Source: Oidiodendron maius Zn
Lineage: Eukaryota; Ascomycota; Leotiomycetes; Myxotrichaceae
DNA: 64,000 nt
NCBI GenBank assembly: GCA_000827325.1
Contig: KN832882.1
Location: 880,689 to 944,688, forward strand
Reading direction: 5' to 3'
Positions within the stretch are counted from its first letter, which is position 1; every line of letters begins with the position of its first letter. A model generated the notes under the pieces. It was not told where the DNA came from. It searched no databases and worked only from the letters and a program-made list of their open reading frames with translations. Shown in pieces: positions 1 to 64,000 of this stretch. The position numbers and the translations under genes are program-made.

Positions 1-46
1 ATCTCATTGGATTAATGAACGGACTAAGGGGGCTAATATATATTAG

Positions 47-1083
47 ATGATAGCCAATGATGTATTTACATTCGATGAAATGGACCCTCTTTTCAAGGAA
101 AGCATGGTCCACCGCAGCGCTCCAGAGGGCCAGCCACCATCTCATAATCTTAAAGCATCGACGATCCCTATCATAAGCGTAACGACTACTCTCTCGGCAG
201 GGGAATACAACTATGCTGGCGGAGCTACGAATGATGTTACGAAGCACAAGCAACTTTTCGTTGATCCGATAAGATCAGGTCCCAGCGTTATTGTTTTAGA
301 TCCGGAACTGACGCTCACGACGCCGGAGAGGGTGTGGCTCTCCACAGGCTTAAGAGCTGTCGATCATTGCGTAGAGACGATTTGTTCGTCTAATCATAAG
401 CCAGAAGGGACGGTGTACTCACTTCATGGAATTAAGCTGCTCATTCCGGCCCTATTGCAGACGAAAAAAGATCCCAAGGATCCAGAGGCCAGGTTGAAAG
501 CCCAACTTGGTGGAGCGCAGAGTATGAAAGCCCATCTGTTGGAAGGGGTGCATGTTGGTAAGTATACAGTGACTGTCAGCGGAAATTCAACTCTACGAAG
601 GCTAATTTAGATATAGGCGGTTCTCATGGAATTGGTCACCAATTGGGACCAATTGGAGTTCCTCACGCAGGTCCGTGGATCACTAAATCTTATTCCAATC
701 AAGCACTAACTTGACTCTCAGAAACGACCTGTGTCTGCCTCCCGGCTGTTCAGAAGTACAACGCGAAAGTGAACAGCGAGCAACAAAGCAAGGTATTGGC
801 TGCTTTATGGGGCGAACCGGATGCTGCAGAAGTTTTGAGGAAGCATTCCTTGGTAGAGGGCAAGGCGGATCTGGGTGATGCACTCGATGCCATTATCCGC
901 GAACTGGGCTTTCCGAGAAGTCTAAAAGCATATGGTATCGGGAGAGATAAGTTGGACCAAATTGCGCAGAGCAGTGTTGGCGATATATGCTGCAAATGGA
1001 ACGCGATTCCGCTGGAGAAGCCAGAGCAGGTATTGGAGATTTTGGAGATGTGTCTTGAGGATGCGAAGGAGGAGAAAGCTTGA
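47..1083 (+). CDS. Maleylacetate reductase / iron-type alcohol dehydrogenase, 5' end missing
   Basis: This is the C-terminal part of a group III (iron-containing) alcohol dehydrogenase of the maleylacetate reductase type. Those enzymes reduce maleylacetate to 3-oxoadipate with NAD(P)H at the end of aromatic-ring degradation. I read exons 47-557, 617-670 and 722-1083, all with GT-AG introns. The first exon appears to open after a splice acceptor (TATTAG at 41-46), so the N-terminal nucleotide-binding exon lies before the window. Spliced, it gives an S-H-G-I-G-H-Q-L-G stretch, the metal-binding histidine region of the family, then a P-H-x-E-T-T-C-V segment and an all-helical C-terminus ending near residue 308 of the visible part. 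The N-terminal residues T-T-L-S-A-G-E-Y-N-Y-A-G-G-A-T also fit the family. Fairly sure of the family, less sure of the substrate. Confidence 0.8.
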
Positions 1084-3327
1084 GGCTCTGTATGTGCGAA
1101 TGGGCTATAAGAGAATCAGCCGCCGAACTCAGAAGTAGATGCATATATACATCTACATAATTATGCAAAGCGAAAGCACATGAAGAGACTGAGGAATCTG
1201 ATGCTTTGGATCAATCTATGTTCCCCTATTTCTTTGCGCCTAGTTGCAGTTCGGTCTCGCCGGCTTTTAGTTCCTCATAAACCAGACCATTTGTCACATG
1301 GCCCGGCATGTTTTAACATCGTGGTAAATTTCTTCCCATAAATCACTCGTTCCAGTTTCTTCTAGCGTTCAGAGGCGGCAGGAATTGGATTGTGGCAGTG
1401 TCGGCCGTGCGTCGCCCCACTAACATCCATTTTCTATACGAGAAGGAGGCTGACGCTCAAAATTGGCCATTCTGAAAGACTATCAATGAGAGCAATGGAG
1501 TTTTAGGAGAAATGTGCTGCAATAAATGTTCGTGAAAGAGTTATCGCAGATCGTTGTCGGATCTAGTATGATTACACGGCAGTTTCAAGCTGAACCCCAA
1601 GTTTCTGCAGTCATTCGGCGAATGTAGCGTTACATTCAGGGTGGGTCTACTCAATACGAGTAGCAAGACAATGTGCTTTGACATAAGTTTAGGCAGTGCT
1701 TGCTTCACCAGAAGCTTATTTTGTAAAAATGCATGGTCCGTACTACTTGACACGGGACAGATGTCTAATAGAATCAGAACAGTATTCATCGAACCAAGTA
1801 ATTAATCAAATGATACTTCGATTCTAAAGTTGTTTAAATTGTCAGGAGATCAGGTTTTATTGTCCTAGTAGAAGAGTAATTAAATCCATTCTGGGAAGCT
1901 TGGACTACATCTTCGATAACATCTCAGCTTCATGTTTTTAGTTACCAGAGTACAAGACCATTAATACGTGTGACAAATCGGAAATTTTGGATAAAATCTA
2001 CGTGGCATGACTCATTACCAGTAATTTTCTGGCCGTCATATGTACACTTAAGACCCTATTTGCCGACAGCTGAACTGTTCTCTCAACCAATGCCACGGCA
2101 CTAACAGCCTGTACGAACACCGGTACTAACAACAGTTCTGCATGAAATATGCACAGCCCTAGGACATGGGGTGTTCGGAATGCGATAGAACAGTTGAAGC
2201 TAGATGCATCAACGCATAAAGTGATATCGAATACCAGACGCACTTTCTGGCAGCATATCACTATGGCGCACTCAGCTCGGAGTCGGAGTCGCCGCTATTC
2301 GTCCCCTTTTAGAAGGAGATCACATTACACAAGGCAATTGATGATAACAAGGGGTTTTATTATGCACAATCACTATGCAGAACATACACCTACAGATAAA
2401 GCCTAGGTAACCGGTGGCCGCAGATAGTGTGAGCAGTCGATCGAGACGCTCTACCATAGGAATCTAAACATTTGGTATTTAGCACATGCCGCGGATATCT
2501 GAAGAGGGCGATCGGGAATGAGATAGTTGGAGATTTCAGGGGACAACTATTTAGCCATACATCAGAATTGTAGAGCCGCTGATTTGTGACAGGCACCGCA
2601 GCCACCGACTCCCAAGCGCCGTTCATGGCCAACGATACAGCGACTGCGCCATGGGTCTAGAGGAACGCGATACATGGAAGTTTCAGGATATTAAATGGTA
2701 TTAAATGATCGCACTAACTTGTTGCGAGGACAAAATGTTGAAAGCGAAGGGAGGGGGGAGAGTCGAACTCGAATATGTTACTTCTTTTTTAGTTACTCAT
2801 AATGCCTGCTTATTGTCTGAGAGAAGAATCAGTACATCTCTGTGGAAGCAATTAAAGAGTATGGAAACTTAAAGAGATTCCATATGCCTAGCTTCAAACT
2901 TAATTCTACAAAATTTAACCTCCGCAGCTGAACTTTTATCTATTGCCGTCATACAGAATGCGCCGGGTAAGAACTAACGGGCCGACCTACTAAACAGCTA
3001 CTCTCTTGAGTGACGCCGGGATCTGGGCCAATTAAGAAAATATCTCACCAATATGACGAAAGGGTCATGGTCATGGGCGGCCGGATCGACGCGGCGAGAC
3101 CCGGAAACGCACCAGCCCTACTGCCAAGTGTCCAACACAGCCACTCTCGGTAACTGGAGGCCTAGAACTGAGAGCGGATACATTAAATCCCTTCTCCTGA
3201 AGCCATAAAGTGATTCGGTTTGACAAGAATCAATGTATACGAGTTTTTCATATTGGTACGAAGCGATCGTTCGAAGAGCTCGAGTCCTCCGCGGAATCCC
3301 TCCTGCTCTAGGGGAAGCTAATTTGCT
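1084..3327. other. Intergenic, no gene seen
   Basis: About 2.2 kb in which I find no convincing reading frame on either strand. The frames present are short and lack domain-like composition. A purine-rich run (AGGGAGGGGGGAGAG) lies near 2746-2762. The last few hundred bases must hold the promoter of the Zn2Cys6 gene that starts at 3328. Confidence 0.6.
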
Positions 3328-4612
3328 ATGAAGAGCCGAAGGTCACACTACAAGTCAAGGAATGGGTGCCAAAACTGCAAAAGGAGGCATGTCAAGGTAT
3401 CTCCCCTGTCTTCTCCCGGTCATCCTCCTAGACGGAAGGAAAACCGATTAACGTTCCGAGCAGTGCGATGAGCGGGGTCCGCCATGCGCCAACTGTGTGG
3501 CTAGAGAGAGCGGCAGCAGCTGCAAGTACCCAGAAAATTCTGTGCAATCCTCACGGGCCACTCCTTGCTCGTCGAGCAGCGAGACCGCGTTAGAATTACC
3601 ACCTTCTGGTGTTCCTGAATCGCAAAGACTGCTTGAGCTAGAGTTAATGCATCGCTGGTCGACGACAACATACAAAAGCATCTGCACCTTACCAGAAGAC
3701 GAGCCCTGCATTCAAGTGGAGCTTCCGCGCTGGGCATTGAAGCATGAATTTCTCTTGCACGGCATCTTCGCCATGTCTGCTCTGGAAGCAGCCATTTGTG
3801 CCGGGCCCGAGATGGACGAGGCCGAATCGGCCATGTATGTACGCGCGGCGATGGAATACTATGACAAAGGCAGCGCAGCTTTCCGCGCGCAGCTTCTCGA
3901 AGTCAGTCCGGAGAATATCCACAGCGTGTATATGTTCTCCTATATGGCGATGGCAATTAATATGGCGTTGTCTCAGTGCGTGCCGGATGGAGACGGCAAT
4001 CAGAGTATGCTCGGTCGGATAACCATGCTGCTCGAGCTGTTCCTGGGCAGTTCGTCCATAGCCGTGAGACATATGGATTGGCTATTAGATGGCCCAATCT
4101 CCACTTTGATCATTCGTGCCGGATTGCTGTTAATGCCGGCTATAATGCAACCTATTGATGAATCCACGGATGCTGCTCTTTCTCGGCTCACGGCAGTTGT
4201 CAACAGTGGAGTCTCTATCCCGAACGATGATCAAGCAGCCAAGGAGGCAGCCTCCTCTCGCTTAGAGTCGTACCAAAATGCAGCCACAAATCTTTGCGTC
4301 TGCTTTTCCGTCGATGTCAATAGCCGGATGACTGGTTTCTGTGTCGCGTTTCCTTCTCTCGCTGGCAGAGATTTTACTTTGGGTGTTAAGAATTCAGAGC
4401 CGGTGGCACTATTTATATTATTACACTGGGCGATTCTGCTTCAAAGACTCGGGGACTGGATGTGGTGGGCAGGGTCGGTAGGAAGAAGATTGGTGCAAGA
4501 GATAGCTGATGTTCTGGCAAACATGTATCCAGACCTCGCCACGAAGCCTGAGTGGAGAGACGGTATAGTCTGGGCTTGCGAGCAGGTTGGGATTCAGTAT
4601 TGGATTAAGTAG
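3328..4612 (+). CDS. Zn2Cys6 transcription factor, UPC2-like (sterol-uptake-control type)
   Basis: Two exons, 3328-3396 and 3464-4612, separated by a 67-nt GT-AG intron, encode about 405 aa. The start ATG at 3328 is chosen because it gives the first half of the zinc cluster (N-G-C-Q-N-C-K-R-R-H-V-K). The second exon supplies C-D-E-R-G-P-P-C-A-N-C and the last cysteine of S-S-C-K-Y, so all six cysteines are present. The intron splits the cluster in the loop, which is common in this class. The rest, beginning R-L-L-E-L-E-L-M-H-R-W-S-T, matches the fungal-specific domain of UPC2-type regulators (helical, ending around W-A-C-E-Q-V-G). Such proteins are nuclear DNA-binding activators, some regulating sterol genes. 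The target here cannot be told from sequence. The nearest upstream gene lies 2.2 kb away, so there is no obvious cluster partner. Confidence 0.87.
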
Positions 4613-5913
4613 CCAATTCTTTTGGACATGGCGTCAGTGTAGATTATATATACCAGGACATAATTTCCTAAGCTATTGTAATACGTAAAGAGAGGAAGAT
4701 TTTGATCCTCGAATTTCCACGAAATCCATTGACGAATGCCGCATATTACAATAGAGCGAGGCATTCGGCCATACGCCCAAAGATCTCAACGCTCCCCTTC
4801 GATGTTTTCAACGGATCAATTCAATTATCAATTGTCTCCGTAATAATTTTTCGCAATTCTCCCCCCTGAGCTCCTCGACGCCCGGATACGGAAGTTGGAG
4901 TGACCCGAACGAACACTCTTTGTGGCGCAGCTCGCTAAAGCTTACTGGCGGCGATCATCATCGTGCAGATACGCGTATTTCTTGGCAGAGTGAGGATCTA
5001 CAGGGTTCACAAGAAAGAGACAGGAGCTAAAAGCAGCTGGGGAAGCTAGATTGATTTACGGGTATTACTTGTGAGAAGCTGAAAGCCATCTTTCATACCT
5101 TCCTCTATGAGTTGTCGCACAGTTTCCCTACGTATCTCGACCTCCTAATTCAAGCGCGGGAGATTGTATTTCTCCATCTTTTACACATCCCACCTTAAAT
5201 TTCAGAGAGATGCGCCTCCTCGCATCTTATCTCTTCGTCCGTCTCTAACAAATAGGAACGTCACGGTTGTACATTCCGCGGGATGCCCTGTAGGCGCCCG
5301 GCCTTTGTACACTATGGTAATCTCGCAGCATACCAGACCCAATATCTTAGTCTTTCGAGGAAGATCAGAGAGCCAAAACTCAATCTGCGAGGCCCAATTA
5401 TCTTCGCATTGATGTACCACGAATTTGTCACTTCATGGACATGCCGCGCGCATGAAGATGAGCCAGTTGTCAGGTGGTTTCAGCCTCGAGAGCCATAATA
5501 CAGGGAAGTCAAAGTGGAAGATTAACAAACTTACAGACAGCTATTCAGTTGCTCTGATTTCAAAATAGCCCAAATTAAATCAGCTGGTCTACTTGGACCG
5601 GAAGAATTGAAGCTAGAAATCGCAGCCCATTGTGTTGACGCGCTTATCGATTTAGTGATATTATCAGGAATGGCAGCCAAAGTGCATATAAAAACAATGG
5701 TGGGCACAGACACAGAAGTATTACAGGCGGTTGCGGGAGTTTAGATACTTCAGCCATATTTAGGACGTTCGTATGTATCAAACCTTTTTTACCTACCAAA
5801 GCATCAAATCAAGATAATAGGAATAATTCCCTTCTTGACAGTGAACAGGTGTTATATTCAAAAGAAATCAATATAAATATGATGCATGAGTTGAACTGGA
5901 ATGCTATTTGTCT
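4613..5913. other. Intergenic, no gene seen
   Basis: The stretch starts with the 3' flank of the UPC2-like gene and becomes AT-rich from about 5750. A 60-codon frame on the minus strand (5531-5713) could be a further piece of the relic at 5914-6440, but I cannot show it. No RNA gene or repeat is evident. Confidence 0.5.
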
Positions 5914-6440
5914 CTAGAAATGTGCTTTCCACCTTTCCCTCTTTAGTTGCTCCCCGAAGAGGCGAGAGGTTGCCTTCATTTTAAGCAACTGTGTAGATCC
6001 AGGAAGATTTGCATGCACCAGTGTAATGTACGTATCGAGTCTTCGTGCTTCATAAAGCAGCTTGTATATTCCAAGTTGATACTCAGCAAGTTGCGGCAAG
6101 CTCGTCTCGTCTGGTGTAAGGGTGAAGCTAGAGTGGTTAATATCATAGTCGCAAACGTCATGTGTTCTTGAGCTAGCATGCCAAGCCTCTTCTGTAGGGG
6201 CAATGCAGGGGATGGCCCAGCTCGTGCTAATCAGCATATAGTTAAGTCAAGGCAGATAATGTAGAGTGGAGCTATACTCCTTTAGCTATGGCCGGAATGG
6301 TTTTAGTGGCTGTTTCTAGATCGGCTTCGAGAAAGATGCGGAGACCTGCGATCCCCATTAGCCTTAGTGCGTGAGAGATTTGCATAGCTATAGATAATGC
6401 GAGTTGAGAGCAACGTTGACCTAGATAAGCCAATTGTTGA
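5914..6440 (-). pseudogene. Relic of an unrecognised protein-coding gene
   Basis: Two adjacent minus-strand pieces have protein-like composition. The piece at about 6440-6280 reads as an amphipathic helical segment (Q-I-S-H-A-L-R-L-M-G-I-A-G-L-R-I-F-L-E-A-D-L). The piece at 6237-5914 contains S-L-P-Q-L-A-E-Y-Q-L-G-I-Y-K-L-L-Y-E-A-R-R-L-D. They lie in different frames and I found no GT-AG intron that joins them, so either the gene is decayed or the splice model is beyond me. I do not recognise the family. The surrounding DNA is AT-rich and otherwise empty, which favours a relic. Confidence 0.3.
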
Positions 6441-7903
6441 AGTAAGTGATAAAATGTTTATTTTAGTTTTAAGCCTACGAGAGCGGAAGAAAGAGGAATA
6501 AAATGGAAGTTGGAGGGGGGCTTATTAAATCAACCGAGTACTTGTTCTTCGGTGTGAAAATGTAAATAAATAGTTACCAAAATAGCAGCGTAGTAAACTT
6601 GATAATATTGATAACTGGTCTTGATGAGGCTTCCAAAAAGAAAAACGAAAGAAATACTACAACATCCGCTTGACACGCCAATGAATTATTTAACGCTGCA
6701 GAAAAATTTTCAAATTCTAATGTAGAAGATCACGTTTGAAAATATAGTACAGATGCAAATCACATAGTAAAATTGTAGGTTTAGTGAAATACAAATATAG
6801 ACCAGTTAGCTCAGCCTTCAAGATCTTTAATTTCAGCCAAATTCTAAGCCAGAGTGAGATCTCAACACGCGTGTGATTATAATCACGTGATCAGGCAATA
6901 AAATCGTCGGTATTAAAGTAGTGTGGATCGTTTTATCATGAGATTTGCACGACATAATTACATGACAGTGAGTAATGCAATAGCCTATCTTATATCACTA
7001 TATCTAAGTAGACAAGGGCACCAGGGGGAGCAGATGCTCGGTCACGTGATAGTGAGTATCATCATCGACAATCTTTGGCCCATGCCTGTGTGTTAGAATT
7101 AGTCGAAGGATCACTTGTGTGTGGTACGTGATCGCATCTAAGTTGGATTGAATATCGAGCCCTCCCCGCTTTGTAAGTTCCTCGGCATTCAACTTATTTT
7201 CGTTCAGAGCCTCGCACATATGACCGCTTGTAGGTCCACGAAGCCACCCTGAGCCGCATCCTCCTCGTTCGCTCGTGCTGAACTTTCGCGTCAGCCTCAC
7301 AGCCCGCGTTTATTTTCGGCGTTTACCTCAGTCGAAACACTAGCTATATATAAAGTATGACATTGCGATTGGCTCGCTTGCACAGCCTCTCACCTTGCCT
7401 CGAATCCTACAAAACCGAAGGATTTCCTCTCCATCTACACGTCTACCACCACCGCAACTCGCGCCAGATCACATTTGGCGCGCTGTCGGATCTCCGCACG
7501 TGTCTGCAGGGTATTAAGTGAGACTTTGGGCGATCATAGTTCCCATCTTAGCAAAGGGCTGCTCGCTGCCAAGTACCGAAGTACCCCCGGCAAGGTACCA
7601 TTCACACTACTCGTCGTGTCACTGCCTCTTTTTTGCAAACATGGCTGTGTCTGTCATAGGACATTACTACTTATTTACGGTATCTTCGAATCCTTCGAAA
7701 ACCTCACTCGTACTGCCTCTTGTACATTAAGACTGCATCTCCTGTCGATTCTCTCAAGGCATCGCTCAGGACTGTAAGAAGAACTCTCACTATCTTCCCC
7801 TTTGCTTCCTTTTATGTCAACTTTCCTTCTGTCTCAACTTTCTTTTCCTTAGTCACCTCTCCTATTGTCTCTCACTACCCAGTTTCTTCTCTCTTCCGTC
7901 AAA
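6441..7903. other. AT-rich spacer, then promoter and long leader of the CRH gene
   Basis: From about 6440 to 7000 the sequence is strongly AT-rich with no coding frame. From about 7340 onward it holds a TATA-like box and then roughly 550 bases with several CT-rich tracts before the ATG at 7904. Short frames within the leader look accidental or are possible upstream ORFs. I see no other gene. Confidence 0.45.
7345..7354 (+). promoter_or_regulatory. TATA-box-like element upstream of the CRH-type gene
   Basis: TATATATAAA occurs in a moderately GC stretch about 550 bases before the ATG at 7904. If it is used, the transcript has a leader of roughly 500 bases. CT-rich tracts at about 7795-7880 would then lie in the leader, or could mark a second, closer start site. 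Confidence 0.35.
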
Positions 7904-9510
7904 ATGCGTGCAACTTTCTCTGTCCCTGCCGTGCTGCTTTCAGTACTATCTGCTGTCAATGGCCAGACTTTCACCTCTTGCAACCCAACCCAAAAATGTG
8001 AGTCTTATTGGAAAATCTATCATCTGAAGTATCTGACATGCTCGCAGCTTGCCCTGCCGACCCGGCCCTCGGTGGGCAGTTCACCACGGATTTCACCACA
8101 GGAGCCAGTAGCGACTGGACCCTAGCGGATGGTACGACAATGTCATACAACAGCAATGGAGCCAACTTCGTGATCAAGCAGGCTACTGATGCTCCTACTA
8201 TTAGCTCCGCAAAGTATATATTCTTCGGCAAGATCTCTGCCGAAATCAAGTCGGCACCCGGAACTGGCATTATCAGCAGTTTCATCCTTCAGTCCGATGA
8301 TCTCGACGAGATTGATTGGGAGTGGATAGGAGGCACCGATTCCTCTGTGCAGACCAACTTCTTTGGAAAGGGCAATACGACTACCTATGATCGCTCAACT
8401 GTTAATAGCGTGACTACCCCTGAGGAGGAGTGGCACACGTATACTCTTGATTGGACCTCGTCTACTATCAAGTGGTATATCGACAACATTCTTATCAGAA
8501 CTGTCAACTATGGCGATGCTAATGCACTGAATGGCAAGAACTACCCCCAAACTCCAATGCGTGTCAAGATTGGCAGTTGGGTCGGATGCGCCAGTCAAGC
8601 TGCTGCCTCTAACCCCAAGACTTCGGGTACCTGTTCATGGGCAGGGGGGCCAGCCGACTTTTCCAAGGCGCCATTTGATATGCTGGTTAAATCTGTGACT
8701 GTGGAGGATTATGGTTGCGCGAGTGAATATGTGTATGGAGACATGTCTGGATCTTACCAGAGCATCAAATCCGTCGGGACCTGCGGCGGAACGACTACGA
8801 CCTCTCTTTCTACCCAATCGACCACCACTATCTCCTCAACATCTCACACTACATCCACGTCTACTACGACCACCACAATTACTTCCGACTCCACCACCAC
8901 ATCGCCCACGTCGTCCACGTCGTCCACCTCGACGGAGCAAACGAAGGGAGAGTCTGACAAGACTGAATGGGCACCCCCTACGTATTCCGCCACCACTCCG
9001 GCCACTACTACCATGACCACCACTGCCACTCCGACATCCACTATTACAATAGTATCTGATTCCACTACTACCACCTCGTCCACATATACCAATACCTCCT
9101 CCACCACTGAGTCTGGTATAGATTCTACTGTGTCGTACACAACATATTCTGGCTCCACCATCACCACGAACTCTGCACCTTCATACACAACATATCCCAA
9201 TGGAGTTGTCACTACCGTGCCCTATGGCACAGGAAACTACTCGACAATTACATTTTCCGGAACCGTCTACACCGTCGGAAGCGGCTTCCCATACAGCTCA
9301 GGATATCTTGGCTCCGGACCTGGAGGATCCTACAACCCCACGACACTGGCCACCACGACAACCGACAGCGGCGAGTCTTCCTCGAGCACTTCCGGTCCGA
9401 CCATCTCCCCTATCACCCACCCCGGCGCGGCATCCAGGCTCCGCGGCTCCAGCATCTGGGGCTTCGATATCCTTGCACTGTGCCTCGGCGTCTGCTATCT
9501 GGTCCTCTGA
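7904..9510 (+). CDS. GPI-anchored GH16 cell-wall transglycosylase, CRH type
   Basis: Exons 7904-7997 and 8048-9510 (50-nt intron) encode about 518 aa. The ATG at 7904 gives a signal peptide (R-A-T-F-S-V-P-A-V-L-L-S-V-L-S-A-V-N-G) followed by C-N-P-T-Q-K-S-C-P-A-D-P-A-L-G, the usual mature start of CRH proteins. The GH16 domain covers roughly residues 30-270. Its catalytic strand reads D-E-I-D-W-E-W-I-G, keeping the E-x-D-x-E pattern (nucleophile and acid/base glutamates). A Ser/Thr-rich linker of about 220 residues follows, then a C-terminal hydrophobic tail (F-D-I-L-A-L-C-L-G-V-C-Y-L-V-L) typical of a GPI signal. Crh1/Utr2-type enzymes join chitin to beta-1,6- or beta-1,3-glucan in the wall. 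The codon bias and intact motifs suggest a live gene. Confidence 0.92.
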
Positions 9511-10152
9511 ATTTCATGATCACTTTTGTACTATTAGAAGATACCCCATTGGTACCCATTTGAGTGGAAACCAAACTACATTCGTTACCGACTTCGGAGA
9601 TCGACTTATCATTGCATATATGGCGTCTATTTCTCATTTATTCAATTTATCAAAGGAGTTTAAAAGGAGCATGAGCAAGCATTGGCGTTTGAGTGGAACG
9701 GAGTTTTGTAAATAGAGATAAAGGCATTGTGCTGTACTGTACATATTGACATAAAATCATCATGCGTCTTTTCACGATTAACTTTTATCAATCCCCACTT
9801 ATTTCTTTTGATGTGACGCACTAGAATCAAAGTAAATAGAGTAAGACCAAGCACTATCTCTTGTCCATCGCCAGAATGGAAATGCATGGAAGGAAATCGG
9901 AAGAGAGGCTAAGCACGTGACTGTCGAAGCTGAGTAGAAGGGCTGCACTCTGTTCCAAATTACTTTTCATGCGCCTCACTATAATCATAACAAATCAAAC
10001 TACTAGGGAATTTGAGAAGGCCACACACGGAATTAGAAAGAAATATATGCTTAATGAAGTAGTTCATTCTAACACACTGCGTAACTTATTTTACGACTAG
10101 ATATTCCTATATATTATTCCCGAACCCAGTGTGGATCGTTTTTAAATGATCA
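9511..10152. other. Intergenic between convergent genes
   Basis: The 3' flanks of the CRH-type gene (plus strand) and the HsbA-domain gene (minus strand) meet here. No coding frame, RNA gene or repeat is apparent. Confidence 0.5.
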
Positions 10153-12810
10153 CTAGTGCCCCTTGTTGCTGTCCCAATCACACCACCAAGGCTCAACGAT
10201 GGTCTTAGTTTCAATCTTGGTCTTGGTCTCAGTGTGAGTCTTGGTCTCAACCGTGGTAATTGTCTTGTAGTCCGTGATGGTTTTGGTCGTGGTACTGGAG
10301 TGACAGGGCGTGGAATGGCCTGCCCCTGAGGATGTTATTGTTACTGTCACGGTTTTGACTTGAACTGCTGTTATTGTGCTGCAAGATGACGATGAGGAAG
10401 TTGTGGTTGAGTTTGTTGGCGGCGTCGACGTGGTTGACGTCGTGGTTGACGGCGGAGCGGAGGAGAATCCGCTTCCGCTTCCACGTGAAGTTGTAGTTGA
10501 TGTCGAGGTTGATGGCGGAGTAGAGGAGAATCCGCTTCCGCTTCCACGTGAAGTTGTAGTTGTGGTTGAGTTCTTTGTAGACGTGGTTGATATCGTGGTT
10601 GATGGCGGAGCAGAGGAGAAGCCACTTCCGCTTCCGCGTGAAGTAGTAGTTGTGGTTGAGTTCTTTATAGATGTAGTTGATGTCGAGGTTGATGGCGGAG
10701 CAGAGGAGAATCCGCTTCCGCTTCCGCGTGAAGTTGTAGTTGATGTCGAGGTTGACGGCGGAGCAGAGGAGAATCCGCTTCCACTTCCACGTGAAGTTGT
10801 AGTTGTGGTTGAGTTCTTTGTAGATGTANNNNNNNNNNNNNNNNNNNNNNNNNNNNNNNNNNNNNNNNNNNNNNNNNNNNNNNNNNNNNNNNNNNNNNNN
10901 NNNNNNNNNNNNNNNNNNNNNNNNNNNNNNNNNNNNNNNNNNNNNNNNNNNNNNNNNNNNNNNNNNNNNNNNNNNNNNNNNNNNNNNNNNNNNNNNNNNN
11001 NNNNNNNNNNNNNNNNNNNNNNNNNNNNNNNNNNNNNNNNNNNNNNNNNNNNNNNNNNNNNNNNNNNNNNNNNNNNNNNNNNNNNNNNNNNNNNNNNNNN
11101 NNNNNNNNNNNNNNNNNNNNNNNNNNNNNNNNNNNNNNNNNNNNNNNNNNNNNNNNNNNNNNNNNNNNNNNNNNNNNNNNNNNNNNNNNNNNNNNNNNNN
11201 NNNNNNGTAGTTGATGTCGAGGTTGATGGCGGAGCAGAGGAGAATCCGCTTCCGCTTCCACGTGACGTTGTAGTTGTGGTTGAGTTCTTTGTAGATGTAG
11301 TTGATATCGTGGTTGATGGCGGAGCAGAGGAGAATCCGCTTCCGCTTCCGCGTGAAGTAGTAGTTGTGGTTGAGTTCTTTGTAGACGTGGTTGACGTCGT
11401 AGTTGACGGTGGAGCAGAGGAGTTTCCGCTTCCACGTGAAGTTGTGGTCGAGTTTGATGGCGGAGCAGAGGAGTTTCCGCTTCCGCGTGAAGTTGACGTT
11501 GTAGTTGACGGTGGAGCAGAGGAGTTTCCGCTTCCGCGTGAAGTTGTAGTTGTAGTTGACGGTGGAGCAGAGGAGTTTCCGCTTCCGCGTGAAGTTGTAG
11601 TTGTGGTTGACGGTGGAGCAGAGGAGTTTCCGCTTCCGCGTGAAGTTGTAGTTGTGGTTGATGGCGGAGCAGACGAGTTTCCGCTTCCGCGTGAAGTTGT
11701 GGTCGAGGTCGTTGGCGGACTAGATGTAGTTGACGTTGTGGTTGAGTTCTTTGGTGGAGTAGACGTGGTTGACGTTGTGGTTGACGGCGGTGGTGAAGCA
11801 GAGCCACTTCCACGTGAAGTTGTGGTGGAGTTTGTTGGCGGACTAGACGTAGTTGATTTAGTAGTTGTAGAATTAGCTGGAGGTGTAGTGGTAGTGGTGG
11901 TGGTTGACGGCGGTGGCGGAGCAGAAGAGTATCCGCTTCCACGTGAAGATGTGGTCGAGCTTGTTGGCGGTGTAGATGTAGTTGATGTAGTCGACGTTGT
12001 GGAGGTAGTAGTTGTTGTAGAATTAGCTGGAGGTGTTGTGGTAGTAGTGGTAGTTGACGGCGGTGGAGCAGAGGAGTATCCGCTTCCACGTGAAGTCGTG
12101 GTCGAGTTTGTTGGCGGGGTAGACGTAGTTGATGTAGTCAACGTTGTGGGGGTAGTTGTTGTTGTAGAATTAGCTGGAGGTGTGGTAGTTGGTGAAGCTG
12201 TTGTCGATGTTGTAGTCGTAGTAGGTGGCGGTGGTGTAGATGTGGTTGTGGTGCAAACTTCGCCAGAATATGCCGTTATTCCGTTTTGAATTGCGCCAGC
12301 AATACCTGCGGATAGTTCTTGAGCAAGGGATTGGAGGGCAGCCGGAACTAGTGCAACAATATCTGCCGAGAGTTCGCTGGCAGCAGTAAATTCCTGCTGT
12401 AGCAGTTGAAGAGTAGTACATCCAAGTCCATTAGCATCAATCGTAGATTTGATTGAAATCAGATTGGTGATGGTGGTATTGGTGTCCGTAGAGAGCGTTT
12501 GCGTTGGTCCTACAAGCCCTATTGCGTCGGTTTCACTTAAATTACCAGATGCCTGGACCACAGGAATTCCGGCGTTTATTGCGGAGAGCAAGGCGGCGGC
12601 TTCAGACAGAATGGTAGACGAAACAGGAGGCGTTGCTGTGATTGCTGCATTAAGGGCAAGAACTTGAGTATCAACAGAGGTCAGAACGCTCTCAATGGAT
12701 GCAGCATCTCTCTCTGTCAGAGATGGAATCCGATCAACGAGTGTGGGGGTTCCAATAACTCCAACGGCTGCCAGAGGACCCAGCAACAGGAGAGAGTTGA
12801 AGAACTTCAT
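10153..12810 (-). CDS. HsbA-domain (galactomannoprotein-like) wall protein with long Thr/Ser repeat region
   Basis: A single exon on the minus strand encodes about 885 aa, of which about 126 codons fall in an assembly gap. Residues 1-20 (M-K-F-F-N-S-L-L-L-L-G-P-L-A-A-V-G-V-I-G) form a signal peptide. Residues of about 25-190 match the hydrophobic-surface-binding protein A family (PF12296), helical, with Q-V-L-A-L-N-A-A-I near the start and G-C-T-T-L-Q-L-L near the end. The rest is an array of Thr/Ser/Gly/Pro repeats (S-R-G-S-G-x-S-S-A-P-P-S core) likely to be densely O-glycosylated. It ends in a low-complexity V-T-V-T-I and T-E-T-K-T-K-I segment and W-W-C-D-W-D-S-N-K-G-H, with no clear GPI hydrophobic tail. 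Known HsbA binds hydrophobic surfaces and recruits cutinase. Here the role would be a secreted, wall-exposed adhesin or surface protein. Repeat number is unreliable because of the gap. Confidence 0.8.
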   Translation of the reverse strand: MKFFNSLLLLGPLAAVGVIGTPTLVDRIPSLTERDAASIESVLTSVDTQVLALNAAITATPPVSSTILSEAAALLSAINAGIPVVQASGNLSETDAIGLVGPTQTLSTDTNTTITNLISIKSTIDANGLGCTTLQLLQQEFTAASELSADIVALVPAALQSLAQELSAGIAGAIQNGITAYSGEVCTTTTSTPPPPTTTTTSTTASPTTTPPANSTTTTTPTTLTTSTTSTPPTNSTTTSRGSGYSSAPPPSTTTTTTTPPANSTTTTTSTTSTTSTTSTPPTSSTTSSRGSGYSSAPPPPSTTTTTTTPPANSTTTKSTTSSPPTNSTTTSRGSGSASPPPSTTTSTTSTPPKNSTTTSTTSSPPTTSTTTSRGSGNSSAPPSTTTTTSRGSGNSSAPPSTTTTTSRGSGNSSAPPSTTTTTSRGSGNSSAPPSTTTSTSRGSGNSSAPPSNSTTTSRGSGNSSAPPSTTTSTTSTKNSTTTTTSRGSGSGFSSAPPSTTISTTSTKNSTTTTTSRGSGSGFSSAPPSTSTSTXXXXXXXXXXXXXXXXXXXXXXXXXXXXXXXXXXXXXXXXXXXXXXXXXXXXXXXXXXXXXXXXXXXXXXXXXXXXXXXXXXXXXXXXXXXXXXXXXXXXXXXXXXXXXXXXXXXXXXXXXXXXXXXTSTKNSTTTTTSRGSGSGFSSAPPSTSTSTTTSRGSGSGFSSAPPSTSTSTTSIKNSTTTTTSRGSGSGFSSAPPSTTISTTSTKNSTTTTTSRGSGSGFSSTPPSTSTSTTTSRGSGSGFSSAPPSTTTSTTSTPPTNSTTTSSSSSCSTITAVQVKTVTVTITSSGAGHSTPCHSSTTTKTITDYKTITTVETKTHTETKTKIETKTIVEPWWCDWDSNKGH
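10400..12250 (-). repeat. In-frame coding minisatellite (51-bp and 90-bp units)
   Basis: Two related unit sizes are seen in the protein. One is a 17-residue unit (S-R-G-S-G-N-S-S-A-P-P-S-T-T-T-T-T), present about five times in a row near 11410-11700. The other is a 30-residue unit with core S-R-G-S-G-S-G-F-S-S-A-P-P-S plus a T-S-T-K-N-S tail, on both sides of the gap. Units are near-identical at DNA level and all multiples of three, so copy-number change would keep the frame. The 5' part (11800-12250) holds longer, more diverged T-P-P-A-N-S-T units. Confidence 0.85.
10829..11206. other. Assembly gap (378 N) inside the repeat array
   Basis: A run of 378 undetermined bases lies within the minisatellite. 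Its length is an exact multiple of three and the frame continues on both sides. The true length and number of repeat units are unknown. Confidence 0.99.
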
Positions 12811-14544
12811 CTTGAATTGGCGAGAAAGAACGTCTCTACAACAATAGTACCGTTAACTTTCAGAATGCAGATCCTGACATCCCCTATTAATTCCTACCAA
12901 TTCTTCTTATACTGATCCTCAACATAAGCAATTTCCGATTCACATGATGGTTCCCATTGCTACCCTCCTCGGCAGGCGTTTCAAGATACGCCACTAACAG
13001 TCCTCGTTCTAAACCCCGCACTGGAGTATTGAGCGTGTCCAATGACAATAAAAAGTAAATCCTGAGGGAAGCCGTATAAAAATATACAACAGCCCCACGG
13101 GGGGGCGATCCGGGGGGGAGGGTCCGCGGCCTCGGACATTCACAAGCAAACCCAGTTGATATTCGGCTCATGCTTCTCGAAGTCCCATCTCAGGGGTAGC
13201 AAGCCAGCCTATCACAACGCGGGGTGGCTGACACTGCCCTAGGTCTAGACCAAACAGCTGGCGACAATCCCAGGTACGATAGCTGAGACCCCACCGTTAT
13301 CAAGGCTGAAAGGCCCATACCATCCGCGGGGAAATTAGCGCATTTCTCATTTCAAGTTTCTGTAAGTTAACATCGAGCTTCAGGGCCGCTACCGGCACTA
13401 GTCGCCTGTGAACGGGCGGATTCGGGTTAATTATCCCGGTACACCCTCTATTAATTGTCATCTTCTTTATCTTCATACGGTAAGTACAGTGATGTAGAGG
13501 AAGGACGATTATGACCGTGCGTTGGGATGCAGGATGCCCCGGTGGTCCGCGGGAGGCGCGGTTCGGGTGGGATGACGAGAATGGCGGAAAATCCGAGCCC
13601 AGTCTGGTTGGGACAGGGTGTGGTCCTTGCAGAAGTCCTCTAATTTCGAACGTGCATAATGACAGCCCCGAAATCTTGCCGTACATCGCGGACCCTTCGT
13701 CGGATGATGTATTTACATGGTAGTTTTGAGTGACTGGCAGGTCGATGAAACCGCCATCAAGGACCTGCCGCAAATATGGCTGGGAGAGCAGATCAACGGT
13801 GGTCATACAATATCTTGGTGGTCTCATATACAGTACATCCCGGTAAGAAGGAGAATAATGGCCAATTGCTATGGTACAAGAAAGTTGACCTTGATATGTT
13901 GACCTCCGAAGCATTGCGACATAGCATCCGAAGAGGGGGATTTAACCCCAGTCAAAGAGCACGGGAATGAATGGCCTGCTTGTGATGCTAGGTATTTGCC
14001 CGTTTCTCAGCCCGAGGAGAAAACGGTTACTTCTCAAGCACTTGCATATGCTCCAATCAATTCTGGCATCTGCCAACCGGGAATGAACCCACCTCGAATC
14101 GAGATCCGACCAAGAAAGTGCCGAGAGTTGGTTTCGCACACACCACATGCTCTTTCTGAGCGATTATAGACAGAGACGTATCTGAGTATCTATTATGGAC
14201 GCATTCCGACATGGTATTTATTTTCTAGACTTTGTAGAGATGTGACATCAATGAAAATAGAGTATCGCTCACTTCGTAGATCACGCTTCAAGGGTGCGCG
14301 GGCCGATCTTGTCACAACCGGGGACTCTCACAGACGGGGACTCTCACCGTACGTAAATCTTACACCCTGAACGTCCTCCTTGGCACGACCTGTCGCTGCG
14401 TCTGGGTGTAGTCTATCGCCTAGTATCTCTGTCTTCATCCATGTTAGAAGGTATCGATATGTGTTTCCGGTGCTGCCGTGTCTAGGTCGCGGCGAGATGA
14501 CCCCGCCAGACTCGCTGGTGAGCAGCAGAACTGGCGGCTAGGTC
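12811..14544. other. Intergenic, upstream of the HsbA-domain gene; no gene supported
   Basis: The first few hundred bases must contain the promoter of the minus-strand HsbA-domain gene. Two seven-base G runs and a third short G run lie at 13099-13122. A 204-codon minus-strand frame (13300-13914) overlaps plus-strand frames of 60-70 codons, and none shows domain-like composition. I call no gene. Confidence 0.45.
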
Positions 14545-16120
14545 CGGAAACGGCGGGTGGCATGCGACCCGTGCTATGATGCAAAGTGAAATGCTCAAAG
14601 CTAGAAAGCCCGTGCGAGCGATGTGAGAATGCTTCACTCCCATGCCAATATTCCTTTGTGGGGCGCATGGGCAAGCATCCAGGAACCAGGAACAAGAAGA
14701 CAGTGGAGCGGAGGCTGTCGGCGCAGATCCGTGATCAACATGGCGTACGCCACGCCGAGCCAAATAGCAACATCAGCCATCGCAACCACAATGACACCAA
14801 CTCCATCGGGCGACCATCACATCCCGTCTTTATCGCGAAATGACATTCTCCTGCAGACATATACTGCTCAACTACCTATTTATGCGAACGGAGCCAGACC
14901 TTCACTGGAACAATTTCACATACGGCAAAATGGGGAAAGTGGGGGACTAGCATTCGGACTTCTTTTGACGGACATGGAGAAGGATTTAGACCCAGAAGGC
15001 GAAAATGTACCGACTCATAGAGAGCTAGTCTTTGATATCGGCGAAGACCCGGCCCTATCCCCTGAAATGATACCTGCTCCTTTGACCAATCCAGACTGAT
15101 TTGGACAATGCGTGGAATGTGAGTTATACTGTCTGTTTGAGAGGTTCTGTAGGAGTGACTGTGTCAGTCGCTGACCTTATGTCCTCAGCTTCTATCTATA
15201 GGAGCTGTGCAGAGTGATTCAGACTCGAATCTCAATCTGGGAGGCATGAAGAAACATAAATCGCAGATATGTAATGACTATCTAATTGGCAAAGCAGGCA
15301 TCAACTTCCTAGCCCAGCTTCATCTCATCTGGATCAGGCCCTGCCTGCCGGTTTTCTCAATATCTCCCCAGTCAATGTCATTAACGCTAGGGTTACTGAA
15401 CCCGACACTAGTTCAGATCAGGTTCCTGGTCGAATGCCATTCCCTGCACCTATCCAACTGCAAGTCCCTTCAGCAGAGTTGACAAACAATTCGGCGATTC
15501 AAGGTCTTAGAGATGGTATTTCCATCACTCACTTACTGCCAAGCCAGCAATTTATAGCAAATTCTTGCGAATGTATGAAGACACAGTCCACGAACCTGTG
15601 TTCTCTGCGAGTAATCGAGAGACAGAGAGTTTCTGTTAGAGGCGACACTATACTAACGTGCACCCAAACGGTATGCACAACTGCAGCAGATTACCTGTCT
15701 TGCATGCCCTGCCAGACCGACGCCAATCCCATTCCCACTCTCTACATGATCCTTTTGACCTTTCACCTGCTCTTTCGACTCGCTCGATCCGCGACCCATC
15801 CTTCGGATACGCCATGCCCTTCTTCTGAAGAGGAGATTAGGTTCCAGATAGGCCAATATGACGTTTCTACAGAAGAGGTGCGGGCTGTTAAAGGTGTTTT
15901 GCTTGGTCGGGCGTTGGAGAGGACACAAAAGACGTTGCAGTGTTTGAGGGAACGGGTTGAAAAGGCCGCGAGAGAGTTGACTGAGAGACATACTCAGGCA
16001 AACAATGACCTTGGGCCGGGCTGGGATTTTGAAGCGCGGGAGATAAAAAACGTCGTGGCTCTGTCGGAGATACAAGTGGCAGGCATCTGTGATGTTTGCG
16101 AGCAGATTCAACGACAGTAA
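14545..16120 (+). pseudogene. Degraded Zn2Cys6 transcription factor
   Basis: The DNA can be read as a Zn2Cys6 regulator only by changing frame. The cluster reads R-R-V-A-C-D-P-C-Y-D-A-K at 14545-14596, then K-C-S-K-L-E-S-P-C-E-R-C...L-P-C-Q-Y-S-F from 14586 in another frame, with a TGA at the junction. The middle part (up to 15099) ends L-T-N-P-D, but a T-D-L-D-N-A-W-N continuation, which leads to a good donor (AAT|GTGAGT at about 15117), lies one frame away. The C-terminal part (15434-16120) contains L-L-T-F-H-L-L-F-R-L and a helical segment around W-D-F-E-A-R-E-I-K-N-V-V-A-L-S-E-I-Q-V, as in AflR-like regulators. At least two to three frame breaks not explained by introns suggest a decayed gene. 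Sequencing error at each site is the alternative. Confidence 0.6.
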
Positions 16121-16879
16121 TGGACCTAGCCCTTAGGATTTCCAACAGCCAGTAGCATTAGGGATCTAATATATTGCATGTCATAATTTAAGGCGATGCG
16201 GCTGCAAATTAGACTCCCTGTAGCAGAAATATTATACCAGAATCCGAGCATTCTCCATTAGAACTATCGCATCTGTAAAGCAACGCCCCGCCAAGGTGCT
16301 TCTTGAGTTTACTTCAGTACTCAGAAAATCAAGTACAGATCTTATCTAGTTCCTCGCCGATTGGCGCACTTCGGAAAGTACAGTAAAAAGCAAGTAAGCA
16401 AGATATACCATAGTAGAATGCGAATTGGGTGTCGCTGGTTTTTTAGGTAATTATTTTAGCGGCGTTCCATTTCCTGACACTTGTGGCTTTGCGCCCTTGG
16501 CTACTTGTACCCCAAAGGTACCGCTACTAATTGCCAGGACTAATTTGTCATCGGAGAGCGGAGCCAATTCTCGCCCAATTCTAGCGCACATGAAGAGATC
16601 AGCGGTGGGAGGCAAGAGGGTGGAGAAGCATCCACTAGTGGTGGTCTTACCGGAAACGCACTGCGATTTTAGTGCAACAAGAAAGTCTAGTCGGCCGGAA
16701 AGAAGTGCGCAGAACTTTCGTTCATCCAGCCTGCGATGCATTCGCCTCAAGAGCGAGCCTCTGGTGGGGTCCGTGGCAAGTTGATGCCAGTTGTGAGCAC
16801 AAAGGTTGGAAGAAGGCACTGGATTAAACTTATCCGCCAACGATGCGAGTAATCGATTCTTTACAGGGACCCATAGCCC
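16121..16879. other. Intergenic; possibly eroded 5' part of the NACHT/ankyrin-type gene
   Basis: Open frames on both strands (for example 16451-16885 minus) are not protein-like. The decayed upstream part of the NLR-type stump that follows might once have reached here, but I see no P-loop or other NACHT motif. Confidence 0.35.
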
Positions 16880-17887
16880 GTGCACGGCTCAGCCCTACTG
16901 CCCATGGCGGCCCGAGGCTGCTACTCACACTCGCCGATCAGCTCCTCACTTTGGGTATGCGGTCATGATCATTCACCATGGATGACATCTCTAGGTATTA
17001 GTGCGAAATTGCTTTTTTCAGCAGTATCATATGACCTGCACGGAGGCATATCTAGGCTGGGTGACCAGAGCTATGACTTGGATGATCTGCAAGAGCTCTG
17101 CGGCTGTCTCATAACGTTCTCCACTGCTGAAGACGAGAGTGACACCATTGAACGGAGTGAATCGCCCTCATCAACAATCGGCAATAGTAATAGCGAAATG
17201 TCTTTGCAAGAATCATGCAACAATGATGCTGACCTGTTTGTATCACTAGCTAATTATACGGTGATAGAGTTCCTCAACTCACCCCTCATCTTTCAAACCC
17301 GAGTCTCCTGTTTCGCGTTGCCGGGAGAAACCATCCGCAGTCAATTTGCTATGAGTGTATTACGACAAGCACTGAAGTCAAATCTAGCAACGCGACTTAC
17401 GGACTGGATACATGATCGCGAAGCTTATTGTCTAACACTTGGTCGTGCCTTATACAGCCACAGTTTCGATGCAAACTCCGAACTCCAAGACTTGTTTATT
17501 CAACGCTTCAACCCCGTAAGTCCTCACTTTTGCCGATTTCGGGCCATTCAAGAACGGATTGTTATCAGCTGGGAGTTTTACTTATTAAGCATGCTGCCAA
17601 TCCATGTTCGAGGAGATCCGAAGCTGGTAGAGCTGCACGAATACGATGTCACTCTGCTTAACATACTTCTAGTTTGTGATTGCAGCCTAGCCAAGAGACT
17701 AATACTCGACAAGAACATCGACATCCAAAAGGTACTTAGCACGCAAGTAACTGCCACCTTTCTCCAAAGGAAGATAAAATCCAATCCAGCGTATGTTTCT
17801 ACAGCAAGTCTCGAAGGGACCATTTTGGAGATAGCTGAAGTGCAAGGTTTCAACGGGGAGTTTAAAATTCGGAGTTATCTACCATAA
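16880..17887 (+). pseudogene. C-terminal stump of a NACHT/ankyrin-type (NLR-like) protein
   Basis: The open frame is 335 codons. From about residue 68 it carries the segment that follows the NACHT ATPase in fungal NACHT-ankyrin proteins: L-Q-E-L-C-G-C-L-I-T-F, then V-S-L-A-N-Y-T-V-I-E-F-L-N-S, the equivalent of the common V-x-L-A-H-Y-S-V-K-E-F-L motif. A long helical stretch follows, where ankyrin repeats normally begin, and the protein stops at 17887. Just upstream, remnants of the usual preceding motif (R-P-L-T-L-G-E-L-A-E-A-V-type) are scattered over different frames at 16920-17000, and no P-loop is present. So this is a truncated and partly frame-broken copy. Such proteins act in heterokaryon incompatibility or immunity-like signalling. 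This copy is unlikely to do so unaided. Confidence 0.55.
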
Positions 17888-18552
17888 TGACAGAGTGTCT
17901 CAAATTATCGAGGTAATTTTAGGCACTACATTTGGTGCGACGCACAGCTTCGTCAACATAGCCAAATCTACCTTTCGGCGGTTAAGATAAGATCAGCATA
18001 GCGCTTATTCGCGGGGATATCTGTTACGACCTGTCCAAGGATAACTCTTTTGGGCACAACCAACACCAACAAGTAGTTTTTACCTTCATTCCTGTATGCG
18101 TTATTTCCAGCTCCGGTACCAACCGCTTCCTGGCTGTTGGTGATTTACTGGTGGGCGGCGTATGTACGAAAGTAGCGCATGTCTTTCCCCATGCGGCATT
18201 GCGAATGGCTAAAATTACTTCCTATCACATCGCCAAGACGGCGAAGCATCTACTTTACGGTAAGCCCCCGAAGATGAAAGAGATAAGCACCACGTGATGT
18301 CTCACTTCGAACCGCCCGTCGGTACGCGCCGCACAAGGCTGAAAGCAGGGTGCAGTGTTTTGCCCATGGTGTGGTCTTGTTGTACGTAGATATGAACAAC
18401 ACTAGGCCTGAAATAGTCCTTGGCTGCAATCCGGAAATTGTAGCCAAAGAGAATGAAATAAACTTGCGCCCCTTTCCTCTCAGATGTGTTTATTTGATAT
18501 TCGACATCAATATTCTCGAACGCTAGGCTTGACACTTGGCAGAATTATCAAG
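17888..18552. other. Intergenic, promoter region of the next gene
   Basis: No coding frame is convincing. An ATG at 18484 is in frame with the following gene, but I prefer the one at 18553, leaving this part as 5' leader. Confidence 0.45.
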
Positions 18553-20937
18553 ATGGAGGGGCCACGCGACAGCGCTGCTGATGGCGTTTCATTTAATTCG
18601 ACGGCAGACACGCTCGACAGAAGTGTCGAGATCTCCCCGCCTACCTCACCGCGAACGCCGCGCGCAACTGCCGACAGCAGAGACATTCATGGAGATTCAA
18701 ACATCTCGCCGTCTCCTCCCAGCAGATCACCAGCTCGGGAGCCAGCCAAGGATTCTGCTAGGCTTCAACAGGGTTCTCAGCTTCCGCCCTCCACTCCGTT
18801 GTATCGTTCCTTCTCCGTACTCCCTATCGTTCTCATATACGGAACTATTTCAATCCTGGGATGGGTTGTGACGTGCATACTCACCTTTCGGCCGCTGCAC
18901 GCCAAACACTACGGTCTCGACTTCTCGAATGAAAATTTTAATAACTATTACTATGGTAGAACAAAGATCAGCAACGAGATACTGAACAGTGAGAAGTGGA
19001 TTCCCGCAGTAAGAGTTTTGCGAGCGATTGCCGCCGTCTTGACCCTCCCCGTGGCATCTGCAGTGTGCGCCAGTGCAGCGGTGGTCTTTGTACAGCGAAA
19101 TGCTGGAAAGTCTCGCCTCAATATTCGACATGTCATGGTCTTGGCTGATAGAGCCTGGGCTGATCCAGCGTCATGGGGACCGGCCTTCCTGAGTTGGAAG
19201 CGCTATGGGAGTGCCTTTCTGATATTGACAATCCTTCTCAACATCCTTGGCATTTTCATATATCCGCTCCAAGAAGGCTTTCTGAGCTTCAAGACGATAA
19301 AAACACCAAATTCCCTTCAACAGATATTTAATGTGCTCGACATATCCGATCAATTCAACAGATCTAGGTTGGATACAAGTAACCTCGTCGTTGCTCTCAC
19401 TCGTGAGGCACTCAACACCGCCAGTGGTTCCACGACGCCATCAAACCTCTGGCCAAGCACCGGCTCTTTCAACAGCATCTTTTCCAGCCGTACAGGCAGC
19501 GGAGACGTATTCGTGGCCGAGCTTCCAAGCGGCTTCAACACAGGTCTTGTTAGACAATTCTTACCCCGAATAAATTCGAGCGCCGAATATGGAACGATAT
19601 CGGAATCGGACTTCCCAACTGGCTGTGATATCATTCCTGGAGCGTTTTACGTGAAGTACTCTAACTCGTCGGTCGATGCCCAGTGCCCAGGCGGATGGGC
19701 CATAGAGGCATGTATGCCTTACAACCAAACCCAGACTCCGTGGAAGTCTACGCGCCTCCAGCAGCGCTTCTCTGAGGAACTTTATCTCAATATCTCAACT
19801 TCTGGCTGCCTTGCTCCGGGCAATCCCAATAATAACTATTATCTATTGACCATCAACACGACTGCAGGATACTTTGAGCTTCCGAACTATATGAATGGCG
19901 GCGTGGCAGGGCCTTTACTGGATCAGGATCCGAATAGCATCTGCGGAAATGATTGTGCGTCGGAAGGTGCAATCATGTCAGTTCCATTACACATTGCCAG
20001 TTCGTTATTTCGCAGACAACTAACAATAACTAGGAATCCTAATACAGTGAATTATACATACACGTACAAGACCAAACGAGACAATGCACCAGTTAGCAGC
20101 AATACCACATCTGATAATAACAGCACCTCATCTCTCGAGAGCATGCCGAACAAAGGCCCACTTCTAACAATCGCAATGGCCCTCTTCGGCCACGGCTCCT
20201 TTCTCGACCAACTGCTCACAACCCCGGAACTTTTTTCCAGAAGTTTTTTGGCCGAAGATGCCTTCTCCTGCGTCGAATTTGCTCCCATGGCTAGCCTTAT
20301 TGGTGGATACGGAGACTCTTGTATTACAAATTCAGACATGGATTATTCAGACTATACCCTGGAAAACCTTGCGATATCCTGGATGAGGAATTTCCTCCTA
20401 GATACCCAGTCATTGACCACAGCCTTTACAGAAGCGGCCTTTCTCGCCAACCAAAACTGGCTGAGCTACAATCTGGGCCCAAATCAAGAGAGGTCACTGA
20501 CGATCAACTATGATCTTGGCGTTGACACCACTATTCCCAGCATCCCCTTAGGCGGCTTGATTGCCACATCCGTGGTGATTGGCCTCTTCTTCATTATCTT
20601 ATTCGCGCTGACAGCCTACTCTGTATGGGAGCCCAGATGGACCAGCCGCCTTGATGCATTCACCATGATGCGAATGGGCGCTGCAATGCCTGATAAGCTG
20701 CCTATGCTGGTTGGACGGAAGCAAGATGAGGTTAAAGAGCTTGATGAAATACCTGGCTGGGTGGGGGACGTGGCTGAGGACGGTGGACCTGTGGGCCGAC
20801 TTGGACTTGGTGCAGATAACATGATCAATAAAAGGAAGAGATATGTATGCTATCAGGGAGACGTGGAGACTATAACGCCGTACGAGCGGAATGAGTTGAG
20901 GAAGAAGTACGGTCTAACAGATGGTATAAGAAGCTAA
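18553..20937 (+). CDS. Conserved fungal multi-pass membrane protein, function unknown
   Basis: A single exon of about 794 aa. The ATG at 18553 has the better context (AAGATGG). An in-frame ATG at 18484 would add 23 residues of poor composition. The first 75 residues are polar, rich in Ser and Pro (S-P-P-T-S-P-R-T-P-R), and likely cytosolic. Membrane segments are visible near residues 85-105 (V-L-P-I-V-L-I-Y-G-T-I-S-I-L-G-W-V-V), 155-180 and 215-235 (F-L-I-L-T-I-L-L-N-I-L-G-I-F-I-Y). A long loop of about 420 residues follows with many N-x-S/T sites and cysteines, consistent with an extracellular domain. A last segment near 680-700 (G-L-I-A-T-S-V-V-I-G-L-F-F-I-I-L-F-A) and a charged tail follow. 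I recall similar uncharacterised proteins widely in ascomycetes but cannot give a function. Confidence 0.8.
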   Translation: MEGPRDSAADGVSFNSTADTLDRSVEISPPTSPRTPRATADSRDIHGDSNISPSPPSRSPAREPAKDSARLQQGSQLPPSTPLYRSFSVLPIVLIYGTISILGWVVTCILTFRPLHAKHYGLDFSNENFNNYYYGRTKISNEILNSEKWIPAVRVLRAIAAVLTLPVASAVCASAAVVFVQRNAGKSRLNIRHVMVLADRAWADPASWGPAFLSWKRYGSAFLILTILLNILGIFIYPLQEGFLSFKTIKTPNSLQQIFNVLDISDQFNRSRLDTSNLVVALTREALNTASGSTTPSNLWPSTGSFNSIFSSRTGSGDVFVAELPSGFNTGLVRQFLPRINSSAEYGTISESDFPTGCDIIPGAFYVKYSNSSVDAQCPGGWAIEACMPYNQTQTPWKSTRLQQRFSEELYLNISTSGCLAPGNPNNNYYLLTINTTAGYFELPNYMNGGVAGPLLDQDPNSICGNDCASEGAIMSVPLHIASSLFRRQLTITRNPNTVNYTYTYKTKRDNAPVSSNTTSDNNSTSSLESMPNKGPLLTIAMALFGHGSFLDQLLTTPELFSRSFLAEDAFSCVEFAPMASLIGGYGDSCITNSDMDYSDYTLENLAISWMRNFLLDTQSLTTAFTEAAFLANQNWLSYNLGPNQERSLTINYDLGVDTTIPSIPLGGLIATSVVIGLFFIILFALTAYSVWEPRWTSRLDAFTMMRMGAAMPDKLPMLVGRKQDEVKELDEIPGWVGDVAEDGGPVGRLGLGADNMINKRKRYVCYQGDVETITPYERNELRKKYGLTDGIRS

Positions 20938-21165
20938 TTGATATTTGGTTAGGCGTGACATTTAGAATATTGAACATGTCTCCTAGCTGCAGATGCCTTC
21001 GTCCGTGCGTGAAACAGACATCGTAAATCATAATGTGTAAGAAACTCAACTGATTCCCCCGGCCCGAACATTAGCCGAGATTAGGGACTCTTCGCCCTGG
21101 CGATAAAACCAACTTCATCTTGACATTCCTGAACACAGATCCGCAGGCATTGATTCATTGCCATC

Positions 21166-22744
21166 ATGTCTAACACGGAAACCATGACGGTCTTGCGTCC
21201 AGCAGGTAAGCTTGGCCACTACTTGGCATCCACTTGACTTGTTAACCGCCTCTACAGGCAAAAGTGAGCGTCGCTGCATCATGCGGCACGCACTAGGATA
21301 TTACCGGGCTCTAATTGTCACTGGGCTGTATGTCCAGCAATTGCAGAGCGATTCTCCAGGGGAATTAGGCGTCGAAACCTTCGTTCCGGCCTTGAAGCAC
21401 TGCATTGCCGCTCAGCCTATCCTCAGCGCGGCAATCCGTGGAGAAGGGACCGAATCACCTCAGTTCGTCAGGCCTGCCACGTTAGATCTGCGAAATCATA
21501 TAAAGATCTACGAGGCACAAACTGCCAATAGCACAACGGCTGCCAATGACAACGATATTCTCAAAGAAGTTTTAATTGAGACACATGAAAAGTTATATGT
21601 CGATATTGAGCGCATTCCCCCATGGAAGATAGTCGTGTTGCCCTTGTTGAAACAGCCGGGAAGTTCGGAAAGAAGATTTTATATCCTCTTTTCATACTCT
21701 CATTCCCATGGCGATGGGAAATCTGGTCTGGCATTTCACAAGACATTTATCAAAGGACTTGAGACTGGTCACCTGACCAACGATGCCAATCCTATATACA
21801 AACCTCCGTCTTCGCCTCTTTTGCCTCCTATTGAGAAGGCGTGCAAGCTAAAAATCTCGCTACCTTACCTTCTCAGGCCCTTGGTAGCGACGTACATGCC
21901 CAAATTTCTCGCTGGGATGCTCGGCCTCCATACTTCGGCCGGGCAACGCAACCCAGACTCGTGGACAGGAACCCCGGCCAGCTACGACCCGGAAAATTTC
22001 CACGTGGGTATGGAGATTATAGTAATTGACAAAGAGACCCTCAATGCCATTCTTGCTGCATGCAGGTCGCACGGTGCGAAGTACACTGGACTGCTCCACC
22101 AGGTTATTGTACGTGCATTGAGCCAGGCACTACCAGCCGATGCCCCAGCAGGAAACTTTGTTGCCGAGACTGCAGTCGATCTCAGGAATCTCATTCCTGG
22201 AATCTCTGCTGATGATATGGCCTTGTGTATGTCTGGATTCTACGAAGCTCTTCCTAGGGTGGACAATGGATTCGGGCCCGGAGGGAAACAGGACGAGGAT
22301 GATAAGGAAGCCATGTGGGCAGGAGCGCGCAGTACAACAGAGAAACTCGCAGCGCGGGTAAGCACGTTGTCCGATCAGCCGATTGGACTCCTTCAGTACC
22401 TTGCGCACTTCCGCATGTGGCTGGTAAATCAGATAGGAAAGCCTCGCGATGGGTCGTACGAGATCAGTAATATCCTGAGCTTTGACCCTTTCAGCGGAGA
22501 TAACAGCGCAAATCAGCAGCACACGAAGAGCTTGGACGTCGAGAGGATGGTCTTCTCGCAGCCGGCTAATGCCACTAGTTCTCCTCTCTGCTTCCAAGTT
22601 GTGAGCCGAAAGGGCGGAGATATGGTCATGACACTGACCTGGCAACGCGGCGTCCTCGGGGTGCCCGATGAAGATAACTTCGTAAAGTGGATCTGCGATA
22701 CAATTCAAAAGCTCACCACCAGCATTGCATCCGATGCGTCATAA
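21166..22744 (+). CDS. Alcohol acetyltransferase-like (AATase/condensation-type) acyltransferase
   Basis: Exons 21166-21205 and 21258-22744 (52-nt intron) give about 508 aa. The tiny first exon is supported by the join L-R-P-A-G-K-S-E-R-R, which runs straight into M-R-H-A-L-G-Y-Y. The typical family opening is a short segment followed by an R-H-x-L-G-x-Y motif. The acyltransferase motif appears as S-H-S-H-G-D-G-K-S-G (residues about 165-175), a form of the H-x-x-x-D-G catalytic signature of the BAHD/condensation fold, here like yeast Atf1/Atf2 (PF07247). A second conserved stretch, E-T-A-V-D-L-R-N-L-I-P, is also present. Family members transfer acetyl from acetyl-CoA to alcohols, sterols or secondary metabolites in the cytosol. 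The acceptor here is unknown. Confidence 0.8.
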
Positions 22745-23031
22745 AGAATATACGGAGTTGAGACTCGCACAATAATGTAGTAATATGTATAGAAACAATT
22801 ATTAATAATTAATATTTCTTCTATTCAACCACCTTCCGTTTGACTTGCTCTTTCTTCTCTGCTATTTTTCCAGCACTTGAATCGCTGATTATGGCGAATC
22901 TGAATCGACGCCAGAAATAATCCTCCAGCAGCTCGTCTCCCCGCCTTCTCGTCCATATCATACTGAAGGACCTATCAACGCTAGAATGCTATCTTTGGAG
23001 TTTTTACACATCCTGCTAATTAAATGGAGTA

Positions 23032-23089
23032 TATATAACGTGCATGTATAGCGAGTCGACCAAACAAGCGAGTCGACCACTTTTCCTAA
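23032..23089 (+). repeat. 5' terminal inverted repeat of the Fot1/pogo element
   Basis: 58 bp, identical to the reverse complement of 24847-24904. It contains a 12-bp direct repeat, GCGAGTCGACCA, twice, separated by AACAA, which is a plausible double transposase-binding site. Confidence 0.93.
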
Positions 23090-23136
23090 TTTTACCCTCT
23101 CTTACACTTTACACTACTTTTTCTCCACTATACAGC

Positions 23137-24799
23137 ATGGAATCAAGTTCTCAAGAAAGTAGGGTTATCCTTGCCCTCCAAGCCCTTAAAAATAACCCCT
23201 ATCTCACTACTAGACATACAGCTAAAGTCTATAATGTCCTATATATAACACTTATTGATCAACGTAGTGGCCGACAATCGCGACGCGATATTCAGCCTAA
23301 CTCTCGAAAGCTCACTAATTTAGAAGAATCAGTGATTGTTCAATATATTCTCGACCTTGATTCTAAAGGGTTTCCCCCTAGGCTTTGTAGTGTTGAAGAT
23401 ATAGCTAATCGTCTGCTTGCTAAGCGAAATACAGGACGCATCGGAACGTACTGGCCTTCAAACTTTATAAAACGATAACTATAGCTTGTTATACGTTTTA
23501 ATTGAATATACGACTATCAGAGAGCCAAATACAAAGATCCGATACTAATTCAAGGCTAGTTTTCACTCCTAAAGAACATAATTACAAAATATAGGATTGT
23601 GGACGCAGATATCTACAATTTTAACGAGACTAGGTTTATGATAGGCGTTATCTCAATAGCAATAGTGGTTATAAGCTTAGAGAGGTCTAGTAGAGCAAAG
23701 GCAAAGTAGCCTAGTAATTATAAATGGGTTATAGTAATCCAGGCTATAGATACACTTGGCTAGTCACTGCCACTATTTGTAGTTATAAAGGGTATATATA
23801 TTCTACTCTCCTAGTATAATAAATTCAAATTACTAAAGGATTAGAGGCTCTCTATTAGTAATAATAGATAGACTACAAATAAGATTGGTCTAGATTAGAT
23901 CAAGCACTTTGAATTATATATATAGCCTCGAAAAGTAGGTAGATATCGACTCCTAATACTTGATAGCCATAAATCCTACCACTCAACTGAATTTAAGCTT
24001 TTCTGCCAGGACTATAATATTATTACACTCTACATGCCTGCTCACTCCTCTTATATATTACAGCTACTTGATATAGGCTGTTTTAGTCCATTAAAAAAGG
24101 TATATAGCAAGCAAATCGAGGGGTTAATGTATAGTGGTTAGACTTATATTACAAAGGAGGATTTCTTTCCAGTATTCCAGGTAGCATTCCAAGAATCAAT
24201 GACTATACAAAACGTCCAAGGAGGCTTTAGAGGGACTGGAATTATACCTTTTGACCCTCAGCGAGTGCTTAATACACTTCCACCTTATCCTATAACGCTA
24301 TATACTTCAAATTCCCGCCCTGGTATAGCGCAACTATAGGGCCCTACAACTCCAAAGAATATAATTGATATATCACGACAATCTTCCTATATTAAAACCC
24401 GAATTAATCAGTATCAGGGAAGCTCTCCGATACAAATTCTTGATACAGTTGACCAGTTTACTAAGGGTTCAATAGCAATTATACACAAGGTAGCTCTATT
24501 ACAATCACGGATTACTGAGCTAGAAGAGGCAAATAAGAGGCTTAGCAAGCGCTATAAAGCTAAAGAAACTAGGCTATAAAAAGGAGGATCACTCTCTATA
24601 CAGGAGGCAGAGGATCTAGTGGCTCAAACTAATGTAGGTAGTCGACAAAGTGATGAAATAGGTAGTGGTAGTGGTCAGGATCAAGGGGTGCAATCGCATG
24701 TTCAGCACTGTGGTACCTGTAGCGAGACTGGGTATAATATACATACCTGTCAAATAATAGTAGAGACCTCTAAGGAAGAAGACTTATATAGTGGTAATT
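23137..24799 (+). pseudogene. Fot1/pogo transposase, interrupted by stop codons
   Basis: The N-terminal frame (23137-23478) starts at M-E-S-S-S-Q-E-S-R and contains the psq-type helix-turn-helix (L-T-T-R-H-T-A-K-V-Y-N-V) and the CENP-B-like second helix-turn-helix (E-D-I-A-N-R-L-L ending N-W/Y-W-P-S-N-F-I-K-R). The DDE part follows: an I-Y-N-F-N-E-T-R-F stretch near 23610 (where the first catalytic D-E-T is expected, here N-E-T), then L-L-I-L-D-S-H near 23950, then M-P-A-H-S-S-Y-I-L-Q-L-L-D near 24030. A coiled-coil-like tail and a Cys-rich C-x-x-C...H-x-C knuckle close it. Several in-frame TAG codons and an AT-rich composition look like C-to-T repeat-induced mutation. Confidence 0.85.
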
Positions 24800-24846
24800 A
24801 ATTTTAAGGTGTTATGGTTGAATAATAATTAATTCTGTAATAGGTC

Positions 24847-24904
24847 TTAGGAAAAGTGGTCGACTCGCTTGTTTGGTCGACTCGCTATACATGCACGTTA
24901 TATA
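24847..24904 (-). repeat. 3' terminal inverted repeat of the Fot1/pogo element
   Basis: Exact reverse complement of 23032-23089, ending in the flanking TA. Confidence 0.93.
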
Positions 24905-25124
24905 ATTTAGTTTTTATTATTAAAAGCAGTATAGACTGCACTTATCTTGTTCTATAGGTATCCTGACAACAGCATCCTGTTATCAATCCAAAATTTACAT
25001 TCTGAAACAAACCCCGCATCCTCCTGCGGCCACCTCGCCCCCAACACAAGAACTTCTTCGGTATTATTCACGTCGAGTTGAAATGCACTTGATACATCTC
25101 GCATCTGATTCTTAGAGAATTAGA

Positions 25125-26593
25125 TCACGGACTGACGTACACAATATCATCAACCAGCCCTTTCCACTTCTTCACGAACCACTCGGATGCCTTCCAACTC
25201 GTGATATCCCACGGCTCCGCCTTCGCCCATTGTCTACCATGGGCATCGTAACTATCCCACGCCAATCCATCTTGAAATATATCTCTCTTCAACTCAAAGA
25301 GATCAAACCCGTTCATACCCAAGTTTGTCCATCCTCTTTTCACCGCATCCAAAATGACTCGCGTCCTAAATCCCGGTAGTGGGATGAGGTCTAAAAAGGC
25401 TGGATGAGGATAAAGCACTTGAGGAAGCGTAGGTCGTAGATGTGCAGGCATCTTCGGGTCTGATACCAATGCTAGTAGCGCCACAGGGTCGTCGTCGGGA
25501 GAATGAGGCTGGTAGAATAGGGACGGCGCGATATAGTGAGGCTTTATAACATCGGAGATTGTAAGGCCCATGCTGCGAGCGTTGTGCACACAGGCGGCCA
25601 GCGTTCGAGTGCGTGGGATGTCGAGGACATTGAGGTAGGGAGAAGGGAGTACGAAAGATGGAAAGGTAGAGGACGCAGTGCGGTTTTGGGCACTGGATGG
25701 AGATGGGCGATTGAATAGAAGTACTTGCATACCAGCAGCGATAATATCTTCGAGACAGGTGTTACGAACTGCGTGGGGCAGCGTGGCGTCCCACGCTGTA
25801 GAATCATCAGGTACATTTGTCCTGCGGGGAGGTAATGTTTGAGAGAATGAAGTAATTGTTGTTGGATCTCTCCATGAGTCTACTTCCACTGGTAGGTGGT
25901 TTGAAGTTATGGTGGCAGATGTTAAGGCTGGGTCCAAGCAGTCCAAGGCGCTCTTTGAAATCTCATCTCGTTCCGGAATCTCGAAGGTATTGTCTTGCGC
26001 AGTAAGATCGGTATCGGAAAAATATTTTACGCCCACCCCATCGATATTATATGGTCCGGATGCGAAATTTATGCCGGAATCAAGGAGATCATTGGGAAGG
26101 CTGTAATCGATGTTTGGGAAGAATTTTCTGCTCTTAAGAATGGGAAGAGGGTAAAATCTTGACCTGTCCGTATGGTAGGTTTCATCATAATCATTCATAT
26201 AGAGGCCTGGCTCTCCAGGAAGCAAAGGTGGGCTGGTCTGTAAAGTAGTATTTTGAATTAGGCCAGTAGAGAGCGATCCAGATTCTCGCCGAGATACTGC
26301 TCCGTCACCATGCAAAGCATCGGAGGGCTCGATTTCTGGTTTATGGGTCTCTTTTGGCCTTAATTCCAATACCTGGTCTACTGAACAAGAGCCTTTCTGC
26401 CGAGAATGTCTCTGTGCTTGTTTTTCCTTTTGTCGCTTGCCTGCAACATCAATCGGTATCTCCATGTTAAGCATGCCAGAAAAGGCCACTCACGGTAAGC
26501 AATCTGGGCGATCCTGTTCTGCTCTCTCCGAGCCGCGGTGACCACACGCTTCCGTGGCTTATTCTCCTCCCCGGCACTTGTAGATGATTCCAT
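25125..26593 (-). CDS. bZIP-type transcription factor with DUF3425 domain
   Basis: Minus-strand exons 26593-26494 and 26440-25125 (53-nt intron) give about 471 aa. The join restores a basic region: R-K-R-V-V-T-A-A-R-R-E-Q-N-R-I-A-Q-I-A-Y-R-K-R-Q-K, which keeps the bZIP N-x7-R signature (N26, R34). No clear heptad leucine zipper follows, as in many fungal DUF3425 proteins. The C-terminal 170 residues form DUF3425: helical, with L-P-Q-V-L-Y-P-H-P-A-F-L-D-L-I-P-L-P and a W-D-I-T-S-W-K-A-S-E-W-F-V-K-K-W ending. Such proteins are nuclear and often regulate stress or secondary metabolism. It is divergent from the NmrA-like gene with 339 bp between starts, so the two may share a promoter. Confidence 0.85.
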
Positions 26594-26932
26594 GTTCTAC
26601 TTCATGTACGATCCGGAGAGCTTGGCCGAATATTTCGTAAATGACGCTCATTTTCATGTTGGAAGAAGAGTGGCGTCGGTGGAATAGATGTTCCGTGTGG
26701 TGCTTATGGCCTATGAACCAATCAAACAGCCGTAAGCCAGTCATCCAAATGTCACAAAACTAATAAGCCATGCCAATTGTTTCTTAAAATGAAAGTCCTG
26801 TCATATATCCGAGATGTAAACTCCGTAGATCACATTATATAAAGCAATATCTTCCATGGAATGGCGTGAATTTTACTTCCCAAGAACCCCCAGCAAGAAA
26901 TTTAGGATTCACCATTTGAAAAGAACTTGATC
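26594..26932. promoter_or_regulatory. Divergent promoter between bZIP/DUF3425 and NmrA-like genes
   Basis: 339 bp separate the two ATGs, which point away from each other. The NmrA-like side has AT-rich sequence (ACATTATATAAAG) at about 26832-26845, some 90 bp before its ATG, a fair TATA candidate. No operator can be named from sequence alone. Confidence 0.5.
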
Positions 26933-27955
26933 ATGGCTTCCGCAAGCAAGAAAATTATCGCAGTTGTTGGTGCGACAGGAAATCAAGGAGGCTCTGTGGC
27001 TCGCACATTCCTTGCCCTCCCAGAGTGGCATGTCCGCTGTTTGACTCGCAATCCTTCATCGAAGGCCTCTCAAGACCTTGTTTCCCTCGGCGCCGAAGTC
27101 GTCCAAGCAGACATGAATTCTGAATCATCTATGTCCAACGCATTCAAAGACGTCCATGCAATCTTTTTAAATACTGACTTCTGGGAGACGTACCTTCCTC
27201 CGGCAGCTGGGGCTTCACCTAGAAACCCAGATGAGCCATCGCCCAGCACCATCGCTTTCGAGAGAGAAGTCTCCCACGGGAAAAACGCAGCTTTGGCCGC
27301 ATCAAAGGTCCCAACATTGGAGAGACTCGTCTATTCTGCTCTCTCACCTGCAGGGAAACTTTCTCATGGCAAGTATGTTCACTCGTATCACTGGGAATCC
27401 AAAGCCGCCATTGTGGAATTCCTCAAGAGCGAGGTCCCGGAGCTTGCAAAGAAGACATCTGAGATCTACCTTGGTGCCTACACTACCAATGCACTACTTA
27501 TGCCGCGTCCTGATCCTGCCACTGGAAAATTTACTTTCATTAGCCCCTTGAGTGCACAGACCCGGATTCCAATCATCGATCCCACCACATCAACCGGTCC
27601 TTTCGTCAGAGCTCTGATCGAATCCGAGCCTGCAGGAACGAGATTGCTGGCTTACGACAGTTACCCCACCATGAGTGAAGCCGTTGATATCTGGCGCAGA
27701 GCTTCCGGGAAAGAAGCCAGTTTCCACGTAATGCCAATTCAGAAGATGGTTGAGGTTCTTGGTATCCCGATAGAAGTTCTAGATGGCGTGGGGTTTATTG
27801 AAGAATTCGGCTATATGGGAGGCGAGAAAGTAACCGAGCCTGATGCATTGAGCACCAAGGTTAATACCAAGTCATTCGAAGAGTGGATGATGGAACGAGA
27901 CTGGAAGGAGGTACTGGAGGCGGGTGCGCAGATGATGAAGAGCGTGGGCAAATAA
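26933..27955 (+). CDS. NmrA-like NAD(P)-binding protein
   Basis: Single exon, about 340 aa, starting at the ATG at 26933. The N-terminal Rossmann motif is V-V-G-A-T-G-N-Q-G-G-S-V-A, the G-x-x-G-x-x-G form typical of NmrA-like atypical short-chain reductases. V-R-C-L-T-R-N-P-S-S-K-A follows, the NADP-site arginine segment, and V-Q-A-D-M-N after the third strand. H-G-K-Y-V-H-S-Y-H-W-E-S-K-A in the middle fits the family, and the usual catalytic Tyr of classical SDRs is not required. NmrA proteins sense NAD(P) state and can restrain transcription factors, while others are isoflavone-reductase-like enzymes. The gene faces the bZIP/DUF3425 gene head to head, so a sensor-regulator pair is possible but only inferred. 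Confidence 0.85.
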   Translation: MASASKKIIAVVGATGNQGGSVARTFLALPEWHVRCLTRNPSSKASQDLVSLGAEVVQADMNSESSMSNAFKDVHAIFLNTDFWETYLPPAAGASPRNPDEPSPSTIAFEREVSHGKNAALAASKVPTLERLVYSALSPAGKLSHGKYVHSYHWESKAAIVEFLKSEVPELAKKTSEIYLGAYTTNALLMPRPDPATGKFTFISPLSAQTRIPIIDPTTSTGPFVRALIESEPAGTRLLAYDSYPTMSEAVDIWRRASGKEASFHVMPIQKMVEVLGIPIEVLDGVGFIEEFGYMGGEKVTEPDALSTKVNTKSFEEWMMERDWKEVLEAGAQMMKSVGK

Positions 27956-28999
27956 ATCGAGCTTGTAAAAAGCAAATGACATTGTGCCCATGCTTAGTTT
28001 TGAATTCTAAGATCTCCAATGAAGCATTCAATATCGTATAGTTTTTCCAACCTGATGTATTGTTAAGAAAAAGTTGGCAGCTGAGTGCGTTTGGGGGATA
28101 TGCCAGCACTGGCGCACGTGCAACTTCTGTTTTCTTATAAAAAGAAATTGAAGCATTCAGACTATAATCACGAAACGTGAAGTACTGATCTGCTATCAAT
28201 ATATGGATGTCAATTCTGGATAATCGTCGCTATCTATTTGCCCGCCCGCGATATTTTCCGGCTGATCCTGAATGTAACCAAATGCAGTCAAAGACGCGAG
28301 TGTGCCGGTCGCGGGTGGCGGGTCAGGGGCAGAGAGCCTGTGACAGCGATAACTATTCGCAGTATCGATGAGGCTGTGTCATTCCACCTGCTGTGGGGTT
28401 GGGGCACAGCGGAGCGGAACACCACAACACCTTGAACTAAGAGCTCCAGTGGTGTCGGAGAATTTGAGTAAGAATCAACCCGAGGCTGTGGTTCGTAGTG
28501 TAGATCGAGTTCGTGCTCGCCGGAGACTACGCGGAAAAAAAATTACAGACACGAAGTTGGAGGCGTCGAAGTCAACGCCACCTTTCTGCCTGAAAAGTTT
28601 ATCTTCCATAGTTGCCACTTGATCCTCGAATTGGAAGCCGTATCAGGTACAGTTTCTTCATAACAGCTGCCGAACCGAATGATCGACACGTTTTCTAGTC
28701 TGTGCCGTACGTGCCACAGGAAGCCTCTACCTTCAACGCACTATAATGGCAAGCCTAATACACCAGCCTCGGTAAGGTATCATCGGCGATATCGACCCAT
28801 ACCTCAAAAGATTGGGATTGCCGGCCGTCCTTTCCAAATTTCTGGGTTCTCCACCAGGAGTTAGGTGTACATATGTGTCTACCCGCCATCCATTTCTCGA
28901 TTTGAGATCGAGCCTGTTAAAATAATCCATTGAGATCGATGTCATGCCTCTCCTACGGTGTCGTTGAAGTCCTCTATCGTCCAGTTTTGTCTCGCAACA
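27956..28999. other. Intergenic, no gene seen
   Basis: About 1 kb with only short frames. The final part is the promoter of the receptor-like gene starting at 29000. Confidence 0.5.
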
Positions 29000-30457
29000 A
29001 TGGCGATATCACACATCGGGACGAATATTCTCATTCTCACTACCATATTTTATGCCCTAGATGTACTCGCTGTTATCTTGCGAATCTACTCTCGACATTT
29101 GAAGAATAGAGCCCTTGGTCTCGATGACTATACAGCCATCATCGCGCTGGTAAGCAAACCCCCGCGTCGTTGCAACTCTTGGCGATCCGAGCTGAGAGGT
29201 GGTACAAGATTGCCGGGTCTGGAAACGTGGTAATCGCGGTTATTGGTACGTATAACCGCCAGTGTTCGCTTCAGTAGTGTAGAGAGATGACTGATCCATT
29301 CAACAGCTGTAGTTAAGGGCGGCATGGGATTCCACTTTTTGGAACTTAACGACCCGTTAGCCCAATTGACTACTTTGTACAAAGTAAGTCACTCACTTAG
29401 AGCATTATCAAACAAGTTAACATTTGTGCTAATTAAAACTTAGTGTCTCATACCTCTCCAGATATTGTGGTCTGTGAGCAATGCTTTTGTGAAGCTCTCG
29501 ATATGTTTTCTCTATGTCTGTTCACAGCTCCCCGGCCACCACCCGACTTGAGACTGACACCACTCAAGATCTCGATTTTTCGCGTTCGAGAATTTCGCAT
29601 CGCTGCATTTGTGTGCGTTGGACTGTCTGTTGCCTATATGGTTGCAGTAATTCTAGAAAGTGACATTCTCCACTCAAGTTAGTTTATTCAACACTGACGA
29701 CGTCGCAGCTCTCTTAGTTTGCCGACCACTGGAGTATAACTGGAATCGCACGATCGAAGGTCACTGCTACAATCAATCTGAGGCATTTGAGGCTGTCGGA
29801 ATCGTGAATTTACTGACAGATTTCTTCATCTTCGTTCTTCCCATGCCGGTGTTGTGGGGCCTCCAGCTACCGGTCGGCAAGAAAATTGGCCTCACAGCTA
29901 CTTTTGGCATAGGGCTCATGTATGTTTAAGTGATGCTTAGACCTCTTTGCATAATGTGTTGACAAAGGCTAGCATTTGCGCTTTCAGCGTCATTCGAGTC
30001 GTTGAGCTGGCAATATGGGTAGGTATCCCAACTAGGAAGGTAGAATATGATCCTCAACTGAACATTCTCACAGGATTTCTCTGATTTTAGCTATGGAATT
30101 GGTAAAGTTGCTTACTGGTCACTCGAACCAGGCTTCGGTGTTATCTGCTGTTGTATCCCGGTGCTTCAGCCTGTCGTCAGCAAGTTCAGCAGCTCCTCTT
30201 TGTGGTCCAGGCACACACCCATGCATTCCTTTGGTCACAAGGACGGCGACGGCCGACCCAAGAACCGAGGGGAAGGAAAGAAATTCCAACGTGTGAACGA
30301 CGCTTTATACCCGCTGACTGAAATGAGCATTGATCAAGACTCTGAACAAGTGCCAGATCACACCACATCGGAAGCGCCGCAAAAGCCGAAGAGGACGTAT
30401 TGGCCCTCAGAACCTCATATCATAGGTGCGAATGAATATGAAGTCAGTCGTGGATAG
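29000..30457 (+). CDS. Pth11-like seven-helix membrane protein (fungal rhodopsin-type domain)
   Basis: I derive eight exons: 29000-29149, 29209-29245, 29307-29383, 29444-29515, 29569-29659, 29709-29919, 29973-30018 and 30074-30457, about 355 aa with consistent phase. The spliced protein shows seven hydrophobic segments and the family landmarks: N-I-L-I-L-T-T-I-F-Y-A-L near the start, R-A-L-G-L-D-D-Y-T after helix 2, K-G-G-M-G-F-H, L-V-C-R-P-L-E-Y-N-W, C-Y-N-Q-S-E-A-F in the extracellular loop, and the F-S-Y-G-I-G-K-V-A-Y-W-S-L-E-P-G segment before helix 7. A polar tail of about 90 residues follows. Pth11-type receptors sit in the plasma membrane and sense surfaces or nutrients, but this member lacks an obvious CFEM domain. 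The donor at exon 5 (GTGACA) is weak, so that junction is the least certain. Confidence 0.82.
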
Positions 30458-32400
30458 GTAGATTGCATAGATGTGAGCCTGGAGTGTCATATTGGAAATG
30501 AAATGGTTGCGCTAGGTATTCCAACAGCTGATGCGTGGATTGCGGCCAGGCATATGGGATCACGAGATATATGTATATACCTAAGAGCCTTATTGATTTA
30601 CGGTCAATAAAATATTGGCCTTAAGTTTACTTAAGCACTATTCCAACTACATAGGTAAATAGACATGCGATTCTTTTAATTCATGTGAACACCATACAAT
30701 CAAAGGCAAACAACTCAGCATCTAATACAAGTATGCGGCTAACTTTGACGGGTCCCTGGGGCTGGCTGATTATGTTACACCTTGTGAGAGCGATAGTGGC
30801 TCTGGTGATGGATTTGAACCTGGAGAATGGGGTAGAAGAATGGGCAAATTAATCGCTCTACATACATTTTGCCACATAGTGAGCACGACTCCTTTCCGGA
30901 CATCTCTTCATACGAAGACTCTCTGGATAACTCGTCAAATGAAGAGACTTCGAGAGACATTTTGTCAGATAATGAAGCAGTTCTACTCGCCTCATGAAGC
31001 TAATTCCCTGGCATTGGGGCAGCATTGCACGCCAGTCGCTCAAAGACAAGCATTTGAGAGTGACCAAATGGGCGTCAAACTGGATTTGAAGTCTCTGCCA
31101 TAGACAGTTTCCCCCGTGAATAAATGTAATATTTCCTTGTCAATGCCCAACTGCATATATGTATTTGCACGTGACATCACGTGTCATGCACCACCATTTT
31201 AACTTGGCCATGGTCAGGAGTCGTAAATATGATAAGCGTGCCTCGTTCAAAATGGGCATCAATCAAGGCGACTAGCCGGAAGGGGAAATTCGGGCCGCTT
31301 CTCTTTCCGAGCGTACAAAATGTCGCCTTGCGGCGCATAGCATAATATTGGGATAAGGTGTCGTGATCCATACTGAGAAATGGTGTGCTAGTCATTTCTA
31401 AAGGAAGCGAGCGGCATTGCCATAATAGAATCTTATTGTAGTCAGCCGAACACATGATCGGGTGTACGGAGGTAAGCCGTCGCTGACTTAACGGATTAAT
31501 TTTAAGTTACGAGGTTGGTAGAGTATAATCCCTCAAGACTAGAGCTGGTACTGCAACTCTCTTAAACTAGTAAAAGGGGGAACACGGATATTACCGTGTC
31601 CGGCGCCAGTAAACGACGAATGGAACAACAGGCCAATCAATGATAGGGGAATGCGAGCGAGCATCTACAACGGCCCGCGGGCTCGTGGATCCCGCATAGG
31701 CGCTGGAATACCTCCGTAAGATCTTATGCCCGATTGGCGATCTATGGAACTACAATACAAGTCGTGGCCGTTGTAGCTGCTGTGAGCTGGGACTCGATCG
31801 TGCAATGGCTATGAGACGCCAAATCCAGGCCGGGTCGGGAAAGCCACTGACGAGGGATCATTCCGCGCAAGACAGTGGGAGTGTTCAGCTGGGTCTGGAC
31901 TCATTTTGCTGATGGTTGGCTCTGTACCGTAGGAGCCTGTAACGGTACCTACCTTGCTCTACTCCCGCCCGCCCCCCGGCACGGACCTCTCTTTTTGGCT
32001 GCCTGGTGCTGCTCACGAGAACCAACAACAGTGAGGTAAGAACTCTCTAGCCCATGTAAGCCCTTGTCCCCTTGTAGAATATGGTTGTTTGGATCAAACC
32101 CCTTGCTCATATCTGGCAGCGGGAGACTCGGAAATATCAGCCCTACCCCCGACTTGAGCTAAAGAAGCTATATTACGAGCTCCCCACATTCCCCTCTCGT
32201 AGTACCTTCCTCGTATTTATTATCCTCCTGTATCCGCTGTGCTTTCTGTTCTTTTACTCTTTCCTGTCTGAAGGGGATTGAGCTATATGTTTAAACACTC
32301 GTCTGTAGAGAAAGATTGTGCTCCTTCCTGTGCCGGCAGCTTTTCTCAAGGGAATTAACCTCAGACTCCGAGGTTACTTAAACAGCAATTGCCTTGTACA
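30458..32400. other. Intergenic, no gene supported
   Basis: Almost 2 kb. Short frames at 30775-31103 and 31177-31455 lack domain-like composition. CT-rich tracts from about 31970 to 32250 probably belong to the promoter and leader of the FAD oxidoreductase gene. Confidence 0.5.
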
Positions 32401-33883
32401 ATGAGAAGCTCTCTGAAGTTGTTGGCACTGGCCTACCTTGGCCTCGTCGCCGCGCTCCCGGAACCATCACCAAGTGTCGACTATAATGCGTTTAAAGGAG
32501 ACGATCTCATCACACGTGATGTATGTGTTATCGGCGGCGGCTCAGGAGGGACATATGCTGCAACTCGACTCCGTCAACTCGGCCAGAGCGTGATTGTCGT
32601 CGAGAAAGAGCCCATAATGGGTGGCCATACGAACACCTATACGGTACCTAGCTCCGGCCTAACAATTGACTATGGTGTTGTAGTCTTCCATAATATCTCC
32701 GTTGTCCGGGACTATTTTGCCCATTTCAACGTTGAACTGGGCCCAGCTTCATTTGCGGCGCCGACTGCTAGCTTCAGTGTCGATTTTCGCACAGGAAAGA
32801 TAGATCAAGGCTTCATTGCCCCAGATCCAAGTGCGGCTTTGCAGGCGTGGGTTGGACAGCTGAGCAAATACCCGTTCCTTGCTACCGGAATAAACCTCCC
32901 AGACCCTGTGCCGGCAGACTTGCTTCTCCCATTCGCTGAGTTTGTTGATAAATACGACCTTGCCGACTTGGTGCAGATAATTACATCGCTGGGCCAGGGC
33001 TATGCGGATCTCATTAACCAACCAACACTATATGCCATGAAACTACTCAGCATCAACCTTGTGCAAACTCTTGAAACTGGATACGTTGCTACCGCAGCGC
33101 ACGACAACCACCTTATATATGATGCTGCCACTGCCGAGTATGTGATCTCCTTCTAGACGTTCTCCTTGCTGTATTGGTGAAGATGCTAACATGACGATTT
33201 CTAGGTTCACAGCAGCAGACAGTCTCCTCTTATCCTCTTATGCCATTTCCGTCGAACGCGGCTGCAATCCCGATGGCTCCTCAAATATCGTGGTCCAAAC
33301 ACCGAAGGGCAAGAAGCTCATCAAAGCTAAGAAAATCGTCGTGGCAATTCCCCCTAGGATAAGCAACTTCCAGGGCTGGGATCTCGACTCCGAAGAGATA
33401 AACGTGTTTAGCACATATCGGAACGAGGCATATTATACCGGTTTAATTACCAACACTGGTCTGCCAGACGGCTACGATATCGCCAATATCGGTTCCAATA
33501 CCCCCTTTAATATCCCAGCCCTGCCAGGCATGTATGGCTTCTCGGCCACCGCTCAACCAGGGCTCGTTGATGTCAAGTACGCCTCTCCATTTGAGCAGGA
33601 TGATAAAACTGTGCAGCGCAATATCCTCCAGGCATTGGGCCGGCTGCAGATTCCCAATGTAACGACGACGCCGTCGAAGGTGCAGTGGGCAGCCTTTAAT
33701 GCGCATGTGCCGTTCTTTGAGCATGTTACAACCGAGCAAATCCAAGGGGGCTTCTACAAGAGAGCGAATGCCTTGCAGGGCCATCGTAAGGTTTGGTATA
33801 CGGGCGCTGCGTGGGAGGCACAAGATTCGAGTATGATCTGGAACTTCACGGAGAGTCTTTTGCCGGCTATCGTGCATGGATGA
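32401..33883 (+). CDS. Secreted FAD-dependent amine-oxidase-like oxidoreductase
   Basis: Exons 32401-33137 and 33205-33883 (67-nt intron, GTATGT donor) give about 471 aa. The N-terminus is a signal peptide (L-K-L-L-A-L-A-Y-L-G-L-V-A-A-L-P). The FAD Rossmann motif follows at residues about 42-53 (V-I-G-G-G-S-G-G-T-Y-A-A), then V-V-E-K-E, the ribose-binding acid, and G-G-H-T-N-T-Y. The C-terminal Y-T-G-A-A-W-E-A-Q-D motif is of the amine oxidase or phytoene-desaturase-like type. Related fungal proteins are often annotated as beta-cyclopiazonate-dehydrogenase-like, but substrate cannot be inferred. It lies 739 bp upstream of the PKS and in the same direction, so it may oxidise the polyketide product outside the cytosol. 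That link is inference. Confidence 0.82.
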
Positions 33884-34622
33884 AGGAATTTACTGAAGGG
33901 ATAATGTCTTTAGAAAGTAGCTCAGTGGAGTGAAAATTTTAAATAATATCAACGGGTAAAGTACAAACCAACGATGTGACTACGGTCGCTAATTTTGGCA
34001 CGAGAGCTTTAACAGAAATTGGTGAAATGGCTCAGGTTGTTTTCCGTCGACCACCAGCATTAAACTCTTCTACGTACTATGGGCCTAGAATCTCCTCTGG
34101 TTGGTGAGTCGATGATGTATCTGAGGAATGCAGAGGGTGATAATTTGCATGCGCCATTCGCCTTTACATCCAGCTAAATCGATCGGATTTTGTAATCTTA
34201 CAGTACAGCCTACATAACGTCGGGCGCAGTTCTAGAGCTTTTCGTGCTGATCTTGGGCCGGGGTAGCTGCTGCAACCTCGCAAGTGATTGTATCTTGGCG
34301 TTCGAAGAAGTTTCCCTTTCGGGTCAGAACAGTACTGCGCGCTACGGCTGACCACTCGGTCCGTTGGCTCGTTCGTCCGATATAGCCACACAGGGTATCT
34401 GTGGCGCTCTAAAACCTACGCTGATTGGATTTAGGTCATGGAATTGACGAAGTACGTAGGAAAGCTGAACTGTAGAGTCGTTTCTAATGGCCATGGGGTT
34501 AGATGAAAGATGCGAGTTCACGGCGCGGAATGCGACTAAGAACATGGTTATTATCCCCAATGACATCTCAGCTCTGACCTCAAGAACGAGCGAAATTTCA
34601 ATTGCGTTTTGTGATTTGCATC
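33884..34622. other. Intergenic, PKS promoter region
   Basis: No gene seen. This holds the terminator side of the FAD oxidoreductase and the promoter of the PKS. I cannot point to a confident TATA box or pathway-regulator site. Confidence 0.5.
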
Positions 34623-37600
34623 ATGTGTTTTTCTGGCGATGGCATCGAGCCCATTGCTATTATCGGACTATCATTCAAGTTCGCGGGGGATGCAGTGGAT
34701 TCGAAAACTTTTTGGCAAATGATTACTGAGGGACGTTGCGCCGCTGCACACGTTCCTGAGCATCGATTTAATGTCGACAATTTTTACCATCCTGATACGA
34801 ATAGATTGCGAACGGTATGAGAAGCAACCATTTTCCTACTTCAATATACTAAACTGATTTGTGCAACATAGCTTCCCACACGCGACGGCTACTTCCTAAA
34901 AGATGATATCGCCGCCTTCGATGCCCCTTTTTTCTCCATCACTGCGGCAGAGGCAGCTGCAATGGACCCACAGTCGAGAATCTTGTTGGAGACTTCGTAT
35001 CGAGCCCTCGAAAATGGCAAGATATCCTCGTGCGCGATTTTAATAATTTATTGCTAATGAAAGTCAGCTGGAATTCCCATCGAGAAGTGTGCTGGGACAG
35101 ACACTTCTGTATACATTGGATGCTCCTCTGAGGACTATAAGTCAATATATCTTAAGGATCCAGAGAGGCCCATTAGACATGCTGCGACGGGCATGGCGTA
35201 CAACATGCTTGCAAATAAAATCAGTTGGTTCTATGATGTTACCGGCCCAAGTATTACACTAGATACAGCCTGTTCGGCTAGTTTGAATGCCCTGCATCTT
35301 GGCTGCGAGAGTTTACGATCCGGAGACAGTTCAATGGTACGTCTAAACCCATCATGTAACAGCTAGAAACTGATTTTGCCTAGGGACTTGTTGGGGGCAT
35401 TAATATATTCTTCACTCCCGAGACCATGTCGCCACTGGCACATTTAAATTTCTTCTCTCCAGATGGTCGATGCTACAGCTTCGACCATAGAGCCAATGGA
35501 TACGCTAGGGGGGAGGGATTTGGCGTGGTTGTGATCAAACGACTAACCGACGCTTTAGCAGGTGGTGATACCATCCGGGCAGTTATTCGCGCAACTGGGT
35601 CAAACGAGAATGGGAGAACTACAGGGGGCATAACTCAAGTCAATGCCGCTGCACAAGAATCCTTAATCCGAAAAACTTATCAAAAGGCTCGACTTGATTT
35701 TAGCGAAACCAGGTATGTTGAAGCTCACGGGCCAGGAACAGGTGGCGATATTGTAGAAGCAGCTGCTTTAGCATCTGTATTCGCAGATTTTCGAAGTGAT
35801 GACGACCCTCTATACCTTGGATCATGCAAGGCAAATGTGGGGCATCTTGAGGGAGGGAGTGGCATCGCTGGCCTGATCAAGACGATCCTCATTCTGGAGC
35901 ATGGTATAATACCACAGCTTGCCAATTTCGAACGACTTAGTCCAGGGATACCAGCAGAACGGTACCATTTCAAGGTATGTGATACCCCGTCAAGAGATAT
36001 TTAGTCGTTTCTGATTGAAATATCAGTATCCAACAGAAAATACAGTTTGGCCGCCTGGGTTGCGGAGAGCATCCATAAACTCCTTCGGTTTCGGAGGCTC
36101 CAACGCCCATGTGATTATTGAAGACGCTTATCACCACTTAGAGAGGAATCATGTGCGCGGTAATCATTGTACCATAATTGCGCCTAAATTGGACGTGAAT
36201 GGGCACGCAACTACCATAAAGCCTTACACTAATGGCGACACTCAATCCTTGGATCGCAACGACACCCCGCCCTCCTCTTACTTGCTTGTTTTTTCGTCAT
36301 CTGATGAATCGAGCCTCGAGCGAAATCTGCAATCCTTTGCTACGTATTCTGCAAAGCTAGAATCAAGTCAGAATGACAAATCTTACCTGAGGAATTTAGC
36401 ATATACCCTAGCTAAGCGTCGAAGCCAACATCCATGGAGGCTTGCCTTGGTAGCAGAGTCATTGGCAGATCTCGTCAAACCTACTCCTATTGCACGACAA
36501 AGAACTCTGAGACATGCCACAATCGGATACGTCTTTACAGGGCAGGGGGCACAGTATGCTAAAATGGGTCTAGCATTGATGAAGTACAATGTATTCCAAA
36601 CAAGTCTACAGAAGTGTGAGCTTGCTCTTCAAAGCTTTGGCTGCACTTGGCTAGTGATAGGTAAATACCATCTTGGAAGATAATTTTAATTTCTGGCCCT
36701 ACTAATCTATTCAAGATGAACTATCTAAAGCTGCAGAAGGATCAAACATCCAGAAGGCGGAATACTCACAAGCTCTGACTACCGCTCTGCAGGTTGCTCT
36801 TGTCGACCTACTACAGTCGTTTGGCGTACTCCCTTCTGCCGTCTTAGGCCATTCGTCAGGCGAGATTGCTGCAGCGTAAGTTGACATGAAAACTGAAGTT
36901 ATGTTCTTGCTAACAGTATAAAGCTACTGCTGTGGCGCTCTTTCATTAGTTGAAGCGTGCAAGATTGCTTATTTTCGAGGCATATATTCGACTCGCACTG
37001 CAGACGCAGATAAGCCTCGCGGAATGATGGCAGTTGGGCTTGGGATGGAGCAGGCTGATCTATATCTCAGGAATATGCGAATTAAAGATTCAAATTTGAA
37101 TCTTACTGTAGCTTGTATTAACAGTCCAACTAATGTCACGATATCTGGGCTCGCCCAGAATCTTCGAGCACTAAAGGTCGAGCTCGATAAGCAATCCATT
37201 TTCGCTCAAATTCTAAAAGTCGACGTTGCGTATCACTCACCCTACATGGCTATAATTGCAGACGATTATAGGGCAGCCATTGGGGACATAGAAGACAAGA
37301 TCGGGATGCCTAGCATAAAATTTTATTCAACATCAACCGCACAGAGTATATCTCATCATGAACTCCAGTCTGCAGATTATTGGACAAACAATCTGCTCTC
37401 ACAAGTCCAATTTGCCTTGGCCATGACCAAATTATGTCAATCAAAGAGCGAGAACGGTATCACTCCATCAACAAACCCAAATATTATTATCGAAATTGGA
37501 CCGCATTCAGCACTTCGATCGCCGATAAAGCAAACTATTTCTAATTTTCCGGAACCATCCAGTATCTCCTATCATTCGACCCAGATGAGAAATGCAGATG

Positions 37601-40600
37601 GCTACAATACATTCCTTCAATTGCTAGGTTCTCTCTATTGTACAGGATATCCGGTATCATTTGATACTAGCAGCCATTTTGGTGATAGCCCCACTTGTTT
37701 GGCTGATCTCCCAGAGTACAGCTTCAATCACAGCAGAACCTACTGGCATGAATCGAGACTGAGCAAGAATTTCCGATTTCGAGATTATCCGGCTTTGGAC
37801 CTGTTAGGAACCAGAGTACCAGATTGGAATTCTTTGGATGCGAGGTGGAGAAATATTATAACGACGCTAGAGAATCCGTGGATAGCGGACCATCAAATAA
37901 ATGGCACATTGCTGTATCCAGGAGCGGGTCAGTTGGTGATGGCTATTGAAGCTTCTGCACAACTTGCTCGAGATATGGACGACAGACAACCTGCAGGATT
38001 TTGTTTGAAAGACGTCGAGTTTATAAAGTCTTTAAATATCTCTTTAGATTCTGAAGGCGTTGAGGCCCAAATCTCGCTGAGACCGCTCAGGAATGCTGCT
38101 GATCGGACCGTCGGGTGGTCCGAGTTCAAAGTGTGCATTTACGAGAATGAAGAATGGGTTGAAACATGCCACGGGCGAATTATGGTTGAATATAATGAAC
38201 CGGAAAACGAAATCGACAAAGGGAGGGAGAGGTCGGAGCGAGTTTTCCAACTCCAGGAAAGGTATCAGAGAATTTCTTCGCGCTGCCAAATAGAAGTGTC
38301 GAAAGAGAAGGTATATCGTCGACTCAATGATTACGGCCTGGAATTAGGTCCAACCTTCAAGGTCTTTGGCGAGATACGACATAATGATGAAAACGAGGCT
38401 GTAGCACAAGTTAAACTTCGTCAGTGGGTTTTACGTGGTAATCCGCTCCACAGTTCGCCACACTTTATTCACCCTACGGCTCTTGATGGTGTTTTACAGT
38501 TGGGCATTGCAGCATTAAGCAACTGTGGAAATGATAACGTTCCAACCATGGTGCCAAGTCGTATCAACAGGCTTTGGATGACCGCAGATGGGCTCAGTGG
38601 AGAGGATGTTGCGCCACTCAAAGGATGTGCTAAATCTGAGTATCGAGGATATCGTCATACTCACATGGATATTCTTGCTTTGGATCATGCAGCCGAACGA
38701 CCACGGATTGTAGTCGAGGGTCTTGAGACTATTATTATAGGAAGCCGCAGCTCCAACCAGGCGTCAGAGTGTCGTTTGTGTTATAAAATGACCTGGATTC
38801 CAATCACCGTGCAAGATATCCACTGCAATGGCTTCATTGAATCAAGCTCGCATCCATTACAAGATGTCGGAAATGTCACGATCATTTCTAGTCAGAACCT
38901 AATCCAAAGAGAGATTGCTGCTAATCTTATGCGCCTTCTTTTGTCGAGCAAGGAAATTAGCTGCCCATTTGTTTCAATCACATCGCTGAAAGAAGCAACT
39001 CAATTATCAACTCTGACAAACACTGTCTATATTTTCTTACTCGACCTAAATCAGTTTTACCTAAGTCAAATGGACGAAATTTCGTTCTCAGCAATAAAAG
39101 GCATTGTGTCTCGTGCGAAATCTGTCTTATGGGCGTATCCAAACCCGCAGTGCTCAGGCCATCCAACAGGACAAATATCAGGCGACATTCAAGGATTAGC
39201 TAGGACATTAAGAACCGAGTATGATGAGCTTAGGTTTGTTTCTCTTGGCCTAGAAGCCAATTCTTCAACCCAAGCGATAGCATTGTCGATTACCGACGTA
39301 TTGAAACGAACAGTTGGTTCCGAAGATCACACATACGAACCTGAGTATCTGCAAATGAATGGAGCTCTATTCGTTAGTCGACTGGTTGAAGATCGTGAGC
39401 TTAATAAAACAATATCTAAGCATAGCCTCGGCAAACAGCAAGAAGTGAGGGAATTTGGGTCACATCCAGCTCTGAAGCTTGGCATAGGAACTCCAGGCCT
39501 GCTTGACACTCTACAGTTCGAACAAGATCATACTATTACTTCACCATTACTCCCATATGAAATCGAGGTGAAACCAAAGTTTTGTGGCTTGAACTTTATG
39601 GACTGTCTTGTCGCTTTAGGTCGAGTTCCTCACACTTCTCTGGGTGTTGAAGGTTCGGGCATTGTCCTACGAGCCGGAACTGATAGCGATCTAATGCCAG
39701 GTGACAATGTCATACTCTGTGCTTCTGGCACAGTGAAGTCCGTTATACGGTGTCATTATAATACGGCAGTCAAGATACCAGACAGCATGCCTCTGCAGGA
39801 GGCAGCGGCCTTGCCAGCCACCGCGGCTACCGTTTATCATGCGCTATATAATATTGCGCGATTACGAGCCGGCGAGACAATTCTCATCCATGCTGGTGCT
39901 GGTGCTACAGGACAAATGGCAATACAGATGTCTCTTAATCTTGGAGCAATTGTTTTTGTTACTGTCGGGTCCGCTAACAAAAGATTGCTCGTCATGAAGC
40001 AGTATGGTGTACCTGAAAGGCACATATTTTACAGCCGGAATAAAGATTTTGCAAGTGGTATTCGCCGGATTACAAATGGACGTGGAGTTGACGTTGTCCT
40101 TAACTCACTAGCTGGGGACAGTCTCGTTGCCTCCTGGGAGTGCATTGCAGCATTTGGTAGATTCATCGAGATTGGAAAACGCGACATCTACTCACACAAA
40201 CAGCTACCCATGTTTCCATTTGCTAAAAATGTTACCTTCAGTGCAATTGATTTGGCAGGCATATGGCAAGACTTACCAGCGTTAATGAGACAATTACTCA
40301 GTGCTGTTGTGGAGATGGCAAACAAGAAAGAAATCAATGTTGCAACTCCCTTGAATGTATACCCGATATCAAAAGTAGAAACTGCCTTCAGGCTATTGCA
40401 AAGCGGCAAGAGTGCGGGGAAAGTGGTTCTCGAAATGAACGACGATGACCAAGTTCCGACATGTTTGGAAATTCAACCCGAGTACAACTTTCATGAGCAA
40501 TCTACCTACGTCATATCAGGTGGCCTTGGTGGATTGGGGAAAAGTGCTGCAAAGTGGCTTGTACGTCGCGGAGCGAAGCATTTGTTGCTCCTCTCAAGAT

Positions 40601-41688
40601 CTGGCCCGAAGACTGACGATGATCTCGCCTTTATCCGCAGTCTGGAGGCAAAAGGCGTGAATGTCGCCGCTCCACCCTGCGACATAACCGATTTCATAAA
40701 GCTGTCAAATATTCTGGAAACTTACTCACTTAATATGCCTCCCATCAAAGGCTGCATACAAGCTGCTATGGTTCTCAGAGTAAGTTTCTGACAAGTTAGT
40801 AGAGTATTCATGAGGCTAACAGTCTGGTAGGATCGATATTTTGCGGATATGAATCACTCGGAATGGAAGGAGAGTCTTGCACCAAAAGTTATTGGATCAT
40901 GGAACCTGCATTCGCTCCTACCGACAGGCATGGACTTCTTCATATTCTTTTCCTCCATATGCAGCGTCATTGGAGGTGTCGCACAAGCGAATTATGCAAC
41001 TGGAAATGCTTTTATGGACTCATTAGCTCGTCATCGAGTTGCGGTCGGGGAAAAGGCGATATCACTAAATCTTGGCATGATGCTCTCGGAAGGTGTGGTG
41101 GCAGAGAACGAGAAGATGATGCGAGCATTGGAAAGCAGGGGCTACTACATACCCGTAACACAACGCGACTTTTATACATTGTTAGATAAATACTGCGACT
41201 CACGGCTACCCATTCCTGATTCTGACGATGCTCAGGTAATTTGTGGGATTGAGACACCACTCAGGATCCGAATCAAAGGCCACCAAGAACCTTCATGGAT
41301 GAAGCAACCTCTCTTCGAAGAGATGTGGTCCATGGGGCTAGATGACGAGAAATTATCACCGGAGGGACAAGCGTTAAGCAAAAATTACGCCAATTTTCAA
41401 AGCATGTTCAAACAAGCCTCATCACTTGATGAAGCAGGGTCAATTGTGTCAGAAGAACTTGCTCAAAAGCTCTCACGATCGCTCATGATACCGGTAACGG
41501 ACATCGATCCTGGGAAAGCATTGCACTTTTATGGGGTAGACTCCCTGGTCGCTGTGGAGTTGCGGAACTGGTTTGCAAAGGAACTTCATGCAGACATAGC
41601 CATTTTTGAGATATTAGGCAATAGAGGTTGTGATGATCTAGGTGCATGGGTTGCATCACGCAACGGCTTCAAGAAATTTGGCATATAA
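34623..41688 (+). CDS. Highly reducing type I polyketide synthase (KS-AT-DH-ER-KR-ACP)
   Basis: Eight exons: 34623-34814, 34872-35016, 35068-35336, 35384-35974, 36027-36660, 36716-36875, 36924-40779 and 40831-41688, about 2234 aa. KS: E-P-I-A-I-I-G, active Cys in D-T-A-C-S-A-S (C181), E-A-H-G (H317) and N-V-G-H-L-E. AT: F-T-G-Q-G-A-Q and G-H-S-S-G-E (S657). [14 protein letters not shown] (H987) and T-A-L-D-G (D1185). ER: residues about 1510-1835, with [16 protein letters not shown] motif. [10 protein letters not shown] at about 1862, then S-S-I-C-S and Y-A-T-G-N. ACP: G-V-D-S-L (S2187). There is no C-methyltransferase between DH and ER. No releasing domain is present, so release needs a partner enzyme. 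Exon 2 ends at a GC donor. KS has G-P-G-T in place of the usual G-T-G-T after E-A-H. All catalytic residues are present, so it looks active and should make a reduced, unmethylated chain. Confidence 0.93.
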
Positions 41689-42180
41689 AAACCATCATAA
41701 ATGCTCACAATAGACTCCACTTTGGGAGATAATCTATATGCATGTATCAACTTCTATTATCTAAATACATACTTTCTCGTGCTACGCAGCTGTGCGCAGA
41801 AGATCCTTGAGATGAGCTGTGTTGATGTCTTGATCAAAGTCGGTATGTACCGCCATATAATCGGGCATGATCCCGTTCTACCAGATATCAAGAGAATCAG
41901 ATCCCTAATCACACCCGGTGCCCCGGCTGGAACAATGAGTCGATGCACTTGAGCGTCATTGCAACGATGTTTACACTAATAGTCGGCTCACTGATGGTTG
42001 CCTCTAAGGAGGCCGGTGTAACCGAGCCGACAATTATCATGCAAATTCCACCTGTGTGATGCGACATTATCCGCCGCCTCTCTCACCACGACGAACTCTC
42101 TTTTCCTACGCTGACTTCTGTATCTACCTAAGCGCTGTAACAGCACCTCCCTTCCAATAAGACATGCCCTTCAAGTGACA
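41689..42180. other. Intergenic; promoter of the H3-tail-like gene
   Basis: No gene seen. A very short upstream frame (ATG at 42164, four codons, stop at 42176) ends just before the next start codon at 42181 and could act as a uORF. Confidence 0.4.
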
Positions 42181-43172
42181 ATGCGTACCAAACAAACAGG
42201 CCGCAAAACCGCTTCCGGGAGGGCGCCTAAGCGGAAAAGTTCGACGACTGTTCATTTCCAAGATCACTCTGGCCGTCTCTACACCGTAGTCGACGGCCAT
42301 CGAGGCTCATCCCCTGGGATCTTCAAGCTTGGAATCCAGCTCTACTGCTTGGGCAGCCCCAGTCCCTCGCCTGAGGCCCTAGGAGATAAATTCCTCAGCT
42401 GCCCAGCCATTCGGAACTGGGGCAACGCAAGAAACTGGTGGCCGCGTGTAGATGTGTACACCAACTTTGGCAGTGTAGAAGAATGCGTCGAACATCATCA
42501 TCGCGAGAAATCATTTCGGAAGGCGGCCGTTGAGGATATGAGACGAAATGCTGTGGCAGGTCTCTCAGAGGAAGTCGCATATGAAAAGCTGATAAGTGAG
42601 GTTCGAGGAAAAGAGCCGTTGCCGCACATAGTGCCGAGTTGGTGTCCATCTGCAAAGTTCTGGAGCGGTTACAACCTCTGGAGCCGTTATAGAAGTTGGG
42701 TCCTGGTCATACCGAACGGATGTATTTCATGGGATGATGTAGTCGAACGGGGACTATTTCAGGTCAGTTTGATCTAGACATCACTCCCGCGATGGAAACC
42801 CAAATGTATGACCTAGATATGGAAGAGAATACTTTATTAGAAGGCGAGAAGCATGGATGGGTCGAGGTGGAGAAAACCGACCTTGAGAAAAGCGAGCCAG
42901 TCCACCGCAGGCTTCTGTGTGTCCGAGAACCGCCTCCGGATGTCTTCCTCCGTCCCGAGGAGATGGATGACTTGGAGCGTATCAATGGGGTCATGCACGG
43001 ATTGAAGACTCCAGGGCATGACACTACATTAGACCAGGCTTGGGTTAATGCTACAATGAATCTTTGGGACTGTACTTATCGACCGGTTGTGTGTGAAGGT
43101 TGCATCGAGGATGAACTACATACGTCGTGCGAGGTCGAGTTGAACGAACACTATTTTGATGATGATGGGTAG
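42181..43172 (+). CDS. Hypothetical protein with histone H3 tail-like N-terminus; frame break in the middle
   Basis: The open frame starts at ATG 42181 (an in-frame GTG lies six bases before). It begins M-R-T-K-Q-T-G-R-K-T-A-S-G-R-A-P-K-R, closely following the histone H3 tail A-R-T-K-Q-T-A-R-K-S-T-G-G-K-A-P-R-K: residues matching R2, T3, K4, Q5, T6, R8, K9, G13, A15 and P16 are kept. The rest is not a histone: about 180 residues with W-G-N-A-R-N-W-W-P-R and a Trp-rich W-S-G-Y-N-L-W-S-R-Y-R-S-W stretch. That frame stops at 42777. One frame over, F-D-L-D-I-T-P-A-M-E-T-Q-M-Y-D-L continues at about 42768 and runs as an acidic domain with C-x-x-C-I-E-D-E-L to 43172. No GT-AG intron joins the two, so a one-base indel or sequencing error is likely. 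Function unknown. Confidence 0.55.
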
Positions 43173-44639
43173 TGTATCGCTTGCAGGAGAGAGATAGAAT
43201 ACAGACGCCGAGGCAAGAGGATAGCAGCTGGAGATCAGAAATGAAAACGTCACGTCTCTTCAAAACTGATATCGGTCGACTTTCCGATGGCGAATACACC
43301 AAGTCTCTAACGACAAAATAAACAGAGATGCATGTGATTAGTGAGATCACGTCAGCTCTTCGGCGTGTTGAAAATATCAGCAATAACCTGATGGTTCATG
43401 GGGACTATTTGTGCTAGAACGTTACGCGGTCTCTGTCCAGGGTCTCTAAAAGAATGAAAGTGTTATGGATGTATAAAGTGTCGGCAGCAATAAAGTATCG
43501 GCAGTAATAAAATATCGACAGTAATAATGTATCGGCATTCCGCTAGGATTCTTGTAGAAGGTACTCTTTTCTCTATATGTTAGTAATTGGAAGGTTGGTA
43601 TTTAGACTGTCCGCGGAGCTCTATGTCCATCCAATTGTGCATCTCCTATAGCTTCCTGTAATTGCTTACTTGTTCCCCTATGTTCACTCATTCCTATAGT
43701 GTCTATCCCTCTATATCTAGATTCTCTAAGTTCTAAGAACCGTGAGAGATTCTCTCTTAGATATTCCTTATCTTGCTTATAGGATAGGTATTGTATGATT
43801 TCCTGCTGGCTAATGGGGTGTTTAAGAAAATTTCCTATAGAAGGCTAGGTAGTTATATAATTGCTCCCTCCTCCCATCTAGTATTCGCACTCTTGTAGGT
43901 CATTAAGGATTTATATTATCTCTCCTTTTCCCTAATCCATTTGTATAGCTGTTTTTAGGGAACGCACTAGGTTGCTAGGCTTGTTTTATATGAATGGCTA
44001 CAGGCCCTATCTTAGCTTTACCCCGACATCCCTGCGAAGCGAAAATCCCGCTTTCGACTTTAACTAAATTGCAAAGTCTCAACCAAAAACGTGATGACAC
44101 TTTTGCAGCTATCCAGCTTTGTTCCTAACATGGTCTACTTCTTAACTTTACAATTTCCCCTTTAGAACTTCTTAATTTGCTAATTAATTGAGCGATACGT
44201 GTTGCAGGACAACATGCCGAGGAATCTAAATCATATGTTTTCTACTCCTTAGTAATGTTTGTATAACCTGAAATCTTAATAGGATTATAATCATTATTTG
44301 AATATAGCATAAAGGGAATTTTATGTCTTCTAGAGTTAAAGGCGTGCTAAATTTCAAGGGTAAGGAACGATGGTCGCAACGTTTCACAAAACTGCGCTCG
44401 GCTTTTCTTGCCAACATCTTAAAGCCTGTGTTACGGTTACACCAGGTGGCTGATAAAGCCAACCCACAATCCCGACTAGTTACTCGTTAACGCTTAGAGC
44501 ACTAATATCCAACTTCTATGCTTGCCATTGACTCAATGTAGGAGAGGAAGAGACAGTATCAGGATGATTAACACCAAAGACCCGAGTCCGAAGCTGTACA
44601 CATTTCTCTTTCAGTGTAAGAGCCTCGGCATGTCAACCT
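43173..44639. other. AT-rich stretch with repeat debris, no gene
   Basis: Low-GC sequence with many stop codons on all frames. Some minus-strand stretches at 43620-43830 read as short protein-like strings (Q-E-I-I-Q-Y-L-S-Y-K-Q-D-K-E-Y-L), suggesting mobile-element or gene debris that I cannot name. Confidence 0.4.
43473..43538. repeat. 17-bp tandem repeat, about 3.9 copies
   Basis: Units ATAAAGTGTCGGCAGCA, ATAAAGTATCGGCAGTA, ATAAAATATCGACAGTA and a partial ATAATGTATCGGCAT follow each other directly. Differences between units are mostly C/T or G/A transitions. Confidence 0.85.
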
Positions 44640-46200
44640 TCCATCGGCCCTGATCCCAGTACATTGACGCGAGGTTGGCCATGCTTATTAGTGTGTCTGG
44701 ATACTTGGCCCCAAGCACCTCCTTCCTCACCTCCATCACCTGTACCTCTAACTCTTCAGCCTCCTTCCGCCAGCCCCGACTTTAGTACGTTGACGCGAGG
44801 TTGGCCATGCTTGTTAGCGTGTCTGGATGCTCGGCCCCAAGCACCCTCTTGCTCACCTCCATCACCTGTACCTTTAACTCTTCGGCCTCCTTCCATTGCC
44901 TCCAAGGCTATATGCTAACACAACCATCGCCATGCTATTTAGTGTTTCTTTATGCTCTCGACCAAATATTTCTCTCCTCGTTTTCATGGACTTTCCCGAC
45001 ACCTTTTCCACATCCCTTACGTTTCCTCTTCTCCACGCCTACCGTGCTGCATTATACAATATTGAAGCCCATTCCCGTAATGAGCCCTTGTCATCCAGCT
45101 GCTACATTACTGTAGACTTTGCGTGTAGAAAAAGTGTCTGACACTTTTCCTAGCTCTCATGCTCTCCTATCGGAAATTCAGTAACTGTGACAGTTCGGAG
45201 ATCCCTAGGTCCGCTACTGTCACGGTTTGACCTCGCTTACCTAGGTCCCGTTATATTACTCCTCCACGCTTAGTTAGCACTCCTTTCTTCTTCAGTTTGT
45301 TCTCCTGTTACGATGGTTGATAGTCGAATATACCTTTGATTCCTTCTCTTCGAGATTTATCCTTCACGGTGTAGTGGATCTAGGTCCCTGTGTCAAGGGA
45401 TACTCCCTGATTCGGCTCGGCTACGGCTACGCCTACGCCTATGCCATCGGTAGAACCCCGGTAAGCTCTTGCAGGAAATTGCCAATAATCAAGAAACAAT
45501 AGTCAAGGCAATAGATTGGCAATAGGTAGAATGTAAGGAATCGTGAAGGCATTGTATATATATAGTTACCACGTAGCTAGTAATTTCCCCTTCTTTTCTT
45601 CATGAAATTCAAAGACGGTTTTACCCCAGGTCACGTTTTAATTGCGTTTCAGTGTGAACCTTTATACCTGTTTGACAGAGCCATCACAGCCACGGACCCC
45701 CGTGGCTACTTAAATGTGACCATATAGTCTAGCTAGTCTTCTCTTTCTTCTTCATCTTGATCTCCTTCGTCAATTGAGAGTTGTCTAGTCCATTCAGAGC
45801 TCAAACCGTGACAGTAGCAAGATTCTTAATAAACTGCCCCTTCTATTTTTCAAGCTATAAGTGAGACACAAGCTACTCTTGTATAGCTAGCTGCACTAGC
45901 CTATGCATTTCAAAGTATTAATACCTGTATTAACCGAGATAAATGAGTAGTTTCTTAGCATCAATATATCGTCTTTAAACCTATCACCTTAAGCTGATTC
46001 TGATAGGCTATCTTTATCACTGTTCTTCTCACCATCTACATTATAACTTCCTACATCCTTAAAGCTTTGTTTCGCTTCGACCCTTTGAACTAAGGACTCG
46101 GGCATCCCTTGCTGGTCAAAGAAGCTCATAAGTGATAGTAGGTTAGCTGCTAATACCCTAGCTTCGTGTATGTAATCGAATGATATTTGCCAAGCAGTGA
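44640..46200 (-). pseudogene. Remnant of an NB-ARC/TPR (kinesin-light-chain-repeat) NLR-like gene
   Basis: Read on the minus strand from high to low coordinates, I find A-W-Q-I-S-F-D-Y-I-H-E-A-R-V-L-A-A-N-L-L-S followed by L-M-S-F-F-D-Q-Q-G-M-P-E-S-L at about 46195-46080. This is the winged-helix region after the NB-ARC in fungal NLR-like proteins. After an inserted element come kinesin-light-chain-type TPRs at about 45070-44640: R-R-E-I-F-G-R-E-H-K-E-T-L-N-S-M-A, then A-E-E-L-E-V-Q-V-M-E-V-R-K-E-V-L-G with P-D-T-L-I-S-M-A-N-L-A-S. The parts are split over frames and no P-loop survives, so the gene is decayed. Intact relatives are STAND proteins of incompatibility or immunity. It lies next to, and opposite in direction from, the SesA-cullin gene. 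Confidence 0.65.
45213..45818. mobile_element. 606-bp insertion bounded by perfect 18-bp inverted repeats (solo LTR or non-autonomous element)
   Basis: GCTACTGTCACGGTTTGA at 45213-45230 is the exact reverse complement of 45801-45818. Within these, ends of the form TGTCACGG...CCGTGACA follow the TG...CA rule of LTRs, and a TATA-like GTATATATATAG lies inside near 45554. No coding frame is seen. The element lies between the NB-ARC and TPR parts of the NLR remnant, so it inserted into that gene. A solo LTR of a Ty3-like element and a short DNA transposon are both possible. Direct flanking repeats are not clear, so the family is left open. Its age is unknown. Confidence 0.6.
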
Positions 46201-46259
46201 GAATAGAGTTTTTAGCCTCCTAGTCTCTATAAAAGTGTCCCCCTTCGTAATTCAAAAGA

Positions 46260-46460
46260 CTTCTCTTCTTGTAGTCGTTCTTCTAGAACTCTTTGAGATA
46301 AGGCTGAATTTTGTGGGATGTATGCGGCAGTAGCCTACAAAGGACAATATTATTCTCGTAGCAGTATTGCAGTAATTCTAGGGACTCATGTGTACCAAAT
46401 CAGTTGAAGCTCTGGACTAGGAGTACAAGTGCAAATTCTATTCCTCCTACCTACGAGGGT
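46260..46460 (-). mobile_element. Fragment of a DDE (Tc1-mariner/pogo-type) transposase
   Basis: On the minus strand, G-T-H-E-S-L-E-L-L-Q-Y-C-Y-E-N-N-I-V-L is followed by L-L-P-H-T-S-H-K-I-Q-P-Y-L-K. This matches the segment around the second and third catalytic residues of pogo-type transposases (x-H-x-x-H-x-x-E-F...L-P-P-H-T-S-H-x-L-Q-P-L-D). Stop codons interrupt it and no terminal repeats are seen. It is a different copy from the element at 23032-24904 and more diverged. Confidence 0.6.
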
Positions 46461-46970
46461 AGATACAAACTATTTGTAGTCATCAGGTTTCACTAATGTG
46501 ACTGTGGCTCATGTGACTATGAGTCATATGCCATAATATCACGTGATCAGGGATCCAACTAAATCCATCATTAATCAGTATTCGTGGGCGATCCTTCGCT
46601 CGAGCCTTGGCCTGTGGGTCAAAAATGTGTTGGATCTAGTAAGTCTTACAAGCTGATCGCCGTATTCGTATACAGCCACTTGTAAAATCGGCTTTGTCCC
46701 ATTTCGCCTAAAAAAATTGTGAGCACAGACCACCTCGGCCTTGGACGGCTCTGTTCATGTGGCCACGCGGTCAAATAGGGTCGCAGCTGGTCCTTGCACG
46801 CAAACCCCACCATGGCCTTATCGTTAACCTTCCCCCATCGCAGAATCTCGTCCGCTAGCATTGTTCGATCCTGTAAGTTGATGACCCGCATTTCGCCGTG
46901 TTGTCAAAAACTCACGAGTTGTTTTAGCATGCTGATATAGGCCCCCCAAAACCATTACTAACTGCACCTC
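46461..46970. other. Intergenic; promoter of the SesA-cullin gene
   Basis: No gene seen. Short minus-strand frames overlap the next gene in antisense and are likely shadows. Confidence 0.45.
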
Positions 46971-49900
46971 ATGTCTAGCGCCGAGGCTGGGTTGGTCATT
47001 GGCCTCATTTCGGGCGTGATATCCATCATTGAGGCAACTAAAACAGTGTATGATGCCGCCAAAGATGCGAAAGACCAGCCAGAGGCATTCGGCCAAGTGG
47101 CTGCACGACTGCCAATCGTTACCGAAATCCTTCGCAGCGCTGAAGAGAGGGCATCGGCGCTCGAGGAGACGGCACTAGAGGCATTAGAGCATACTCTAGA
47201 GTCATGCAAGGCGAAGGCTGAGAACCTCAAGACGATATTCCAGGAGGTTATTCGGAAGGATGACGACAAGTGGTACGACCGATACAAGAAAGCCCTAAGT
47301 ACATTAGGAAATGGGGACGAAGTGGAGTGTTTGATGGAAGGGATATTGAAGGACATTCAAGTGCTTATATGCGAGAGGCTGAAGGGAGCCGCCATCGAAG
47401 CCCAAGTAAAGGAAATCGAAGAGGCGATCAATCAGATGAACGAAATGCCTTGCTCTCTCCCGGACGATGCCAGGGCTGTCCAGATGCCTCCCGTATCCAA
47501 TAGAGAAGATCATGATGGAACGTGAGTGCTGCCTTATTTGAACTCGACGCGTCTGGAGAAATGTACTACAACTGATGCAGGTGGAACTATCTGAGAGCTG
47601 GCATTGAGCGAATCATGCGGTCGCCTGAAAATTCAGTTGGCTACGTGGAAATGGTGAGCTCTTTCATCACACTTCTTCGCAGTGATTAATTCTGACGGGT
47701 TGTGACCCCCTATAGTATATGGGATTATATACGTGGGTCTCTCATTGACTGCCAGGCTTAGGTTGGATGTTTACACTGTGTCCAGCGCCGTCCACAACTA
47801 TTGCACTTTTCAAAAAGCGGTCAGTGGGGGTGCTCATCGAGGAGGTTCGCCACGATCCCCATATCAACCAGTTTTGGCAGTCGTATGCTCACATTTTACA
47901 GCTCACTTATCTGGAGGGGAATTGTACCAACGCCTTGCAAGATACCTTGCTTCCTATCTAGAAGACCTTGTGAAGTCAAGATCCGACGCCGGGGAGACCG
48001 TCCTTGCGTTCTATATTCGAGAATGGGATCGATACAGAGCTGGCGCAAAAGTTATTAACCATATTTTCCGGTTCCTCAACCGCCATTGGGTCAAGCGCCA
48101 GTGGGATGAAGGATATAGGGACGTCTTCGACGTCTATACGCTTCACTTGGTCCAGTGGCGAGAGGTGGCCTTTGCAAAACTCCATAGGGACGTCATGGAG
48201 GCAGTATTGAAGATGGTCGAGAGACAGCGCAACGGTGAAACCATCGAGCACGGCCTGATTAAAAGCATAGTCGATTCTTTTGTTATGGTTGGGGTCAACG
48301 AGACAGACCCTACGAAGACAACCCTTGAGATTTACCGTCATTACTTTGAAACCCCATTCTTAGATGCCACAAAGAAGTTCTACCAGAATGAGTCGAAGCA
48401 ATTCGTGGCAGACAACGGTGTGGTGGAATATATAAAGAAGGCTGAAGCCTGGCTCTATGAGGAGGACGAGCGTGTTAAGATGTACCTGGATCCTAACATT
48501 GCGGATCCTTTGAGGAGGATTTGCAACACTGCTCTAATTGTAGATCATGAGACACTTTTGCGAGGGGAATTCCAATCTCTACTCGACAATGACCAAGTTG
48601 ATGACATAGCCCGTATGTACAATCTGCTTTCACGAATTTCAGGTGGATTGGACTCTCTACCTACAAAAATTAGGGACACTAATGGCATGGTGCTGCTCTG
48701 GGATGCCGACAGGGAAGCATGGATGCAGGAACTGGTTGATGATATTCGGATCGAGAATAAGGAGCGTGAAGTCGCTAACTCAGACTCCGGCTATGCTTCT
48801 GGTACTTATAGACAGTGTAATACTGTCGACACCTATGCAAAATCCAAGCTTGCGGGAATAGCGGAGGCATCTAAGTCCCAAGAACGCGCTTGGTTGGGCT
48901 GCCGAGCTGACGCTGCAGATCCGCTCAGCATAGGACTCTATGATAAGGACACTGCATACTCACCGTCTGAGACACCGTCTCTACCACCTTTGCGGAGCAA
49001 AATCTACATTGATGACCTGGCATCCCAATTATTCAGGACTGTCTCATCACAGAAGCCAGACCAGGAGACACTGAACCGTATTTCCCGAGAACTCCCGGAT
49101 CTTCTTAGGGCCTTCTCTCTCAAGATCGGTTACAGGGCAACACTAACACAATGTCACGTTGCATACTTCCTCCACAAGTACCGCGGGTACGTCAGCTAGA
49201 ACACTTGCTTATTCCCTAATATAACTACGAGACTGACTTTTAACCCAGACATATTCAACAATCCTTCGAAGACATGTTTCCGCTAGAGCCTTTTTCCAAA
49301 GTCAACGTTATTGATTCCTCAGATGCTGAGGACTACAAAATTGCTCGCTATTTCGAGGGGCTGGGCTTGGCCGTAGACCCTCTAGAGGAAGAAGATTCTG
49401 AATATCAACATCTTCCGCCGGCTGTGGCGGACCGAGCCTCCCCAGCAGGGAGTGATCACAATGGCGACACGGAAGACAATATTGAGCCTCCTGAACCTAC
49501 TCCATATCGAGATTCTGTGTTGGGTTCTCCAGCATTCAATTGGCTCATTACAACGCTGCTGACAGAAGTCAGTTTGACGCGCCAAAGGGCCGATGTCATG
49601 CGAAGCATCAGAAACCAGATCTTAAGCACGCTTCCATCCTCGCATGAAGTCAGCCGAAAAAAGTCCTCCAGAGAGTACAGGGCCACATTCGAGATAGACT
49701 GGGACCCTTTGTCTTTTGTGAAGGAACAAAAATATCAAGAGAGTCCAGACGAGGCTATCAAGCGTTCCATCACCCTAACGGGCTCTCCAGAGGACGCGCA
49801 AGCCCTGACCACCGGGCAATATCTCGCTCAGACATGGCCTACTAGCGGCGCTGAAGTGATGCGGATAGTCGCTGAGGTCATACGTAATCCGGATCATCAT

Positions 49901-51706
49901 GCTTCTGGTGAGTGACAGTGCACAGTGTTGACGAATTGGGCGAAACCTAAGTCCTCCATTACCTAGGCACTCTACCAGATGGAACCGAGCTGCAGACGCG
50001 CATTGACGGCGGCAAGTTCACGGTTTATGCGACTGGCATTGCGGACTCGCTTGCAGAAGTTGCGCAACAGTTCGCGTGGCTTGGTTCCGCGCTCCGCTCA
50101 TCGCCGTTCGAATCCGGAATCGCCATGTGCTCACCGGCCATCCGCAACCCTTCTCTCAAGAACATAGCACCCCAAGGCAAAGCATCCGATTCAGAACCGT
50201 ACGCTGAGATTTCTTGCATCATTGAATTTGACATACAAAAGCCCTTGAACAGCGCGCAGGGAGGGGCTGGACACTGTTGGCACAGCATGTTCAGAAACCC
50301 AGTTATGGTGAAGGGCTATCCTATCATGGCCAAACATAAGACTGGCCTGGGTCTTGAATGAAAGAGACAAGCGCGGCTGGCTTGTTAACGGCACCAGCGC
50401 ATTACTCCATCTTATACGCGCTTCAATCGAGCATCACAGGAACGGTGACTTTTCAGCTCTGGTGACATTCGAGTCCAGCAAAATAAAAGCTCCAGCTGAA
50501 CTCAAACCGAATTCCGCCTCCCAAGTTTTGTCAAATCCGGAAAATCTTGAACTAGAGGTCCAGCTCGACAATGTAGAAAAAACCGACGAATATGAGCCAA
50601 TACAAGACGCAAACGGTTCAATGTCAATAAACAGGAACCCAAAGATCAAGAGGACCTATAAGCTCTTCTGTGACGTTGTGGAGGAGCACTACCACCACCT
50701 GGAGCAGATCATAGATTACCAGGTCCACACCGGCGGACAGAATGGAGTTAAAATCAAGCTCAGGGTACGGAAACACCTTGAAGGGTGGGATTTCATGGAG
50801 CTGGCAACGGGCCATGACCCGTCTCCACGCGTGGCGACCCTTGAAGCATTGGGCTGGGGCTGGGTAGATTTTGTTCGCTCCATTGAAGCAATTACCCTCA
50901 TCGGAAGCGGTTTCGGGGAAATGATTCGTCCAACTGAATTCGATGGAATGTGCCCCAACTGGAAAACGCTCCCAACGCAAAGATATTACCTCGCTGCTAC
51001 GGTCTTCGACCTCGAGAATGTCATTAAGACAAAGAAGTTTGGTGGCAGTCTGGAGCAACCCATAAAAGTCGTTCGAGACCTTCTGTGGCACTCTCCCCAA
51101 GAAACTGTGGCACCTTGTCCATGTCATTCCTGGCCCGGGCCACAGGGATGTCTTGCCGGGTTCAGGCACCATCATGATCCTGTCCAGGTCTTTTACCCAA
51201 CAGCCTTAAAGCCAATATTACCCATAAGAGGGCCTGATAAATTACATAGTGCAGGCGCTATTGTGTTTGGCCACCACATTAACTGGAGGCTTCGTTGGAA
51301 GGAGAAAGGCGATGAGCATGTAGAGCAGGGCGAACCGCCACCGTTATTGGCAGCTACTTATGAGCTCGATGCCACGGCGGTTAGCGCACAATCCAGAGCA
51401 TCAAGAGACGCAGCACCCACACAGGTTGCGAGCTCGAGCTCGCAGAGCCATGAAAGCAGCTCTGGCGTAACGAGATATACATCTGCCATAGCCCCCGCAA
51501 CAGTATCGACATCCATTGAGTCAGTCACTGACTCGGAAGCTCTCACTACCTTCTCATCATCTGAAATTTCGCGCGACACCTTGACTTCAGCCGAACAGAT
51601 TCCACCAGATGGTACGCCCAGGGGAGAGATACAGGAGACGAGACAAGGCGAGAAGAAAGTGAGCCTGTTCCGCAAGATAATGAGAAGACGAAAGAAGTCA
51701 AACTAG
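46971..51706 (+). CDS. SesA domain fused to cullin-1 N-terminal domain and a long fungal C-terminal module
   Basis: Exons: 46971-47521, 47581-47653, 47716-47732, 47786-47844, 47902-49186, 49249-49907, 49967-50307 or -50361, and a last frame to 51706. Residues 1 to about 150 are SesA-like (A-G-L-V-I-G-L-I-S-G-V-I-S-I-I-E-A-T-K), the N-terminal domain of fungal NLRs. Residues about 184-490 match cullin-1: T-W-N-Y-L-R-A-G-I-E-R-I-M, Y-M-G-L-Y-T-A-V-H-N-Y-C-T, A-H-R-G-A-H-L-S-G-G, F-Y-I-R-E-W-D-R-Y, L-N-R-H-W-V-K-R, Y-T-L-H-L-V-Q-W, and D-D-I-A-R-M-Y-N-L-L-S-R-I. The Skp1/F-box contact helices are kept, while the Rbx1-binding C-terminal half is absent. After S-D-S-G-Y-A-S comes a module seen in large hypothetical ascomycete proteins (L-P-D-L-L-R-A-F-S-L-K-I-G-Y...F-L-H-K-Y-R; C-W-H-S-M-F-R-N-P-V-M-V-K-G-Y-P-I; R-G-W-L-V-N-G-T-S-A-L-L-H-L). 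The frame stops at 50361. A 64-nt GTGAAG...AAG intron (50308-50371) would keep frame to 51706 (about 1439 aa). Intron 47845-47901 is a multiple of three with a weak donor and may be retained. Confidence 0.7.
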
Positions 51707-52499
51707 CAGCTAGAAGATGTGTTAATGCTAAGACTTATTCTCTGTATTTGATATGGATACGAGAGTTCTTGGCGTAGAGTATCCAGATAAATTTATAATT
51801 TTCACAATTTAGGTGCGAATTTAGAGTGATCCGCTGACTCGGGTGATCCCAGGCTCGCGTTACATTCACAACAGTTCACGCCACAGATGCTGACTGATTT
51901 TCACTCCACGCATATCATTTACCCTTTTCGGCCAAAGGGTGTGCGATATTACCTCCTAGTTAGGTATATATCTACTGCCATCTTGGCGCAGGAGTGATTT
52001 AGGGAAACATACCCCGAGGGAACTTCCCGACCATATATATAGTAGCAGCTATCTTGTCATGCAGGCTTAGTATAAATTTATAATCCTCTGGCTCCATCCT
52101 CGCTAGTGCCTCGATATGATCCATGTCCACTGTTCCCATATATGATCTCGAGATTACTTATTAACTATTAATGCATTCACCGAACCTTCCCGCTGTAGTC
52201 CAGCGGGCGCAAGGCGCGTTAGCAGTTTGCATCACTAGAGTCGCGCCATGTTGGGTGACAATGTAAAGAATCCACATATGAGAATGCATTATCAATAGAT
52301 TGACCTGTTAATTGACTGGAATTTGTTGTGTTGTAATTCTCTCCCCTCTGTCGTTTGAAACTTCCCTCAACATTAATAGGAAAATACAGCAAACTCTGTT
52401 CAAGGGCCATTTTCAGTTATCCCAAAGGCAAGTAGTTAATTGGGCTAATCGTCTATTATTTGGATGGTACTACCGCTGTCAATCTTAGTAGCTTACATC
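51707..52499. other. Intergenic between convergent genes
   Basis: About 790 bp of 3' flank for the SesA-cullin gene (plus) and the Zn2Cys6 gene (minus). No gene or repeat seen. Confidence 0.5.
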
Positions 52500-55045
52500 T
52501 CATTCTTCGTGCAATACATCAGCAGTTCCGCTTCCGTTGGCTGAGAATTCATTAAACTGTATGGTTCTATAGGCGTCTTCGAAGCTTGACCCTTCAATAA
52601 AGGAATCCCAGGCCGACTTTTTAATTTAGTTCTGTATACAGGGGTGCAAGGTACGTAGACTTACCCAGTTAATATCCATTTCGTCAATCGACGGAGACGT
52701 GTTTTGCTCCAGAGCAAACTGGTCACTATGTGTTGCGGCACCCCAGTCAGGAATGGACGGGGGAAGCTCAGATTTCTGTGTATTCATGCAATCATCTTGT
52801 GTCTCAATACCAAGATTCTCAAATAGTTGAGATAAGACTCGAAAAACTTTCTGAGAATCCGGAGACAGATTTTGAGCTTCTTTCCATATGTTGTACGCGG
52901 TTCTAAGAGCTTCAAATATGGCTTTGTTCTCATGAACTCCGTCTAATGACTTCGTATAATTACCGTCCGTGGACTCTTTTCGATATCGAAGGTCTAGGCA
53001 AAGAATGACTGCCGGAAGCGCGAACACCTGACTGATTGGAGACACTCGGAACCAATATACCGCTTTTACAGAGTCCGTAGCTTTTCCAACTTCATATAGG
53101 ATACTTTGCTGATTCAATATTGCTATTGCAGAATTAATGCACTGCTCACGCGACCGGGTAAACTGAGTGCCATGTCTGCTTCGCACTAAAAACTGCCGAT
53201 GCAAAACACACACTCCGTAATGGAATAAGAGTTCTACTTGGACCATTCTGTTCACAGTCGCAGGAGAATAGTGTGTTGTCCGTTCTATATCCCGAATTCG
53301 GATATGTGAAGGCATTTGATGATATGCAGTTGATAGTTGCTTGTCGATTTGCAAGGCCTTCTCGTACGAATCATGCTGTAGGGAGCTGACAAAATCCATA
53401 ACTGCACCCAAGGGACGCAGAAGTCTCGCCTTTGCAATCAAATACGAAACGGGAGTGACTTCAGTCCACGGTCTAGATACCGGAAGTTCGCTAATTCCAT
53501 TGTAAAGCTCCCAGTCGTGAATATTTCTCGGTTCCACTGTGTCGTGATCCACTGCTCGTATCATGCTGGGTAGGCCGACCATAAATGAGGACACAGAGTC
53601 TAGGGTCAGAATGGAATACCAGACACGACGACGCATTTCCCCTTGGAAGACCGTTACGTTTGGATATAGTGAAGGGTCTCTGTTTTCAAATATCTTAGAA
53701 TGTGAAGCAGGGTATTTGGATAGAGTACGGACCGATGATATCCCATTTGCATCGCAACACGGATAATTACACCGCACATGACCCAGACTCCGACATTATC
53801 ATCTCTTTTACCCGATTGTTCCGCAAGAGCGTTATACATTAATGTCTCGATTGTATACGGCTGGCATTTCGTAATATCGGCCATCATCAAGCACTGAGAT
53901 GTTCGCAGTCGGTATAAATCGGAGAGGGATTTAGAAAGGCCCTCAAATTCAGGTGGCTCTGCATTGGGCTGGTTGAAAGAAGACATGGTCAAACTGAGAA
54001 TAGAAAAAAGTAAACCGAGCCACATTATATTCGTTTCCAAGGGAGACTTCCAATAGTCCTCACACTATGAGTACAGTTAGCCCAGATTATATAGTTTATT
54101 ATTATTCAAACTTGACTGGCCTGTTTCAGAAAAGTCGATTTATGTAAGATATCTTGGACGTGTGATTAGCTTCCTTATCGAACTTGATATGTATGTGACA
54201 GACGCGGATTCTTACGCAAAGAAGGCACAAGAAAATCTTCCTCGTCAAAGAATCTCTCTAAGAGTCTCTCCACAACAAGTTTTTCGGGAAGCGATGCTAA
54301 CAGTTCTGGCATTCCAATCGGACTGACAATGCCACACAAAAAGCTGGGTCCATCAGTAGTAGCACCAGCGAAGTGAGTAGACAAAGCTAAGTCGTACTGC
54401 TCCTCTTGCACTTGGTTCCAGGAAGTTTTCAACGCATTAAGCTGGTCCATTAGCAACAGCTATAAGAGGCTTTGAGGAATCCTGTACCTCATGCAGAACG
54501 TCACTCCAGTGGGATGCCCCAACGTAAACTGAGTGATCTTTATCGATTTTTAGCATGCCGCGACTCACCTTTGCTGTCTCTTTGTTGGTAATATCAGCCG
54601 CTTCTGGTGGAGAAGTTTGAGTGCTACTACCAGCAGGAGAACTATTCTGGGCTTGAGTGCTCTGACTGGGGGAACCCAACTCATTGTCGCTGTCTTTTTG
54701 GGACATTAAAGAAGTCACTAGGGTCTCTAGGCGGTCGATTCTGCTCTGCATACTCTCCACGTGTGCGTGGGAGAGTGTAGAGGCGGCTCTCCTTTCCGGA
54801 CCGGCGAAAACGCATGCAGCTGGCTCTTTTCGCATGATACAGTTCTGACATGGTTGCTGCCGGTCGCATTTCAGCCTATTTTATGATTAATTTTCGGTCT
54901 TATGGGATAGTTGGAGGAAACCAGACTTCCTGTAGCGGCATGGGCCGCACGAGAGTGGGACGCGGGCTTTTCTGCCCTGCTTGCGATCGTGGCCGTTCAA
55001 TTTCGGATCCGGCATCGCCGCGGACATATTATGCGGGTTCTCCAT
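52500..55045 (-). CDS. Zn2Cys6 transcription factor with Fungal_trans domain
   Basis: I derive seven minus-strand exons: 55045-54927, 54875-54488, 54441-54216, 54152-54112, 54058-53733, 53679-52665 and 52616-52500, about 743 aa, with all phases consistent. The cluster is split by intron 1: S-C-G-P-C-R-Y-R-K / L-K-C-D-R-Q-Q-P-C-Q-N-C...A-C-V-F, all six cysteines present. A coiled linker follows (S-M-Q-S-R-I-D-R-L-E-T-L-V-T-S-L). Then comes the Fungal_trans domain: L-V-V-E-R-L-L-E-R-F-F-D, L-H-I-L-H-K-S-T-F-L-K-Q, W-L-G-L-L-F-S-I-L-S-L, M-G-Y-H-R-D-P-S-L-Y-P and E-M-R-R-R-V-W. The last exon adds W-D-S-F-I-E-G-S-S-F-E-D. Without it a stop comes at 52626. The gene is divergent from an SDR gene with 355 bp between starts, so it may regulate that gene. 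Nuclear, target unknown. Confidence 0.88.
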
Positions 55046-55400
55046 GTTGATTCTAATAATATTATTAAGGCACGTTCAAGTCTTAACAAATTTCCAAAGA
55101 TGTATGCGAAGTGCGGAGATGTGTTTTGACACTTATCACGTGCGCTGGTTTTCTCCGTGGACTTCGCGGTCGCCCCCCCTTTAGTTCCTAACTCCGCAAG
55201 CGATAAAAAGGAGTAAGTATAAATATCGCGAGAGAATCGTTAGAGAGGACAATAACTAGGTGTCTTCTCCGTATCTCCTTTGGTTATTATTTTATTCATC
55301 TATACCCGACTTTGCGATCGCTACTTAATAAATACGGCACCTTTATAGAGGATACACTATAAACGGGAAAGGCCACACCCGGTGTCCATTTCAATCCACC
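55046..55400. promoter_or_regulatory. Divergent promoter between Zn2Cys6 regulator and SDR
   Basis: 355 bp between two ATGs facing away from each other. CGG/CCG triplets of the kind bound by zinc-cluster proteins occur at the edges, but no clear spaced pair stands out. An AT-rich stretch (TATAAATATCGCG) near 55218-55230 could be a TATA region. Confidence 0.45.
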
Positions 55401-56396
55401 ATGTCTTTCCTAGCGGCTTTCATTTACCGCCAATTTATTCATGAGCCTCCTGCTCCAACTGCATCTTTCAAGGGCAGGACCATCATTGTCACCGGCAGCA
55501 ATAGCGGCTTAGGTCGAGAGGCCTGCCGAATGATGGTCCGCCTTGGTGCATCCCGGGTCATTCTTGCTTGTCGAAATGTTGACAAGGGGAAGATAGCAGC
55601 AAAGGATATTCAAGCGACAACGTCTTGCTCGCCAGACATGCTTGAGGTGTGGCAACTTGACATGAGCTCATATGCATCGGTCTTAGCTTTTGCTGAGAAA
55701 GTCAATGCGGACCTGCCGCGACTTGATGTGTTGTTAGCAAACGCCGGCAGGGTCACACGAAAGTTCGGAATGACGGAGGACAATGAAGAGAGCATTACTA
55801 CACATGTCGTCTCCTTGTCATTGCTCGCCTTCCTTGTCCTCCCCAAACTCCGCGAAACCGCTATGAAATTCAACACGCTGACCCACTTTACGGCAACTGC
55901 TTCCGAGCTGTATGAGGTTGCTAAGTTCAAAGAACGTAAAGTACCGGATGGGAAGATCTTTGCCACCCTTAATGACAAAAGTAAAGCAAATATGGAAGAC
56001 CGTTACAATGTCTCGAAGCTACTGTTGATGTTCGTCATTAGACAGGTGGCTACAATGTTCCCCCTCGACTCCCGCCAAATCATCATGAACTGCGTAGCTC
56101 CGGGCTTTTGTCACAGCGAGCTTGGGATGAATGAAATTAATGGTCCTATTTTAAGCCGACTCGTGCAGATTGTGAAGAATATTCTCTGTCGCCCAACTGA
56201 GGTTGGCGCCCGGACCCTCGTATATGGAGCAAGTGCCGGTGCGAACACACACGGTCAATATCTACCGGACTGCAAAATCACGCCTATGAAGGGACTCGCC
56301 AAGGGAAAGGAAGGAAGGGAACTACAAAATCGAGTTTGGATGGAGTTGAAGGAGAAGCTGGAACAAATACGACCTGGTGTCACTTCTCCGTCTTAG
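55401..56396 (+). CDS. Short-chain dehydrogenase/reductase, retinol-dehydrogenase-like
   Basis: Single exon, 331 aa. The cofactor motif is I-I-V-T-G-S-N-S-G-L-G-R-E (T-G-x-x-x-G-x-G, residues about 29-41), then A-C-R-N-V-D-K-G-K and Q-L-D-M-S-S-Y-A-S-V at the adenine and strand-3 positions. L-L-A-N-A-G (N-A-G) is present, and the catalytic pair is Y202-x-x-x-K206 in Y-N-V-S-K. The catalytic Ser seems to be in T-A-T-A-S-E-L-Y. A hydrophobic N-terminus (F-L-A-A-F-I-Y) may bind membranes. Family members oxidise or reduce alcohol or keto groups with NADP(H), and fungal members frequently act in secondary metabolism. It is paired head to head with the Zn2Cys6 gene. Confidence 0.88.
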   Translation: MSFLAAFIYRQFIHEPPAPTASFKGRTIIVTGSNSGLGREACRMMVRLGASRVILACRNVDKGKIAAKDIQATTSCSPDMLEVWQLDMSSYASVLAFAEKVNADLPRLDVLLANAGRVTRKFGMTEDNEESITTHVVSLSLLAFLVLPKLRETAMKFNTLTHFTATASELYEVAKFKERKVPDGKIFATLNDKSKANMEDRYNVSKLLLMFVIRQVATMFPLDSRQIIMNCVAPGFCHSELGMNEINGPILSRLVQIVKNILCRPTEVGARTLVYGASAGANTHGQYLPDCKITPMKGLAKGKEGRELQNRVWMELKEKLEQIRPGVTSPS

Positions 56397-57391
56397 TCTT
56401 ATCGGTCCCTGGGACAGGTTAGATCAAGGATTCAGTGAGAGAACGACGGGAATACTTTCTTTGGTAAACATTGTACTATATAAGACGCCCGTATTTTATC
56501 TATTCCTTCTTTTATTAAGGAAGAGAGTTGTAATTTTGTCGCTATCAATGAATCCTCTTGCAAAAATCCAGGAATTAAATGCCGCCATTCCACCTGCCCC
56601 AACCCCCTTCCTACCATCTATCTCTCTCGTATTCTCCCTTTTACTTGTAACTGAATAATTTAATAATTCTGCGACCAGGTCGCAAAAAAACATTATTTGG
56701 GGTGTAAATTTAAATTCAATGGGATTAAAGTATTGCCTTATCATTTTCAGTAGTCCTGCTTGCAAATCCGCATCTGTTCTCGAAAATATGAATAAGTAAA
56801 CGAGTAGAATATCTCAAGTCACCAAGGTTGATGTTAAATCCCTCCAGTAAATATTTAATCGTTAGAATATTAACGCCGTTATAAAGTAACCTCTCAATAT
56901 TGGAAACTATTTAGAAATTTCTTATACACAGTGGAGATTGGTAATATAATGGAAAATAGAAGCAACTCGAATATATGCACAGCTTATTCGTAAAGAATAT
57001 GATTGACAACATCGATGACTACCACCAATTCCTCCTAATACTAGAAACAAAGGGCAAGGTCACAAACAGGATATAAATAATGGCCACAATATTCCCTCCT
57101 AATTATAACCTGACATGGCGGAGTAAGATTTACGTTGTAAGGGAAGGGCATGACATTTAAATCCGAGCAAATTACTAATAGTAGTCAGGAGAGGTGAAGT
57201 GAAAGGTATTTCTACCTAGGCAGATAGTATGATAAAACGATACTAAATCCTTGTATTAAATAAAATGATGCTTAAACTAGATTTTGCAATTGCCGTCGGG
57301 TACTCCTATGTCATTAGGTTTCCTAGGAAAGACGAAAGTCTACCGTATCTCTAAGTCCCCACCTCCCAAAACGTCACTCAGTCAAGTACAT
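56397..57391. other. AT-rich intergenic, no gene seen
   Basis: About 1 kb of low-GC sequence, especially 56660-57290, with no coding frame. It lies between the 3' ends of the SDR (plus) and the aspartic protease (minus). Confidence 0.5.
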
Positions 57392-59425
57392 TTACAACAT
57401 GGCAATGACTGCGACAGCGGCCATGAGAACAGCAACGACGCTAGCGGCGGCCTTACCAGCGCTGCCAGTGAAGGTAGGCAGGGGTGTGTAGCTGGGCTGG
57501 ATCGGGTACACAGAGCCAGTGGCGGTGGCGACAGGGCTAGTCCCTGTCTCGGGGCAATAGGTGGTGTAAGCGCTGATGACCTCCGTGGTTGTCTGGCCGT
57601 AAGGGCAGTTGGTGACGGTCGGTGCACAGGAGGAAATTGTATACACAGTAGTAGAGTACACTATGGAGATGGATCCGGACGCAGTAGAGTTACCGACTGG
57701 GTAAGAGGCTTGGCTAGAAGCTTGGTATGTGGAAGCCGGGTAAGTTGAGGCAGGGGCAGTAGTTGTTGCTGGGGCGCTCGTAGTCGTCGCTGGGGACGAG
57801 GTGGATGTTGTCTCTGACGAGGTTTTTGACGAGGTTTTGGACGAGGTCTTTGACGAGGTCTTGGATGTGGTGGTGGTGGAGGCCTTACCACAGTCACCGA
57901 CGAGAGATGGGACGGCGTTGACGCCCTTTCCAATTTCCACAAGATGTGTACCGCAGTTGGCAGCTTGGGCAATGTGGATATTCTGGTTGTCTTGATCAAA
58001 AACAGCTGAATCCTTAATTAGCTGTGCATCATATAAAGGCACTATTGTTTAATTCCTTACCATATGCGGCTCTGAGGAAGGAGTCTGCAACGTGCATTAG
58101 TATGTAGTATGATGTCTAGATCTTGAACTCACCTCCAAGTAAGACAATTTGACTATTCTTATGTACGCCAAGGTAGCAAGCCTGTCCTTGTTGTGCCCAG
58201 ATGAACTGCTTGTATGGAACTTTAATTTCCTTGGTTCCGAAGGTGAAGTCCATAGTTCCATCCTGAGAGGTATAGGAGCAGTCAACTTTATACAGGTCTG
58301 CGACTGCGTCGTAAGTAGCATCGAAGTCAGCAACGATTTCGTCGACAAGCGCGTCTGGGAGAATTGAAATGGTAGAGCCGCTATCGAGAACGACGGGTTG
58401 GTTTGTGGAAGGGTACTTCTTTGCCGCTTGTCCGGGCTTGGTAATGCCAATGGAGTTCATATTGACCCAATAGCTGCGAAACGTTAGCAGGACTTACGGT
58501 GACCTTGGTGAAAGATATACAGACCGAGCAAGGCGATCAGGAGCCGATGCCGGGGGGATGATTGGGAGCTTCTCTAGAGCACCCTCATACTTCCCGGTAT
58601 CAATACCGCCAAAGATGATGGATCCTGACTATGGTTAGCTAACGAGATCTAGAATACGAGCGGAATATCGTTTCTCTTACCATCGGGACTGTCGACATCA
58701 CGGAGATCAAGACTGAAGGCGCGACTATTGGTGAATCCTTCCGAAGCCAGATTATCAATGAGCGTTGGGTTACCAGTGCCAGCTACTGTGAGGCCATCAT
58801 ATGGCCCAACAGCTATGATACCGGTAGCCAGATCTACGGACTTGCCGCAAATACCGATTTCCTGGTTCGTAATTTTGGCGTCTATATTGAAGTCTTGTAA
58901 GCATATGTGGAAGGAGAGGGAAAAGGTAACCTACTTCCGACCGTGAGGACGTCAGTCACGAAAGTGCCGTTTGCCTCACCCACTCCGTAGGTAAGAGTCA
59001 TTGGAAGTCCCTCATTTTTAAGAGAGGTAGAGGCTTGCCAGTTAAACTGATTAATCGACTCGCAAAATGCTACTGATCCAGAAGATCCAGAAGTCGCACA
59101 CTCTGGGTTAACCCATGTAGAAGATGATCCTGTGTCAAGGCTAAGAGTGGTCTTCTGACCGGGAGTTCCAACGAGAACTACACAGTTAGGCACAAATGAA
59201 AAAAGGTGTACAGAGGCTGCCGAACTCACCATCTACTAAGTAAGAGGTTCCCTGAAAGCTGTTGATTACGTTGACATCATTCTGTCTCTTTGACAAGGCC
59301 GAAGACTGGTGTACCGCAGTAACAGGGAGCTTGAGAAGGGAAGAGCTTCGTGCATTATTAGAAATGGCAGAGGCCGACGACAGAGATGCTAGGCCAAGAG
59401 CGGCCGTCAAAAGAGTGTACTGCAT
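57392..59425 (-). CDS. GPI-anchored pepsin-type aspartic protease
   Basis: I derive seven minus-strand exons: 59425-59230, 59177-58935, 58881-58681, 58624-58525, 58473-58133, 58084-58061 (24 nt) and 58005-57392, about 572 aa with all phases consistent. The signal peptide is Q-Y-T-L-L-T-A-A-L-G-L-A-S-L-S-S-A-S-A. A short propeptide ends at L-S-K-R, a Kex2-type site. Both catalytic aspartates are present: D80 in L-D-T-G-S-S-S-T-W-V and D277 in V-L-D-S-G-S-T-I-S. The catalytic domain ends near A-A-N-C-G. A Ser/Thr-rich linker with T-S-S-K repeats, a V-Y-T-I-S-S-C...Y-T-T-Y-C-P-E segment and a hydrophobic GPI tail (V-V-A-V-L-M-A-A-V-A-V-I-A-M-L) follow. Yapsin or OpsB-type proteases of this plan work at the cell surface in wall-protein processing. 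Confidence 0.92.
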
Positions 59426-60129
59426 GATTCCAGTGAACGAGTGATAACTGTATCATACAAAAGAGACTTTGAGGTGAAATTGAGTTAACTTAACGAAGAG
59501 GCTGCTCTGGGGAAAGAGATCTTTTTATAGCCTATATACTCTCTCTACCAAGAGTTCCTCCGACTGCATACACACGGCCGAATCCGACAACTGGTGAGAG
59601 CAAAGTGGTGCAGGGTCTTAGCTCTCCTTTGTCCCTGTTCCTGGTTCTCTTTAGCCCCTTGGCCCCTTGGGCCCGTATGGCGTGAAGGCTGAACGATACC
59701 GAATGAGATAGTGTACACTGCATGGGCAAAGATGGGGTTGGGAATGACCATGCAATTCACGTGTTTAGAGATTGCCCAGGACCTGTCCCAGGGTTCTAAA
59801 TAAGGCTCGACGGTACAGAGTGTACGTAAGTATTGAGGCTTACCGTCCCACGCGATAGGCGTTAGAGTAGGGGACACATGCAGGTCTTCGGATATTGCAC
59901 TAAGGCCAGTTTCTGGGCGCCACTTGGCATCTCTAAGATTTCATGCACGGCGTCGGCTACGACTGTCAACCTCTTAATGTCTATTCCGTCCTTTTCGACA
60001 TGAAAAGGGGGCTATGAACGTACGGCTTCGGAGATGATTGAGCGGAATCCCATTCTTGAACTGAACACTTCACTTTGTGCTTAGTGAGGTTCATGAAAGA
60101 GTCGAGGCACAAAATATTAATTTTAGCTA
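59426..60129. other. Promoter of the aspartic protease and 3' flank of the KNH-like gene
   Basis: Contains the TATA box noted below. The frames of 65-110 codons on the minus strand (59532-59877) look accidental. Confidence 0.5.
59521..59529 (-). promoter_or_regulatory. TATA box of the aspartic protease gene
   Basis: TATAAAAAG on the minus strand, about 96 bp before the ATG at 59425, the usual distance and sequence for a fungal TATA box with a short leader. Confidence 0.55.
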
Positions 60130-61405
60130 TTAAAATAAAACACGTAATATCACTGCAGGTATAATTGCGACTGCAAAGCTCTCCCAGACGCCTAGACCCC
60201 GCATTGCAGTACGACTGCTGGCGTTCGTCTTACCAGCTTCTGGTCCCGTAGATGTACTGCTACTTGTGCCGCTCCCTGCCGTTGTAGATCCTCCTGTAAT
60301 GGCAGCCTCACTCGTGACAACTCCTGCAGTGGTCAAAGCGACTCCCGTCAGGGTTTCAGTTAATCCTCGCTTGTGCTCCCATGCAGCCCTTTTCATGCCT
60401 GCTACCGTCATTGATGTAAAACAGAATAGCTCTGAGTTCAGTGGAGTTGTAGCCCATCCATTAGGACAACACACGCTGCTTGTTCCGCTCACAGAATATG
60501 TGATGTAGCCGCTGGTGTGGCAGACCCCATTGCCAGCATTGACGCCCGGTTGGGACGCCTCTGGGGTGGGGTCGCAGGCCACTAATGAAATTATGGTTGT
60601 TACGTCGCCAGAGGTGATCTGAGTGGTGCTGGGCGTTACTGGGGTTGGACATTGTAGGGCTTGAGCAAACACCCCGGTAGCAAAAGCAGTATTTATAGCG
60701 GTACTCCGATCTACAGTAGTGGGTGGGGTGGCAGATGCTGTCGTGGGAGGGGAATTTCCCAGTGGAGAGCTTCCAAAGAAAAGGGAGCTGTCTGAAGCCG
60801 GAACTATGGGATAGATGGTCTCGACTCGTCCAGAAGTGGTAATTGTGCATGGGGGTTGGTATCCGGTGTAAGTGTAGTCTGGGAGTGGAGGGAGCCCACA
60901 GCCATTATAAGTTGCCCCTGCAGTGTTAACAGGAGCAGGAAATGGTCCAGCCGAGGAGGTCTGAGATGGACTGATGATGAAAATCCCTGTTGTGTCGGAC
61001 AACATAAAGGGATTGTAGCCAATGCTGAACGAGTGATGGCCTGCGGGAATATTGAGAGGCACATTGTACGTCCACGAGCCGTTGTTGGGGGCGTTTGCTG
61101 CATGATATTAGTCAGGGCGCCAAAAAGGAAAGAAGCTGTAAATGAAAGCATGTCTTACAGAGAATGTCGGTTGAACCATAAGGGATATTTTGGTCTGGGA
61201 GGTCCGGAAAATAGTTGTTCAATGTAATATATACAGCTTCTGTAGGATCGCCTCCAGTCCAGGTGAGCGTGTAGGGCTTGCCTGGAACTGGTGGAAAGGA
61301 TGCCACATCGGCAGTGAACTTGTACACCGTGCTCTGACCAGCGATTATACCAATATGGCCCAGCGCGTAGAGCGACCAGGAACCATACCACCAAGGATTA
61401 TGCAT
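60130..61405 (-). CDS. Kre9/KNH-like Ser/Thr-rich GPI-anchored surface protein
   Basis: Minus-strand exons 61405-61159 and 61097-60130 (61-nt intron) give about 404 aa. The start at 61405 gives a hydrophobic stretch (W-S-L-Y-A-L-G-H-I-G-I-I-A-G) acting as signal peptide, though a weak one. Residues about 25-115 match the Kre9/Knh1-type beta-sandwich (PF10342): P-G-K-P-Y-T-L-T-W-T-G-G, V-Y-I-T-L-N-N-Y, then G-S-W-T-Y-N-V-P, F-S-I-G-Y-N. A Ser/Thr/Pro-rich part follows with a small cysteine cluster (V-C-H-T-S-G-Y-I-T-Y-S...V-C-C-P-N-G-W...F-C-F-T) and a GPI-type tail (F-A-V-A-I-I-P-A-V-I-L-R-V-L-F). KNH proteins take part in beta-1,6-glucan assembly, but most filamentous members are undefined surface proteins. 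Confidence 0.78.
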
Positions 61406-62096
61406 TGATTAAGGACGGTCAGGCGGCAGAGGAAGAGGGAAGCTGTGCCTCGGTCAGGGAGTGGCGCTCGGCATAAGCTAAAGCGGCAAAGTGAGGAACA
61501 CGGCAGGGCTGACATAGATCGCTGGATGGAAGCCACGAGGTAACGAGATACGAGCCGTATGGTGGATCAAACAGCCAAGCCTACGGAGATGTCCTTGGTA
61601 ACGGATCGGGCGATCTGAAGGATTTGTGTCCGCCATGACTGAGAAACGGCACGCTAGTACCGAAATTTGCGCGTCGGATCCCTTACCTGAAATCCACCAA
61701 TAAAGGCACATTCCGGTTATACGAGCTGCCTTCTGGCATTCTGGCATCCTTCCGATGAGCGTTACGCCACATGGGTCCGGCTGTGGGTTGGCAGAATATC
61801 ACTCACAATGACAAAGTAAATGAACGTGTAACAGAGATTCCTAATCCAACTTACTCATTTGATCACCTTTTTGACTTTGGGCTCGCACGATCGGCCGTAC
61901 AACAATTCGTTTTGCGCGCTGTTCTGTACTATGCTACTTTTCCACCCAACCAGAATGGTCCCGACGCCTTGATGACGGAAGCATCCACACAATCTCCGAG
62001 TGGAGCCCGTTCGATGTCTCGGAGTTTGGTTGCATCACAGTCTGAATTTTCGGCTTTCGTACTCTACCGTGCCTTCAAACTGTCCGCATGTTTGCC
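61406..62096. other. Intergenic, no gene seen
   Basis: Promoter of the KNH-like gene and 3' flank of the aquaporin gene. A 116-codon plus-strand frame (61771-62121) overlaps the aquaporin end in antisense and is not protein-like. Confidence 0.45.
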
Positions 62097-63271
62097 TCAT
62101 ACAGGCCTGCGGTCCTCGTAGACTGGGTGCATGTGCATTGTATTGTTACCTGGTACAATATCTCCTTGCGGTGTTTGATTGCCGACAACAAGATTATGAT
62201 TAACTGGTGGCAATTGACTGTTGACAGCAGTATCATGATTAACCGCCGTGGCGCCAGATACGGTCCGTTGATGATCGGATGTCTTCAGAGCGTTCTCAGG
62301 CTCACCATTGACATTAGGGACTGGTCGATCTTTCAGGGCCTGTTCATCTGGCTCACTGAAGTCTTGGCCAGGGTTGCAAGTTTGATAGCGCATGCTATGC
62401 AACAAGCCATAGAAGGCAGATGCCAAGAGAGAGCCGAGTAGCGGGCCCACAAAGTATATCCAAAAGTATCCTGGGAAGTGGTGATTTACCGCCGCAGGTC
62501 CAAGGGACCGAGCAAAGTTAAGAGAGCCACCAGTGAAGTAAATGCCTGTTTCAGTGTCAGTTTAAAAAGACATTTCCTATTGGGAGCGGACTAACCGCAG
62601 AGTTCTGTGAGAAAGAACGTCAGGCCGATTCCTACCGGCGCCAAATATGTGGATCTGTGCTTGACTACCGCAAGCATAATGATAACAAATACCAGTTGTG
62701 CTGTAAGGAACATCTCGATGAATAACCCCTGGGAAATAGATGTTCCCCCGCCTAGAGTGGTCTCTACATTGAGAGGGCCTGGGAAGAGGCACGACACGAC
62801 TGCAGCCGCACAGATTCCACCAGCAATTTGAGCTAGGAAAACCAGCACGCTACGGACTGCTGGCAGCCCGCCGACAAGGAATAACGCAAGCGTAACCTTT
62901 TAAATGTTAGATCATGAAGAGAAACTTTTGAGGGTATTGCTTACTGATGGGTTGAATAGTCCACCGGTGATGCGATAAAAGGCCCAGACATTAACTGTCA
63001 GCGAGAAGCCAAATGCAAGAGCCGCAAACAGGAGATTAGACGTATTCGGGGGAGACCCAGGTGCTGGCATTGGCGTGTTGGAGATCTGGGTTCCTGAGAA
63101 GGACCAGAACAAAAAGAGAAATGTCCCAACAAACTCGCCAATGACCGCGATGACATTGTTGCGAGTGTTGTCCGCGAGGCCGAGCATGGTCAACTGCTGC
63201 CCTCCATTTCGAGAAGTGGGAGGAGAAGCCAAGCCGTTCGCCCGAGACGATCGTGTGCGAAACAACTTCAT
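62097..63271 (-). CDS. Aquaporin / MIP-family channel with altered NPA boxes
   Basis: Minus-strand exons 63271-62945, 62896-62596 and 62545-62097 give about 358 aa. I start at the ATG at 63271 (A-C-A-A-T-G-A). An in-frame ATG at 63370 would add 33 residues of no clear role. Six membrane spans are visible: V-I-A-V-I-G-E-F-V-G-T-F-L-F-L-F (with the E of helix 1), L-F-A-A-L-A-F-G-F, L-V-F-L-A-Q-I-A-G-G-I, M-F-L-T-A-Q-L-V-F-V-I-I-M-L, V-G-I-G-L-T-F-F-L, and F-W-I-Y-F-V-G-P-L-L-G-S. The first half-helix box reads F-N-P-S-V in place of N-P-A and the second L-N-F-A-R-S in place of N-P-A-R-S. The intron falls exactly at the first box. The polar C-terminal tail is about 90 residues. Transport of water or small neutral solutes is expected. 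Selectivity cannot be read here. Confidence 0.87.
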
Positions 63272-64000
63272 TGTTATAGCGAAGGAATAAGTGAAATTAC
63301 TTGTCGAGTAGTAGTGAAAGTACAACAGGCTGAGCTCAGAGGTACGCGGCAGGTACGTACGTTTATACATATAACTATGTGTCCCTCACACACGAAATAG
63401 TAGTTCCAAGAAAACGTCATCACCCATTTTCGTCTGATTTAACCAATATTGTGGTTGCGACAACTGGGTCCAGTCAATTATCTCGAAGCCATCCCCAACT
63501 ATTCCTCAATGGGTTGTCGTTTCGAGATTCCATTCATCTAGTCCGAATGTGGTGGAAGACCAGTCTGCTGCAATCAATGAAAAGACCCAGAAACTGGAGA
63601 GTACGAAGACTACGTCACAATGGTCGAGACCTGATGGATGGCATAATTTTATCAGTTCTAGAGCAATGGAGTTCTAGAACGGGTGGGGCTGTAAGAACGT
63701 GCGGTTAGACCCTGAAAACCTGGCAGAATATTCGCATTAAGCTTAATTCCGTTGGACCCCGATGGATGTATGTCATTGTGACGCCTGCTGTTCTTCTGCC
63801 GCATGTTAGGGCCACTTTGACCTGTACTACTGATGTTCGTGCTATAACTGTCGCTTATTGGGTTGTGAGGATATTGCAAAAGAAAATTACCAGACAAACA
63901 CAAAGAAGCAGGAATATAAATTGATATTCCAATGTTCTAAAAGGTATTCCTTGCAGCCATAGAAAGCCTAGCAGAGTTCGCCATGAGACGAAGTGCAAAC
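63272..64000. other. Promoter of the aquaporin gene and window end, no gene seen
   Basis: No convincing frame in the last 730 bases. A gene starting beyond the window could have its promoter here. Confidence 0.45.

Follow-up and report, generated by a model that had tools for sequence, protein, structure and literature searches.

A gene of Oidiodendron maius that joins a SesA domain to the N-terminal part of a CUL1-type cullin

Within the 64,000-nt stretch analysed here (the window, which lies on contig C13 of the screened assembly of 45.9 Mb and 58 contigs), we resolve one plus-strand gene in which a SesA domain, the N-terminal part of a CUL1-type cullin and a further C-terminal module follow one another in a single open frame. 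In the spliced gene model, this gene occupies 46971-50361 and encodes 1012 aa in seven exons, separated by GT-AG introns of 53-62 bases each. Fungal NLRs commonly shuffle domains around SesA, and truncated forms of CUL1 are established laboratory tools; the new element is the combination of SesA with truncated CUL1. The fusion is a further, partial CUL1-type copy retained under constraint within a SesA protein. It is quite possible, although we stop short of calling it probable, that this SesA protein docks on SCF adaptors in the manner of dominant-negative CUL1. The layout of the locus is as follows.

44519..46309, minus strand: NLR remnant (NB-ARC/TPR), split into pieces that lie in several frames and oriented head to head with the fusion gene
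46971..47521, plus strand: exon 1, SesA and then the start of the CUL1 exon-1 homology
47522..47580, plus strand: intron 1, phase 2, donor GTGAGT; position and phase as in intron 1 of the genome's CUL1
47581..47653, plus strand: exon 2, first CUL1 segment, WNYLRAGIERIM...
47716..47732, plus strand: exon 3, 17 nt, YMGLYT, with the counterparts of human CUL1 Y42/M43
Either side of exon 3, plus strand: introns 2 and 3, phases 0 and 2, both common to CUL1
47786..47844, plus strand: exon 4, AVHNYCT...HRG
Directly after exon 4, plus strand: intron 4, phase 1, common to CUL1
47902..48668, plus strand: cullin portion of exon 5, with its last residue at fusion position 489 (own CUL1 334); presumably the remainder of the first cullin repeat, the second and part of the third
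48669..50361, plus strand: linker DSGYAS and the initial section of the C-terminal module, matching other genes of the genome
To 49186, then 49249..49907 and 49967..50361, plus strand: remainder of exon 5 and the last two exons of the gene model, with the stop codon at 50359..50361
50312..51706, plus strand: downstream open frame in another frame, 464 aa, homologous to the later part of the C-terminal module

The first-pass annotation of this DNA had placed a SesA exon at 46971-47521, with the donor GTGAGT and an acceptor right before 47581, and had the frame resume past intron 1 as TWNYLRAGIERIM; the spliced gene model agrees on both counts. It had ended the gene at 48672, which is wrong, as the open frame passes two further introns and reaches 50361. 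A Pfam search of the spliced protein places both profiles that the annotation had proposed, SesA and cullin, on the same protein. SesA (PF17107) is found at residues 13-132 (nt 47007-47366, E = 5.6e-35), with a score of 120.6 bits against a curated cut-off of 26.3 and a match to positions 1-122 of the 122-position profile, and the domain is complete. PF17111 also overlaps this stretch with a score under its own cut-off. Homology of the SesA type with the paralogues extends to about residue 165-167. SesA is classed with the HeLo-like domains, relatives of pore-forming death effectors, in passages of three papers (PMC4986451, PMC9815663, PMC12258605).

SesA matches number 14 in this genome, and we examined five of these loci (L049-L053) by the adjacency of their unspliced ORFs. 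At four of the five, the SesA ORF precedes an NLR-body ORF on the same strand: ORFs with NACHT and WD40 at L049, where other ORFs intervene, an ORF with NB-ARC and TPR at L050, and ORFs with NACHT and ANK at L052 and L053. The SesA stretch of L051 is interrupted by stops, and we noticed no NLR body there. The SesA domain of the fusion shares 38-40% identity with its counterparts in L049 and L050. As in these fungal NLRs with a SesA/HeLo-like N-terminus, SesA leads the fusion protein, whereas the NACHT or NB-ARC domain and the WD40, TPR or ANK repeats of L049, L050, L052 and L053 are missing from it; Pfam gives no NACHT or NB-ARC match up to E = 1 in either the 1012-aa protein or the downstream ORF. 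By eye, the asparagine-rich end of the L049 SesA ORF recurs in non-identical form at the end of a second ORF ahead of the NACHT ORF, so that the front part of this locus looks as if it were doubled.

Behind SesA, the cullin profile PF00888 matches residues 185-491 (E = 1.1e-69). The assignment to cullin-1 made in the first-pass annotation is borne out: among solved structures, CUL1 chains match best (1ldk, E = 1.5e-75), with CUL2 (6.5e-29), CUL3 (1.2e-25), CUL5 (1e-24) and CUL4 (3e-20) well behind, the genome's own CUL1 (C1:4732442-4734319) is 63% identical over 317 aligned codons, and its first four introns are shared. A search of the whole genome with PF00888 returns six matches, which consist of this CUL1, a CUL3-like gene (L001), two adjoining pieces of a CUL4-like gene (L003 and L006), the weak match L005, which is putatively APC2-like, and the fusion locus, where only positions 26-284 are matched; the CUL3-like and CUL4-like types were named by follow-up comparison of L001 and L003. 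When the cullin portion itself is the query, three of the five matches are exon pieces of the fusion, and the other two are the genome's own CUL1 (63%) and the CUL3-like gene (24%). A DNA-level search of the same genome returns the fusion locus alone, and bacterial/archaeal and viral contigs yield zero relatives to one query of six peptide patterns.

The copy is a partial one. The PF00888 match in the protein covers positions 1-284 of 620, the C-terminal cullin half is absent from the 1012-aa protein, and no Pfam family matches the downstream ORF up to E = 1, in keeping with the earlier claim that the Rbx1-binding half is missing. The C-terminal half of a cullin carries Rbx1 binding and the Nedd8 site. 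The cullin had also been said to run up to about residue 490, which is right in the numbering of the fusion (489) and misleading in that of CUL1, where the last residue of the copy is about 334 (own CUL1) or about 338 (human). The copy presumably covers two cullin repeats and part of a third. The N-terminal domain of cullins is described, in part of PMC4403949, as three five-helix repeats. An AlphaFold2 model of the cullin portion of exon 5, built from the single sequence, has a mean pLDDT of 40.5 and was set aside.

The joint between the two domains lies inside exon 1. CUL1 homology begins within the SesA exon at residue 172 (nt 47484, or slightly earlier), where MPPVSNRED of the fusion faces MPPVPNRED of CUL1. 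The model of the genome's own CUL1 starts with MSVATRTVLMPPVPNREDIDAT, followed by an intron and WKYLEAG, while the fusion reads ...SLPDDARAVQMPPVSNREDHDGT, followed by an intron and WNYLRAG. All four introns of the CUL1 part have the positions and phases (2, 0, 2, 1) of the first four introns of own CUL1. Because the homology starts inside the SesA exon and the four introns match, the joint is placed in coding DNA and intron 1 is the first intron of CUL1 itself; on this gene structure, the fusion arose from a genomic CUL1 copy that, complete with its introns, was attached to SesA within coding sequence near the CUL1 start codon. Hence, the splicing of a SesA exon to a cullin exon, by which the first-pass annotation had explained the chimera, does not hold, as the domains did not come together through an intron. 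The CUL1/Cdc53 family of this genome is thus the source family of the cullin portion, from which the fusion differs in lacking everything past about residue 334. It is very improbable that the locus instead makes two products, SesA alone and a short cullin initiated at an internal ATG (M172, nt 47484-47486). Such a start would use the methionine of MPPV that CUL1 and the fusion have in common; however, the SesA and CUL1 homologies nearly abut in one exon with no intervening stop, which leaves nowhere outside coding sequence for a terminator or promoter.

Two other origins were considered for the cullin portion. A misjoin in the assembly between a SesA gene and CUL1 was ruled out because the portion is just 63% identical to the sole CUL1 found. 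The GC content at third positions is lower in the cullin portion (0.51) than in own CUL1 (0.68), and a foreign origin on this ground was dropped because the C-terminal part of the fusion is alike (0.52).

The cullin portion has diverged far from own CUL1 while keeping its frame and much of its sequence. Among 317 codons, there is no stop and 200 residues are identical (NG86 dN of 0.27 with dS saturated), with identity of 37% at third positions and at 23 of 82 four-fold sites. In a simple neutral simulation that took own CUL1 as a proxy for the ancestor and was run at 10, 25, 50 and 100% of the four-fold distance, none of the 1000 runs at any of the four settings remained free of stops. With human CUL1 as the outgroup, 300 columns contain 21 differences found only in the fusion versus 19 found only in own CUL1, and their identities to human CUL1 are 138 and 140 of these columns, respectively. 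The comparisons show a cullin portion that, as judged from few and distant sequences and by measures blind to the most recent relaxation, has been under long constraint and has changed no faster than CUL1. In the SesA part (167 columns), the fusion has 28 lone differences, compared with 22 in L050 when L049 is the outgroup and 21 in L049 when L050 is the outgroup. The constraint on the cullin portion ranks the fusion above a random chimera.

The first-pass annotation missed the third part of the protein. Beyond the DSGYAS linker lies a region also present in other genes of the genome: a search with it gives 15 matches, three of which are exons of the fusion and 12 of which lie elsewhere, in eight places by grouping. 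We compared seven of the eight (L041 and L043-L048, leaving out C11:385085), and all seven match the fusion by tblastn; by eye, four of them have the DSGY linker. Neither the fusion nor the other module ORFs run against Pfam give the module a name. These genes share the C-terminal module with the fusion and differ in their N-terminal parts from SesA-cullin: that of L045 consists of ankyrin repeats, and the N-terminal ORFs of L041, L043, L044, L047 and L048 match no Pfam family (five of the six run, L046 being outside the set). With its varied N-terminal partners, this unnamed fungal module looks like a hub of domain shuffling.

In the fusion, this module is cut short. The frame stops at 50361 where the paralogue L041 goes on, and the later module part lies in another frame in the ORF at 50312-51706; by manual count against a partial L041 model, about 155 residues of L041 are absent between the two. 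No intron with good signals bridges the stop among donors at 50200-50361 and lengths up to 250. The module probably had a regulatory or sensing role in the past and is truncated in this allele, which may be damaged. A gap and a stop without a convincing bridging intron in the searched range, next to an NLR remnant that is itself in several broken pieces, are what would be expected if an old, once-used fusion were being lost and this allele yielded at most a truncated, functionless protein. We regard such decay as unlikely, if deserving of serious weight, given that the SesA and cullin portions are intact and the latter is constrained. The downstream frame also argues against it, with zero stops over 447 codons, an outcome that neutral drift preserves in 32 of 500 runs at 0.05 substitutions per site and in 4 of 500 at 0.1 and that is thus rare past about these distances. 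Nor has this frame accelerated: over 316 columns with L047 as the outgroup, the fusion has 26 lone differences and L041 has 25. Upstream of the stop, one module part is faster in the fusion (17 versus 8 for L041, 141 columns), while another is not (11 versus 16, 113 columns). An open downstream frame with unaccelerated change indicates, at the level of sequence, that the lesion is younger than the fusion or that the frame is still in some use. Our confidence overall is moderate, as the recent truncation offsets the constraint on the cullin portion.

The reading that we prefer, docking on SCF adaptors, starts from what the CUL1 copy keeps. The counterparts of human Y42 and M43, the only Skp1-contact residues that we compared, are retained as Y209 and M210; the literature look-up for contact residues found none beyond these two. 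In passages of PMC4737497, the Y42A/M43A double mutant of human CUL1 shows no SKP1 binding, while CUL1 1-452 binds SKP1 and does not bind RBX1. Skp1 is likewise sequestered by Cul1-N252, according to part of PMC8957228. As in the fusion, these laboratory dominant-negative forms of CUL1 (CUL1 1-452 and Cul1-N252; PMC4737497, PMC8957228) keep the Skp1-binding N-terminal part without the Rbx1 half. The fusion differs from them in being a natural gene that ends at about human position 338, with SesA ahead and a fungal module behind, and for which Skp1 binding is a prediction. Identity to own CUL1 is 11/17 in the stretch taken as the H2 region and 16/23 in that taken as the H5 region, compared with 188/300 for the whole. 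By this measure, H2 and H5 are about as conserved as the whole, and the likely contact face would have no special conservation.

We propose that the cullin portion would bind Skp1/F-box modules through repeat 1 and that, as the Rbx1/Nedd8 half is missing, the fusion would be unable to build a ligase. Modules bound in this way could be withheld from CUL1, which would make the protein a natural dominant-negative CUL1. Alternatively, they could serve to gather SesA domains, which would tie the state of SCF to signalling by SesA of the HeLo-like class. The earlier suggestion of a decoy, trap or platform thus draws some support from the architecture, the constraint, the Y42/M43 counterparts and the literature on truncated CUL1. 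Its account of how the gene was assembled and its two-part view of the protein did not survive, and the recent truncation of the module makes a fully working allele less likely. If the fusion binds Skp1, a known dominant-negative tool would have its equivalent in nature, and SCF ligases would be linked directly to the domains that stand at the N-terminus of fungal NLRs. Two Skp1 matches are present in the genome; the second (L060; G000:C14, C14:52582-52722) also matches Skp1 chains, and a dedicated Skp1 partner of the fusion, such as L060, is possible. L060 is a diverged Skp1-like gene with, by eye, WD40- and ankyrin-like ORFs close by.

The docking reading can be extended to fungal immunity or incompatibility. 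A captured adaptor-binding half of CUL1 would then replace the nucleotide-binding part of an NLR, with SCF adaptors as the platform or guarded target, and the protein would report the state of ubiquitin to a SesA death pathway; we think this extension unlikely as it stands. A related proposal, which we find rather unlikely, is that the CUL1 half is an integrated bait, decoying an attacker of SCF (a competitor's or non-self factor) and so triggering signalling of the SesA type, with the C-terminal module as the receptor part. It fits the order of domains, in that CUL1 homology follows SesA here where NLR-body ORFs follow it at L049, L050, L052 and L053, as well as the attachment of the module to varied N-terminal parts in other genes and the NLR remnant that adjoins the fusion gene. 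On the other hand, Pfam finds no nucleotide-binding domain in the fusion, there is no known effector or partner, and the cullin portion has evolved no faster than CUL1, although a surface in conflict might be expected to do so.

Among cullins, CUL7 and Parc (CUL9) resemble the SesA-cullin gene in that a cullin is fused with other domains; both retain the Rbx1-binding half, unlike the fusion. CUL7 and Parc arose from gene fusions according to part of a cullin survey (PMC2785787), in which fungi are described as retaining three cullin genes with occasional duplications. Among the matches listed in the open-access literature, to which the search was confined with subscription papers and fungal protein databases outside its scope, we found no report of a link between SesA and a cullin or SCF, and the word cullin is absent from the portions of fungal NLR surveys that were available as text. 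Annotated examples of the architecture may exist elsewhere, for example, in fungal protein databases. One open-access text matched SesA, cullin and NACHT together and was rejected, as Cullin there is an author's name.

On the other side of the fusion gene lies the NLR remnant at 44519-46309. Of the four loci compared, L050 has the ORF (NB-ARC/TPR) closest to it, the main pieces of the remnant being 50-72% identical to that ORF, with weaker pieces besides. Beside the remnant, at 35384-41685 on the plus strand, is a polyketide synthase of the highly reducing type, in which ketosynthase, acyltransferase, dehydratase, reductase and ACP domains are recognised. With a housekeeping gene copied in part close to polyketide synthase domains (about 35.4-41.7 kb), one might think of self-resistance, that is, a diverged copy of a drug target beside a biosynthetic cluster. 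We consider this extremely improbable, since the copy is truncated, is attached to both SesA and the module, and has the NLR remnant between itself and the synthase. Rfam and tRNA scans of the window give no matches. Further along the window are a fungal transcription-factor domain at 52.6 kb and a short-chain dehydrogenase at 55.3 kb.
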